Shown here piece after piece: positions 1 through 39,197 of a DNA stretch of 39,197 bases. The notes below the pieces were generated by a model that did no database searches, had not been told where the DNA came from, and saw only the letters and a program-made list of their open reading frames with translations. The position numbers and the translations under genes are program-made. This stretch comes from Marmoricola sp. (GTDB taxonomy: Bacteria; Actinomycetota; Actinomycetes; Propionibacteriales; Nocardioidaceae), in contig JAOPXD010000205.1 in assembly GCA_025965315.1 (NCBI GenBank), positions 1 through 39,197 of the forward strand, given 5' to 3'. Position 1 is the first letter of the stretch, and each line of letters begins with the position of its first letter.

Positions 1-29
1 GCAGCATCACCAACCACGGGGGCACACGC

Positions 30-1289
30 ATGACCACGACCGCAGAACGAACCTCGATGAAGGACCTCCTCGCCCGGTACGAGGCCAAGCCTCCGGAGAT
101 CGTCTTCGAGTGGAACGACGCCGAGACGCCAGCCCGCGGCTGGGTGGTGATCAACTCGCTGCGCGGCGGCGCAGCGGGCGGTGGCACCCGGATGCGTCGG
201 GGGCTGGACCGCAACGAGGTCGAGTCGCTGGCGAAGACGATGGAGGTGAAGTTCACCGTCTCGGGCCCGGCCATCGGTGGCGCGAAGTCCGGGATCGATT
301 TCGACCCGTCCGACCCGCGCCGCGATGGCGTGCTCGCGCGCTGGTTCAAAGCGGTGACCCCGCTGCTGAAGGCGTACTACGGGACGGGCGGCGACCTGAA
401 CGTCGACGAGCTGCACGACGTCATCCCGCTCACCGAGCGCTACGGGCTCTGGCACCCCCAGCAGGGCATCGTCAACGGCCACTTCGCCGCGGACGAGCGC
501 GAGCTCGTGCTGCGCGTCGGGATGCTGCGGCTCGGGGTCTCGAAGGTCGTCGAGGACCCGCGCTTCACCCCCGACCGCGACGCGAAGTACACCATCGCCG
601 ACCTGGTCACGGGCTGGGGCGTCGCCGAGTCGGTCATCCACTACTACGCCACCTACCAGTCGGGCCAGGACGTGCGCGGCAAGCGTGTCATCGTCCAGGG
701 CTGGGGCAACGTCGGCGCTGCGGCCGCGTACTACCTGGCCCAGGCAGGCGCTCTGGTCGTCGGCATCATCGATCGCGACGGTGGTCTGCTGCGACCCGAG
801 GGTCTGTCCGCGGACGAGGTGCACGCACTGTTCCTCGGCAAGTCCGGCAACGGCCTGCGCGCCACCGATCTGCGGCCGTTCGACGAGGTGAACGAGCAGA
901 TCTGGGACACCGAAGCCGAGATCTTCCTGCCGTGCGCGGCCTCGCGGCTGGTCACCTTCGACCAGGTCGAACGCCTTCGCGCCGGTGGTCTCGAGCTGAT
1001 CTCCGCCGGGGCCAACGTGCCCTTCGCCGACGCGGAGATCTTCTACGGGCCGATCTACGAGTTCGCGGACCAGAGCGTCGGCGTGATCCCGGACTTCATC
1101 GCCAACTGCGGCATGGCCCGCGCCTTCACGCTGCTGATGAGCGGTGAGGGCGAGGTCACCGACGAGGTCATCCTCGGAGACGTGTCCCGCACGATCCGGA
1201 CGGCGCTGGAGAAGTGCCACGACCTGTCGCCGGCACCGACCGGTCTTGCGGCGACCGCGCTCACCCTGGCCCTCGACGAGCTCGTCTAG
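30..1289 (+). CDS. Glu/Leu/Phe/Val family amino-acid dehydrogenase
   Basis: This 419-residue protein belongs to the Glu/Leu/Phe/Val dehydrogenase family, cytosolic enzymes that oxidatively deaminate an amino acid with NAD(P)+. The substrate-binding lysine (K74 in MEVKFTVSG) and catalytic lysine (K86 in GPAIGGAKSGI) are present. An acidic residue lies in TGGDLN (D122), and the Rossmann glycine motif GWGNVG is at about 224-229. Length matches the family. The ATG at 30 has a G-rich stretch just upstream; only 29 bases of upstream DNA are in the window, so its promoter is not visible. It converges on the methyltransferase gene with an 8-base gap. The sequence does not let me separate glutamate from leucine, valine or phenylalanine specificity, so I give no symbol. 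Confidence 0.9.
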   Translation: MTTTAERTSMKDLLARYEAKPPEIVFEWNDAETPARGWVVINSLRGGAAGGGTRMRRGLDRNEVESLAKTMEVKFTVSGPAIGGAKSGIDFDPSDPRRDGVLARWFKAVTPLLKAYYGTGGDLNVDELHDVIPLTERYGLWHPQQGIVNGHFAADERELVLRVGMLRLGVSKVVEDPRFTPDRDAKYTIADLVTGWGVAESVIHYYATYQSGQDVRGKRVIVQGWGNVGAAAAYYLAQAGALVVGIIDRDGGLLRPEGLSADEVHALFLGKSGNGLRATDLRPFDEVNEQIWDTEAEIFLPCAASRLVTFDQVERLRAGGLELISAGANVPFADAEIFYGPIYEFADQSVGVIPDFIANCGMARAFTLLMSGEGEVTDEVILGDVSRTIRTALEKCHDLSPAPTGLAATALTLALDELV

Positions 1290-1297
1290 GTCCTACC

Positions 1298-2080
1298 TCA
1301 GGCCCCGGGGACCCGCGCCACCACGAACACCCGGCGGAAGGGCAGCAGCACGCCGTCGCCGCGGTCCGGGTAGGCCGTGTGCAGCCGACGCTTGAACTCC
1401 GCCTCGTACGACGCCCGCAGCGCCGGCTCGACCTCGAGCGCCGCCAGCGTCGGGCGCGCGCCCGTGCCGCTGACCCAGGTGTAGACCGCGTCAGGTCCGG
1501 AGAGGTGGTGCAGGTAGGTCGTCTCCCAGGCATCCACCTGGCACCCGAGCCCGGCGAGGACGTCGAGGTAGGTCGCGGCGTCGTACGCATCGGGCGACTC
1601 GACGCCGGCGGTCAGTACGGCGTACGGCTCCTCGGCCGCGAGGTCGCGCCGGATCGTGTGCGTGGGCTGGTCGAAGTTGCCGGGTACGGCGAAGGCGAAC
1701 CACCCGCCCGGACTGACCTGGCCGACCAGCCCCGGCAGCAGCGCGAGGTGGTCCGGGATCCACTGGAACGTGGCGTTCGAGATCAGTACGTCGACCGGGT
1801 CCGGCGCGGTCCAGGTGGTGACGTCGCCGATCACGAAGTCGGCGGTGCCACCGGCCGCACGCGCCTTCGCGATCATCGTCGCGCTGTGGTCGATGCCGGT
1901 CACCTGCGCCTCGGGCCAGCGTGCCGTGAGCAGGGCGGTCAGGTTGCCGGGGCCGCACCCGAGGTCGACCACGGTCGCCGGATGCACCGCCGGGACGCGG
2001 GCGAGCAGGTCGACGAAGGGGCGTCCGCGCTCGTTGGCGTACGTCAGGTAGCGGTCGGGGTCCCAGGTGAACGAGGTCAT
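1298..2080 (-). CDS. tam: Trans-aconitate 2-methyltransferase
   Basis: This class I SAM-dependent methyltransferase of about 260 residues closely follows the E. coli Tam pattern. It has the opening WDPDRYLTYANERGRPFVDL, motif I VVDLGCGPGNLTALL, GIDHSATMI, FQWIPDH (Tam: LQWLPDH), and near the end TYLHHL and WVSGTGARP. Known family members methylate trans-aconitate, a spontaneous inhibitor of the citric-acid cycle. I chose the ATG at 2080 because GGAG lies five bases upstream; a GTG one codon earlier (2083) is possible. It is divergent from a MarR regulator, and a perfect 14-bp palindrome lies between them over this gene's likely promoter, so repression by that MarR protein is the natural inference. 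Confidence 0.88.
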   Translation of the reverse strand: MTSFTWDPDRYLTYANERGRPFVDLLARVPAVHPATVVDLGCGPGNLTALLTARWPEAQVTGIDHSATMIAKARAAGGTADFVIGDVTTWTAPDPVDVLISNATFQWIPDHLALLPGLVGQVSPGGWFAFAVPGNFDQPTHTIRRDLAAEEPYAVLTAGVESPDAYDAATYLDVLAGLGCQVDAWETTYLHHLSGPDAVYTWVSGTGARPTLAALEVEPALRASYEAEFKRRLHTAYPDRGDGVLLPFRRVFVVARVPGA

Positions 2081-2094
2081 CACAGCTCCATATC

Positions 2095-2108
2095 TCTTGA
2101 TATCAAGA
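2095..2108. promoter_or_regulatory. MarR operator 1 (perfect palindrome)
   Basis: TCTTGATATCAAGA is a perfect 14-bp palindrome in the tam/marR intergenic region. On the minus strand it overlaps a TATCTT -10-like element (plus 2105-2110) and the probable tam transcription start, a typical repressor position. Confidence 0.7.
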
Positions 2109-2126
2109 TACTTTGCTCGCCCTGTC

Positions 2127-2140
2127 TCTCGATGTCAAGA
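2127..2140. promoter_or_regulatory. MarR operator 2 (degenerate copy)
   Basis: TCTCGATGTCAAGA matches operator 1 at 12 of 14 positions and starts exactly 32 bp from it, about three helical turns. It covers the -35 region of the marR promoter, suggesting autoregulation. Confidence 0.6.
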
Positions 2141-2151
2141 ATCTTTTCGAC

Positions 2152-2157
2152 TAAGAT
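2152..2157 (+). promoter_or_regulatory. -10 element of a probably leaderless marR mRNA
   Basis: TAAGAT ends six bases before the marR ATG at 2164, which would place the transcription start on the A of the start codon. No Shine-Dalgarno sequence lies in between, which supports a leaderless transcript. Confidence 0.5.
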
Positions 2158-2163
2158 GCCGAG

Positions 2164-2664
2164 ATGAGTCCGGACAGCGGTGCCGACGAGGTCGACGACC
2201 TCGTCCAGGCGTGGCGGCGTGAGCGCGACGACCTCGACCTCGCCCCGGTCGAGGTGTTCAGCCGGATCAGCCGGCTGGCCCGGCTGCTCGACCTGGCCCG
2301 ACGCGAGGCCTTCACCGCAGAGGACATCGAGCCCTGGGAGTTCGACGTCCTCGCCGCGCTCCGTCGTGCCGGCAAGCCCTACCAGCTCAGTCCGGGCCAG
2401 CTCCTGAAGGAGACGATGGTGACCAGCGGGACGATGACCAACCGGATCGACCGGCTCACCGAGCGGCACCTGGTCGAGCGCTCCCCCGACCCGAACGACC
2501 GGCGCGGGGTGCTCGTCGGTCTGACCACGACCGGGAAGAGCACCGTCGACGGCGCGTTCGAGACCCTGCTCGACAGCGAGCGCGGCCTGCTCGGCGAGCT
2601 GAGCGCGGCAGAGCGGAGGAGCCTCGCCGACCTGCTCAAGCGCCTGATGCGGCCCCTTCGCTGA
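2164..2664 (+). CDS. MarR family transcriptional regulator
   Basis: This 166-residue winged-helix regulator has the MarR core: a helix-turn-helix around residues 75-100 (LSPGQL to TMTNRIDRLTE) and the wing motif DPNDRRGVLVGLT at 109-121. MarR proteins bind short palindromes as dimers and release them on binding a small ligand. It is divergent from tam, with two operator-like sites in the 83-bp gap. That points to control of tam and of itself. The ligand cannot be read from the sequence. The gene ends 9 bp from the convergent LysE-type exporter. Confidence 0.9.
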   Translation: MSPDSGADEVDDLVQAWRRERDDLDLAPVEVFSRISRLARLLDLARREAFTAEDIEPWEFDVLAALRRAGKPYQLSPGQLLKETMVTSGTMTNRIDRLTERHLVERSPDPNDRRGVLVGLTTTGKSTVDGAFETLLDSERGLLGELSAAERRSLADLLKRLMRPLR

Positions 2665-2673
2665 CCGCCTGCG

Positions 2674-3318
2674 CTAGCTGGGTCTTCCGGTCACGGCGAG
2701 AGCGACGCCGAGCCCGATCATCGAGACGCCCCCGGTCGCACTCATCGCCTGACCCCGTCGCGGCGAGCGGTTGAACCAGGTCCGGAGCTGAGAGGCGATC
2801 AGCGCCCAGAGGCTGTCGGAGACCATGCCGATCGTGGTCGCCAGCAGCCCGAGGACCAGCATCTGGCCCTGTACGTGCCCCTGCCCGCGGTCGACGAACT
2901 GGGGCAGTACCGCGGCCAGCATGATGTACCCCTTCGGGTTCGACGCCCCGACCAGGTAGCCCTGCCGGACCGCCCGCGACCAGGTCATCGGCGGGCCCGT
3001 GGCGGTGACGTCCGGCGACATCACGAACTCCTTGCGTCGGCGTACCGCGTCGACACCCAACCAGATCAGGTACGCCGCACCCGCGAGCTTGAGGATGGTG
3101 AAGACCACCATCGACTCCTGCACGACCACCCCGAGGCCGAGGGCGACCAGCACGACGATCGAGAGCAGGCCCAGCGTGTTCCCGACGACCGATGCCAGCG
3201 CCACACCCCGCCCGTAGGCCAGTGCCCGCCCGACCACGAAGACGACGCTGGGTCCCGGGATGACGATGATGATGAAGGCAGCGAGTCCGAAGGTCAGGAC
3301 CTGGTCGAGCGTGATCAC
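2674..3318 (-). CDS. LysE/RhtB family exporter
   Basis: This 214-residue inner-membrane protein has about six hydrophobic segments. The N-terminal family signature reads FIIIVIPGPSVVFVVGRAL, followed by a Gly-rich stretch ending VVGNTLG. LysE/RhtB proteins export amino acids such as lysine, homoserine or threonine. The substrate cannot be predicted from the sequence. The gene lies 18 bp downstream of the ABC-F gene on the same strand and probably shares its transcript. The start at 3318 opens with MITLDQVLTFGLAAF, usual for the family. Confidence 0.85.
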   Translation of the reverse strand: MITLDQVLTFGLAAFIIIVIPGPSVVFVVGRALAYGRGVALASVVGNTLGLLSIVVLVALGLGVVVQESMVVFTILKLAGAAYLIWLGVDAVRRRKEFVMSPDVTATGPPMTWSRAVRQGYLVGASNPKGYIMLAAVLPQFVDRGQGHVQGQMLVLGLLATTIGMVSDSLWALIASQLRTWFNRSPRRGQAMSATGGVSMIGLGVALAVTGRPS

Positions 3319-3336
3319 CCGCTCACCCTAGGGGCA

Positions 3337-5130
3337 CTACTCCAGCAGGGCCGAGGCCTCGAGCCACTCCTGCTCGAGCACGTCCCGCTCGGACTGGACG
3401 TCGCGGAGCTCGGTGGTGAGCCGAGCCATCGCCTCGTAGTCGTCGGCGATCCCCACGATCGAGGCGTTCAGCTCGGTCTCGCGGGCCAGCAGCCGGGCGA
3501 TCTGCTTCTCCACCCGGGCGATCGTCTTGCGCGCTGCACGCTCCTCGGCGCCGCCCGCCTTGGCCTTGCCGGAAGGCGCGACCGATCCGGCCCCGGTGGT
3601 CGAGCCCGTCGAGCCCGTCTGGGCCTCGACGGCAGCAGACTGCTGCTGGCGCATCTCCAGGTACTGCTCGACGCCCTTCGGAAGCATCCCGATCGTGCCG
3701 TCACCCATCAGCGCCCAGATCGAGTCGGTGACCCGCTCCAGGAAGTACCGGTCGTGGGAGACGACGATCAGGGTCCCGGGCCAGCCGTCGAGAAAGTCCT
3801 CGAGGACCGCGAGCGTCTCGATGTCCAGGTCGTTGGTCGGCTCGTCGAGGAGCAGCACGTTCGGTTCGGACAGCAGCAGCTTGAGCAGCTGGAACCGGCG
3901 GCGCTCGCCCCCGGACAGGTCACCGAGACGGGCGGTCAGCCGGTCGCCGGTGAAGCCGAACCGCTCGAGCATCGAGGTCGCCGAGATCTCCTGGCCACCC
4001 GCCGTCCGGGCCACCCGCCGGACGTCCTCGATGGCACCGAGCACGCGCTCGGTCGGGTCCTCCGGGGTCACGTTCTGGGTGAGGTGCTGCAGCGCCACGG
4101 TCTTGCCCTGCTTCACCCGGCCCCTGGTCGGCTTGAGCGTGCCGGCGACCAGCGAGAGCAACGAGGTCTTGCCCGCACCGTTGACGCCGACGATCCCGAC
4201 CCGGTCACCGGGACCGAGCCGCCAGGTCGCAGCGGAGAGCAGGGTGCGCTCGCCGCGGACCAGGTCGACGTCCTCGACGTCGACGACGTCCTTGCCGAGC
4301 CGCTGGGTGGCAAAACGTTCCAGCGCGAGCCGGTCACGCGGCGGCGGCTCGTCGGCGATCAGCTCGTTGGCGGCCTCGATCCGGAACCTCGGCTTCGTCG
4401 ACCGGGCAGGGGCCCCGCGCCGCAGCCAGGCCAGCTCCTTGCGCATCAGGTTCTGCCGGCGCTGCTCGCTCGCCGAGGCCTGCCGCATCCGCTCGTTCTT
4501 GGCCAGCACGAAGGCCGCGTAGCCGCCCTCGTAGAGGTCGATGACGCCGTCGTGGACCTCCCAGGTCTGCTCGCAGACCTCGTCGAGGAACCAGCGGTCG
4601 TGGGTCACGACCACCAGCGCCGACGTACGCCGCTTGAGGTGGCCGGCCAGCCAGGCGATCGCCTCGACGTCGAGGTGGTTGGTCGGTTCGTCGAGGATCA
4701 GCAGGTCGTCCGGCTCGAGCAGCAGCTTCGCCAGCGAGCAGCGCCGGCGCTCGCCGCCGGACAGGCCGTGCACCTGCCGGTCGAGCGCGAGTCCGACCAG
4801 CAGCACCTCGACGACCTCGCGGGTGGTGGAGTCCGCCGCCCACTCGTGGTCGGCCTTGCCGCCGAGGACGACCTCTCGGATGGTGTGGGTGTCGTCGAGC
4901 AGGTCGCGCTGGTCGAGGTAGCCGAGGTGCAGGTCGCGCGAGCGGGAGACCCGACCGCCGTCCGGCTCCTCCTTGCCCGTCATCAGGTTGAGCAGCGTGG
5001 TCTTGCCGTCGCCGTTGCGTCCGACGATGCCGATCCGCTCGCCGACCCCGACCCCGAGGCTGACCTCGTCGAGCAGGATCCGGATGCCGAAGGACTTCGA
5101 CACCTTCTCGAGGTTGATCAGGTTGCTCAT
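3337..5130 (-). CDS. ABC-F family ATPase
   Basis: This 597-residue protein has two ABC ATPase domains and no membrane segment, so it is an ABC-F factor that acts on ribosomes rather than a transporter. Walker A motifs are GRNGDGKT (37-44) and GVNGAGKT (315-322). Both halves carry an LSGGERRR signature and a LLILDEPTN / LLLDEPTND Walker B. The linker contains ELAWLRRGAPARSTKP, typical of the ABC-F inter-domain arm. A charged coiled coil follows at the C-terminus (KTIARVEKQIARLLARE). It lies 37 bp downstream of ispE. Members of this family act in translation or in ribosome protection against antibiotics; this sequence does not decide which. Confidence 0.9.
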   Translation of the reverse strand: MSNLINLEKVSKSFGIRILLDEVSLGVGVGERIGIVGRNGDGKTTLLNLMTGKEEPDGGRVSRSRDLHLGYLDQRDLLDDTHTIREVVLGGKADHEWAADSTTREVVEVLLVGLALDRQVHGLSGGERRRCSLAKLLLEPDDLLILDEPTNHLDVEAIAWLAGHLKRRTSALVVVTHDRWFLDEVCEQTWEVHDGVIDLYEGGYAAFVLAKNERMRQASASEQRRQNLMRKELAWLRRGAPARSTKPRFRIEAANELIADEPPPRDRLALERFATQRLGKDVVDVEDVDLVRGERTLLSAATWRLGPGDRVGIVGVNGAGKTSLLSLVAGTLKPTRGRVKQGKTVALQHLTQNVTPEDPTERVLGAIEDVRRVARTAGGQEISATSMLERFGFTGDRLTARLGDLSGGERRRFQLLKLLLSEPNVLLLDEPTNDLDIETLAVLEDFLDGWPGTLIVVSHDRYFLERVTDSIWALMGDGTIGMLPKGVEQYLEMRQQQSAAVEAQTGSTGSTTGAGSVAPSGKAKAGGAEERAARKTIARVEKQIARLLARETELNASIVGIADDYEAMARLTTELRDVQSERDVLEQEWLEASALLE

Positions 5131-5167
5131 GCTGTTCCGTGGCTCGTTTCTGGGCTTGTTCTCGGGC

Positions 5168-6061
5168 TCATACGTAGTTCACCAGGTGCGTCCCGGCGAC
5201 CGGTCCGGTCGCGACCACGACGCCCGGGTGCCCGGCATCGATCAGCGCTTCGCGGAGGTGGTGGGCGTCGTCCTGGTCGGCGACCAGGCCGAGGAAGGTG
5301 GGGCCGGAGCCCGAGAGCAGGGTGGCCAGCACACCGGCACCGCGCAGGTCCGCCTCGGTCCCGCGCAGGTCGGCGCGCAGCTCGAGGGCTGCTGCCTGGA
5401 GGTCGTTGTGGATCGCGGCGGCGAGACCGTCGAGATCGGCCGACGCGAGGGCATCCCGGACGCCCGCGGTGCTGGTCCCGCCACCACCGAGGGCGTCGAA
5501 CGCGCGGTAGACCTCGGGGGTCGACATCCCCTGGGGATGCGGCACGACGACCCACCACCAGGTGCCGTCGTCGGCCACCGGCTCGACGAGCTCGCCGCGG
5601 CCGGTGCCGTGGGCAGTGCCGCCGAGCAGTGCGAACGGGACGTCGCTGCCCAGCTCGGCAGCGATCGCCAGCAGGTCGTCGTCGCTGGTCTGCAGGTCCC
5701 AGAGCCGGTCCAGCGCGACCAGGGTCGCGGCCGCGTCGGCACTGCCCCCGGCCATCCCGCCGGCGACCGGGATCCCCTTGCTGATCCCGATCGAGGCGAA
5801 CCGGGTGATGCCGTGGTGGGCCGTGAGCAGCTGGCCGGCCCGGACCGCGATGTTGGTGTCGTCCAGCGGTACGCCGGAGCAGTCGACCTCACCGATCGGC
5901 TCGACGCTGACCGACCAGGTCGCTGAGGTGCTCACCGTGACGTCGTCGTACAGGCTGATCGCCTGGTAGACCGTGTCGAGCGGGTGGTAGCCGTCCTCGC
6001 GGACCGGACCGACCCCGAGCAGCAGGTTGATCTTCGCGGGGGCGCGGACGGTGATGCTCAT
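5168..6061 (-). CDS. ispE: 4-diphosphocytidyl-2-C-methyl-D-erythritol kinase
   Basis: This 297-residue GHMP kinase carries out the ATP-dependent phosphorylation step of the MEP isoprenoid pathway. The N-terminal substrate-binding region is [20 protein letters not shown], the glycine-rich ATP loop is [17 protein letters not shown], and the C-terminal GHMP motif is LLSGSGPT. The ATG overlaps the rsmA stop as ATGA, so the two are translationally coupled. The rsmA-ispE pairing is conserved in actinobacteria such as Mycobacterium. Confidence 0.95.
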
Positions 6062-6930
6062 CCGACCTCCCCCAACGCCTCGGTGATCGCGACGAAGCCG
6101 TCGATCTTGAGCTCCTCGCCCCGCGTCATCGGGTCGATCCCGGCCCGGGCCAGCGCCGCCTCGGCCGCTTCGGCGGACCCGGCCAGGTCCCGCAGCGAGG
6201 GGCGCAGGGCCTTGCGGCGGTGCGCGAAGGCCGCATCGATCACGGCGAACACCTGCTCGCGGGTCGCCGTGGTCCTCGGCGGCTCGCGGCGGGTCCAGGC
6301 GACCAGCCCGGAGTCCACGTTCGGAGCCGGCCAGAAGACGTTGCGTCCGATCGAACCGGCCCGGCGGACGTCGGCGTACCAGGCTGCCTTGACCGAGGGA
6401 ACGCCGTACGTCTTGGAACCGGGGACGGCGGCCAGGCGATCGGCGACCTCGGCCTGGACCATCACCAGTCCGCGTTCCAGCGACGGCAGCAGCGCCAGCA
6501 GGTGCAGCAGCACCGGGACCGAGACGTTGTAGGGCAGGTTGGCGACCAGTGCGGTCGGCGCCGGGCCGGGGATCTCGGTCACCCGGAGCGCATCGGCGAG
6601 CACCACCTCGAACGCACCGACCTGGTCCGGGGCGTGCGCCGCGATCGTGGCCGGAAGCGCGCCGGCCAGCAGCGGATCGATCTCCAGCGCGACCACCCGG
6701 CGCGCGACGGCGAGCAGCGCGAGCGTCAGCGAGCCGAGACCTGGGCCGACCTCGAGCACGACGTCCTCACCGGTGATCTTCGAGTCCGCGACGATCCGAC
6801 GGACCGTGTTCCCGTCGATCACGAAGTTCTGGCCGCGCTGCTTGGTCGGGCGCAGCTCGAGCCCCGCGGCGAGCGACCGGATCTCCACCGCCCCCAGCAT
6901 CGTCGGCTGGGAGGCGGGGCGATCGGTCAC
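6058..6930 (-). CDS. rsmA: 16S rRNA (adenine1518/1519-N6) dimethyltransferase
   Basis: RsmA (KsgA) dimethylates two adjacent adenines in helix 45 of 16S rRNA during small-subunit maturation. The protein has the opening [24 protein letters not shown] motif [17 protein letters not shown] and the catalytic [12 protein letters not shown] motif, with a Leu/Pro-rich C-terminal domain. At 290 residues it is of normal length. The GTG at 6930 has no clear ribosome-binding site; the ATG at 6900 is an alternative. It lies 112 bp downstream of rpf, in a gap that holds a long inverted repeat. Confidence 0.93.
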
Positions 6931-6948
6931 GTCGAGAAGGGTACGGCT

Positions 6949-7036
6949 CCGCTGAGGCGCGCCCTAACTGCATCTTCAAGGTGCCGACATGACGGTCTCG
7001 GCCGTAGGAAGGTGCGAGCAAGGCGCGCCTCGGCGG
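6949..7036. repeat. Long-range 15-bp inverted repeat between rpf and rsmA
   Basis: The arm at 6949-6963 (CCGCTGAGGCGCGCC) pairs with 7022-7036 (GGCGCGCCTCGGCGG) with a single G-U wobble, enclosing about 58 nt. It sits just after the rpf stop codon and before rsmA. It could act as an attenuator, an RNA-processing stem or a terminator that separates rpf expression from rsmA-ispE. There is no U-tract. Confidence 0.5.
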
Positions 7037-7042
7037 AGGGGG

Positions 7043-8197
<1,155 letters not shown>

Positions 8198-8208
8198 TCA
8201 CGAGGGGC

Positions 8209-8282
8209 CATTGCCTACGGCGCTCTCCGCGTCGCTTCGTGCAGCAATGTCCGGGATGTACTGATTCCCCGTTTCCGGCCAA
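8209..8282 (-). promoter_or_regulatory. Candidate rpf promoter and structured leader
   Basis: On the minus strand TTGGCC (plus 8277-8282) and TACATC (plus 8255-8260) are 16 bp apart. They predict a start near 8248 and a leader of about 78 nt. The RNA would open with CATTGC (8249-8244), which pairs with GCAATG (8214-8209) to close a GC-rich loop. I could not fit the c-di-AMP (ydaO) riboswitch consensus known upstream of some actinobacterial rpf genes. Confidence 0.3.
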
Positions 8283-8327
8283 CAGTGGTCGACCCTGACA
8301 GCGCAGCTGCCAGTTAGCAAACCGCTA

Positions 8328-8349
8328 GCACCCCGCTGAGCGGGGGTGC
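8328..8349 (-). terminator. Hairpin downstream of tatD
   Basis: GCACCCCGCT (8328-8337) pairs with AGCGGGGGTGC (8339-8349) with one bulged G. It lies 50 nt past the tatD stop and has no U-tract, as is usual for GC-rich actinobacterial terminators. Confidence 0.55.
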
Positions 8350-8381
8350 GTGCCCCAAGTCACGCCCGAACGACCCTAGGG

Positions 8382-8395
8382 GTGACCGCGGTCAC
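8382..8395. repeat. Perfect 14-bp palindrome after tatD
   Basis: GTGACCGCGGTCAC is a perfect palindrome starting four bases beyond the tatD stop codon. It may contribute to termination or be a protein-binding site; nothing decides between these. Confidence 0.45.
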
Positions 8396-8398
8396 GGG

Positions 8399-9259
8399 TC
8401 ACCACGACCCGCCGAAGGCGGCCTCGGTGTTCGCATCGATGGCCTGGCAGAGCTCGGTCAGGTCCATCTCCCGGGTCGCTGCCATCGAGCGCACCGTGGT
8501 CGGGATCAGGTACGACGCGTTGGGGCGCCCGCGCCAGGGCTCGGGGGTCAGGAACGGCGCATCGGTCTCGACCAGGATCCTGTCCAGCGGGGTGATCCGC
8601 AGGGCCTCGCGCAGCGGTGCGGCGTTCTTGAAGGTGACCGTGCCCGCGAACGACAGGTGCGCTCCGCGGGCCAGGCACTCCTCGGCGAACGCCGCGTCCC
8701 CGGAGAAGCAGTGCATCACCCAGCGCTCGGGCGGACCGACCTCGTCGATGACCCGCAGCACCTCCGCGTGCGCCTCGCGGTCGTGGATCATCAGGGTCCG
8801 GTCGTGCTCGTGGGCGATCTCGATGTGTCTCCGGAACGACCGCACCTGGGCGTCGAAGCCGTCCGGGCCGGTGCGGAACGTGTCCAACCCGGTCTCCCCG
8901 ACCACCCGGACGCGGTCGTGCTGGGCCAGGTCCTCGATCTCGGCGAGCGCGCTGTCGAGCAGGCCCTGCTCGGCCAGCCGGGGCGCCTCGTTCGGGTGCA
9001 GCGCGACACCGGCGACGATCGCGTCGAACTGGGCGGCCGACTCCACCGACCAGCGCGAGCTCGGCACGTCGACGCCGATCTGGATGATCCGGGGAACCCC
9101 GACCGCGGCGGACCGGGCCAGCGCCTCGGCCACGGCGACCGGCTCCCCCGGGCCCTCGTGCGCGGCGATGTCGAGGTGGCAGTGGTTGTCCACGACCGGG
9201 TGCGGCAACGGCTCCGGGTCGGGTGGCCGCTCGCCGGACCGCTGGGCGCTCCTGCTCAT
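8399..9259 (-). CDS. tatD: TatD family metal-dependent hydrolase
   Basis: This 286-residue TIM-barrel metal hydrolase has the HxH metal motif in [10 protein letters not shown] (H26, H28), GETGLD, the MIHDREAH strand, VMHCFSGD, and [20 protein letters not shown] near the end. TatD proteins are DNases or metal-dependent hydrolases. I chose the ATG at 9259 because it overlaps the rsmI stop as ATGA; the frame stays open further upstream but that part is inside rsmI. The C-terminus ends TEAAFGGSW. Confidence 0.93.
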
Positions 9260-10137
9260 TGCTTGTGCACCAGGTCGTACACGTCGCGCTTCGGTACGCC
9301 GGCCCGGCGGGCCACCTCGGCGATCGCGTCCTTGCGGGTCATCCCCTGCGCCTCCTCGGCGGCCACCCAAGCAGTCAGCGTCACCGGGTCGGTCACCGGC
9401 CCGGTGTCCTCGGCTCCGGCGACCACGATCGTCACCTCGCCCCGGACTCCCTCGGCGGCCCAGAGGACGAGGTCGGCCAACGGGCCACGGCGTACCTCTT
9501 CATGGGTCTTGGTCAGCTCGCGGCAGACGGCCCCGGCCCGGTCGGCACCGAACGCATCCGCCATCGCGGCGAGCGCGGCTTCGGTCCGGTGCGGCGCCTC
9601 GAAGAACACCAGCGTCCGCTGCTCGGCGGCCAGACCGGCCAACCGACGCGACCGCTCGCCGGCCTTGCGCGGCAGGAAGCCCTCGAAGCAGAACCGGTCG
9701 ACCGGAAGCCCGCTGACGGCCAGCGCGGTCAGGACGGCGGACGGTCCGGGGACCGACGTCACCGAGATCCCGGCCTCGACGGCAGCGGCCACCAGCCGGT
9801 ACCCGGGGTCGGAGACGCTCGGCATCCCGGCATCGGTGACCAGCACGACCCGCAGCCCGCTCACCAGCAGCTCGAGCAGGTACGGCGTCCGGGCCTCCTC
9901 GTTGCCCTCGAAGTAGGACAGCACCCGGCCCGAGACCTCGATCCCGAGGTCGGAGGTGAGCCGCTTGAGGCGGCGGGTGTCCTCGGCAGCGACGACGTCC
10001 GCCCCGGCGAGCTCCCGGGCCAGCCGCGGCGGCGCGTCCTCGACGCGCCCGATCGGCGTACCGGCGAGGACCAGCACCCCGGCGGTCGTCTCGTCGGCCG
10101 CCTTGTCGGCCGCCTTGTCGGCCTGCGTCGTCCCCAT
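9256..10137 (-). CDS. rsmI: 16S rRNA (cytidine1402-2'-O)-methyltransferase
   Basis: RsmI is a tetrapyrrole-methylase-fold enzyme that 2'-O-methylates C1402 in the ribosomal decoding centre. The N-terminal [21 protein letters not shown], the SYFEGNE strand, [35 protein letters not shown] and FEGFLPRK are all family blocks in order. At 293 residues the length is normal. It starts 49 bp from the divergent mannosyltransferase GTG. The N-terminus carries a short [11 protein letters not shown] repeat just after the start, which is probably non-functional. Confidence 0.95.
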
Positions 10138-10173
10138 GGCACGATCATGTCAGGGCCGCGCGGGTCCCTCCTT

Positions 10174-10179
10174 TAGGGT
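10174..10179 (+). promoter_or_regulatory. -10 element for leaderless pmt mRNA
   Basis: TAGGGT is followed by seven bases and then the GTG start at 10187. No Shine-Dalgarno sequence is present. The spacing fits a leaderless transcript. Confidence 0.45.
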
Positions 10180-10186
10180 GGGCGCC

Positions 10187-11821
10187 GTGGCTCGACCCGA
10201 CCGGAGTGACGTAGCGACGCTGTCGCGGACCGCGACCGGCGACCACGTCCCGACCGCGGCCGAGCGGACCCGCCCGCGCGCGGTCGACGTCGACCCGGTG
10301 ATCTCCTGGGCCGCCAGCGCCGCGGTCGCGTTCTTCGCGGCGTTCATCCGGCTGTGGAAGCTCGACTCCCCCAAGTCGTTCCTGTTCGACGAGACCTACT
10401 ACGCCAAGGACGGTTGGTCGATCGTCCACAAGGGCTACGCGGCCAACTACGTCGACAACGCCAACACCAAGATCCTCGCCGGGCACCTGCACGGCCTGTA
10501 CTCCGGCGGCCCGGAGATGGTGGTGCACCCCGAGGTCGGCAAGTGGATCATCGGGGCCTCCGAGCTCGTCTTCGGGTTCACGCCGTTCGGCTGGCGGCTG
10601 GCGCCCGCGCTGTTCGGCTCGATGATGGTGCTGGTGATGATCCGGCTCGCCCGCCGGGTCACCGGCTCGACGATGCTCGGTCTGGTCGCCGGCCTCCTGA
10701 TGACCTTCGACGGACTCCAGTTCGTGCTCTCCCGGCTGGCCCTGCTCGACATCTTCGAGGCGTTCTTCGTGCTCTGCGCGGTGAGCTGCCTGGTTGCCGA
10801 CCGGGACTGGTTCCGGGCCAGGCTCGCGGCTGCCGAGGACGTCGGCGACTGGACGCCCAAGATCTGGTGGCGGCCCTGGCTGCTGATGACCGGCATCTGG
10901 TGGGGGCTCGCGCTCGGGACCAAGTGGTCCGCCCTGTACCCGATGGCCGCGTTCGGCATCCTGTACTGGCTCTGGTGCGCGGGCGCCCGGCGCTCGTTCG
11001 GCGTACGGCGCTCGCTGCGGAACTCGGTGATCATCGATGCGCTGCCCGCGCTCGGCTACCTCGTGCTGCTCCCCGTCGTGATCTACGTCTTCACCTGGAC
11101 CGGGTGGTTGCTGCACTCGGGCGTCTACGAGCAGCACCTCTCCCGCACCCAGTACGGGCCGTACTGGGGTTCGTACGTGCAACACCCGCCGCACGGCTTC
11201 TTCCAGCACGTGTTCCGACCTTTCCGGTCGCTGTGGCACTACCACCAGGACGTCTGGAGCTTCCAGACCCACGGGCTCAACACCGCGCACCACGTCTACC
11301 AGTCCAACCCCGAGGGCTGGCTGATCCTGAACCGACCGGTCGGCGTCGACGCGCAGCTGAACATCGCCGCCGGCGCCCAGGGTTGCACGGCCACCGGCGG
11401 TGCCACCTGCCTGCGCCAGGTCCTGCTGCTCGGCACCCCGGTGCTGTGGTGGTTCGGAGCGGTCGCGTTCGTCTGGTCCGCGGTCTGCTGGGTCGGCAAG
11501 CGCGACTGGCGCTACGGCATCGTCGTGATCGGCGTCGCCGTGAACTGGTTGCCCTGGCTGCGCTTCGACACCCGGCCGATCTTCAGCTACTACGCGATCG
11601 TGATGGAGCCGTTCCTGATCCTCGGCGCGGTGATGCTGCTCGGCGAGATCCTGGGCAAGGCCGACGCGACCGTACGACGGCGCCAGATCGGGGCGGTCGT
11701 CGCCGGCACCGTCGTGGTCGCGGTGATCGCCAACTTCGCCTACTTCTGGCCGATCTACACCGACGGCCTGCTCACCCAGACCCAGTGGTTGCACCGGATC
11801 TGGTTCGAGCGCTGGATCTGA
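10187..11821 (+). CDS. pmt: Dolichyl-phosphate-mannose-protein mannosyltransferase (PMT family)
   Basis: This 544-residue polytopic GT-C membrane glycosyltransferase transfers mannose from polyprenyl-phosphate mannose to Ser/Thr of exported proteins. The catalytic Asp-Glu pair in the first loop is visible as FDETYYAKDGWS (D68, E69). EVGKWIIG, a conserved loop motif, follows, and about ten hydrophobic segments continue to the C-terminal FAYFWPIYTDGLL. The GTG at 10187 begins ARPDRSDVATLSR; longer in-frame starts fall inside the divergent rsmI gene and are unlikely. The pmt/rsmI divergent pair is conserved in Mycobacterium. Confidence 0.92.
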   Translation: MARPDRSDVATLSRTATGDHVPTAAERTRPRAVDVDPVISWAASAAVAFFAAFIRLWKLDSPKSFLFDETYYAKDGWSIVHKGYAANYVDNANTKILAGHLHGLYSGGPEMVVHPEVGKWIIGASELVFGFTPFGWRLAPALFGSMMVLVMIRLARRVTGSTMLGLVAGLLMTFDGLQFVLSRLALLDIFEAFFVLCAVSCLVADRDWFRARLAAAEDVGDWTPKIWWRPWLLMTGIWWGLALGTKWSALYPMAAFGILYWLWCAGARRSFGVRRSLRNSVIIDALPALGYLVLLPVVIYVFTWTGWLLHSGVYEQHLSRTQYGPYWGSYVQHPPHGFFQHVFRPFRSLWHYHQDVWSFQTHGLNTAHHVYQSNPEGWLILNRPVGVDAQLNIAAGAQGCTATGGATCLRQVLLLGTPVLWWFGAVAFVWSAVCWVGKRDWRYGIVVIGVAVNWLPWLRFDTRPIFSYYAIVMEPFLILGAVMLLGEILGKADATVRRRQIGAVVAGTVVVAVIANFAYFWPIYTDGLLTQTQWLHRIWFERWI

Positions 11822-11835
11822 GTCGAGGAGAGCCG

Positions 11836-12210
11836 ATGCCCTGGAGCCCGTCGTTCGAAGGCGCCGTCCCCGATCCTCGTCTGGATCCGGTCCGCTCGCG
11901 CGCGGCGCGACTCGAGCTCGAGGGTCAGCCGGTCGGACACCTCCTGGTCGAGACCGACTTCATGGCCGCGAAGAGCGGCGGCTTCGCCTGGTGGCGACGC
12001 TGGTCCGCGCCGCTGGAGTACGCCGTGGTCCTCACCCGGTTGGCGGACGGCGAGACCCGGGAGACCTGGGTCGCGAACCACGATCTCGGCATCGTCGCGG
12101 CGTGGGCGGCCGACGGCTACCAGGACGCCGGGACGACGTACGCGATGGTCTGGCTCGACGAGGCCGACTCACTCCGGGTGCACGACGAGGTCTTCGCCCA
12201 CCAGCACTGA
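11836..12210 (+). CDS. Hypothetical protein, 124 aa
   Basis: I do not recognise this family. The protein is soluble-looking and rich in Trp and acidic residues, with FAWWRRWSAPLEYAVVLTRL, ETWVANHDLGIVAAWAADGYQDAG and TYAMVWLDEADSLRVHDEVF. It has no signal peptide or membrane segment. The ATG at 11836 has GAGGAG about six bases upstream and starts 15 bp after pmt, so it is probably co-transcribed. Codon use matches the neighbours. Confidence 0.75.
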   Translation: MPWSPSFEGAVPDPRLDPVRSRAARLELEGQPVGHLLVETDFMAAKSGGFAWWRRWSAPLEYAVVLTRLADGETRETWVANHDLGIVAAWAADGYQDAGTTYAMVWLDEADSLRVHDEVFAHQH

Positions 12211-12229
12211 CCGACAGCCCGGATCCGCG

Positions 12230-12754
12230 CTAGACGCCGGCGATCGGAGGCGCGGTCGGGTCGGCGCCGGCGGCACCCTGCTCGCGACGCAGGTACTCCT
12301 CGATCGCGTTGACGTCGTCCCGGGCCCGGGTCACCACGGCGAGCAGGTCGTTCATGGTGGCGACCTCCTCGACCTGCTCCTTGATGAACCACTGCATGAA
12401 CTGCTCGGCGGCGAAGTCGTTCTCCTCGCGGGCCGTCCGGGTCAGCGAGAAGATCTGCTCCGAGACGCGCTTCTCCTGGGCCAGGGCGAGCGTGATCGGA
12501 CCGGTCAGGTTCTCGAACGCCGTGACCGGAGCCTCGACGCCCGGGATCTGCACGGGACAGTCGGTGTCGAGCAGGAACTGCACCATCATCATCGCGTGGT
12601 CGCGCTCCTCGAGCGCCTGGCCGTAGAAGAACGCCGCCATCTGCGGCATCGTCAGACCGTCGTAGTGGATCGCGCACGCGACGTACTGCTGGTGGGCGGC
12701 GAACTCGTTGCCGATCTGCTCGTTGAGCTGGGCGGCGAAACGGGGTGCGGTCAA
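12230..12754 (-). CDS. bfrB: Ferritin (BfrB-like)
   Basis: This 174-residue non-haem ferritin closely matches mycobacterial BfrB. The ferroxidase ligands are in place: E17, E50, H53, E94, Q127 and E130, with QALEERDHAMMMVQFLLD and EQFMQWFIKEQVEEVA as the recognisable helices. It stores iron by oxidising Fe(II) at the di-iron site. The start is a TTG at 12754 with a strong GGAGGA six bases upstream; no ATG fits. It lies 19 bp downstream of a small Cys-rich gene whose promoter region holds an IdeR/DtxR-like box, so both are probably iron-regulated together. Confidence 0.93.
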   Translation of the reverse strand: MTAPRFAAQLNEQIGNEFAAHQQYVACAIHYDGLTMPQMAAFFYGQALEERDHAMMMVQFLLDTDCPVQIPGVEAPVTAFENLTGPITLALAQEKRVSEQIFSLTRTAREENDFAAEQFMQWFIKEQVEEVATMNDLLAVVTRARDDVNAIEEYLRREQGAAGADPTAPPIAGV

Positions 12755-12773
12755 GGCAGGTCCTCCGGTTGGG

Positions 12774-13019
12774 TCAGGCGGCCAGAGACTTCTTCTTGCC
12801 CGACTTCGTGTTCTTGCGTACGGCGGCAGCGATCTCGGCCTTCTTGACGGCCTTGGTGCTCGCCGGCCTGCCTTTGCCGTCGACCCTGACGACAACACGC
12901 TTGTGCACACCGTATCCGGCGGGGAGGGTGCCTTCCTTCAGCATCCGGATCGGACAGCGGCCGCACCGCGACTTCGACACGCAGCACTCCGTCTTCGGAA
13001 GCTTCATCTCCTTGCCCAT
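12774..13019 (-). CDS. Small conserved Cys-rich actinobacterial protein
   Basis: This 81-residue basic protein opens MGKEMKLPKTECCVSKSRCGRCP, with four cysteines at 12, 13, 19 and 22, then IRMLKEGTLPAGYGVHKRVVV and a Lys-rich tail. I recall similar short proteins of unknown function across actinobacteria. The Cys cluster could bind a metal ion. The ATG at 13019 lies seven bases after a TATCGT -10-like element and lacks a ribosome-binding site, which suggests a leaderless start; an in-frame ATG at 13007 is less likely. Its position behind an iron box and before ferritin suggests, but does not prove, an iron-related role. Confidence 0.8.
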   Translation of the reverse strand: MGKEMKLPKTECCVSKSRCGRCPIRMLKEGTLPAGYGVHKRVVVRVDGKGRPASTKAVKKAEIAAAVRKNTKSGKKKSLAA

Positions 13020-13040
13020 GCGAACGACGATAGCACCGCC

Positions 13041-13059
13041 CAAGGCATGCCTTACCTAA
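13041..13059 (-). promoter_or_regulatory. IdeR/DtxR-type iron box
   Basis: Read on the minus strand, TTAGGTAAGGCATGCCTTG matches the IdeR/DtxR consensus TWAGGTWAGSCTWACCTWA at 16 of 19 positions. It contains the perfect palindrome AAGGCATGCCTT (13042-13053). It sits just upstream of the TATCGT element (plus 13027-13032) of the small-protein/ferritin transcript. In Mycobacterium tuberculosis IdeR activates bfrB from upstream boxes. Confidence 0.65.
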
Positions 13060-13172
13060 GACGAGATCGGCATCACGTTCTCGCCGTACGCATGCTTGTC
13101 ACCGGGCTCGGCCACGGGTTAGCGTCACGCCAGGCTGATCCGAAACGCCGTACTTTTACCTCAGGAGCCACC

Positions 13173-14030
13173 ATGCGCAGGTCCGTCACCGCCCTGGTCC
13201 TGCTGCTCACCGCAGCGTTCACGGTGACCGCCGTTCCCGGTCCGGCCGGCGCCGACGCGGGGCTGCGCTACGTCAACCTCGGCGACAGCTACAGCGCCGG
13301 TTCCGGCGTGACCCCGATCAACCCGGCGATGCCGCCCGAGTGCTGGCAGTCGACCAACAACTTCGCGCACGTGGTGGCGCGCAAGGTCGCCGCGACCCTG
13401 ACCGACGTGAGCTGCGGGGGTGCCCAGACCTCGCACTTCACCAAGGCGCAGTACCCCGGCCTGGCACCACAGCTGGACGCCGTGAAGCCGGACACCCAGC
13501 TGGTGACGATGACCATCGGCGGCAACGACGGTGGACTGTTCATCGGCGCCGTCGCCTCCTGCGCGGCAGCCGGCTTCGCTGCCCTGGGCCGCGGCACCCC
13601 GTGCGCGGACAAGTACGGCGCGAAGTACGACACCCTGATCGACACCCAGACCTACCCCAACGTCAAGCACGCCCTCGAGCTGGTGATCGCCAAGGCTCCC
13701 GGCGCCAGGGTCGCGATCCTCGGCTACCCGTGGATCATGCCGGCGACGAAGGGCTGCTACACCAAGATGCCGGTGGCCCCCGGCGACGTCCCGTACCTGC
13801 GCAGCCTGCAGGCGCACCTCAACGCCGTGATCGCGCGCGCTGCGGCCGAGACCGGCGCGACGTACGTCGACCTGAGCACGGTCTCGAACGGCCACGACGC
13901 CTGCGCCCTGGCTGCGACCCGGTGGGTGGAGCCGGTCCTGGGGGCCAAGCAGGTCGTCCCGGTCCACCCGAACAAGCTCGGCGAGGCCGGGATGGCCGCG
14001 CAGACCGAAGCAGTGCTGGGGCTCAGCTGA
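13173..14030 (+). CDS. Secreted SGNH/GDSL hydrolase
   Basis: This 285-residue protein has a Sec signal peptide (residues 1 to about 28, ending AGADA) and the SGNH fold. Block I is YVNLGDSYSAGSG with catalytic S39, block III is TIGGNDGG, and block V is VHPNKLG with H265. Several cysteines (CWQS, VSCGG, ASCAAA, CADK, GCYTK, DACAL) suggest disulfides, as in Streptomyces secreted esterases of this group. It likely hydrolyses esters or lipids outside the cell. The ATG at 13173 has AGGAG upstream. It converges on the nitroreductase-family gene with an 8-bp overlap. Confidence 0.9.
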   Translation: MRRSVTALVLLLTAAFTVTAVPGPAGADAGLRYVNLGDSYSAGSGVTPINPAMPPECWQSTNNFAHVVARKVAATLTDVSCGGAQTSHFTKAQYPGLAPQLDAVKPDTQLVTMTIGGNDGGLFIGAVASCAAAGFAALGRGTPCADKYGAKYDTLIDTQTYPNVKHALELVIAKAPGARVAILGYPWIMPATKGCYTKMPVAPGDVPYLRSLQAHLNAVIARAAAETGATYVDLSTVSNGHDACALAATRWVEPVLGAKQVVPVHPNKLGEAGMAAQTEAVLGLS

Positions 14031-14529
14031 CCGGGGTGAGCCGGAAGACCCGGATGTCCCGGTCGGTGCGGGTCTTGTACGTCGAGTAGACCGACGTCAC
14101 CTCGACCATCTGCCGGTACGCCGTCTCCGCCTCGTCACCGGCGAGCAGGGTGGCAGTGACTGCGATCCGCTGCCCACGCACGACCGCGACGGCAGCCGGG
14201 TTCGCCAGCAGGTTGCCGGTCCAGGCAGGGTGGTGCTGCTGCCCGAAGTTCGATCCGACCACGATGACCGAACCGCGATCCCGGGCGAACAGCAGCGGGC
14301 TGACCCGGGTCTGACCGCTCTTGCGGCCGGTCGTCTCGAGCAGCATCGTCGGCGCACCGATCGGGCCCAGGACCGTGCGTCGACCCTGGGTACGGAGCAG
14401 GATCCGCCGATCGAGCGGCATCAGCTTGCGTACCGACCAGGACCCCGGCTTCGTCGAGGCGTAGGCGCTCAGGATCCGCGACAGCACGCCGTCCCTGCTA
14501 CCCCAGAGCTCGTCGGGAATCTCGGTCAC
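14023..14529 (-). CDS. Nitroreductase/deazaflavin (F420)-dependent oxidoreductase family protein
   Basis: This protein of about 168 residues belongs to the Ddn-like family of F420-binding split-barrel proteins. Family blocks are MLLETTGRKSGQTRVSPLLF, VVGSNFGQQHHPAWTGNLLANPAAVAVV, and a terminal STYKTRTDRDIRVFRLTPV. These enzymes reduce quinones or nitro compounds using reduced F420. The start is uncertain: I give the GTG at 14529, with a TTG at 14541 as alternative and no good ribosome-binding site for either. It is divergent from the acyl-CoA ligase gene. Confidence 0.85.
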   Translation of the reverse strand: MTEIPDELWGSRDGVLSRILSAYASTKPGSWSVRKLMPLDRRILLRTQGRRTVLGPIGAPTMLLETTGRKSGQTRVSPLLFARDRGSVIVVGSNFGQQHHPAWTGNLLANPAAVAVVRGQRIAVTATLLAGDEAETAYRQMVEVTSVYSTYKTRTDRDIRVFRLTPVS

Positions 14530-14623
14530 CAGGTGAGTCAACCACCCGCTGCTCCGGCAAGTCGAGCATGATGTGCCCGTTGACCTCACCGTGGCCGACG
14601 AGACCCGTACGCCGAGGAGACCC

Positions 14624-16237
14624 ATGCCGAATCCCGTCGAGATGATCAACCGGGCCGGGATCGAGGCCCGCGCCCTGACCGCCCTGCTCAGGGCCGGCGC
14701 GATCGGCGGATCCTCGCCGGCCAAGACCGTGGAGATCCTGCGCACGCTGCGCGCCTTCGGTCCGTTCGGCGCGGCCGTGCACCTCGCCGCGATCCGGCAC
14801 GGTGATGCCCCGGCGATCACCGACGAGCGCGGCGACCTGACCTATGCGGAGTTCGACGAGCTGATCAACCGGCTGGCGAACGCCCTGCTCGACCTGGGCC
14901 TGAAGCCGGGTGACGGGATCGCGATGCTCGTGAAGAACCACCGGGCGCCGCTCGTGGTCGGCTTCGCGGCCTCGCGCGCCGGGCTGCGCAGCCTGTGGCT
15001 GAACACCTCGTTCTCGGCACGGCAGGCGACCGAGGTCTGCGAGCGCGAGGGCGTCGACCTGCTGATCCACGACGACGAGTTCTCCGCAGTCCTGTCCGGG
15101 GTCGAGCCGCGCTACGGGAAGTTCGCGATCGACGTCTCCGGGAGGACCACCGACGCTCTCGACGACCTGATCGCCTCCGGATCACCCGAGCTGCCAGCAG
15201 CCCCCGCGAAGCCGGGCCGGATCGTGCTGCTGACCAGCGGTACCACCGGTACCCCGAAGGGCGCCCCGCGGGCGGACCCGAAGGGCTTCGCCATCCCGGG
15301 CGGTGTCCTGGAGCGGATGCCGATGCGCTCGGGCGAGGTGACGGTGATGGGCCCGCCGCTGTTCCACGGCACCGGGCTGCTGCTCGGCCTGCTGGCGATC
15401 TCGGTCGGCAACCGGCTGGTGCTGCGCACGAAGTTCGACCCGAAGCAGATGCTGGCCGACATCGACCAGTACAAGGCCAGCACCATCTGCGTGGTGCCGG
15501 TGATGCTGCAGCGGATCGTCGAGCTCGGCCCGGACGTGGTCGGCCAGTACGACACCAGCTCGCTGAAGTGCGCCTTCACCGCTGGTTCGCAGCTGCCCGC
15601 CGCTGTGTCGGCGCAGGTCTCCGAGCTGATCGGCGACGTCATCTACAACCTGTACGGCTCGACCGAGGTCTCGGTCGCCACCATCGCCACCCCGACCGAC
15701 GTCCGGGAGCAGCCGACCTCGGTCGGTCGCCCGACCCTCGGCGTGCGGGTCAAGATCTTCAACGACAGCGGCCAGGAGCTGCCGCAGGGCCAGACCGGGC
15801 GGATCTTCGTCGGCACCACGTCCCCGTTCGAGGGTTACACCGGTGGCGGCGGCAAGGACATCATCAACGGCCTGATGGCGACCGGCGACGTCGGCCACTT
15901 CGACCCGCAGGGACGCCTCTACATCGACGGCCGCGACGACGAGATGATCGTCTCCGGCGGCGAGAACGTGTTCCCCCGCGAGGTCGAGGAGCTGCTGGTC
16001 ACGCACCCCGCCATCGCCGATGCGGCCGTCCTCGGCGCCGAGGACGACTCGTTCGGTCAGCGGCTGCGGGCGTTCGTCGTCCTCAAGCCGGGCGAGACCC
16101 TGGATGCGGCAGCGGTCCAGGAGTTCGTCAAGGACAACCTGGCCCGCTACAAGTCACCGCGGGACGTGCTGTTCCTCGACGAGCTGCCCCGGAACCCCAC
16201 CGGCAAGGTGCTCAAGCGCGAGCTCGCCCAGCTCTGA
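14624..16237 (+). CDS. FadD-type acyl-CoA synthetase (paralog A)
   Basis: This 537-residue class I adenylate-forming enzyme activates a carboxylic acid as acyl-AMP and then a CoA thioester. The P-loop is LLTSGTTGTPKGAPR (about 203-216). YNLYGSTEV, LMATGDVGHFD, IDGRDDEMIVSGGENVFPREVEE and the C-terminal lysine in RNPTGKVLKREL follow in order. The ATG at 14624 has GAGGAGA five bases upstream, so I prefer it to the in-frame ATG 51 bp earlier. The chain length of its substrate cannot be read from the sequence. It converges on a lipase, with a strong hairpin between. Confidence 0.92.
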   Translation: MPNPVEMINRAGIEARALTALLRAGAIGGSSPAKTVEILRTLRAFGPFGAAVHLAAIRHGDAPAITDERGDLTYAEFDELINRLANALLDLGLKPGDGIAMLVKNHRAPLVVGFAASRAGLRSLWLNTSFSARQATEVCEREGVDLLIHDDEFSAVLSGVEPRYGKFAIDVSGRTTDALDDLIASGSPELPAAPAKPGRIVLLTSGTTGTPKGAPRADPKGFAIPGGVLERMPMRSGEVTVMGPPLFHGTGLLLGLLAISVGNRLVLRTKFDPKQMLADIDQYKASTICVVPVMLQRIVELGPDVVGQYDTSSLKCAFTAGSQLPAAVSAQVSELIGDVIYNLYGSTEVSVATIATPTDVREQPTSVGRPTLGVRVKIFNDSGQELPQGQTGRIFVGTTSPFEGYTGGGGKDIINGLMATGDVGHFDPQGRLYIDGRDDEMIVSGGENVFPREVEELLVTHPAIADAAVLGAEDDSFGQRLRAFVVLKPGETLDAAAVQEFVKDNLARYKSPRDVLFLDELPRNPTGKVLKRELAQL

Positions 16238-16239
16238 AA

Positions 16240-16275
16240 GCGGTACGCCGAGGCTTCGTGGCCCCGGCGTACCGC
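16240..16275. terminator. Bidirectional terminator between convergent fadD and lipase
   Basis: GCGGTACGCCG (16240-16250) and CGGCGTACCGC (16265-16275) form a perfect 11-bp stem with a 14-nt loop. The stem exactly fills the gap between two convergent stop codons, so it can serve both directions. Confidence 0.75.
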
Positions 16276-16276
16276 G

Positions 16277-17464
16277 TCACCGGGAGGGGCAGTTGTCCGC
16301 GAACGGCTTGCCCGCGAAACGGGCGAGCAACCACGGGAGTGCTGTCGGGACCATCTCGACGACACCGCTGATGTGCTCGCTGGTGTTGTTGGTGACGAAC
16401 CGGACCTTCGCCCCGTTCGCGCACCAGTCCTTGTCGAGCTGGTTCACGCTCGACCACGGGATCAGCTCGTCGTGCTTCGACTGCCACAGGTAGTACGGCG
16501 CAGTCGGAGCGCCGTGCCCGAGCTTGTTGTCCGCGAGGACGGCCTGGGCGACCGGAGTGCGGAGCGGGTCCGGCGAGTCGCTGAACTGCTTGATCGAGAC
16601 GAACGGATGGCTGGCCAGCCCGGTGACGCAGTCGTCCTTGATCGTGTCCGCGAACGCGACGCCCTTCGCGTTCAGGATGCTGCGCAGCTCGGGGTACTCG
16701 CGGCTCATCCCGATCGCAGCCCCCATGAAGAGGCCGCCGAAGGCACTCCCGTCGATGGCTCCGCCGGCGGCCTCGAGGTCAGCAGGCGTCCCACCGGACG
16801 CGATGCCTACGACGTCGAGCTCCGGCGCGTACGTCGGCTGCAGCTGCGCGGCCCAGCCGGTGGCGATCGCACCACCGGAGTAACCCATCATGCCGACCTC
16901 CGTGCCCGCCCCGGTCAGCTTCGACGTCGGCAGCGCGAGCGCACCGCGGATCGAGTCCAGGACGGCGTGCCCTGCCATCCGTCCCGCGGCGTAGGCGTTG
17001 CGCGGACCCTCGTGGTCCGGAACGACCACGGTGAGACCGCTGGCGACCGCGAGCGCCACCACCGCGGCCTCCTTCTCGGTACCGCTGCGCAGCGTGTACG
17101 ACGGCTCGCACTTCGCGCCGAGCGAGTCGGTGGCCATCTGGTAGGCCAGCAGCTCGTGCCGCACGCCGACCAGTGGCGTCACCACGGTCGCGGAGACCGC
17201 GGCCGGCTGCCCGTGCGAGTCGTTGGACCGGACCAGGATCTCCTGCGACGTCGCCGGCATCGGCACGGCGCTGCTGAGCAGGTTGACCTTGACGGTCCGG
17301 TGCCGGATGACGGTGCCGGGTGCGAGCGACGCCAGGTTGGCGGGCGCGACGTAGAACGGGTCGGTTGCCGGGTCCTGGACGGACGCGGCCCCTACCGGCG
17401 ACGTGGTCAGGACGGTGATCAGCGCTCCCAGCACTGCCACCCCCGCGATGAGTCGGGTCTTCAC
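16277..17464 (-). CDS. Secreted lipase (secretory lipase/LipA family)
   Basis: This 395-residue alpha/beta hydrolase of the secretory lipase family (as in Candida lipases) has a Sec signal peptide (about residues 1-27, MKTRLIAGVAVLGALITVL to AGAAS region). The nucleophile elbow is GYSGGA with S196. Asp lies in YYLWQSKHDELIPW and the catalytic His in NNTSEHISGV. It likely releases fatty acids outside the cell. Its GTG start overlaps the stop of the upstream fadD as GTGA, a translational coupling that links lipid hydrolysis to fatty-acid activation. Confidence 0.88.
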   Translation of the reverse strand: MKTRLIAGVAVLGALITVLTTSPVGAASVQDPATDPFYVAPANLASLAPGTVIRHRTVKVNLLSSAVPMPATSQEILVRSNDSHGQPAAVSATVVTPLVGVRHELLAYQMATDSLGAKCEPSYTLRSGTEKEAAVVALAVASGLTVVVPDHEGPRNAYAAGRMAGHAVLDSIRGALALPTSKLTGAGTEVGMMGYSGGAIATGWAAQLQPTYAPELDVVGIASGGTPADLEAAGGAIDGSAFGGLFMGAAIGMSREYPELRSILNAKGVAFADTIKDDCVTGLASHPFVSIKQFSDSPDPLRTPVAQAVLADNKLGHGAPTAPYYLWQSKHDELIPWSSVNQLDKDWCANGAKVRFVTNNTSEHISGVVEMVPTALPWLLARFAGKPFADNCPSR

Positions 17465-19104
17465 GTGATGTTCTCCCTCGGTTGAGCATGGACGTCGATG
17501 GCAGCCAGGTCGCGGCGGGCGACCTTGCCGGTCGGGGTGTACGGGATGGCCTCGAGGAACACGACCTCGCGCGGCACCTTGAAGCGGGCCAGGTTCGCCC
17601 GGATGTGGTCCTTCACGTCGTCCTCGGTGACGGGCTGCGACCCGTCGACCACGACGAACATCCGCAGCCGGGTCCCGAAGTCATCGTCGTCGACCGGGAG
17701 GGTCGCCACGTCCGCGACGCCGGGCATCGTGGCGACCAGGTCCTCGATCTCGCCCGGGAAGACGTTCTCGCCACCGGAGACGATCATGTCGTCGTCGCGG
17801 CCGTCGACGAACAGGCGTCCGTCGGAGTCCCAGTGCCCCGTGTCGCCGGTCCCCATCAGGTTGCCGACGACCGGCTTGCTGCCTCCTCCGGAGTAGCCGG
17901 TGAACTTGAGCCCGTTGTCGACGAAGATCCGACCCGTCGTACCGGGGGTGCTCACCGGCCGGTCCTCGGCGTCGAGCAGCTCGACCCGGATCCCACGGGG
18001 CGGTCGGCCGACCGTCCCGGGCGCCGCCGCCCAGTCCTCCGGCATCGCCACGGTCGCGAGCGCCACCTCGGTACAGCCGTACAGGTTGTGGATCACCGGA
18101 CCGAAGCGCTCGGTGGCCCGGTTGCCCAGGTCGGTCGGCAGCGCCGCGCCGGCGCTCATGACGATCCGCAGCGACGCGGTGTCGTGGGCGTCCAGGACCT
18201 CGTCGCCGAGTGCGAGGATCCGGCTGAGCATCGTCGGGACGAGCACGAGCACGGTGACCCTGTTGTCCGCGATCGCTTGCACCGTGGCCAGGGCGTCGAA
18301 CCGGCGGCGCAGCACGATCGTCGACCCCAGGGCCAGCGCCATGATGAATTGCGACAGACCGGTCCCGTGGAACGTCGGCGCAGCGATGAACACCACGTCG
18401 CCACGCCGCTGCGGCACCCGCTCCAGGAACTGGGCGGCGACGAGCGGCGACCCGATCGTGCGCGGCGCTCCCTTCGGGGTCCCGGTGGTTCCGCCGGTCA
18501 GCAGCACCATCCCGCCCTGCTGCGTCGGCCTCGGCAGTGGGTCGCCGGAGTTCGCCGCGATCAGCTGTGCGGTCGTCACCCGCTCCGGGTCCGGCTCGTC
18601 GGTCCAGGCGAGCACGCAGTGGACCGACGCCGGTACGGCGTCGAGGAGGTCCGCGAACTCGGCGTCCACGACGAGGACCTGCACGCCCTCGCGGGCGACC
18701 ACGTCGGCGAGCTGGGGCTTCGCGAAGCCGGTGTTGAGCAGCACCAGCCGGGCGCCGAGCTTGCCGGCCGCGATCATCACCTCGACGACACCCCGGTGGT
18801 CCCGGCACAGCACGCCGATCACCGCGCTGCCGGAACCGCTGAGCTCCGCCAGACCGCGGGCCAGGGCGTTCGCCTGCCGGTCGAGCTCGCCGTGGGTGAG
18901 GCTGCCGGTCTCGTCGATCAGCGCGATGTCGTCAGGTTTGCGCTGCGCCGAGATGTACGCCGTCCCGGCGATCGCGCCGAGCCTCCGGGTCGCCAGCACC
19001 GAGCGTGCCGTGAGCAACGGGCGTGCCAGGTCGACCATGCCGGCGCGCACGAGCACCGAGGCGCTGTGCAGCGCGTCGAACGGCGTACTCAAGGACCGGG
19101 GCAC
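17461..19104 (-). CDS. FadD-type acyl-CoA synthetase (paralog B)
   Basis: This 547-residue adenylate-forming enzyme is a clear paralog of the one at 14624. It has LLTGGTTGTPKGAPR (201-215), HNLYGCTEVALATVAMP, VDGRDDDMIVSGGENVFPGEIED, and a terminal YTPTGKVARRDL with the catalytic lysine. It resembles the mycobacterial FadD12 group. The GTG at 19104 has GGAGG seven bases upstream. Together with the coupled lipase it forms a two-gene fatty-acid uptake unit. A short palindrome lies directly upstream and could be the regulator site. Confidence 0.9.
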   Translation of the reverse strand: MPRSLSTPFDALHSASVLVRAGMVDLARPLLTARSVLATRRLGAIAGTAYISAQRKPDDIALIDETGSLTHGELDRQANALARGLAELSGSGSAVIGVLCRDHRGVVEVMIAAGKLGARLVLLNTGFAKPQLADVVAREGVQVLVVDAEFADLLDAVPASVHCVLAWTDEPDPERVTTAQLIAANSGDPLPRPTQQGGMVLLTGGTTGTPKGAPRTIGSPLVAAQFLERVPQRRGDVVFIAAPTFHGTGLSQFIMALALGSTIVLRRRFDALATVQAIADNRVTVLVLVPTMLSRILALGDEVLDAHDTASLRIVMSAGAALPTDLGNRATERFGPVIHNLYGCTEVALATVAMPEDWAAAPGTVGRPPRGIRVELLDAEDRPVSTPGTTGRIFVDNGLKFTGYSGGGSKPVVGNLMGTGDTGHWDSDGRLFVDGRDDDMIVSGGENVFPGEIEDLVATMPGVADVATLPVDDDDFGTRLRMFVVVDGSQPVTEDDVKDHIRANLARFKVPREVVFLEAIPYTPTGKVARRDLAAIDVHAQPRENIT

Positions 19105-19121
19105 GGCATGACCTCCAAGTG

Positions 19122-19134
19122 AAAGGTGACCTTT
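19122..19134. promoter_or_regulatory. Candidate operator upstream of fadD-lipase
   Basis: AAAGGT-G-ACCTTT is a perfect 6-bp inverted repeat around one central base. It lies six bases from the Shine-Dalgarno sequence of the minus-strand fadD gene. I cannot name the cognate regulator. Confidence 0.4.
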
Positions 19135-19233
19135 TCAGATCACGACAGGAGGACGTTAACCCGAGCGAGCAGCGACCGCAAGGGTCAGCAGGTCATGGCG
19201 GACCGTGAGGTGGTCGGCGTCCCGACGTACAAG

Positions 19234-19277
19234 AACTCCCGCCTCCACACCAACGTTTAGGTGTGGAGGCGGGAGTT
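19234..19277. repeat. Perfect 18-bp stem, 8-nt loop
   Basis: The left arm AACTCCCGCCTCCACACC (19234-19251) is the exact reverse complement of 19260-19277. The loop is AACGTTTA. It follows the stop of the small minus-strand gene and may terminate it. Its size and perfection, and a second palindrome fused to it, also fit a decayed mobile-element end. Confidence 0.75.
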
Positions 19278-19297
19278 TCCCAACTTAAGTTGGGAAA
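19276..19297. repeat. Perfect 22-bp palindrome
   Basis: The sequence is exactly self-complementary, with arms TTTCCCAACTT and AAGTTGGGAAA and no loop. It shares two bases with the preceding 18-bp stem and lies 10 bp from the stop of the small gene at 19308. It is more AT-rich than its surroundings. Confidence 0.75.
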
Positions 19298-19307
19298 CCG
19301 GGCCACA

Positions 19308-19535
19308 TCAGCCGGCGAGCGGGCGGGACTTCAGGTCCGCGATGAGCTCCTCGCGGGCGAACCGACGCACGAGCACCGGGAGGTACTCGGTGATCTTCGC
19401 CGGCGGCTCGAGCTCGGCGCGGACCCGGTCGACGACACCGACGACGTCGGTGGGCGGGATCCGGCTCGCGAACTCGGCGGAGAGGTCCGCGACGACGCGG
19501 GCGAACTGCTGCTCGTTGCTCGGTGATGTCACCAC
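19308..19535 (-). CDS. Small three-helix-bundle dimerisation domain protein
   Basis: This 75-residue protein looks like the short actinobacterial 'three-helix bundle dimerization domain' family. It has an N-terminal helix QQFARVVADLSAEFA, then PTDVVGVVDRVRAELE, then KITEYLPVLVRRFAREELIADL. The function of the family is not established. The start is one of two adjacent GTGs (19535 or 19532), with GGAGGAG about eight bases upstream. It is divergent from the large NRPS gene across 112-142 bp of repeat-rich DNA. Confidence 0.7.
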   Translation of the reverse strand: MVTSPSNEQQFARVVADLSAEFASRIPPTDVVGVVDRVRAELEPPAKITEYLPVLVRRFAREELIADLKSRPLAG

Positions 19536-19568
19536 TGGCTCCTCCGGGGATCAGCTCGAGTTCGTGTC

Positions 19569-19658
19569 GTGCAGTGCCGCTCTGTGCATGGAGGGAGCGT
19601 GCACGGAGACATCGTGCAGGGAACAGGTGAACGGACGGTGAACCCGTTTGTTCACCTG
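19569..19658. promoter_or_regulatory. Phased repeats between small gene and NRPS
   Basis: Four GTGCA boxes start at 19569, 19584, 19599 and 19614, exactly 15 bp apart; the middle two extend to GTGCAYGGAG. Directly after them CAGGTGAAC (19624-19632) forms a perfect 9-bp inverted repeat with GTTCACCTG (19650-19658), and another GGTGAAC copy is at 19637-19643. The block occupies the only promoter space between the divergent genes, so binding by a regulator is likely. Confidence 0.5.
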
Positions 19659-19677
19659 GACCCACAAGACTGCGCCC

Positions 19678-22600
19678 GTGACCCCGCCCGTGCCCGTCCC
19701 GCTGCTGCGAAGCGCCCTCGCTGCGCCCGCACGCACGTTGGTCGACATCTTCCGTGAGGTCGTGTCGGAGTTCCCGGGCGCGCTCGCGCTCGACAGCGGG
19801 GTCGGGGTGCTCACCTACGCCGAGCTCGCCGAGGCGGCCGAGGACCTGGCCGAGCGCCTGGCCGAGGCCGGGGTGCGCCGGGGGGACAAGGTCGGGATCC
19901 GGATCCGGTCCGGCACCACCGACCTGTACGTCGCGATCCTCGGGGTCCTGCACGCCGGCGCCGCCTACGTGCCGGTCGACGCCGAGGACCCCGATGAACG
20001 CGCCCGGGTCGTCTTCGGGGAATCCGGCGTCCGGGCGATCGTCGGCAACGACCTGGCCGTCGCCACCGCTCACGGTGTCGGTGCGCTGGTCCGGCCGAAC
20101 GTCACCGCGGGCGACCCCGGCCCCGAGCACGATGCCTGGGTGATCTTCACCTCCGGCTCGACCGGGGCGCCCAAGGGCGTTGCCGTGACCCACCGAAGTG
20201 CGGCGGCGTTCGTGGACGCCGAGTCCCGGATGTTCCTGCAGGCAGATCCGATCGGCCCGCTGGACCGGGTGATGGCGGGTCTGTCGGTCGCCTTCGACGC
20301 TAGCTGCGAGGAGATGTGGCTGGCCTGGGCGTACGGCGCCTGCCTCGTTCCTGCTCCCCGGTCGCTGGTCCGCTCCGGCGTCGACGTCGGTCCGTGGCTG
20401 GTGGCGAACCGGATCACCGTGGTCTCGACGGTGCCGACCCTGGTCGCGCTGTGGCCCGCCGAGGCGCTGGAGACCGTGCGGTTGCTGATCATGGGCGGCG
20501 AGGCCTGCTCAGCGGAGCTCTCCAGCCGGCTGCAGGCGCCCGGGCGCGAGGTCTGGAACACCTACGGGCCCACCGAGGCCACCGTCGTCGCCTGCGGCGC
20601 CCTGCTCGACGGGAGTGAGCCGGTCCGGATCGGGTTGCCCCTGGACGGCTGGGACCTGGCCGTCGTGGACGCCGAGGGCAATCCGGTGGCCGAGGGCGAG
20701 ATCGGCGAGCTGATCATCGGCGGGGTCGGGCTCGCCCGCTACCTCGACCCGGACAAGGACGCCGAGAAGTACGCGCCGCTGGCGAGTCTCGGCTGGGCGC
20801 GCGCCTACCGGTCCGGGGACATCGTCCGCAACGACCCGGCCGGACTGGTGTTCGCCGGACGCGCGGACGACCAGATCAAGCTCGGCGGTCGCCGGATCGA
20901 GCTGGGCGAGATCGACGAGCAGTTGCTCCGCCTCCCCGGCGTCGCCGGCGCAGCGGCCGCCGTACGGTCCACGAGGTCGGGCAACCGACTGCTCGTCGGC
21001 TACGTCGTCGTGGACGACTCCTTCGACGCGCAGGCCGGGATCGAGGTGCTGCGACAGCGGCTGCCGGCCGCCCTGGTCCCCCGGCTCGCCGTGGTCGACG
21101 AGCTGCCGACGCGCACGTCGGGCAAGGTCGACCGGGACGCGCTCCCGTGGCCGCTGCCCAAGCCGCCGGCGATCGACCGGCCGCTGGAGGGCGTGCACGC
21201 CTGGATCGCCGAGATCTGGCACGACGTGCTCGGCGCGGACGTGGCCTCGCTCAAGGACGACTTCTTCGACTTCGGTGGCGGCTCGTTGACCGCGGCGCAG
21301 GTGGTGAGCCGGCTGCGCGAGCGTTACCCGGAGATCGCCGTCGGCGACCTGTACGAGAACCCGACGGTTGCCCGGCTCGCGATTGCTCTGGCCGAGCACG
21401 GCGGCGTCGTCGTCGCCTCGGACCGGCAGGTGCCACCGATCCCGCGCAAGACCCAGGCCGGGCAGCTGGCCGCGCTGCTCCCGCTGCGCACCCTGGCAGC
21501 GGCCCGCTGGATCTCCTGGCTGCTGCTGACCGGTTCGCTCGCCAGCACCGTGGTGGACCTGCCCTGGTGGCCCGACGTCCCGCTCGGCTGGACGATCCTG
21601 ACCACAGTGGTGTTCGTGCTCGCGCCGGGGCGGATGCTGCTCGCGGCCCTCCTCGCCCGGGTGGTCCTGCGCGGCGTGACCCCGGGCTCGCACCCCCGCG
21701 GCGGCAAGGTGCACCTGCGGCTGTGGCTCGCCGAACGCATCCAGGACGAGCTCGCCGCGCCCGGGCTGGCCGGCGCTCCGTGGATCCCCCTCTACGCACG
21801 CCTGCTCGGAGCCACGATCGGGCGTGCGACCGACGTGCACACGCTGCCTCCGGTGACCGGCTTCCTGACCCTGGGCGACGGCGCCGCGATCGAGCCCGAG
21901 GTCGATCTGCGCGGCCACTGGATCGACGGGGACGTCGTGCACATCGGCAGCATCGCCGTCGGCGCCGGCGCCCGGATCGGCGCGCGCAGCACCTTGGCCC
22001 CGGGAGCGGACGTCCGCGACAACGCCGAGGTCGCCCCGGGCTCGCTGGTCGTCGGCGAGGTACCCGCCGACCAGTTCTGGTCGGGCTCACCGGCCGAGCG
22101 CGTCACCCGGCACGCACGCGGCCCGTGGTCGACCGAGGCGCCACCGCGCAACTCCGGCTGGGCAGTCACCTACGGGTTCGTCGCGGTGCTGATCGCCGCG
22201 CTGCCGGGCACGGGACTGGTCGCCGGAGCAGCCGTGCTGCTTCCTGCCATCCACCACCAGCACACCCTCGGCGCCGCGATCAGGGCCGGACTGCCCTGGC
22301 TACCGCTGGCAGCGCTGACCGGGTACGTCGTCCTGGCCGGGCTGGTCCTGGTCGGCGTACGGCTGCTCGGGGTGCGGATGAGTGCCGGCCACTTCCCGGT
22401 GCGCTCGGCGGCCGGCGTCCGCATCTGGGCGACGCTGCGGGTGCTCGACGAGGCCCGCACCTGGTTGTTCCCGCTGTACTCCAGCGGGCTCACGCCGCTC
22501 TGGTTGCGGTCGCTCGGCGCCGAGATCGGTCACGGCGTGGAGGCCTCGACGGTGCTGCTGCTGCCCCGGTTCACGCACGTGAACGACGACGCCTTCCTGG

Positions 22601-23562
22601 CCGACGACACCCTGATCGGCTGCTACGAGCTCGGGGGTGGCTGGATCCGGGTCGAGCACGTGAAGATCGGCAAGCGCGCCTTCGTCGGCAACTCCGGGAT
22701 GGCGGCCGCGGGCCGGAAGGTTCCGAAGGCCTCCCTGGTCGCCGTGCTGTCCGCGGCGCCGGCACGGACCGCGGCCAGGGCCGGGTCCTCGTGGGTCGGC
22801 AGCCCCCCGACCCGGCTTCGTCGTACGGCGGGGAGCACCGACACCAGCCGCACCTACGAGCCACCCCGCCGGCTGCGCGTCCTGCGCGGGGTCGTCGAGC
22901 TCGGCCGGGCCGTGCCCGCCCTGATCGGCGTCCTGCTCAACGTCGCCGTGGCCGCCACCCTGCTCCGGCTGATCGCGGTGCAACCGGTCGTCGCGTTCGT
23001 CGTCGGTGGCGTCGTGATGATCGCGGCAGGGCTGGTCGCGGCCGGGCTCACCGTGATCGCGAAATGGGTCCTGATCGGCCGGCACACCCGCTCGGAGCAC
23101 CCGTTGTGGTCCGGGTTCGTGTGGCGCAACGAGCTCGCCGACACCTTCACCGAGATGCTGGCCGCCCCCTGGTTCGCCTCGGTCACCCAGGGCACCTACG
23201 CCCTCAACGTCTGGTTCCGCCTCCTCGGCGCGAAGATCGGCCGCGGCGTCTGGTGCGACACCTACTGGCTCCCGGAGACGGATCTGGTCGAGCTCGGCGA
23301 CGGCGCGGTCGTGAACACCGGCTGCGTGGTGCAGACTCATCTCTTCCACGACCGGGTCCTGAGCATGGACCGGGTGACGCTGAAGGAGGGGGCGACCCTG
23401 GGACCCAACAGCGTCATCCTTCCTGCCGCGACGATCGGACGGCATGCGACCGTCGGCCCGGTGTCGCTGGTGATGCGCGGCGAAGCGGTCCCCAACCGGA
23501 CCCGCTGGATCGGCAACCCGATCGGCCCGTGGGACGTCGAGAACAGGAGCGTCGAGGAGTGA
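19678..23562 (+). CDS. Pls/PosA-family single-module NRPS (poly-epsilon-lysine-synthetase-like)
   Basis: This protein of about 1294 residues has the architecture of epsilon-poly-L-lysine synthetase Pls: an adenylation domain, a carrier domain, then six membrane segments interleaved with three tandem C-terminal domains. Adenylation blocks are IFTSGSTGAPKG, NTYGPTEATV, YRSGD, GRADDQIKLGGRRIELGEID and RTSGKVDR. The carrier site is FDFGGGSLTA (S536). Pocket residues aligned by eye to GrsA read D-A-E-S-I-G-T-V-V-K, lysine-like, with a Glu suited to a side-chain amine. The tandem domains contain left-handed beta-helix repeats (AVGAGARIGARSTLAPGA; KEGATLGPNSVILPAATIG). There are no condensation or thioesterase domains. 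The start is uncertain (GTG 19678 or TTG 19648). The stop overlaps the peptidase start. Confidence 0.9.
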   Translation: MTPPVPVPLLRSALAAPARTLVDIFREVVSEFPGALALDSGVGVLTYAELAEAAEDLAERLAEAGVRRGDKVGIRIRSGTTDLYVAILGVLHAGAAYVPVDAEDPDERARVVFGESGVRAIVGNDLAVATAHGVGALVRPNVTAGDPGPEHDAWVIFTSGSTGAPKGVAVTHRSAAAFVDAESRMFLQADPIGPLDRVMAGLSVAFDASCEEMWLAWAYGACLVPAPRSLVRSGVDVGPWLVANRITVVSTVPTLVALWPAEALETVRLLIMGGEACSAELSSRLQAPGREVWNTYGPTEATVVACGALLDGSEPVRIGLPLDGWDLAVVDAEGNPVAEGEIGELIIGGVGLARYLDPDKDAEKYAPLASLGWARAYRSGDIVRNDPAGLVFAGRADDQIKLGGRRIELGEIDEQLLRLPGVAGAAAAVRSTRSGNRLLVGYVVVDDSFDAQAGIEVLRQRLPAALVPRLAVVDELPTRTSGKVDRDALPWPLPKPPAIDRPLEGVHAWIAEIWHDVLGADVASLKDDFFDFGGGSLTAAQVVSRLRERYPEIAVGDLYENPTVARLAIALAEHGGVVVASDRQVPPIPRKTQAGQLAALLPLRTLAAARWISWLLLTGSLASTVVDLPWWPDVPLGWTILTTVVFVLAPGRMLLAALLARVVLRGVTPGSHPRGGKVHLRLWLAERIQDELAAPGLAGAPWIPLYARLLGATIGRATDVHTLPPVTGFLTLGDGAAIEPEVDLRGHWIDGDVVHIGSIAVGAGARIGARSTLAPGADVRDNAEVAPGSLVVGEVPADQFWSGSPAERVTRHARGPWSTEAPPRNSGWAVTYGFVAVLIAALPGTGLVAGAAVLLPAIHHQHTLGAAIRAGLPWLPLAALTGYVVLAGLVLVGVRLLGVRMSAGHFPVRSAAGVRIWATLRVLDEARTWLFPLYSSGLTPLWLRSLGAEIGHGVEASTVLLLPRFTHVNDDAFLADDTLIGCYELGGGWIRVEHVKIGKRAFVGNSGMAAAGRKVPKASLVAVLSAAPARTAARAGSSWVGSPPTRLRRTAGSTDTSRTYEPPRRLRVLRGVVELGRAVPALIGVLLNVAVAATLLRLIAVQPVVAFVVGGVVMIAAGLVAAGLTVIAKWVLIGRHTRSEHPLWSGFVWRNELADTFTEMLAAPWFASVTQGTYALNVWFRLLGAKIGRGVWCDTYWLPETDLVELGDGAVVNTGCVVQTHLFHDRVLSMDRVTLKEGATLGPNSVILPAATIGRHATVGPVSLVMRGEAVPNRTRWIGNPIGPWDVENRSVEE

Positions 23563-24860
23563 CCGGCACCGACCCGTACGTGCCCGGCCACGGGGACCCG
23601 TCGTACGACGTCACTCACTACGACCTGGTGCTGCGCTACCGCCCCGAGTCCAACCGTCTCGACGCCGAGGCCAGGCTGACCTGTACGGCGCTCGCACCGC
23701 TGACCTCGATCCGGCTGGACCTGCACCAGCTCGCCGTCGCGAAGGTGAGCGGGACCGGGGTGACGATCACCCGCTGGACCCAGCGCGGCAGCACCGTGCT
23801 GGTCACGCTCAAGTCCGCCGCGAAGGCCGGCACCGTCTTCAAGCTCAGGATCAAGTACTCCGGCCATCCCGGCACCGTTCCCTCGGCGGTCCTCGGCGAC
23901 GCCGGCTGGGAGGAGCTCACCGACGGGGTGATCGTCGCGGCGCAGCCGCACGGAGCCCCGGCCTGGTACCCGTGCAACGACCGTCCCGACGACAAGGCGA
24001 CGTACACGTTCGAGGTCTCGGTCCCGCCGGACTACCACGTGGCCGCGAGCGGCGACCTGCTCTCGACCCAGCGCAGCGGCTCGTCGGTGACCTGGCGCTA
24101 CGAGCAGACCGCACCGATGGCGAGCTACCTCGCGGCGATCCAGATCGGCCGGTACGTCGTCCACGAGCAGGACTCGACCGTCCCGATGCGGGTGGTCGCA
24201 CCGCGCGACGTCGGCGGTGCCGGGTTCGACGGCTCCTTCGGGCGTCAGCCGGAGATGATGGCGTTCTTCGTCGACCGGTTCGGCCCGTACCCGTTCCGCA
24301 GCTACACCTCGGTGATCACCGACGACGTCCTGGAGATCCCGCTGGAGTCGCAGTCGCTGGCGACCTTCGGTCGCAACTTCGCGACCGGCGACTGGCACTC
24401 GGTCCGCCTGGTCGCCCACGAGCTCGCGCACCAGTGGTTCGGCAACGCGGTGACGCTGGCGCACTGGCGCGACATCTGGCTGCACGAGGGATTCGCGTGC
24501 TACTCCGAGTGGCTCTGGTCCGAGGAGTGCGGGGTCAGACCCGCGCACGGCTGGGCCGAGCACTACCACCGCAAGCTGGCCGAGCAGCCCCAGGACCTGC
24601 TGCTCTCCGACCCGACCCCGGAGCTGATGTTCGACGACCGGGTCTACAAGCGCGGGGCGCTGACCCTGCACGCGCTGCGCCGGACCGTCGGCGACATGGC
24701 GTTCTTCCACCTGCTGCGGTCCTGGGTCGCGGAGAACTCCGGTGGTTCGGTGACGACCGAGGAGTTCGTCGCGCACTGCAACGAGCAGGTCGGCAACGAC
24801 CTGACCCCGCTGTTCGACGCGTGGCTGCACAGCACCGCGCTGCCGGCGCTACCCCAGTAG
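23559..24860 (+). CDS. M1 family metallopeptidase
   Basis: This 433-residue zinc aminopeptidase-like protein has the HExxH site at H287-E288-H291 in VAHELAHQWFGNAV and the third ligand E310 in DIWLHEGFA. The usual GAMEN exopeptidase motif is replaced by LESQS (about 262-266). That is seen in bacterial short M1 members, so true aminopeptidase activity is not certain. No signal peptide is visible. It is shorter than classical M1 enzymes because the large C-terminal helical domain is missing. The GTG start overlaps the NRPS stop as GTGA. Polylysine producers are known to carry a zinc aminopeptidase that degrades the polymer, so a matching role here is a reasonable inference. Confidence 0.9.
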   Translation: MTGTDPYVPGHGDPSYDVTHYDLVLRYRPESNRLDAEARLTCTALAPLTSIRLDLHQLAVAKVSGTGVTITRWTQRGSTVLVTLKSAAKAGTVFKLRIKYSGHPGTVPSAVLGDAGWEELTDGVIVAAQPHGAPAWYPCNDRPDDKATYTFEVSVPPDYHVAASGDLLSTQRSGSSVTWRYEQTAPMASYLAAIQIGRYVVHEQDSTVPMRVVAPRDVGGAGFDGSFGRQPEMMAFFVDRFGPYPFRSYTSVITDDVLEIPLESQSLATFGRNFATGDWHSVRLVAHELAHQWFGNAVTLAHWRDIWLHEGFACYSEWLWSEECGVRPAHGWAEHYHRKLAEQPQDLLLSDPTPELMFDDRVYKRGALTLHALRRTVGDMAFFHLLRSWVAENSGGSVTTEEFVAHCNEQVGNDLTPLFDAWLHSTALPALPQ

Positions 24861-25337
24861 CGCCACAGCGACGGCGTACCCGTCGGGTGCGTCGAGGTAC
24901 TCCAGGACGCCCGGGAACCACCGCACGGTGACCTCGGTCATCGGTCGGGCGAGACCGGTTCCGTAGACCTTGAGGATCGCTTCCTTCGCCGCCCAGAGCC
25001 GGGCCATCTCGGCACCTGTTCCGGCGGACTCGGTCGGTGCCAGCATCTCCGCGAGCGGCCAGTCCCGGTCGATCGCCTCGATGTCGATCCCGACCGCCAC
25101 CGCCTCGGGCGCCACTGCCGTGAGCAGGTGCTCGCCGGCACGCGTGATCGAGACCGGGACGTCGCGCCCGTCGAGCCGCATCCAGGGTCGACCATGCACG
25201 TCGCTGCCGCAGGAGGCGCACAACCGCCCGACCGTGACGTCGCCGGCGCCGAGCAGGGCGGTGACCTGCTCGGTCAGCACCTCGGCCGCGTCCGCGGACG
25301 AGGGCGATCGGACCACGGAGCACGGCGGCGACTGCAC
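24849..25337 (-). CDS. 4'-phosphopantetheinyl transferase
   Basis: This 162-residue protein transfers phosphopantetheine from CoA to carrier-protein serines. The Mg2+-binding motif is VAVGIDIE (D85, E87) and the second motif is LWAAKEAILKVYG (115-125). It is shorter than Sfp at the N-terminus. It overlaps the tail of the M1 gene by 12 bp on the opposite strand. The nearest carrier domain is that of the NRPS, so it is the likely activator, though it could also serve other carriers. The GTG at 25337 lies six bases from a TAGCCT element (25344-25349), consistent with a leaderless mRNA. Confidence 0.88.
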   Translation of the reverse strand: MQSPPCSVVRSPSSADAAEVLTEQVTALLGAGDVTVGRLCASCGSDVHGRPWMRLDGRDVPVSITRAGEHLLTAVAPEAVAVGIDIEAIDRDWPLAEMLAPTESAGTGAEMARLWAAKEAILKVYGTGLARPMTEVTVRWFPGVLEYLDAPDGYAVAVALLG

Positions 25338-25343
25338 GGTCCA

Positions 25344-25383
25344 AGGCTATCCGAGTGCACCGTGACGGGAGCCTCGCTAGATT
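25344..25383. promoter_or_regulatory. Back-to-back leaderless promoters
   Basis: In this 52-bp divergent gap, minus-strand TAGCCT (25344-25349) is six bases from the transferase GTG and plus-strand TAGATT (25378-25383) is six bases from the hydrolase GTG. Neither gene has a ribosome-binding site. Confidence 0.5.
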
Positions 25384-25389
25384 CGGTGC

Positions 25390-26328
25390 GTGGACCCCGC
25401 TGCCTTCCCGAACCTGGATCCCGAGCTCGTCGAGTTCGTGGCGAGCCTGCCCGACATGGGCAACGCCCTCGACGACATCCCCGGCGCCCGTCGCATGCTC
25501 GCCTCGATGATGCCCGCCGGGCCGGTGCCCGGCGAGGAGGACCTCGACATCACCGACGAGACCGCCCCGGGCGATCCGGACGTCGCGGTCCGGGTCTACC
25601 GGCCACGCGGCAGCACCGGCGAGCTGCCCGGTCTGCTGTACATCCACGGTGGCGGCTTCTGCATCGGCGACGCCGCGAGCGAGCAACGCGGCGCGGTGTC
25701 CCTGGCGCGACGGCTCGGCGTCGTCGTGGTCAACGTCGACTACCGGCTGGCGCCCGAGGACCCGCACCCGGCCGCGATCGAGGACTGCTACGCGGCCCTG
25801 CAGTACCTCGCCGGACTGGACGGAGTCGACACCAGCCGGCTGGTCGTGCACGGCAACAGCGCCGGTGGCGGCCTCGCTGCCGCGACCGCCCTGATGGCGC
25901 GCGACCGCGGCGGGCCGGCGCTGTGCTTCCAGTCGCTGGGGATCCCGGTGCTCGACGACCGGTTGGGGACGCCGTCGATGACGACGTTCGTCGACACCCC
26001 GTTGTGGAGCCGGAAGCAGGCCGCGAAGTCCTGGGAGCTGTACCTCGCCGGCGTTCCGGCGGACCAGTACGCCGCCCCGGCCCGGGCCACCGACCTGACC
26101 GGGCTGCCGCCGGCGTACGTGCTGACCTGCGAGCTCGACCCGCTGCGCGACGAGGGCCTGACCTACGCGATGCGCCTGCTGGCGGCGGGTGTCTCCACGG
26201 AGGTCCACAACCTGCCGGGCGCTTTTCACGGCACCTCGATCGTGCCGTCCTCGGCGGTCGCGAAGCGGATGGATGCCGAGCTGCTCGTCGTCCTGGCCAG
26301 GGCCCTCGGCGTCACGATCGCGCGATGA
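25390..26328 (+). CDS. Alpha/beta hydrolase, HSL-type esterase
   Basis: This 312-residue cytosolic esterase of the hormone-sensitive-lipase family has the oxyanion motif HGGGF (86-90), nucleophile S157 in GNSAGGG, acid in ELDPLRDEG and His in GAFHGT. Such enzymes hydrolyse short- to medium-chain esters. The GTG at 25390 appears leaderless. It is followed by a strong hairpin terminator, so it is a single-gene unit. Its link to the nearby polymer genes is positional only. Confidence 0.9.
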   Translation: MDPAAFPNLDPELVEFVASLPDMGNALDDIPGARRMLASMMPAGPVPGEEDLDITDETAPGDPDVAVRVYRPRGSTGELPGLLYIHGGGFCIGDAASEQRGAVSLARRLGVVVVNVDYRLAPEDPHPAAIEDCYAALQYLAGLDGVDTSRLVVHGNSAGGGLAAATALMARDRGGPALCFQSLGIPVLDDRLGTPSMTTFVDTPLWSRKQAAKSWELYLAGVPADQYAAPARATDLTGLPPAYVLTCELDPLRDEGLTYAMRLLAAGVSTEVHNLPGAFHGTSIVPSSAVAKRMDAELLVVLARALGVTIAR

Positions 26329-26344
26329 GGGTCCTGGTACCGCT

Positions 26345-26390
26345 GCCCGTCGGGCGGGGCGGATCCCTGGAGCCGCCCCGCCCGACGGGC
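26345..26390 (+). terminator. Strong 18-bp terminator stem
   Basis: GCCCGTCGGGCGGGGCGG (26345-26362) pairs perfectly with 26373-26390 across a 10-nt loop. It begins 17 bp after the esterase stop. No U-tract follows. Confidence 0.75.
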
Positions 26391-26466
26391 AACCGATCTG
26401 ACGTTCGCCGCGTCTGGATGGGTGAGGGCACACCAACGTCGCCCGAGGATCGCCCAGGAGGAACTG

Positions 26467-26979
26467 ATGAAGACACGTCTCGGAACCACGGCCAGCGTCG
26501 TCGTGCTCGCGTTCACCGCGCTGGTGGCGGTCGCGGTGCCCGCCCAGGGCACAGCCCAGCGCACGCCGTGGTGCGGCAACGCGGACCTGAAGGCCGGCTA
26601 CCGGCACAGCGATGACGGCGCAGGTCATTCCTTCGGCTGGATCGTGCTCCGCAACCGCTCCGACCACACCTGCCGTACCGGCGGGTTCGGCGGCATCTCC
26701 TACGTCGGCGACGGCAACGGCACCCGGATCGGCGCACCGGCCGACCACACCGGTACGCCGTCGACGTACGTGCTCCGACCGGGCCAGCGCCTGCGCAGCG
26801 CGCTCCAGGAGACACGCGCAGCCGACTACGAGCGGGCGCACTGCCGGCCGCACCACGTCGACGGGTTCCGGGTCTACGTCCCGGACTCCCGGGCCTCGCA
26901 GTTCGTCGCGCACGCGACCACCGGCTGCCTGAACCCGGGCGTGCACCTGCTCACCCACCAGGCCTACCGCCGCCCCTGA
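26467..26979 (+). CDS. Secreted DUF4232 domain protein
   Basis: This 170-residue protein has a Sec signal peptide (about residues 1-30, ending GTAQ) and a DUF4232 domain. The family pattern is clear: AGHSFGWIVLRNRS, the TC-TGGFGGISYV turn, and VLRPGQRL. Conserved cysteines sit near the start (WCGN), middle (HTC, AHC) and end (TGC). DUF4232 proteins are exported, and their function is not established. The ATG has AGGAGGA upstream. Confidence 0.85.
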   Translation: MKTRLGTTASVVVLAFTALVAVAVPAQGTAQRTPWCGNADLKAGYRHSDDGAGHSFGWIVLRNRSDHTCRTGGFGGISYVGDGNGTRIGAPADHTGTPSTYVLRPGQRLRSALQETRAADYERAHCRPHHVDGFRVYVPDSRASQFVAHATTGCLNPGVHLLTHQAYRRP

Positions 26980-27000
26980 CCTGGTCGCGAGGTGACCGGG

Positions 27001-27258
27001 TCACACGAGCGCGACGAGCTGACCGACGAGTACGACCGCTCCGAGAACCCGCCGGAACGGGCTGGCGCCGCGAACCAGCTCGTCGAGAGCCCACACGACC
27101 AGTGCGCCGTGACGTACGCCGACCAGGGTCGATGAGTGGGCTGGCGACAGGTCGAAGCGCCCGAGCACCAGCGCGACGATCCAGACCCACAGCGCCGGAT
27201 TCGGAAGCTGGAACAGCGTGAGCCGTCCGTCCGCGGAGCGGAACCACCAGGTCGTCAT
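27001..27258 (-). CDS. Small membrane protein, unknown
   Basis: This 85-residue protein has three hydrophobic stretches (PALWVWIVALVLG, HGALVVWALDELV, VLGAVVLVGQLVALV) and a short N-terminus, MTTWWFRSADGRL. I do not recognise the family. The ATG at 27258 faces the toxin-antitoxin promoter, 78 bp away. The gene converges on the DUF4232 gene with a 21-bp gap. Confidence 0.65.
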   Translation of the reverse strand: MTTWWFRSADGRLTLFQLPNPALWVWIVALVLGRFDLSPAHSSTLVGVRHGALVVWALDELVRGASPFRRVLGAVVLVGQLVALV

Positions 27259-27283
27259 GGCGAGAAGGTACCCGGATCGCAGC

Positions 27284-27300
27284 TGTAGCACACTGCTACA
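27284..27300. promoter_or_regulatory. Operator at the toxin-antitoxin promoter
   Basis: TGTAGCA-CAC-TGCTACA is a perfect 7-bp inverted repeat. It overlaps a TACACT -10-like element (27297-27302), 34 bp before the antitoxin GTG. Autoregulation by the antitoxin is the usual arrangement. Confidence 0.6.
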
Positions 27301-27335
27301 CTCGTGAGCACAGGTCCAAGCCGAACGGGAAGAGC

Positions 27336-27764
27336 GTGACGACCGTGGCAACAACGTCGACGACCCCTACTCGCTTCGACTCCGCCCTGTTCGCATCGGC
27401 GAAGGCTGCAGGCGGACGTGCGCATCGAAGTGCCGCTCAGCAGCTCGCTCACTGGGCCCGGCTCGGGCAGGAGCTCGAGGCGTCGTCAGGGCTCTCACAC
27501 CGGGAGATCGAGCGGGTGCTGGCAGGGCAGATCTCGTACGACGAGGTCGGCGTGCGTGAACAGGCCGCCGTTCGCACGACGTGGCGGGAGCAGATCGAGG
27601 AGGACATTGCGTCCCTCGATCTGCGTGCTCGGTTCGAGGCCGAGGGCCGGCCGCGCTGGTCCGAGGCTGACGAGGCCGGGGATGTGACTGTGACCGGACT
27701 GCCTGCCGAGACTGGATCGAAGCGCTCCACGACACCGAAGCGATCGCGCGCCCGTTCGGCGTGA
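27336..27764 (+). CDS. ParD-like antitoxin
   Basis: This 142-residue protein resembles the 'ParD-like' antitoxins: FDSALFASAKAAGGRAHRSAAQQLAHWARLGQELEAS followed by a helical middle and a Lys/Arg/Ser-rich tail that is probably disordered. Members neutralise a zeta or Fic-type partner. The stop overlaps the toxin start as GTGA. The start is GTG 27336; a second in-frame GTG at 27345 is possible. Confidence 0.78.
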   Translation: MTTVATTSTTPTRFDSALFASAKAAGGRAHRSAAQQLAHWARLGQELEASSGLSHREIERVLAGQISYDEVGVREQAAVRTTWREQIEEDIASLDLRARFEAEGRPRWSEADEAGDVTVTGLPAETGSKRSTTPKRSRARSA

Positions 27765-28336
27765 GCACGCCGGTACTGCACCTACTGGCAGGTTCCAACG
27801 GATCAGGGAAGTCCACGTTCGCCGAGGTCCTGATCAAGCGGACGCACCTCCCGTTCGTCAACGCGGACCTGATCGCGGCCGACCTGTGGCCCGGGGACCG
27901 GGACGAGCAGTCCAGACGAGCCGGCGAGGTCTCGGTGCTCGCCGCCGGGGAGCGCGAACGCCTGCTCGACGAGCGGAGGTCGTTCATCACCGAGACGGTC
28001 TTCAGCCACGAGAGCAAGGTGGCGCTGGTTCGTCAGGCGCTCGCCCGCGGCTACGTGGTCCAGCTGTACGCGATGCTGCTGCCCGAGGACCTGGCAGTCG
28101 AGCGGGTCGCCGACAGGGCGATGGCCGGTGGGCACCTGGTCCCGGAGGAGAAGATCCGCAGCAGGTACCAGCGACTGTGGGGACTGATCGCGCAGGCGCG
28201 TGCTCTGGCGGATCGCGCGGAGTTCTACGACAACTCCAGCCTCGACCGACCGTTCCGGCGAGTGGCGGTCTTCGAGTCCGGCCACGAGATCGGCAGCCCG
28301 GACTGGCCGTCGTGGACCCCGGCCGCGCTTCTCTAG
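27761..28336 (+). CDS. Zeta toxin family kinase
   Basis: This 191-residue P-loop kinase has Walker A GSNGSGKST (11-19), the substrate-strand NADLIAADLWP, ITETVFSHESKVALVRQALARGY, and a terminal arginine-containing lid (RVADRAMAGGHLVPEEKIRSRYQR). Zeta toxins phosphorylate UDP-N-acetylglucosamine, blocking peptidoglycan synthesis; chromosomal members may have other substrates. Translational coupling to the antitoxin-like gene supports a toxin-antitoxin role. Confidence 0.85.
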   Translation: MSTPVLHLLAGSNGSGKSTFAEVLIKRTHLPFVNADLIAADLWPGDRDEQSRRAGEVSVLAAGERERLLDERRSFITETVFSHESKVALVRQALARGYVVQLYAMLLPEDLAVERVADRAMAGGHLVPEEKIRSRYQRLWGLIAQARALADRAEFYDNSSLDRPFRRVAVFESGHEIGSPDWPSWTPAALL

Positions 28337-28358
28337 CGGCGCCCGGGGCTCGTGCACC

Positions 28359-29825
28359 TCACACCGCGACGGCGAGTGTCTCCCCGCTCCGGGCTGCCGC
28401 CGAGTGCGCCTGGCTGTCACGGCTCGAGATCAGGAAGGCCGCGAGGACGGCGCCGGCCACCGCGAACCAGGCACCCACCGTGAACGCGTCCGCGTATCCC
28501 TGGGTGAAGGCGGCGGGCGCGTGCGCGCCGGTCCTGAAGGCGTCGGTCGTGGACGAGTTCGCGATGGACGCGAGGATCGCCAGGCCGAGCGCACCGCCGA
28601 CCTGCTGGGTCGTGTTGATCAGGCCGGAGGCCAGCCCGGCCTCGTGCGCCTCGGTTCCGGTCACGGCGGCGATGGTGACCGAGACGAAAGCCATGCCCAA
28701 CCCGATGCCGGCCAGGATCGAGGGGCCGAGCACGTCGGCGGCGTACGAGCCGTCCGGCTGGATCCGGGTGAACCAGGCGAGCCCGACCGCGACGAAGAGC
28801 ATGCCGATGATCAGGACGTTCTTGAACCCGATCCGGGTCACCAGCACGCTGGCGATGCCTGCGGCGAAGATGATCGCTATCGCCAGCGGTAGGTAGGACA
28901 GGCCGGCCTGCAACGCGTCGTCACCGAGGACCTGCTGCAGGTACAGCGTGATCAGGTAGAACATCGAGAACAGCGACATCCCGATCAGGACCCCGACGAG
29001 GTTGGCACCGCGCAGCGTCCGCAGCCTGAAGATCGAGAACGGGATCAGCGGCTTCCTGGTACGCAGCTCGATGACGACGAACGCCGCGAGCAGCGCGACG
29101 GCGCCGACCAGCCGCCAGACCGTCTGCGACGAGGACCACCCGACGTTGGCTGCATCGACCAGCGCGTAGACGCCCAGGGCGAGCCCCGCAGACACGGTGA
29201 CCGCTCCGGGTACGTCGAGCGTGCGGTCGGTCTCCTCGGACGCGGTCGACTCGGCCAGCCGCTTCGGTGCCTGCCAGACGATGAACGCACCGATCGGGAC
29301 GTTCACGAAGAGCACCCACTCCCAGCCGGCCCACTGGGTCAGGACACCGCCCAGGAGGACACCGGCTGCTCCGCCGGCACCCGCGACCGCACCCCAGATG
29401 CCGAGCGCCTTGTTGCGCTCCTGGCCCTCGGGGAACGTGGTGGTGATGATGGAGAGCGCTGCCGGAGAGGCGATCGCCGCGCCGAGGCCTTGGACGGCGC
29501 GAGCCGCGATCAGCCAGGTCTCGTTCTGCGCGAACCCGCCCGCGAGGGAGGCCACGGCGAACAGCGCCATCCCGATCATGAAGACCCGACGACGTCCGAG
29601 GTAGTCGGCCAGGCGCCCGCCGAGGAGCAGGAACCCGCCGAAGGTCAGCGTGTACGAGTTGACGACCCAGGAGAGGTCCTCACGGGAGAAGTGCAGCGCC
29701 TTGCCGATCGACGGCAGGGCGACATTGACGATGGAGGCGTCGATCACGACGACGAACTGGGTCATGGCGAGCAGCGCCAGCGCGAGGTTCCGCGCGCGAG
29801 CGGTGCTGAGGTCGGGCTGGGGCAT
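28359..29825 (-). CDS. MFS drug exporter (DHA2, 14-segment)
   Basis: This 488-residue membrane protein has about 14 hydrophobic segments and the EmrB/QacA-family pattern: MTQFVVVIDASIVNVALPSIG in segment 1, GGRLADYLGRRRVFMIG (motif A) and GAVAGAGGAAGVLLGGVLTQWAGWEWVLFVNVPIG (motif C region). It exports drugs or toxic organics by proton antiport. It is divergent from a TetR gene, and the promoter spacer holds a palindrome, so TetR repression is likely. The ATG has GGAG nine bases upstream. Confidence 0.9.
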   Translation of the reverse strand: MPQPDLSTARARNLALALLAMTQFVVVIDASIVNVALPSIGKALHFSREDLSWVVNSYTLTFGGFLLLGGRLADYLGRRRVFMIGMALFAVASLAGGFAQNETWLIAARAVQGLGAAIASPAALSIITTTFPEGQERNKALGIWGAVAGAGGAAGVLLGGVLTQWAGWEWVLFVNVPIGAFIVWQAPKRLAESTASEETDRTLDVPGAVTVSAGLALGVYALVDAANVGWSSSQTVWRLVGAVALLAAFVVIELRTRKPLIPFSIFRLRTLRGANLVGVLIGMSLFSMFYLITLYLQQVLGDDALQAGLSYLPLAIAIIFAAGIASVLVTRIGFKNVLIIGMLFVAVGLAWFTRIQPDGSYAADVLGPSILAGIGLGMAFVSVTIAAVTGTEAHEAGLASGLINTTQQVGGALGLAILASIANSSTTDAFRTGAHAPAAFTQGYADAFTVGAWFAVAGAVLAAFLISSRDSQAHSAAARSGETLAVAV

Positions 29826-29875
29826 CTCTGTTCTCCTGCGAGACTATGTGGAACCGGGATTCCTCTTCCGCTTAG

Positions 29876-29905
29876 ACCTTACGGAACCTCGGTTCCGGTT
29901 GTCAA
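29876..29905 (-). promoter_or_regulatory. MFS promoter with operator in the spacer
   Basis: On the minus strand, TTGACA (plus 29900-29905) and TAAGGT (plus 29876-29881) are 18 bp apart. The spacer contains the perfect 7-bp inverted repeat CGGAACC-TC-GGTTCCG (29882-29897), a textbook repressor position. A related half-site pair, GGAACCGGGATTCC, lies at 29850-29863. On the plus strand TTGTCA (29899-29904) and TAAGAT (29920-29925) could drive the regulator gene. Confidence 0.65.
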
Positions 29906-29967
29906 TGCAGATCCGGAGGTAAGATTCCGGATGTCCCTAGCACCGGGTACCGACAGAAAAGGCCGCC

Positions 29968-30534
29968 GTGACCATCGACCATCGCCCGCTGAGAGCTGAC
30001 GCACAGCGCAACCTCGAGCGCATCACCGCGTCGGCTCGAGCGCTGTTCGCGGAGCGCGGGACCAAGGCGCAGATGGAGGACATCGCTGCGCACGCAGGAG
30101 TCGGTATCGGCACCCTGTACCGCCGGTTCCCCACCAAGGAGGCGCTCCTGACAGCGCTCGTCCGGCAGCGCTTCCAGGAGTTCGCGGCGATCGCGGTCGA
30201 GGCCGAGACCATCGCCGACCCGTACGACGCCCTGGCGACCAGCATGCGACGTCAGGCCGAGTCCGTCGAGGGCGACGTCGCCTTCCAGCTGGCCACGATG
30301 AACATCGACAGCTTCAGCTGGGACGGGATCGAGGAGGACAAGAGCGCGCTGAACGCGGTCATCGGCCGCATCATCGACCGTGCCCGGTCCGCCGGTGTGG
30401 TGCGCTCCGATCTCGAGCTCGACGACTTCGCGATGATGATGTGCGGCCTGACGGCGACGATGTACTTCCTGCACGACAAGATCAGCTGGCAGCGTCACCT
30501 GGAGCTCCTGCTCGCTGGTCTCAGGCCCGACTAG
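29968..30534 (+). CDS. TetR family regulator of the efflux pump
   Basis: This 188-residue regulator has an N-terminal TetR helix-turn-helix (QMEDIAAHAGVGIGTLYRRFPTKEALL, about 31-57) and an alpha-helical ligand domain. The GTG at 29968 has AAGG five bases upstream. It probably represses the divergent MFS gene through the 29882-29897 palindrome. The stop codon overlaps that of the convergent oxidoreductase in the shared bases CTAG. Confidence 0.9.
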   Translation: MTIDHRPLRADAQRNLERITASARALFAERGTKAQMEDIAAHAGVGIGTLYRRFPTKEALLTALVRQRFQEFAAIAVEAETIADPYDALATSMRRQAESVEGDVAFQLATMNIDSFSWDGIEEDKSALNAVIGRIIDRARSAGVVRSDLELDDFAMMMCGLTATMYFLHDKISWQRHLELLLAGLRPD

Positions 30535-31394
30535 AGCCCGTGCACGGCGTCGACCCGGGGCGCCAGCGCCTCCACCAGCGTGACCGGGTCCGGACCGAGC
30601 CGCATCACGTGCACCTCGGAGACACCCAGGTCGGCGTACGGCCGCATCGCTTCGACGAAACGATGAGGATCGCAGTCGCCGGTCCACAGGATCGTCTTGG
30701 CGATGTCGTCGTAGCTGCGACCCACCTCGGTGCAGTGCCGGGAGAGGACGGCCAGCTTGTGCTCGATTCCTGCGGGTCCGAGCTCGGCGTTCGCGAACAG
30801 GTTGCAGGCGTCGGCGTACCGGGCGACCAGCCGGAGCGTCTTCTGCTCCCCGGACCCACCGAGCATCACCGGGACCGGGCGCAACGGTTGCGGTGAGCAG
30901 ATGGTCTCGGCGAGCTGGTAGTGCTCGCCGGCGTACGGGCCGTCGTCGGCCGACCACATCTGCCGCACGACCTGCAGCGTCTCCTCGAGCCGCTCGAAGC
31001 GCTCGGCCAGCGGCGGGTACTCGACGCCCAGGGCTCGGTGCTCCCGCTCGTACCAGGCTGCGCCGAGGCCGAGCACCGCCCGACCACCGGAGAGCACGTC
31101 GAGGGTGGCGACGACCTTGGCGAGCAGGCCCGGGTGCCGGTAGGTGATCCCGGTGACCAGCAGCTGCAGGTCCACCGTCGACGTGTGGGCCGCGAGGAAG
31201 CCGAGCGTCGTGTAGCCCTCGAGCATCGAGATGGTCGGCGGTCCCATGAATTCGAGCTGGAGGTAGTGGTCCATCACCGAGAGGTTGTCGAAGCCCGCGT
31301 CCTCGACGGCGGCACCGACCGAGGCGAGCAGCGGTGCCAGTGCAGCCGGCCCACCGTCAGCGTCGAAATTGACCAGGTGGAGTCCGAGGCGCAT
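30531..31394 (-). CDS. LLM class F420-dependent oxidoreductase
   Basis: This 287-residue luciferase-like TIM-barrel enzyme uses F420 or flavin. Family marks are NLSVMDHYLQL, LLVTGITYRHPGLLAKVVATLDVLSGGRAVLGLGAAWYEREHRALGV, and VPVMLGGSGEQKTLRLVARYADACN. Electrons come from reduced F420 made elsewhere; the substrate is unknown. It lies 62 bp downstream of nothing on its own strand except the glutamine synthetase to its right in coordinates, which is transcribed away from it in order, so it is probably separate. Confidence 0.88.
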   Translation of the reverse strand: MRLGLHLVNFDADGGPAALAPLLASVGAAVEDAGFDNLSVMDHYLQLEFMGPPTISMLEGYTTLGFLAAHTSTVDLQLLVTGITYRHPGLLAKVVATLDVLSGGRAVLGLGAAWYEREHRALGVEYPPLAERFERLEETLQVVRQMWSADDGPYAGEHYQLAETICSPQPLRPVPVMLGGSGEQKTLRLVARYADACNLFANAELGPAGIEHKLAVLSRHCTEVGRSYDDIAKTILWTGDCDPHRFVEAMRPYADLGVSEVHVMRLGPDPVTLVEALAPRVDAVHGL

Positions 31395-31456
31395 GCGAGA
31401 ACGCTACGCCCGGACCCCACCTGGGTCGTTCACAGATTGATCAGGACAGCGCCGGA

Positions 31457-33631
31457 TCAGAGGATGTAGAGCATCTCCTGGTACGTCGGGAGCGGCCACA
31501 GGTCGTCGGCCACGATGCCCTCGAGCGCATCGGCGGCCGTACGGACCGCAGCCATCGCGGGCAGCACGTTGTCGCGCAGCGACTTGGCCGCGAGCAGCGG
31601 GTCCTCGTCGTGCTCGTGGGCGACCGCACCGGCGAGCGCGGCCAGGCCGGCGCGCAGGTCGGCGATCGGGCCCGACACCGCGGTCAGGGTGGACAGGTCC
31701 GCCTCGACACCGGCTGCCTTCAGGGCAGCGACGTTCGCGGCCAGCTCGGTCTGGTAGCGGATCGCTGCCGGAAGCACCGTGGTGGTGCCGATCTCCAGCG
31801 TCAGGTTCGCCTCGACCGTGACCGTGAGGATGTACTGCTCGCAACCGACCTCGTAGCGGCTGTGCATCTCGCGGTCGTTGAACACGGCGTACTTGCTGAA
31901 CAGCTCGATGGCCTCCGGGGAGATCAGCTCGGGCAGCGCGTCGATGGTGGTGCGCAGGTTCTTGAGCCCACGCTGCTCCGCCTCGATCGGCCACTCGTCG
32001 GAGTAGCCGTTGCCGTTGAAGATGACCGCACCGTGCTCGGCGACGATCTCGGAGAGCAGCGACTGCACGGCCTCGTTGAAGTCGGTACCGGCAGCGACGG
32101 CCGCCTCCAGGTTGGTCGCACAGAAGTCGAGCGCCTCGGCCATGATCGTGTTCAGCATGACCATCGGGCCGGCGACCGTCTGCAGCGAGCCCGGGGCACG
32201 GAACTCGAAGCGGTTGCCGGTGAACGCGAACGGCGACGTCCGGTTCCGGTCGCCCGGGTCCTTGGTCAGGTCCGGCAGGGTGTCGACGCCGATGGTGAGC
32301 GTGCCCTTCTCCTTCGAGCGGGTCGCACCACCCTTGGCGATCTGGTCGAACACGTCGGCGAGCTGGTCACCGAGGAAGATCGAGATGATCGCCGGCGGGG
32401 CCTCGTTGGCGCCCAGACGGTGGTCGTTGCTCGCCGAGGCGACCGAGACGCGCAGCAGGCCGCCGTACTTGTGCACCGCGCGGATGACTGCGCCGCAGAA
32501 CACCAGGAACTGGGCGTTGTCGTGCGGGGTGTCGCCGGGGAGCAGCAGGTTGCCCTGGGTGCCGTTGCCGAGGGAGAAGTTGACGTGCTTGCCGGAGCCG
32601 TTGACGCCGTCGAAGGGCTTCTCGTGGAAGAGGCACTCCATGCCGTGCTTCTTGGCGACCGACTTGAAGGTCGTCATCAGCAGCTGCTGGTGGTCGGCGG
32701 CCTCGTTGGCCCGCTCGAACATCGGCGCGATCTCGAACTGGCCCGGCGCGACCTCGTTGTGCCGGGTCTTGGCCGGGCTCCCGAGCTTGAAGAGCTCCCG
32801 CTCGGTGTCCATCATGAAGCCGAGGACGCGCGACGGGATCGCACCGAAGTAGTGGTCGTCGAACTCCTGGCCCTTGGGCGGCTTGGCGCCGAAGAGCGTG
32901 CGACCTGCGTTGAGCAGGTCGGGACGTGCCAGGAAGAAGTGGCTGTCGATCAGGAAGTACTCCTGCTCGGCACCGCAGTACGCGACCACGTTCTCCGGGT
33001 TCTCGTGACCGAACAGGCTCAGCACGCGCTTCGCCTGCGTCGACATCGCCTGCTGGGAACGCAGCACCGGGGTCTTGTGGTCGAGGGCCTCACCGGTCAT
33101 CGAGATGAAGATGGTCGGGATGCAGAGCGTGTTGCCGTTCGGGTTCTCCAGCACGTACGCCGGGCTCATCACGTCCCAGCCGGTGTAGCCGCGGGCCTCG
33201 AACGTCTGACGCAGGCCACCGTTGGGGAAGCTGGACGCATCGGGCTCGCCCTGGACCAGGGTCTTGCCGGAGAACGAGGCGAACGCGGAACCGTCGCCGA
33301 CCGGGTCGAGGAAGCTGTCGTGCTTCTCGGCGGTCAGACCGGTGAGCGGGTAGAAGACGTGCGCGTAGTGGGTCGCGCCCTTCTCCAGGGCCCAGTCCTT
33401 CATCGCGGAGGCGACGGCGTCGGCGACCAGCGGGTCGAGCGGCTCCGAGTGCTCGATCGTGGCCAGCACGGACTTGAACACCGACTTGGGCAGGCGGCGC
33501 TGCATGACCTGGATGCTGAAGACGTTCTCGCCGAAGATCTCTCCCGGCTGTTCTTCCATCAGGATCGGCGCAGGAGGCACGTAGGCCTCGACGTCTTTGA
33601 TGGCCTGCAGACGGACGTTGTTACCAGACAA
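31457..33631 (-). CDS. glnN: Glutamine synthetase type III
   Basis: This 724-residue protein is a GSIII glutamine synthetase, the large dodecameric form that makes glutamine from glutamate and ammonia with ATP. Family blocks are [65 protein letters not shown] and [18 protein letters not shown]. Length matches GSIII rather than the 450-residue GSI. The start is a TTG at 33631 ([19 protein letters not shown]), preceded by AGGGG; an upstream in-frame start would add a region unlike the family. A GlnR-like half site lies about 95 bp upstream. Confidence 0.93.
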
Positions 33632-33724
33632 AGGAGTACCCCTAGGTGAATGAGAGGCTGAACTGCGCCGATGCGACGCCTGGATGAACCTAGTCGGCCC
33701 GGATTCCCGGCCTATCTCAGGAAT

Positions 33725-33740
33725 GTTTCCGGCCCGTGAA
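33725..33740 (-). promoter_or_regulatory. Candidate GlnR half site
   Basis: On the minus strand TTCAC-N6-GAAAC matches the GlnR pattern GTNAC-N6-GAAAC at 8 of 9 fixed positions. A weaker block of the same 11-bp spacing follows downstream. It lies 94 bp before the glutamine synthetase start. Confidence 0.35.
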
Positions 33741-33823
33741 GTTGTGCTGTGTGCGGTTCCCGTAACAACCTGTTCAACGACCCGAAACCGCAGCGTCGCC
33801 GGGGGCGTGGCAGGCTGTTTCCC

Positions 33824-34087
33824 ATGTCCGGACTGACCGACGAACAACGAGCGATCCTCGACTTCGAACGACAGTGGTGGCGGTACTCAGGCGGCAAGGC
33901 GACCGAGATCGAGAAGCACCTCGGCCTGACCGTGGTGGCGTACTACCGCGAGCTCAACGCCGTCATCGACCTCCCGGGCGCGGTCGAGCACGACCCGACC
34001 TTGGTCCGGCGCCTCCAGCGGGCCCGGACCCTGAGGCGGAGCCGGCGTACGGCGCGGGCGATGCGGCTCGCCGGCGCGCACGGATAG
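33824..34087 (+). CDS. DUF3263 domain protein
   Basis: This 87-residue protein has the DUF3263 pattern: [46 protein letters not shown], a helix-turn-helix-like arrangement, then an Arg-rich tail ([21 protein letters not shown]). The family is actinobacterial and uncharacterised; DNA binding is plausible from the fold and charge. The ATG at 33824 is chosen over an upstream in-frame start because homologues begin near MSGLTDEQ. It abuts the convergent sulfotransferase gene. Confidence 0.85.
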
Positions 34088-35281
34088 TCAGTCCAATTCT
34101 TCGGACTCCACCTCGAAGTAGTCCTGGTAGGCCTTCGCACGCGCCCGGTACTCCCCCTCGTCGAGACCCGTCTCGGCGAACGAGTACCGCTTCAGGCTGC
34201 CCCCCTGGTCACCCGGGTGCCGTGCCAGGAAGTCCCGCATCCGGGTCTCCGCCTCGGCGGTGAGCTCCCAGCCCAGCTGGTCGTAGATCGCACCGATCGC
34301 GCCGATCAGGTCGTGCCGGATGTCCTGGTAGCGCACGTCCAGGACGCGACCGGTCGCGAAGATCCCGTCGCGGCGCGCCTGCAACGCACGGTCCAGCCCA
34401 TCCATGATGTCCTCGCTGTACTGGGCAGCGAGCCGGGTGACCTCGAAGTGGTCGCTGGTCATCTCGCGCAGGGACGCCCCGAGAGCGCTCAGCGAGGCGA
34501 TCACCTTGAGCGGGTCGCGGTGGTTCTGGATCACGATCGCGTCCGGGTACTCGGCCATCAGCTCCGGCAGCGCCCACAGGTGCGCCGGCGACTTCAGCAA
34601 CCAGCGCTCCGCGTGGTGCTCGGACTGCAGGTGCTGGAGGAACCGTCGGTGCCAGGCGTAGGCCTCGCTCATGTCGGCCTCGTGCAGCAGCCAGCGGTTG
34701 TACGCCGTCACCTCGAACTGCAGCGAGTGCTGCATGGACTTGAAGTCGCTGGTGAAGATCCGGACGTCCTCCTGTGCGAGCTCGGCGCCCAGCTCGTGGA
34801 ACGAGGCGAACCCGGGGATGAACAGGTCGACCAGGTCGAACCCGGCCTGCGCCTCGGCGATCCGCGGATCGGTCCGGTACGTCGCTGTCCGCGGAGCCGG
34901 CACCGGACGCTCGATCTCCCAGCTCAGCGGGGCCCTGTTGGCCGGGTCCTGGGCCATCAGGTCCAGCAGGATCGTGGTGCCCGTGCGCGGCTGACCGACG
35001 ATGATGATCGGCTGCCTGACCTCCTGCTCGGCAACGGCCGGGTGGGCCTTGCGCCAGGCCTCGACCTTCAGCCGGTTGCTCAGGTCACCGACGATGCCGT
35101 CATCGGCAACACCCACCCCGATCTCGTTCAGGCGTGCGCTCTCGGCGAGCGACTCCAGGTAGATGTCCAGGCCCTCGCGCCAGGTGTCGGCGCCGAAGTC
35201 GTCAGAGCCTGCCGCCTCGATGGCAGCGGCTACCAGCCGGTCACGGTGCTGGACATGGGTTTCTGCTGCGGCGCTGGTCAT
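34088..35281 (-). CDS. Sulfotransferase family protein
   Basis: This 397-residue protein has the PAPS-binding phosphosulfate loop GQPRTGTTIL (96-105), a LKSPAHLWALPELMAEYPDAIVIQNHRDPLKVIAS block (the 3'-phosphate binding region), and a C-terminal helical tail YRARAKAYQDYFEVESEELD. Such actinobacterial proteins are annotated as sulfotransferases, but the acceptor is unknown. Its ATG overlaps the stop of the upstream TetR gene as ATGA, so the two are co-translated. Confidence 0.88.
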   Translation of the reverse strand: MTSAAAETHVQHRDRLVAAAIEAAGSDDFGADTWREGLDIYLESLAESARLNEIGVGVADDGIVGDLSNRLKVEAWRKAHPAVAEQEVRQPIIIVGQPRTGTTILLDLMAQDPANRAPLSWEIERPVPAPRTATYRTDPRIAEAQAGFDLVDLFIPGFASFHELGAELAQEDVRIFTSDFKSMQHSLQFEVTAYNRWLLHEADMSEAYAWHRRFLQHLQSEHHAERWLLKSPAHLWALPELMAEYPDAIVIQNHRDPLKVIASLSALGASLREMTSDHFEVTRLAAQYSEDIMDGLDRALQARRDGIFATGRVLDVRYQDIRHDLIGAIGAIYDQLGWELTAEAETRMRDFLARHPGDQGGSLKRYSFAETGLDEGEYRARAKAYQDYFEVESEELD

Positions 35282-35886
35282 GACGCTCCTGGGGTGAGGT
35301 GGACTGAGCTCAGGTACTTCTGGGTGAGTGCAGGGAGGTCGCCCCGGCCGCCATCGGCGACCCAGACGTCGCAGGCCAGCCGGGCCGCGGCCATCGTGAG
35401 GGCGCCGGCCATCCGCGGCCGCGGGTCGTCGGCAGCCAGGTCGGCGAACCGGGGAGCGATCGCCTCGGCAACGGCTGTCTCCCAGTCGACGTAGAGGTGC
35501 AAGGTCCACGCGAACAGCACCGACGACGACCGGGAGAGCTGCGCCTGCTCCAGGAACATCGGACGGAGCTGGTCGAAGCTCTCGCCCAGGTGCGCGTACG
35601 CCGCCCGGATCGCCTCCAGCGGTCCGAGCCCGTCCGGCATCGCGCGGATCACGTCGGCCAGCACGTGCGCTCCGACGTCGGACAGCCCGGTCGCGATCGC
35701 GAGCTCCTTGGAGTCGAAGTAGCGGAAGAAGGTCGCCCGACCGATCCCGGCCGCGGCAGCGATGTCGTCGATGGTGGTCTCAGCGATCCCCCGCTCACCG
35801 GCGAGGCGCGCGGCCGAATCCGCGATCCGCGCCCGGGTCTCGACCCGTTTGCGCTCGCGCACGCCTCGCTGATCCTTGACCACCAT
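35278..35886 (-). CDS. TetR family regulator
   Basis: This 202-residue regulator has the TetR DNA-binding helix-turn-helix GIAETTIDDIAAAAGIGRATFFRYFDSKELAIATGL near residues 25-60. The start is taken as ATG 35886 (MVVKDQRGVRERKRVETRARIADSAARL); no ribosome-binding site precedes it, and a TATCAT -10-like element ends 11 bp upstream, so the leader is very short. It is coupled to the sulfotransferase and divergent from the oxidoreductase; the palindrome between them is its likely operator. Confidence 0.88.
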   Translation of the reverse strand: MVVKDQRGVRERKRVETRARIADSAARLAGERGIAETTIDDIAAAAGIGRATFFRYFDSKELAIATGLSDVGAHVLADVIRAMPDGLGPLEAIRAAYAHLGESFDQLRPMFLEQAQLSRSSSVLFAWTLHLYVDWETAVAEAIAPRFADLAADDPRPRMAGALTMAAARLACDVWVADGGRGDLPALTQKYLSSVHLTPGAS

Positions 35887-35897
35887 GATGGACAAGA

Positions 35898-35912
35898 TGA
35901 TACTGAGTCTCA
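35898..35912. promoter_or_regulatory. TetR operator
   Basis: TGATAC-TGA-GTCTCA is a 6-bp inverted repeat with one mismatch. It lies in the 55-bp divergent gap, 12 bp from the tetR start and 30 bp from the oxidoreductase start, over both promoters. Confidence 0.6.
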
Positions 35913-35941
35913 TATTTCTGTCTACGGCTCCGGAGGCCAGG

Positions 35942-36973
35942 ATGCGCGCGCTGCAGGTGAACCAGCACGGCGAGCCCCTCGACGTCCTCTCGGTGAACGA
36001 GGTCGACCGGCCCGAGGCCGGACCGGGCGAGGTGCTCATCAAGGTCTCCGCCGCCGCCCTCAACTTCAACGACATCCTGCGCTGCCGCGGCGGGCTGGTC
36101 TCGGTCCCGAAGGAGCCGCCGTTCACCCTCGGGATGGATGTCTGCGGCGTCGTGGAAGCAGCCGGCGAAGGGGCCGAGAACTGGATCGGCCACCGCGTGG
36201 TCGGCGTCTCCAAGGACGCCTTCGGCGGCATTGCCGAGTACACCACCGCCCCGGCCTCCGGGGTCTTCGCCGCTCCCGAGCAGCTCGACGACAGCCAGGC
36301 GGCGGCATTCCTGCTGCCCTTCCACACCATCTACCTCGCGCTGCACGTGCGCGCCGGACTGCAGGCCGGCGAGACGCTGCTGGTGCACTCGGGCGCCAGC
36401 GGTCTGGGGACTGCTGCGATCCAGCTCGGCGTCGCCGCCGGCGCCCGGGTCCTCGCCACCGTGAGCTCGCCGGAGAAGGCTGGGCTCTGCCGGTCGCTCG
36501 GTGCCGAGCTCGTCATCGACCACACCAGCGAGGACTTCGCCGAAGCCGTCCTCGGTGCCACCGACGACGTCGGTGCGGACGTGATCTGCGACCTCGCCGG
36601 CGGTGAGTTCGTCGCCAGGTCCTGGACCTGCGTGGCCCGCGGCGGCCGCTACCTCCCGGTCGGCTTCACCGACGACGACCAGAACGGGATGACCGGCCGC
36701 CCGCTGCGGATGGCCAGCATCGGCAACTTCTCGATCGTCGGGATCCTCGGCGCCTGGGTCGACCAGGTCGATCCCGGGATGCGCCGCTTCGGCTTCAACC
36801 CGTACACGCGCGTCGAGGGCGACCGGGTGCACCAGGCCCTGCTCGACCTGATCGCCGCCGGCACCATCACGCCGTACGTCGGCCGGGTGGTCGGGATCGA
36901 CGAGGCAGCGGCCGCGCTCGACGACCACGAGAAGCGCCGGTCGCTGGGCCGCACCGTGGTCCGGATCGACTGA
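35942..36973 (+). CDS. Zinc-independent MDR oxidoreductase (quinone oxidoreductase-like)
   Basis: This 343-residue medium-chain reductase has the NADPH:quinone oxidoreductase pattern: VLIKVSAAALNFNDILRCRG, LGMDVCGVV, and the nucleotide-binding GASGLGTAAIQLG at 151-163. The structural-zinc cysteines of alcohol dehydrogenases are absent. It ends LGRTVVRID. Many members reduce quinones or enoyl-type substrates; the substrate here is unknown. The ATG at 35942 has GGAGG six bases upstream. Longer in-frame starts fall inside the tetR promoter. Confidence 0.9.
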   Translation: MRALQVNQHGEPLDVLSVNEVDRPEAGPGEVLIKVSAAALNFNDILRCRGGLVSVPKEPPFTLGMDVCGVVEAAGEGAENWIGHRVVGVSKDAFGGIAEYTTAPASGVFAAPEQLDDSQAAAFLLPFHTIYLALHVRAGLQAGETLLVHSGASGLGTAAIQLGVAAGARVLATVSSPEKAGLCRSLGAELVIDHTSEDFAEAVLGATDDVGADVICDLAGGEFVARSWTCVARGGRYLPVGFTDDDQNGMTGRPLRMASIGNFSIVGILGAWVDQVDPGMRRFGFNPYTRVEGDRVHQALLDLIAAGTITPYVGRVVGIDEAAAALDDHEKRRSLGRTVVRID

Positions 36974-37002
36974 CACCGGCTCGCACGCGGCTCGACACGC
37001 CG

Positions 37003-37049
37003 ACACAACATCTAGTCCCACGGTTTTTCGCGACCCCCACATATGGTGG
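37003..37049 (+). promoter_or_regulatory. Tandem NrdR boxes
   Basis: Box 1 ACACAACATCTAGTCC (37003-37018) fits the NrdR consensus acaCwAtATaTwGtgt well. A weaker box 2, CCCCCACATATGGTGG (37034-37049), starts exactly 31 bp later, the usual three-turn spacing. Box 2 covers a TATGGT -10-like element (37042-37047). NrdR represses ribonucleotide reductase genes. Confidence 0.6.
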
Positions 37050-37054
37050 CTCAC

Positions 37055-37246
37055 GCAACTGGTTCGGCGCTGCATCCAGCAGCGCTGAGGCAAGAGGGAA
37101 TCCGGTGCGAAACCGGAACTGCCCCGCAGCGGTGAGTGGGAACGAACGCCGTCAACTGCACTGGGTCCGCACGTCCGGGACCTGGGAAGCGACGGCCACT
37201 AGGAGGCCTCCGGGCCGTGCCCACGAGTCCGAAGACCTGCCAGTGC
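37055..37246 (+). ncRNA. Cobalamin (adenosylcobalamin) riboswitch
   Basis: The region has the cobalamin riboswitch core: GAATCCGGTGCGAAACCGG and CTGCCCCGCAGCGGTGAG (about 37099-37135), CTGGGAAGCGACGGCCACT, and the B12 box AGTCCGAAGACCTGCCAGT (37226-37244). A P1 stem closes from ACTGG (37058-37062) to CCAGT (37240-37244). It lies in the leader of nrdA. In Streptomyces coelicolor the same riboswitch turns off the class Ia nrdABS operon when coenzyme B12 is plentiful, leaving the B12-dependent class II enzyme to act. Confidence 0.93.
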
Positions 37247-37299
37247 ACCGCGCCCGACGGGCGCGGTGGTCCGATGCCGCGTGGGACGGCTGACGGCTC

Positions 37300-37319
37300 G
37301 GCGGGTACTCCGACCCGCC
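37300..37319 (+). terminator. Expression-platform hairpin of the riboswitch
   Basis: GGCGGGT (37300-37306) and ACCCGCC (37313-37319) form a 7-bp GC stem with a 6-nt loop, between the riboswitch and the nrdA start. No U-tract follows. Confidence 0.5.
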
Positions 37320-37337
37320 CGTGACGTCACCCCTCGC

Positions 37338-37360
37338 TCGGTCCGGACCTCCGGGACCGA
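37338..37360 (+). promoter_or_regulatory. Second leader hairpin, close to the nrdA ribosome-binding site
   Basis: TCGGTCC (37338-37344) pairs with GGACCGA (37354-37360). It ends six bases from the GAGGAG site (37366-37371), so it may influence initiation. Confidence 0.45.
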
Positions 37361-37376
37361 ACTCGCGAGGAGAGAC

Positions 37377-39197
37377 ATGACGGTCACCACAGAACCCACC
37401 ACCACCCCGATCCGCCGTACGACGATGCAGGTACGCAAGCGCAACGGCGATTCCGAGGACGTCGACGTCAACAAGATCGTCCGCGCCGTCGAGCGCGTCG
37501 CCGGCGACCTGACCGACGTCGACCCGATGCGGGTCGCCACCAAGACCATCAGCGGCCTGTACGACGGCGCCACCACGGCCGAGCTGGACCGGCTCTCGAT
37601 CCAGACCTCCGCCGAGATGATCAGCGAGGAACCGCAGTACTCACGGCTCGCCGGTCGGCTGCTGGCCAGCTACATCGACAAGGAGGTCCGCAACCAGGGA
37701 GTGGCCTCGTTCAGCCAGGCGATCGGACTCGGCCACGCCGAGGGCCTGATCGGTGACGAGACCGCGAAGTTCGTGAAGGACAACGCCCGCAAGCTCGACG
37801 TCGCGATCGATACCCAGGCCGATCACCGGTTCGAGTACTTCGGGTTGCGCACGGTCTACGACCGCTACCTGCTGCGGCACCCCACCCAGCGGCTGGTGAT
37901 CGAGACCCCGCAGTACTTCCTGCTCCGGGTCGCCTGCGGCCTCTCCGAGTCGCCGGCCGAGGCGATCGAGTTCTACCGGCTGATGTCGAGCCTGGCCTAC
38001 CTGCCGAGCAGCCCGACGCTGTTCAACTCCGGGACGACGCACACGCAGATGTCGTCGTGCTACCTGGTCGACTCGCCGCGCGACGACCTGGACTCGATCT
38101 ACTCGCGCTACCAGCAGGTAGCGAACCTCTCGAAGTTCGCCGGCGGCATCGGGATCGGGTTCTCCCGGGTCCGCGGGCGCGGCGCCCTGATCCGCGGCAC
38201 CAACGGCCAGTCCAACGGGATCGTGCCGTTCCTGCGCACCCTCGACTCCTCGGTGGCCGCGGTCAACCAGGGCGGTCGTCGCAAGGGCGCTGCCTGCGTC
38301 TACCTGGAGCCGTGGCACCCGGACGTCGAGGAGTTCCTCGAGCTCCGCGACAACACCGGCGAGGACGCCCGGCGTACGCACAACCTCAACCTGGCCAACT
38401 GGATCCCCGACGAGTTCATGCGCCGGGTCGAGGCGGATGCCGACTGGTCGCTGATCGACCCGGACCGGGTTCCCGAGCTCGTGGACCTGTGGGGCGACGC
38501 GTTCGACGCGGCGTACCGGCGGGCCGAGGCCGAGGGCGAGGTCGTGCGCACGATCAAGGCACGCGACCTCTACGCCAAGATGATGCGGACGCTGGCGCAG
38601 ACCGGCAACGGCTGGATGACGTTCAAGGATGCCGCGAACCGGACCTGCAACCAGACCAGTGATGCCCAGGCGGTCGGCAACCCGGTGGTGCACCTGTCGA
38701 ACCTGTGCACCGAGATCATCGAGGTGTCCTCGGACTCCGAGACCGCTGTCTGCAACCTCGGTTCGATCAACCTCGGCCAGCACCTGGTCCCGACAAGCTC
38801 GACCGCCGGCGTTGGCGTCGACTGGGACAAGCTCCGCGCGACCGTCCGGACGGCGGTGCCGCTGCTCGACCGCGTCATCGACGTGAACTTCTACCCGAGC
38901 GCTGAGGCCGCCGCGTCCAACCCACGGTGGCGGCCGATCGGGCTCGGCCTGATGGGGCTCCAGGACGTGTTCTTCGCGCTCCGGCTGCCGTTCGACTCGG
39001 CCGAGGCGCTGGAGCTCTCGACGCGTATCCAGGAGGAGGTCTACCTGACCGCGCTGGAGGTCTCCGCCGAGCTCGCCGCCCGCCACGGGGCGCACCCGGC
39101 GTTCGACCAGACCCGGGCTGCGCAGGGCAAGCTCCAGCCCGACTTCTGGGAGAACGCAACACCGGCCCACGGTGAGCGCTGGGCGGCGGTGCGGGCG
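37377..39197 (+). CDS. nrdA: Class Ia ribonucleoside-diphosphate reductase alpha subunit (5' part)
   Basis: The 607 codons visible run off the right edge, so the C-terminus is missing. The protein begins with an ATP-cone allosteric domain (MQVRKRNGDSEDVDVNKIVRAVERV), then catalytic residues of the class I large subunit: C228 in SSCYLVDS, NLCTEI with C444 and E446, and C459 in CNLGSINL. It reduces ribonucleoside diphosphates with the NrdB radical subunit. The ATG at 37377 has GAGGAG five bases upstream. Control is by NrdR boxes and a cobalamin riboswitch. The B12-riboswitch arrangement implies a class II NrdJ elsewhere in the genome. Confidence 0.95.
   Translation, partial: MTVTTEPTTTPIRRTTMQVRKRNGDSEDVDVNKIVRAVERVAGDLTDVDPMRVATKTISGLYDGATTAELDRLSIQTSAEMISEEPQYSRLAGRLLASYIDKEVRNQGVASFSQAIGLGHAEGLIGDETAKFVKDNARKLDVAIDTQADHRFEYFGLRTVYDRYLLRHPTQRLVIETPQYFLLRVACGLSESPAEAIEFYRLMSSLAYLPSSPTLFNSGTTHTQMSSCYLVDSPRDDLDSIYSRYQQVANLSKFAGGIGIGFSRVRGRGALIRGTNGQSNGIVPFLRTLDSSVAAVNQGGRRKGAACVYLEPWHPDVEEFLELRDNTGEDARRTHNLNLANWIPDEFMRRVEADADWSLIDPDRVPELVDLWGDAFDAAYRRAEAEGEVVRTIKARDLYAKMMRTLAQTGNGWMTFKDAANRTCNQTSDAQAVGNPVVHLSNLCTEIIEVSSDSETAVCNLGSINLGQHLVPTSSTAGVGVDWDKLRATVRTAVPLLDRVIDVNFYPSAEAAASNPRWRPIGLGLMGLQDVFFALRLPFDSAEALELSTRIQEEVYLTALEVSAELAARHGAHPAFDQTRAAQGKLQPDFWENATPAHGERWAAVRA

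Follow-up and report, generated by a model that had tools for sequence, protein, structure and literature searches.

Epsilon-poly-lysine is an industrial, natural food preservative. In Streptomyces albulus the peptidase gene pldII lies directly downstream of the synthetase gene pls, with a 4-bp overlap and within a single operon (PMC4361855, available text), and the available part of PMC9223678 describes PldII as translationally coupled, external to the cell membrane and needed for self-protection. A Pls and peptidase operon with a 4-bp overlap is likewise reported outside Streptomyces, in Corynebacterium variabile, where the Pls homologue made epsilon-poly-lysine on heterologous expression in S. 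coelicolor and no polymer was detectable in the native host (PMC8117764, available text), so that loci of this kind can be silent; the main text of that paper makes no mention of a 4'-phosphopantetheinyl transferase (PPTase). The delta-poly-L-ornithine synthetase PosA is of the same kind as Pls and is presented, in the available part of PMC10522769, as a single-gene operon with no cotranscribed neighbour. The pairing of pls with a peptidase gene through a 4-bp overlap is already published, and the core of the locus described here is of a known kind; because the antiSMASH class NAPAA co-occurs with poly-L-lysine in the literature, such loci are probably annotated routinely. The less expected element, and the one worth following, is a recurrent PPTase neighbour. 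Our literature search, made chiefly among papers free of subscription and with the original Pls and PldII papers outside it, found no report of PPTase linkage to a polylysine synthetase; PPTase mentions in the available parts of PMC4361855 and PMC8949500 concern other matters, and the available part of PMC9606270 contains none.

The window, by which we mean the whole 39,197-nucleotide stretch of DNA that was analysed, holds a pls gene paired with an M1 peptidase gene, unlike the single-gene operon of PosA, and, unlike the S. albulus locus, has a PPTase gene adjoining the pair. Its features are as follows.

17461-19104, minus strand: FadD2/FadD12-like acyl-CoA ligase (best NCBIfam score below the curated cut-off)
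19223-19302: dispersed repeat with two hairpins, a short way upstream of pls
19648..23562, plus strand: pls, predicted NRPS-like epsilon-poly-L-lysine synthetase of 1,304 aa (TIGR02353, TIGR01733, Pfam)
20296..21126, plus strand: part of the A domain that carries the substrate code (alignment to 7wew)
21202..21384, plus strand: carrier (thiolation) domain with a GGGSL motif (PF00550, 57.1 bits)
21463..23523, plus strand: terminal polymerisation domain with three repeats (TIGR02353, AlphaFold2, Foldseek)
23559..23562, plus strand: GTGA, the M1 start (GTG, 23559-23561) over the pls stop (TGA, 23560-23562)
23559..24860, plus strand: M1 zinc metallopeptidase of 433 aa, PldII-like by position (PF01433, Peptidase_M1; PF17900, Peptidase_M1_N)
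24417..24488, plus strand: HELAH-X18-E zinc motif of M1 (motif match)
24849..25337, minus strand: compact Sfp-type PPTase of 162 aa (Pfam ACPS, 34.6 bits, cut-off 25)
25390-26328, plus strand: LipP1-like esterase (best NCBIfam score below the curated cut-off)

The initial annotation had drawn attention to a locus of pls, M1 and PPTase genes; this observation holds, and the same genes cluster in many other genomes, beyond chance. The pls gene starts at TTG 19648, with an alternative in-frame GTG at 19678. Its product scores 650.9-653 bits against TIGR02353, the NCBIfam profile of the Pls/PosA terminal domain (cut-off 423.1), and 334.6 bits against the NCBIfam amino-acid adenylation profile TIGR01733. 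Pfam places AMP-binding at residues 35-364, AMP-binding C at 421-493 and the carrier at 519-579, and to these A and carrier domains the TIGR02353 terminal domain is fused at residues 606-1292; hexapeptide repeats (Hexapep) are also found, and the five Pfam families listed at E <= 0.001 include neither a condensation nor a thioesterase domain. The proposed Pls architecture of adenylation domain, carrier and membrane region without a thioesterase is thus borne out by the domain order and by a TIGR02353 score above cut-off, and on sequence evidence the synthetase is a member of the Pls/PosA family. Ser546 of the carrier, the expected phosphopantetheine site, is invariant in 12 of 12 aligned sequences.

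The terminal domain was modelled with AlphaFold2 from an alignment of 78 sequences, giving a mean pLDDT of 92.0 and a pTM of 0.91. This confident model consists of three copies of a helix pair plus a beta-helix, in support of the three tandem C-terminal domains that had been proposed. Its best Foldseek matches are hexapeptide-type acetyltransferases, each of them local, and the only solved relatives found by sequence are weak hexapeptide-repeat matches (best E 3.1e-4). A hydropathy scan of Pls gave five hydrophobic stretches, the last of double length and enough for two, so that six membrane segments, arranged as three helix pairs, are plausible. The model resembles that published for PosA, in which three left-handed beta-helices are packed on six helices (PMC10522769, available text), and is therefore a confirmation rather than a discovery.

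The substrate was predicted from the substrate code, from bit scores and from comparison with the PDB entry 7wew, an epsilon-poly-L-lysine synthase which we take to be S. albulus Pls. This entry is the best PDB match of the window A domain (615 bits, against 388 for the runner-up; 62.6% aligned identity), which agrees with the earlier view that the domain would group with Pls and not with unrelated ligases. The code residues D217, A218, E221, S260, I281, G283, T305, V313, V314 and K493 spell DAESIGTVVK, a ten-residue code that the window shares with 7wew and with 138 examined loci; 6 loci have other codes. The code and the likeness to 7wew make lysine the predicted substrate, with no contrary sign at the level of the code to lysine-type activation, and the predicted product is most likely epsilon-poly-L-lysine. 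Other cationic polymers, built from ornithine, diaminobutyrate, diaminopropionate or beta-lysine, are made by family members with other codes (PMC10522769, available text), and we consider it highly improbable that the window synthetase builds one of these: its code differs both from that of PosA (DMEHNGTVSK) and from that of the S. hindustanus beta-lysine enzyme (DGESISVVNK), and at code position 2 it has the Ala of lysine enzymes, whereas diaminopropionate and diaminobutyrate enzymes have Phe (PMC10522769, available text). In the examined loci, moreover, M1 neighbours go with the lysine code only, being present in the examined stretch of 137 of 138 lysine-code loci, plus the window, and in 0 of the 6 loci with other codes, two of which lie on short contigs. 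Of the products first suggested, a lysine code the same as that of 7wew favours epsilon-poly-lysine over another cationic polyamide.

The same survey turned up several divergent arrangements. L200 (G445) is the sole lysine-code locus of the 138 without an M1 match in the examined stretch. In the phylum genomes behind L192, L193 and L199, the gene of a Pls-type terminal domain is separate and lies upstream of an A-domain gene coded DIWQSTADDK, with no M1 in the examined stretch; these are split, non-lysine relatives, and the A domains of L211 and L213 match this code fully or almost fully. L210 carries, at 5423-9416 on the minus strand, a Pls relative coded DFEYNGTVTK, with Phe at position 2 as in diaminopropionate and diaminobutyrate enzymes; its stretch shows no M1, and a PPTase matching the profile used below lies about 2.3 kb downstream.

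The reported coupling of the synthetase to an M1 metallopeptidase through GTGA was confirmed in the sequence as an overlap of 4 nt, and the HEXXH-X18-E zinc motif of the peptidase is intact. Among the 139 loci holding both genes, M1 is on the pls strand in all 139, lies within 150 nt of pls in 133 and shares with it an in-frame [ATG]TGA start-stop overlap in 92; in the named loci, the best 80 of at least 588, M1 is downstream of pls on the same strand in 80 of 80. Wider gaps between the two genes were seen in the Williamsia and Tsukamurella loci L110, L130, L131, L138 and L140 (0.6-2.2 kb) and in L206 (0.36 kb).

Within the window's family the Pls terminal domain was found in 42 of 149 genomes, the window's own included. 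Among the matches listed at E <= 1e-40, an M1 of at least 50% identity is present in 41 of these 42 genomes and in 0 of the 107 without Pls; the match in G017 is partial, and in G148, the one Pls genome without such an M1, the Pls match lies at a contig end. The next-best M1 matches elsewhere in the family genomes have 31-42% identity (again among the matches listed), and the M1s of L187-L191, five large-genome relatives with the lysine code, are 45-49% identical to that of the window. On the question of whether the peptidase groups with polymer-degrading enzymes, the window M1 falls with Pls-linked M1s, separated from the rest by a clear gap (at least 50% versus at most 42%, matches listed). 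That it is instead a general aminopeptidase, and not a polymer-degrading partner, is an interpretation to which the many M1 homologues of 31-42% identity in these genomes lend some weight, as does the lack of an evident signal peptide (no hydrophobic N-terminus in a hydropathy check); we regard it as decidedly improbable in view of the split among the listed matches, the translational overlap with pls and the published activity of PldII (PMC4361855 and PMC9223678, available text). By analogy with PldII, a degrading, self-protective role is what we infer for the window peptidase.

The PPTase gene had been described as overlapping the tail of the peptidase gene, and it does so by 12 nt, the two genes being convergent. 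Its position on the opposite strand places it outside the pls-M1 operon and means that co-expression with pls and M1 is not implied; membership of the PPTase in the operon was ruled out for the window on this ground, and in L064 the gene is on the same strand. Of the three-gene unit suggested in the initial annotation there remains an operon-like pair of pls and M1, together with a PPTase linkage that recurs, while a single transcript is contradicted by the convergent PPTase. The predicted fold of the enzyme is Sfp-like over its full length, with the pseudo-dimeric fold and the metal/CoA motifs present. Compared with the Sfp/PptT PPTases it is compact (162 aa versus about 220), and 12 of the 15 rows listed show Ser-x-x-Arg at the site where canonical enzymes have His.

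Linkage was counted with a profile grown from the window PPTase, in loci with at least 600 nt downstream of M1. For the 42 family genomes with Pls, regions were taken for 40 and the window stands for G000, while G148 and the extra places in G104 and G123 were left out; L046 and L073, with less than 600 nt downstream, were also left out, L073 showing a partial PPTase. In the resulting 38 family loci a PPTase lies beside pls-M1 in 28 and none was found there in 10; 27 of the 38 have it just downstream of M1, and the 28 linked loci comprise 26 convergent arrangements, one on the same strand (L064) and one upstream of pls and divergent (L056). A second TIGR02353 place in the same-genus draft G104 (C71 and C159) is cut by a contig end.

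In the named loci, the best 80 of at least 588 confirmed and hence a set that leans towards the window's relatives, linkage was found in 18 of 78 (L097 and L105 left out), that is, in 18 of 31 non-Mycobacteriales and 0 of 47 Mycobacteriales. Orders were assigned by genus name, with Speluncibacter, Antrihabitans and Ornithinimicrobium looked up, and the uncultured or unclassified bins L091, L148 and L150 were counted as non-Mycobacteriales. The linked taxa in these best 80 are Nocardioides, Ornithinimicrobium, Aeromicrobium, Propionibacteriaceae, Kocuria, Microbacterium, Agreia, Rhodoglobus, Humibacillus, Compostimonas and unclassified bins. Because the family and named sets share what seem to be the same loci (L048/L087, L044/L113, L055/L134 and L051/L092), their counts are not independent. 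A phylum-wide draw gave a PPTase beside pls-M1 in 3 of 19 loci and none found in 16, and none was found in the examined stretch near pls of L187-L191. Taken together, these counts point to a PPTase linkage that is lineage-specific rather than universal.

The other neighbours of pls do not recur in this way. The flanking ligase and esterase were rejected as members of the unit, since only L066 and L068, the window's closest relatives, showed close matches to them beside pls; a small number of other loci have more remote ligase and hydrolase matches. Window positions 19312-19548, upstream of pls, gave no match in a Pfam scan. The dispersed repeat consists of 18-nt perfect arms (19234-19251 and 19260-19277) followed by a 24-nt palindrome (19275-19298), has 13 further matches in the draft genome (84-92% over 62-94 nt) and is MITE/REP-like. 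Further along the window, a cobalamin riboswitch scores 88.9 bits at 37043-37258.

Which enzyme primes Pls was considered from the PPTases and carriers of whole genomes. In the window's draft genome two PPTases and two carrier domains were found, one of each in the pls locus, although at 90.5% completeness and 217 contigs the draft may lack further ones; the other carrier is ACP-sized, and the other, AcpS-like PPTase would be expected to serve it. Among the family genomes a second PPTase (PF01648) occurs in 37 of 42 with Pls and 34 of 107 without (p 2.9e-10), a contrast also seen within genus g19, which has many of both kinds (19 of 19 versus 11 of 18), and among the remaining genomes (18 of 23 versus 23 of 89); since PF01648 misses linked PPTases that our own profile finds (the G060, G076, G090 and G128 loci), the contrast is a lower bound for Pls genomes. 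Where a PPTase is linked, 11 of 30 genomes had exactly two carriers, and so had 5 of 10 genomes with an unlinked pls, by a search that misses some carriers, as it came back empty in 13 of 149 genomes. The argument that few carriers imply a dedicated PPTase is weakened by the unlinked genomes.

The linkage, together with the finding of just two PPTases and two carriers in the window genome, makes the window PPTase a likely candidate for a dedicated activator of Pls. The synthetase and peptidase could be just as described and the PPTase an unrelated, general-purpose enzyme lying there by chance, with another PPTase priming Pls. Such a view would accommodate the opposite strand, the many pls loci beside which no PPTase was found, the low carrier numbers of unlinked genomes and the PPTases of this kind that also occur where no Pls match was found (L214, L215 and L216, in G078, G117 and G012, match the linked profile). 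It sits poorly with a linkage that is seen in 28 of the 38 family loci, recurs across scattered genera and takes three forms; by simple arithmetic, 2-3 PPTase genes per 4 Mb would put chance adjacency well under 1%, and the only other carrier found in the window genome is the ACP-sized one, the expected client of the AcpS-like enzyme. We judge a chance neighbour unlikely.

Overall, the locus very probably serves to synthesise epsilon-poly-L-lysine, to prime its synthetase and to trim the polymer. The PPTase would move phosphopantetheine from CoA onto Ser546 of the Pls carrier; this priming step and the expression of the locus are presumed. The A domain would activate L-lysine with ATP and load it onto the carrier arm, after which the membrane-embedded terminal domain, in which a helix bundle bears three beta-helix units, would link lysines one by one through their epsilon-amino groups and pass the growing chain out, a polymerisation that we infer from the characterised relatives of S. 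albulus and C. variabile. The M1 peptidase, translated with pls via the GTGA overlap, may shorten a polymer harmful to its producer and so limit polymer length.

More tentatively, and with a little less than even confidence, we suggest that non-mycobacterial actinobacteria carry a three-part epsilon-poly-lysine module in which an Sfp-type PPTase of reduced size, dedicated to Pls and in most cases convergent with the peptidase gene, is retained next to pls as an on-switch; hosts lacking the linked gene, such as Mycobacteriales, would rely on a general PPTase. The locus is a well-supported candidate for epsilon-poly-lysine production, and the linkage bears on pls genes that are silent or unproductive, for example in C. 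variabile, where the carrier may be unprimed. If the suggestion is true, PPTase supply would help to account for pls loci that stay silent and for heterologous production that fails, and the small PPTase is a possible co-expression partner for pls.
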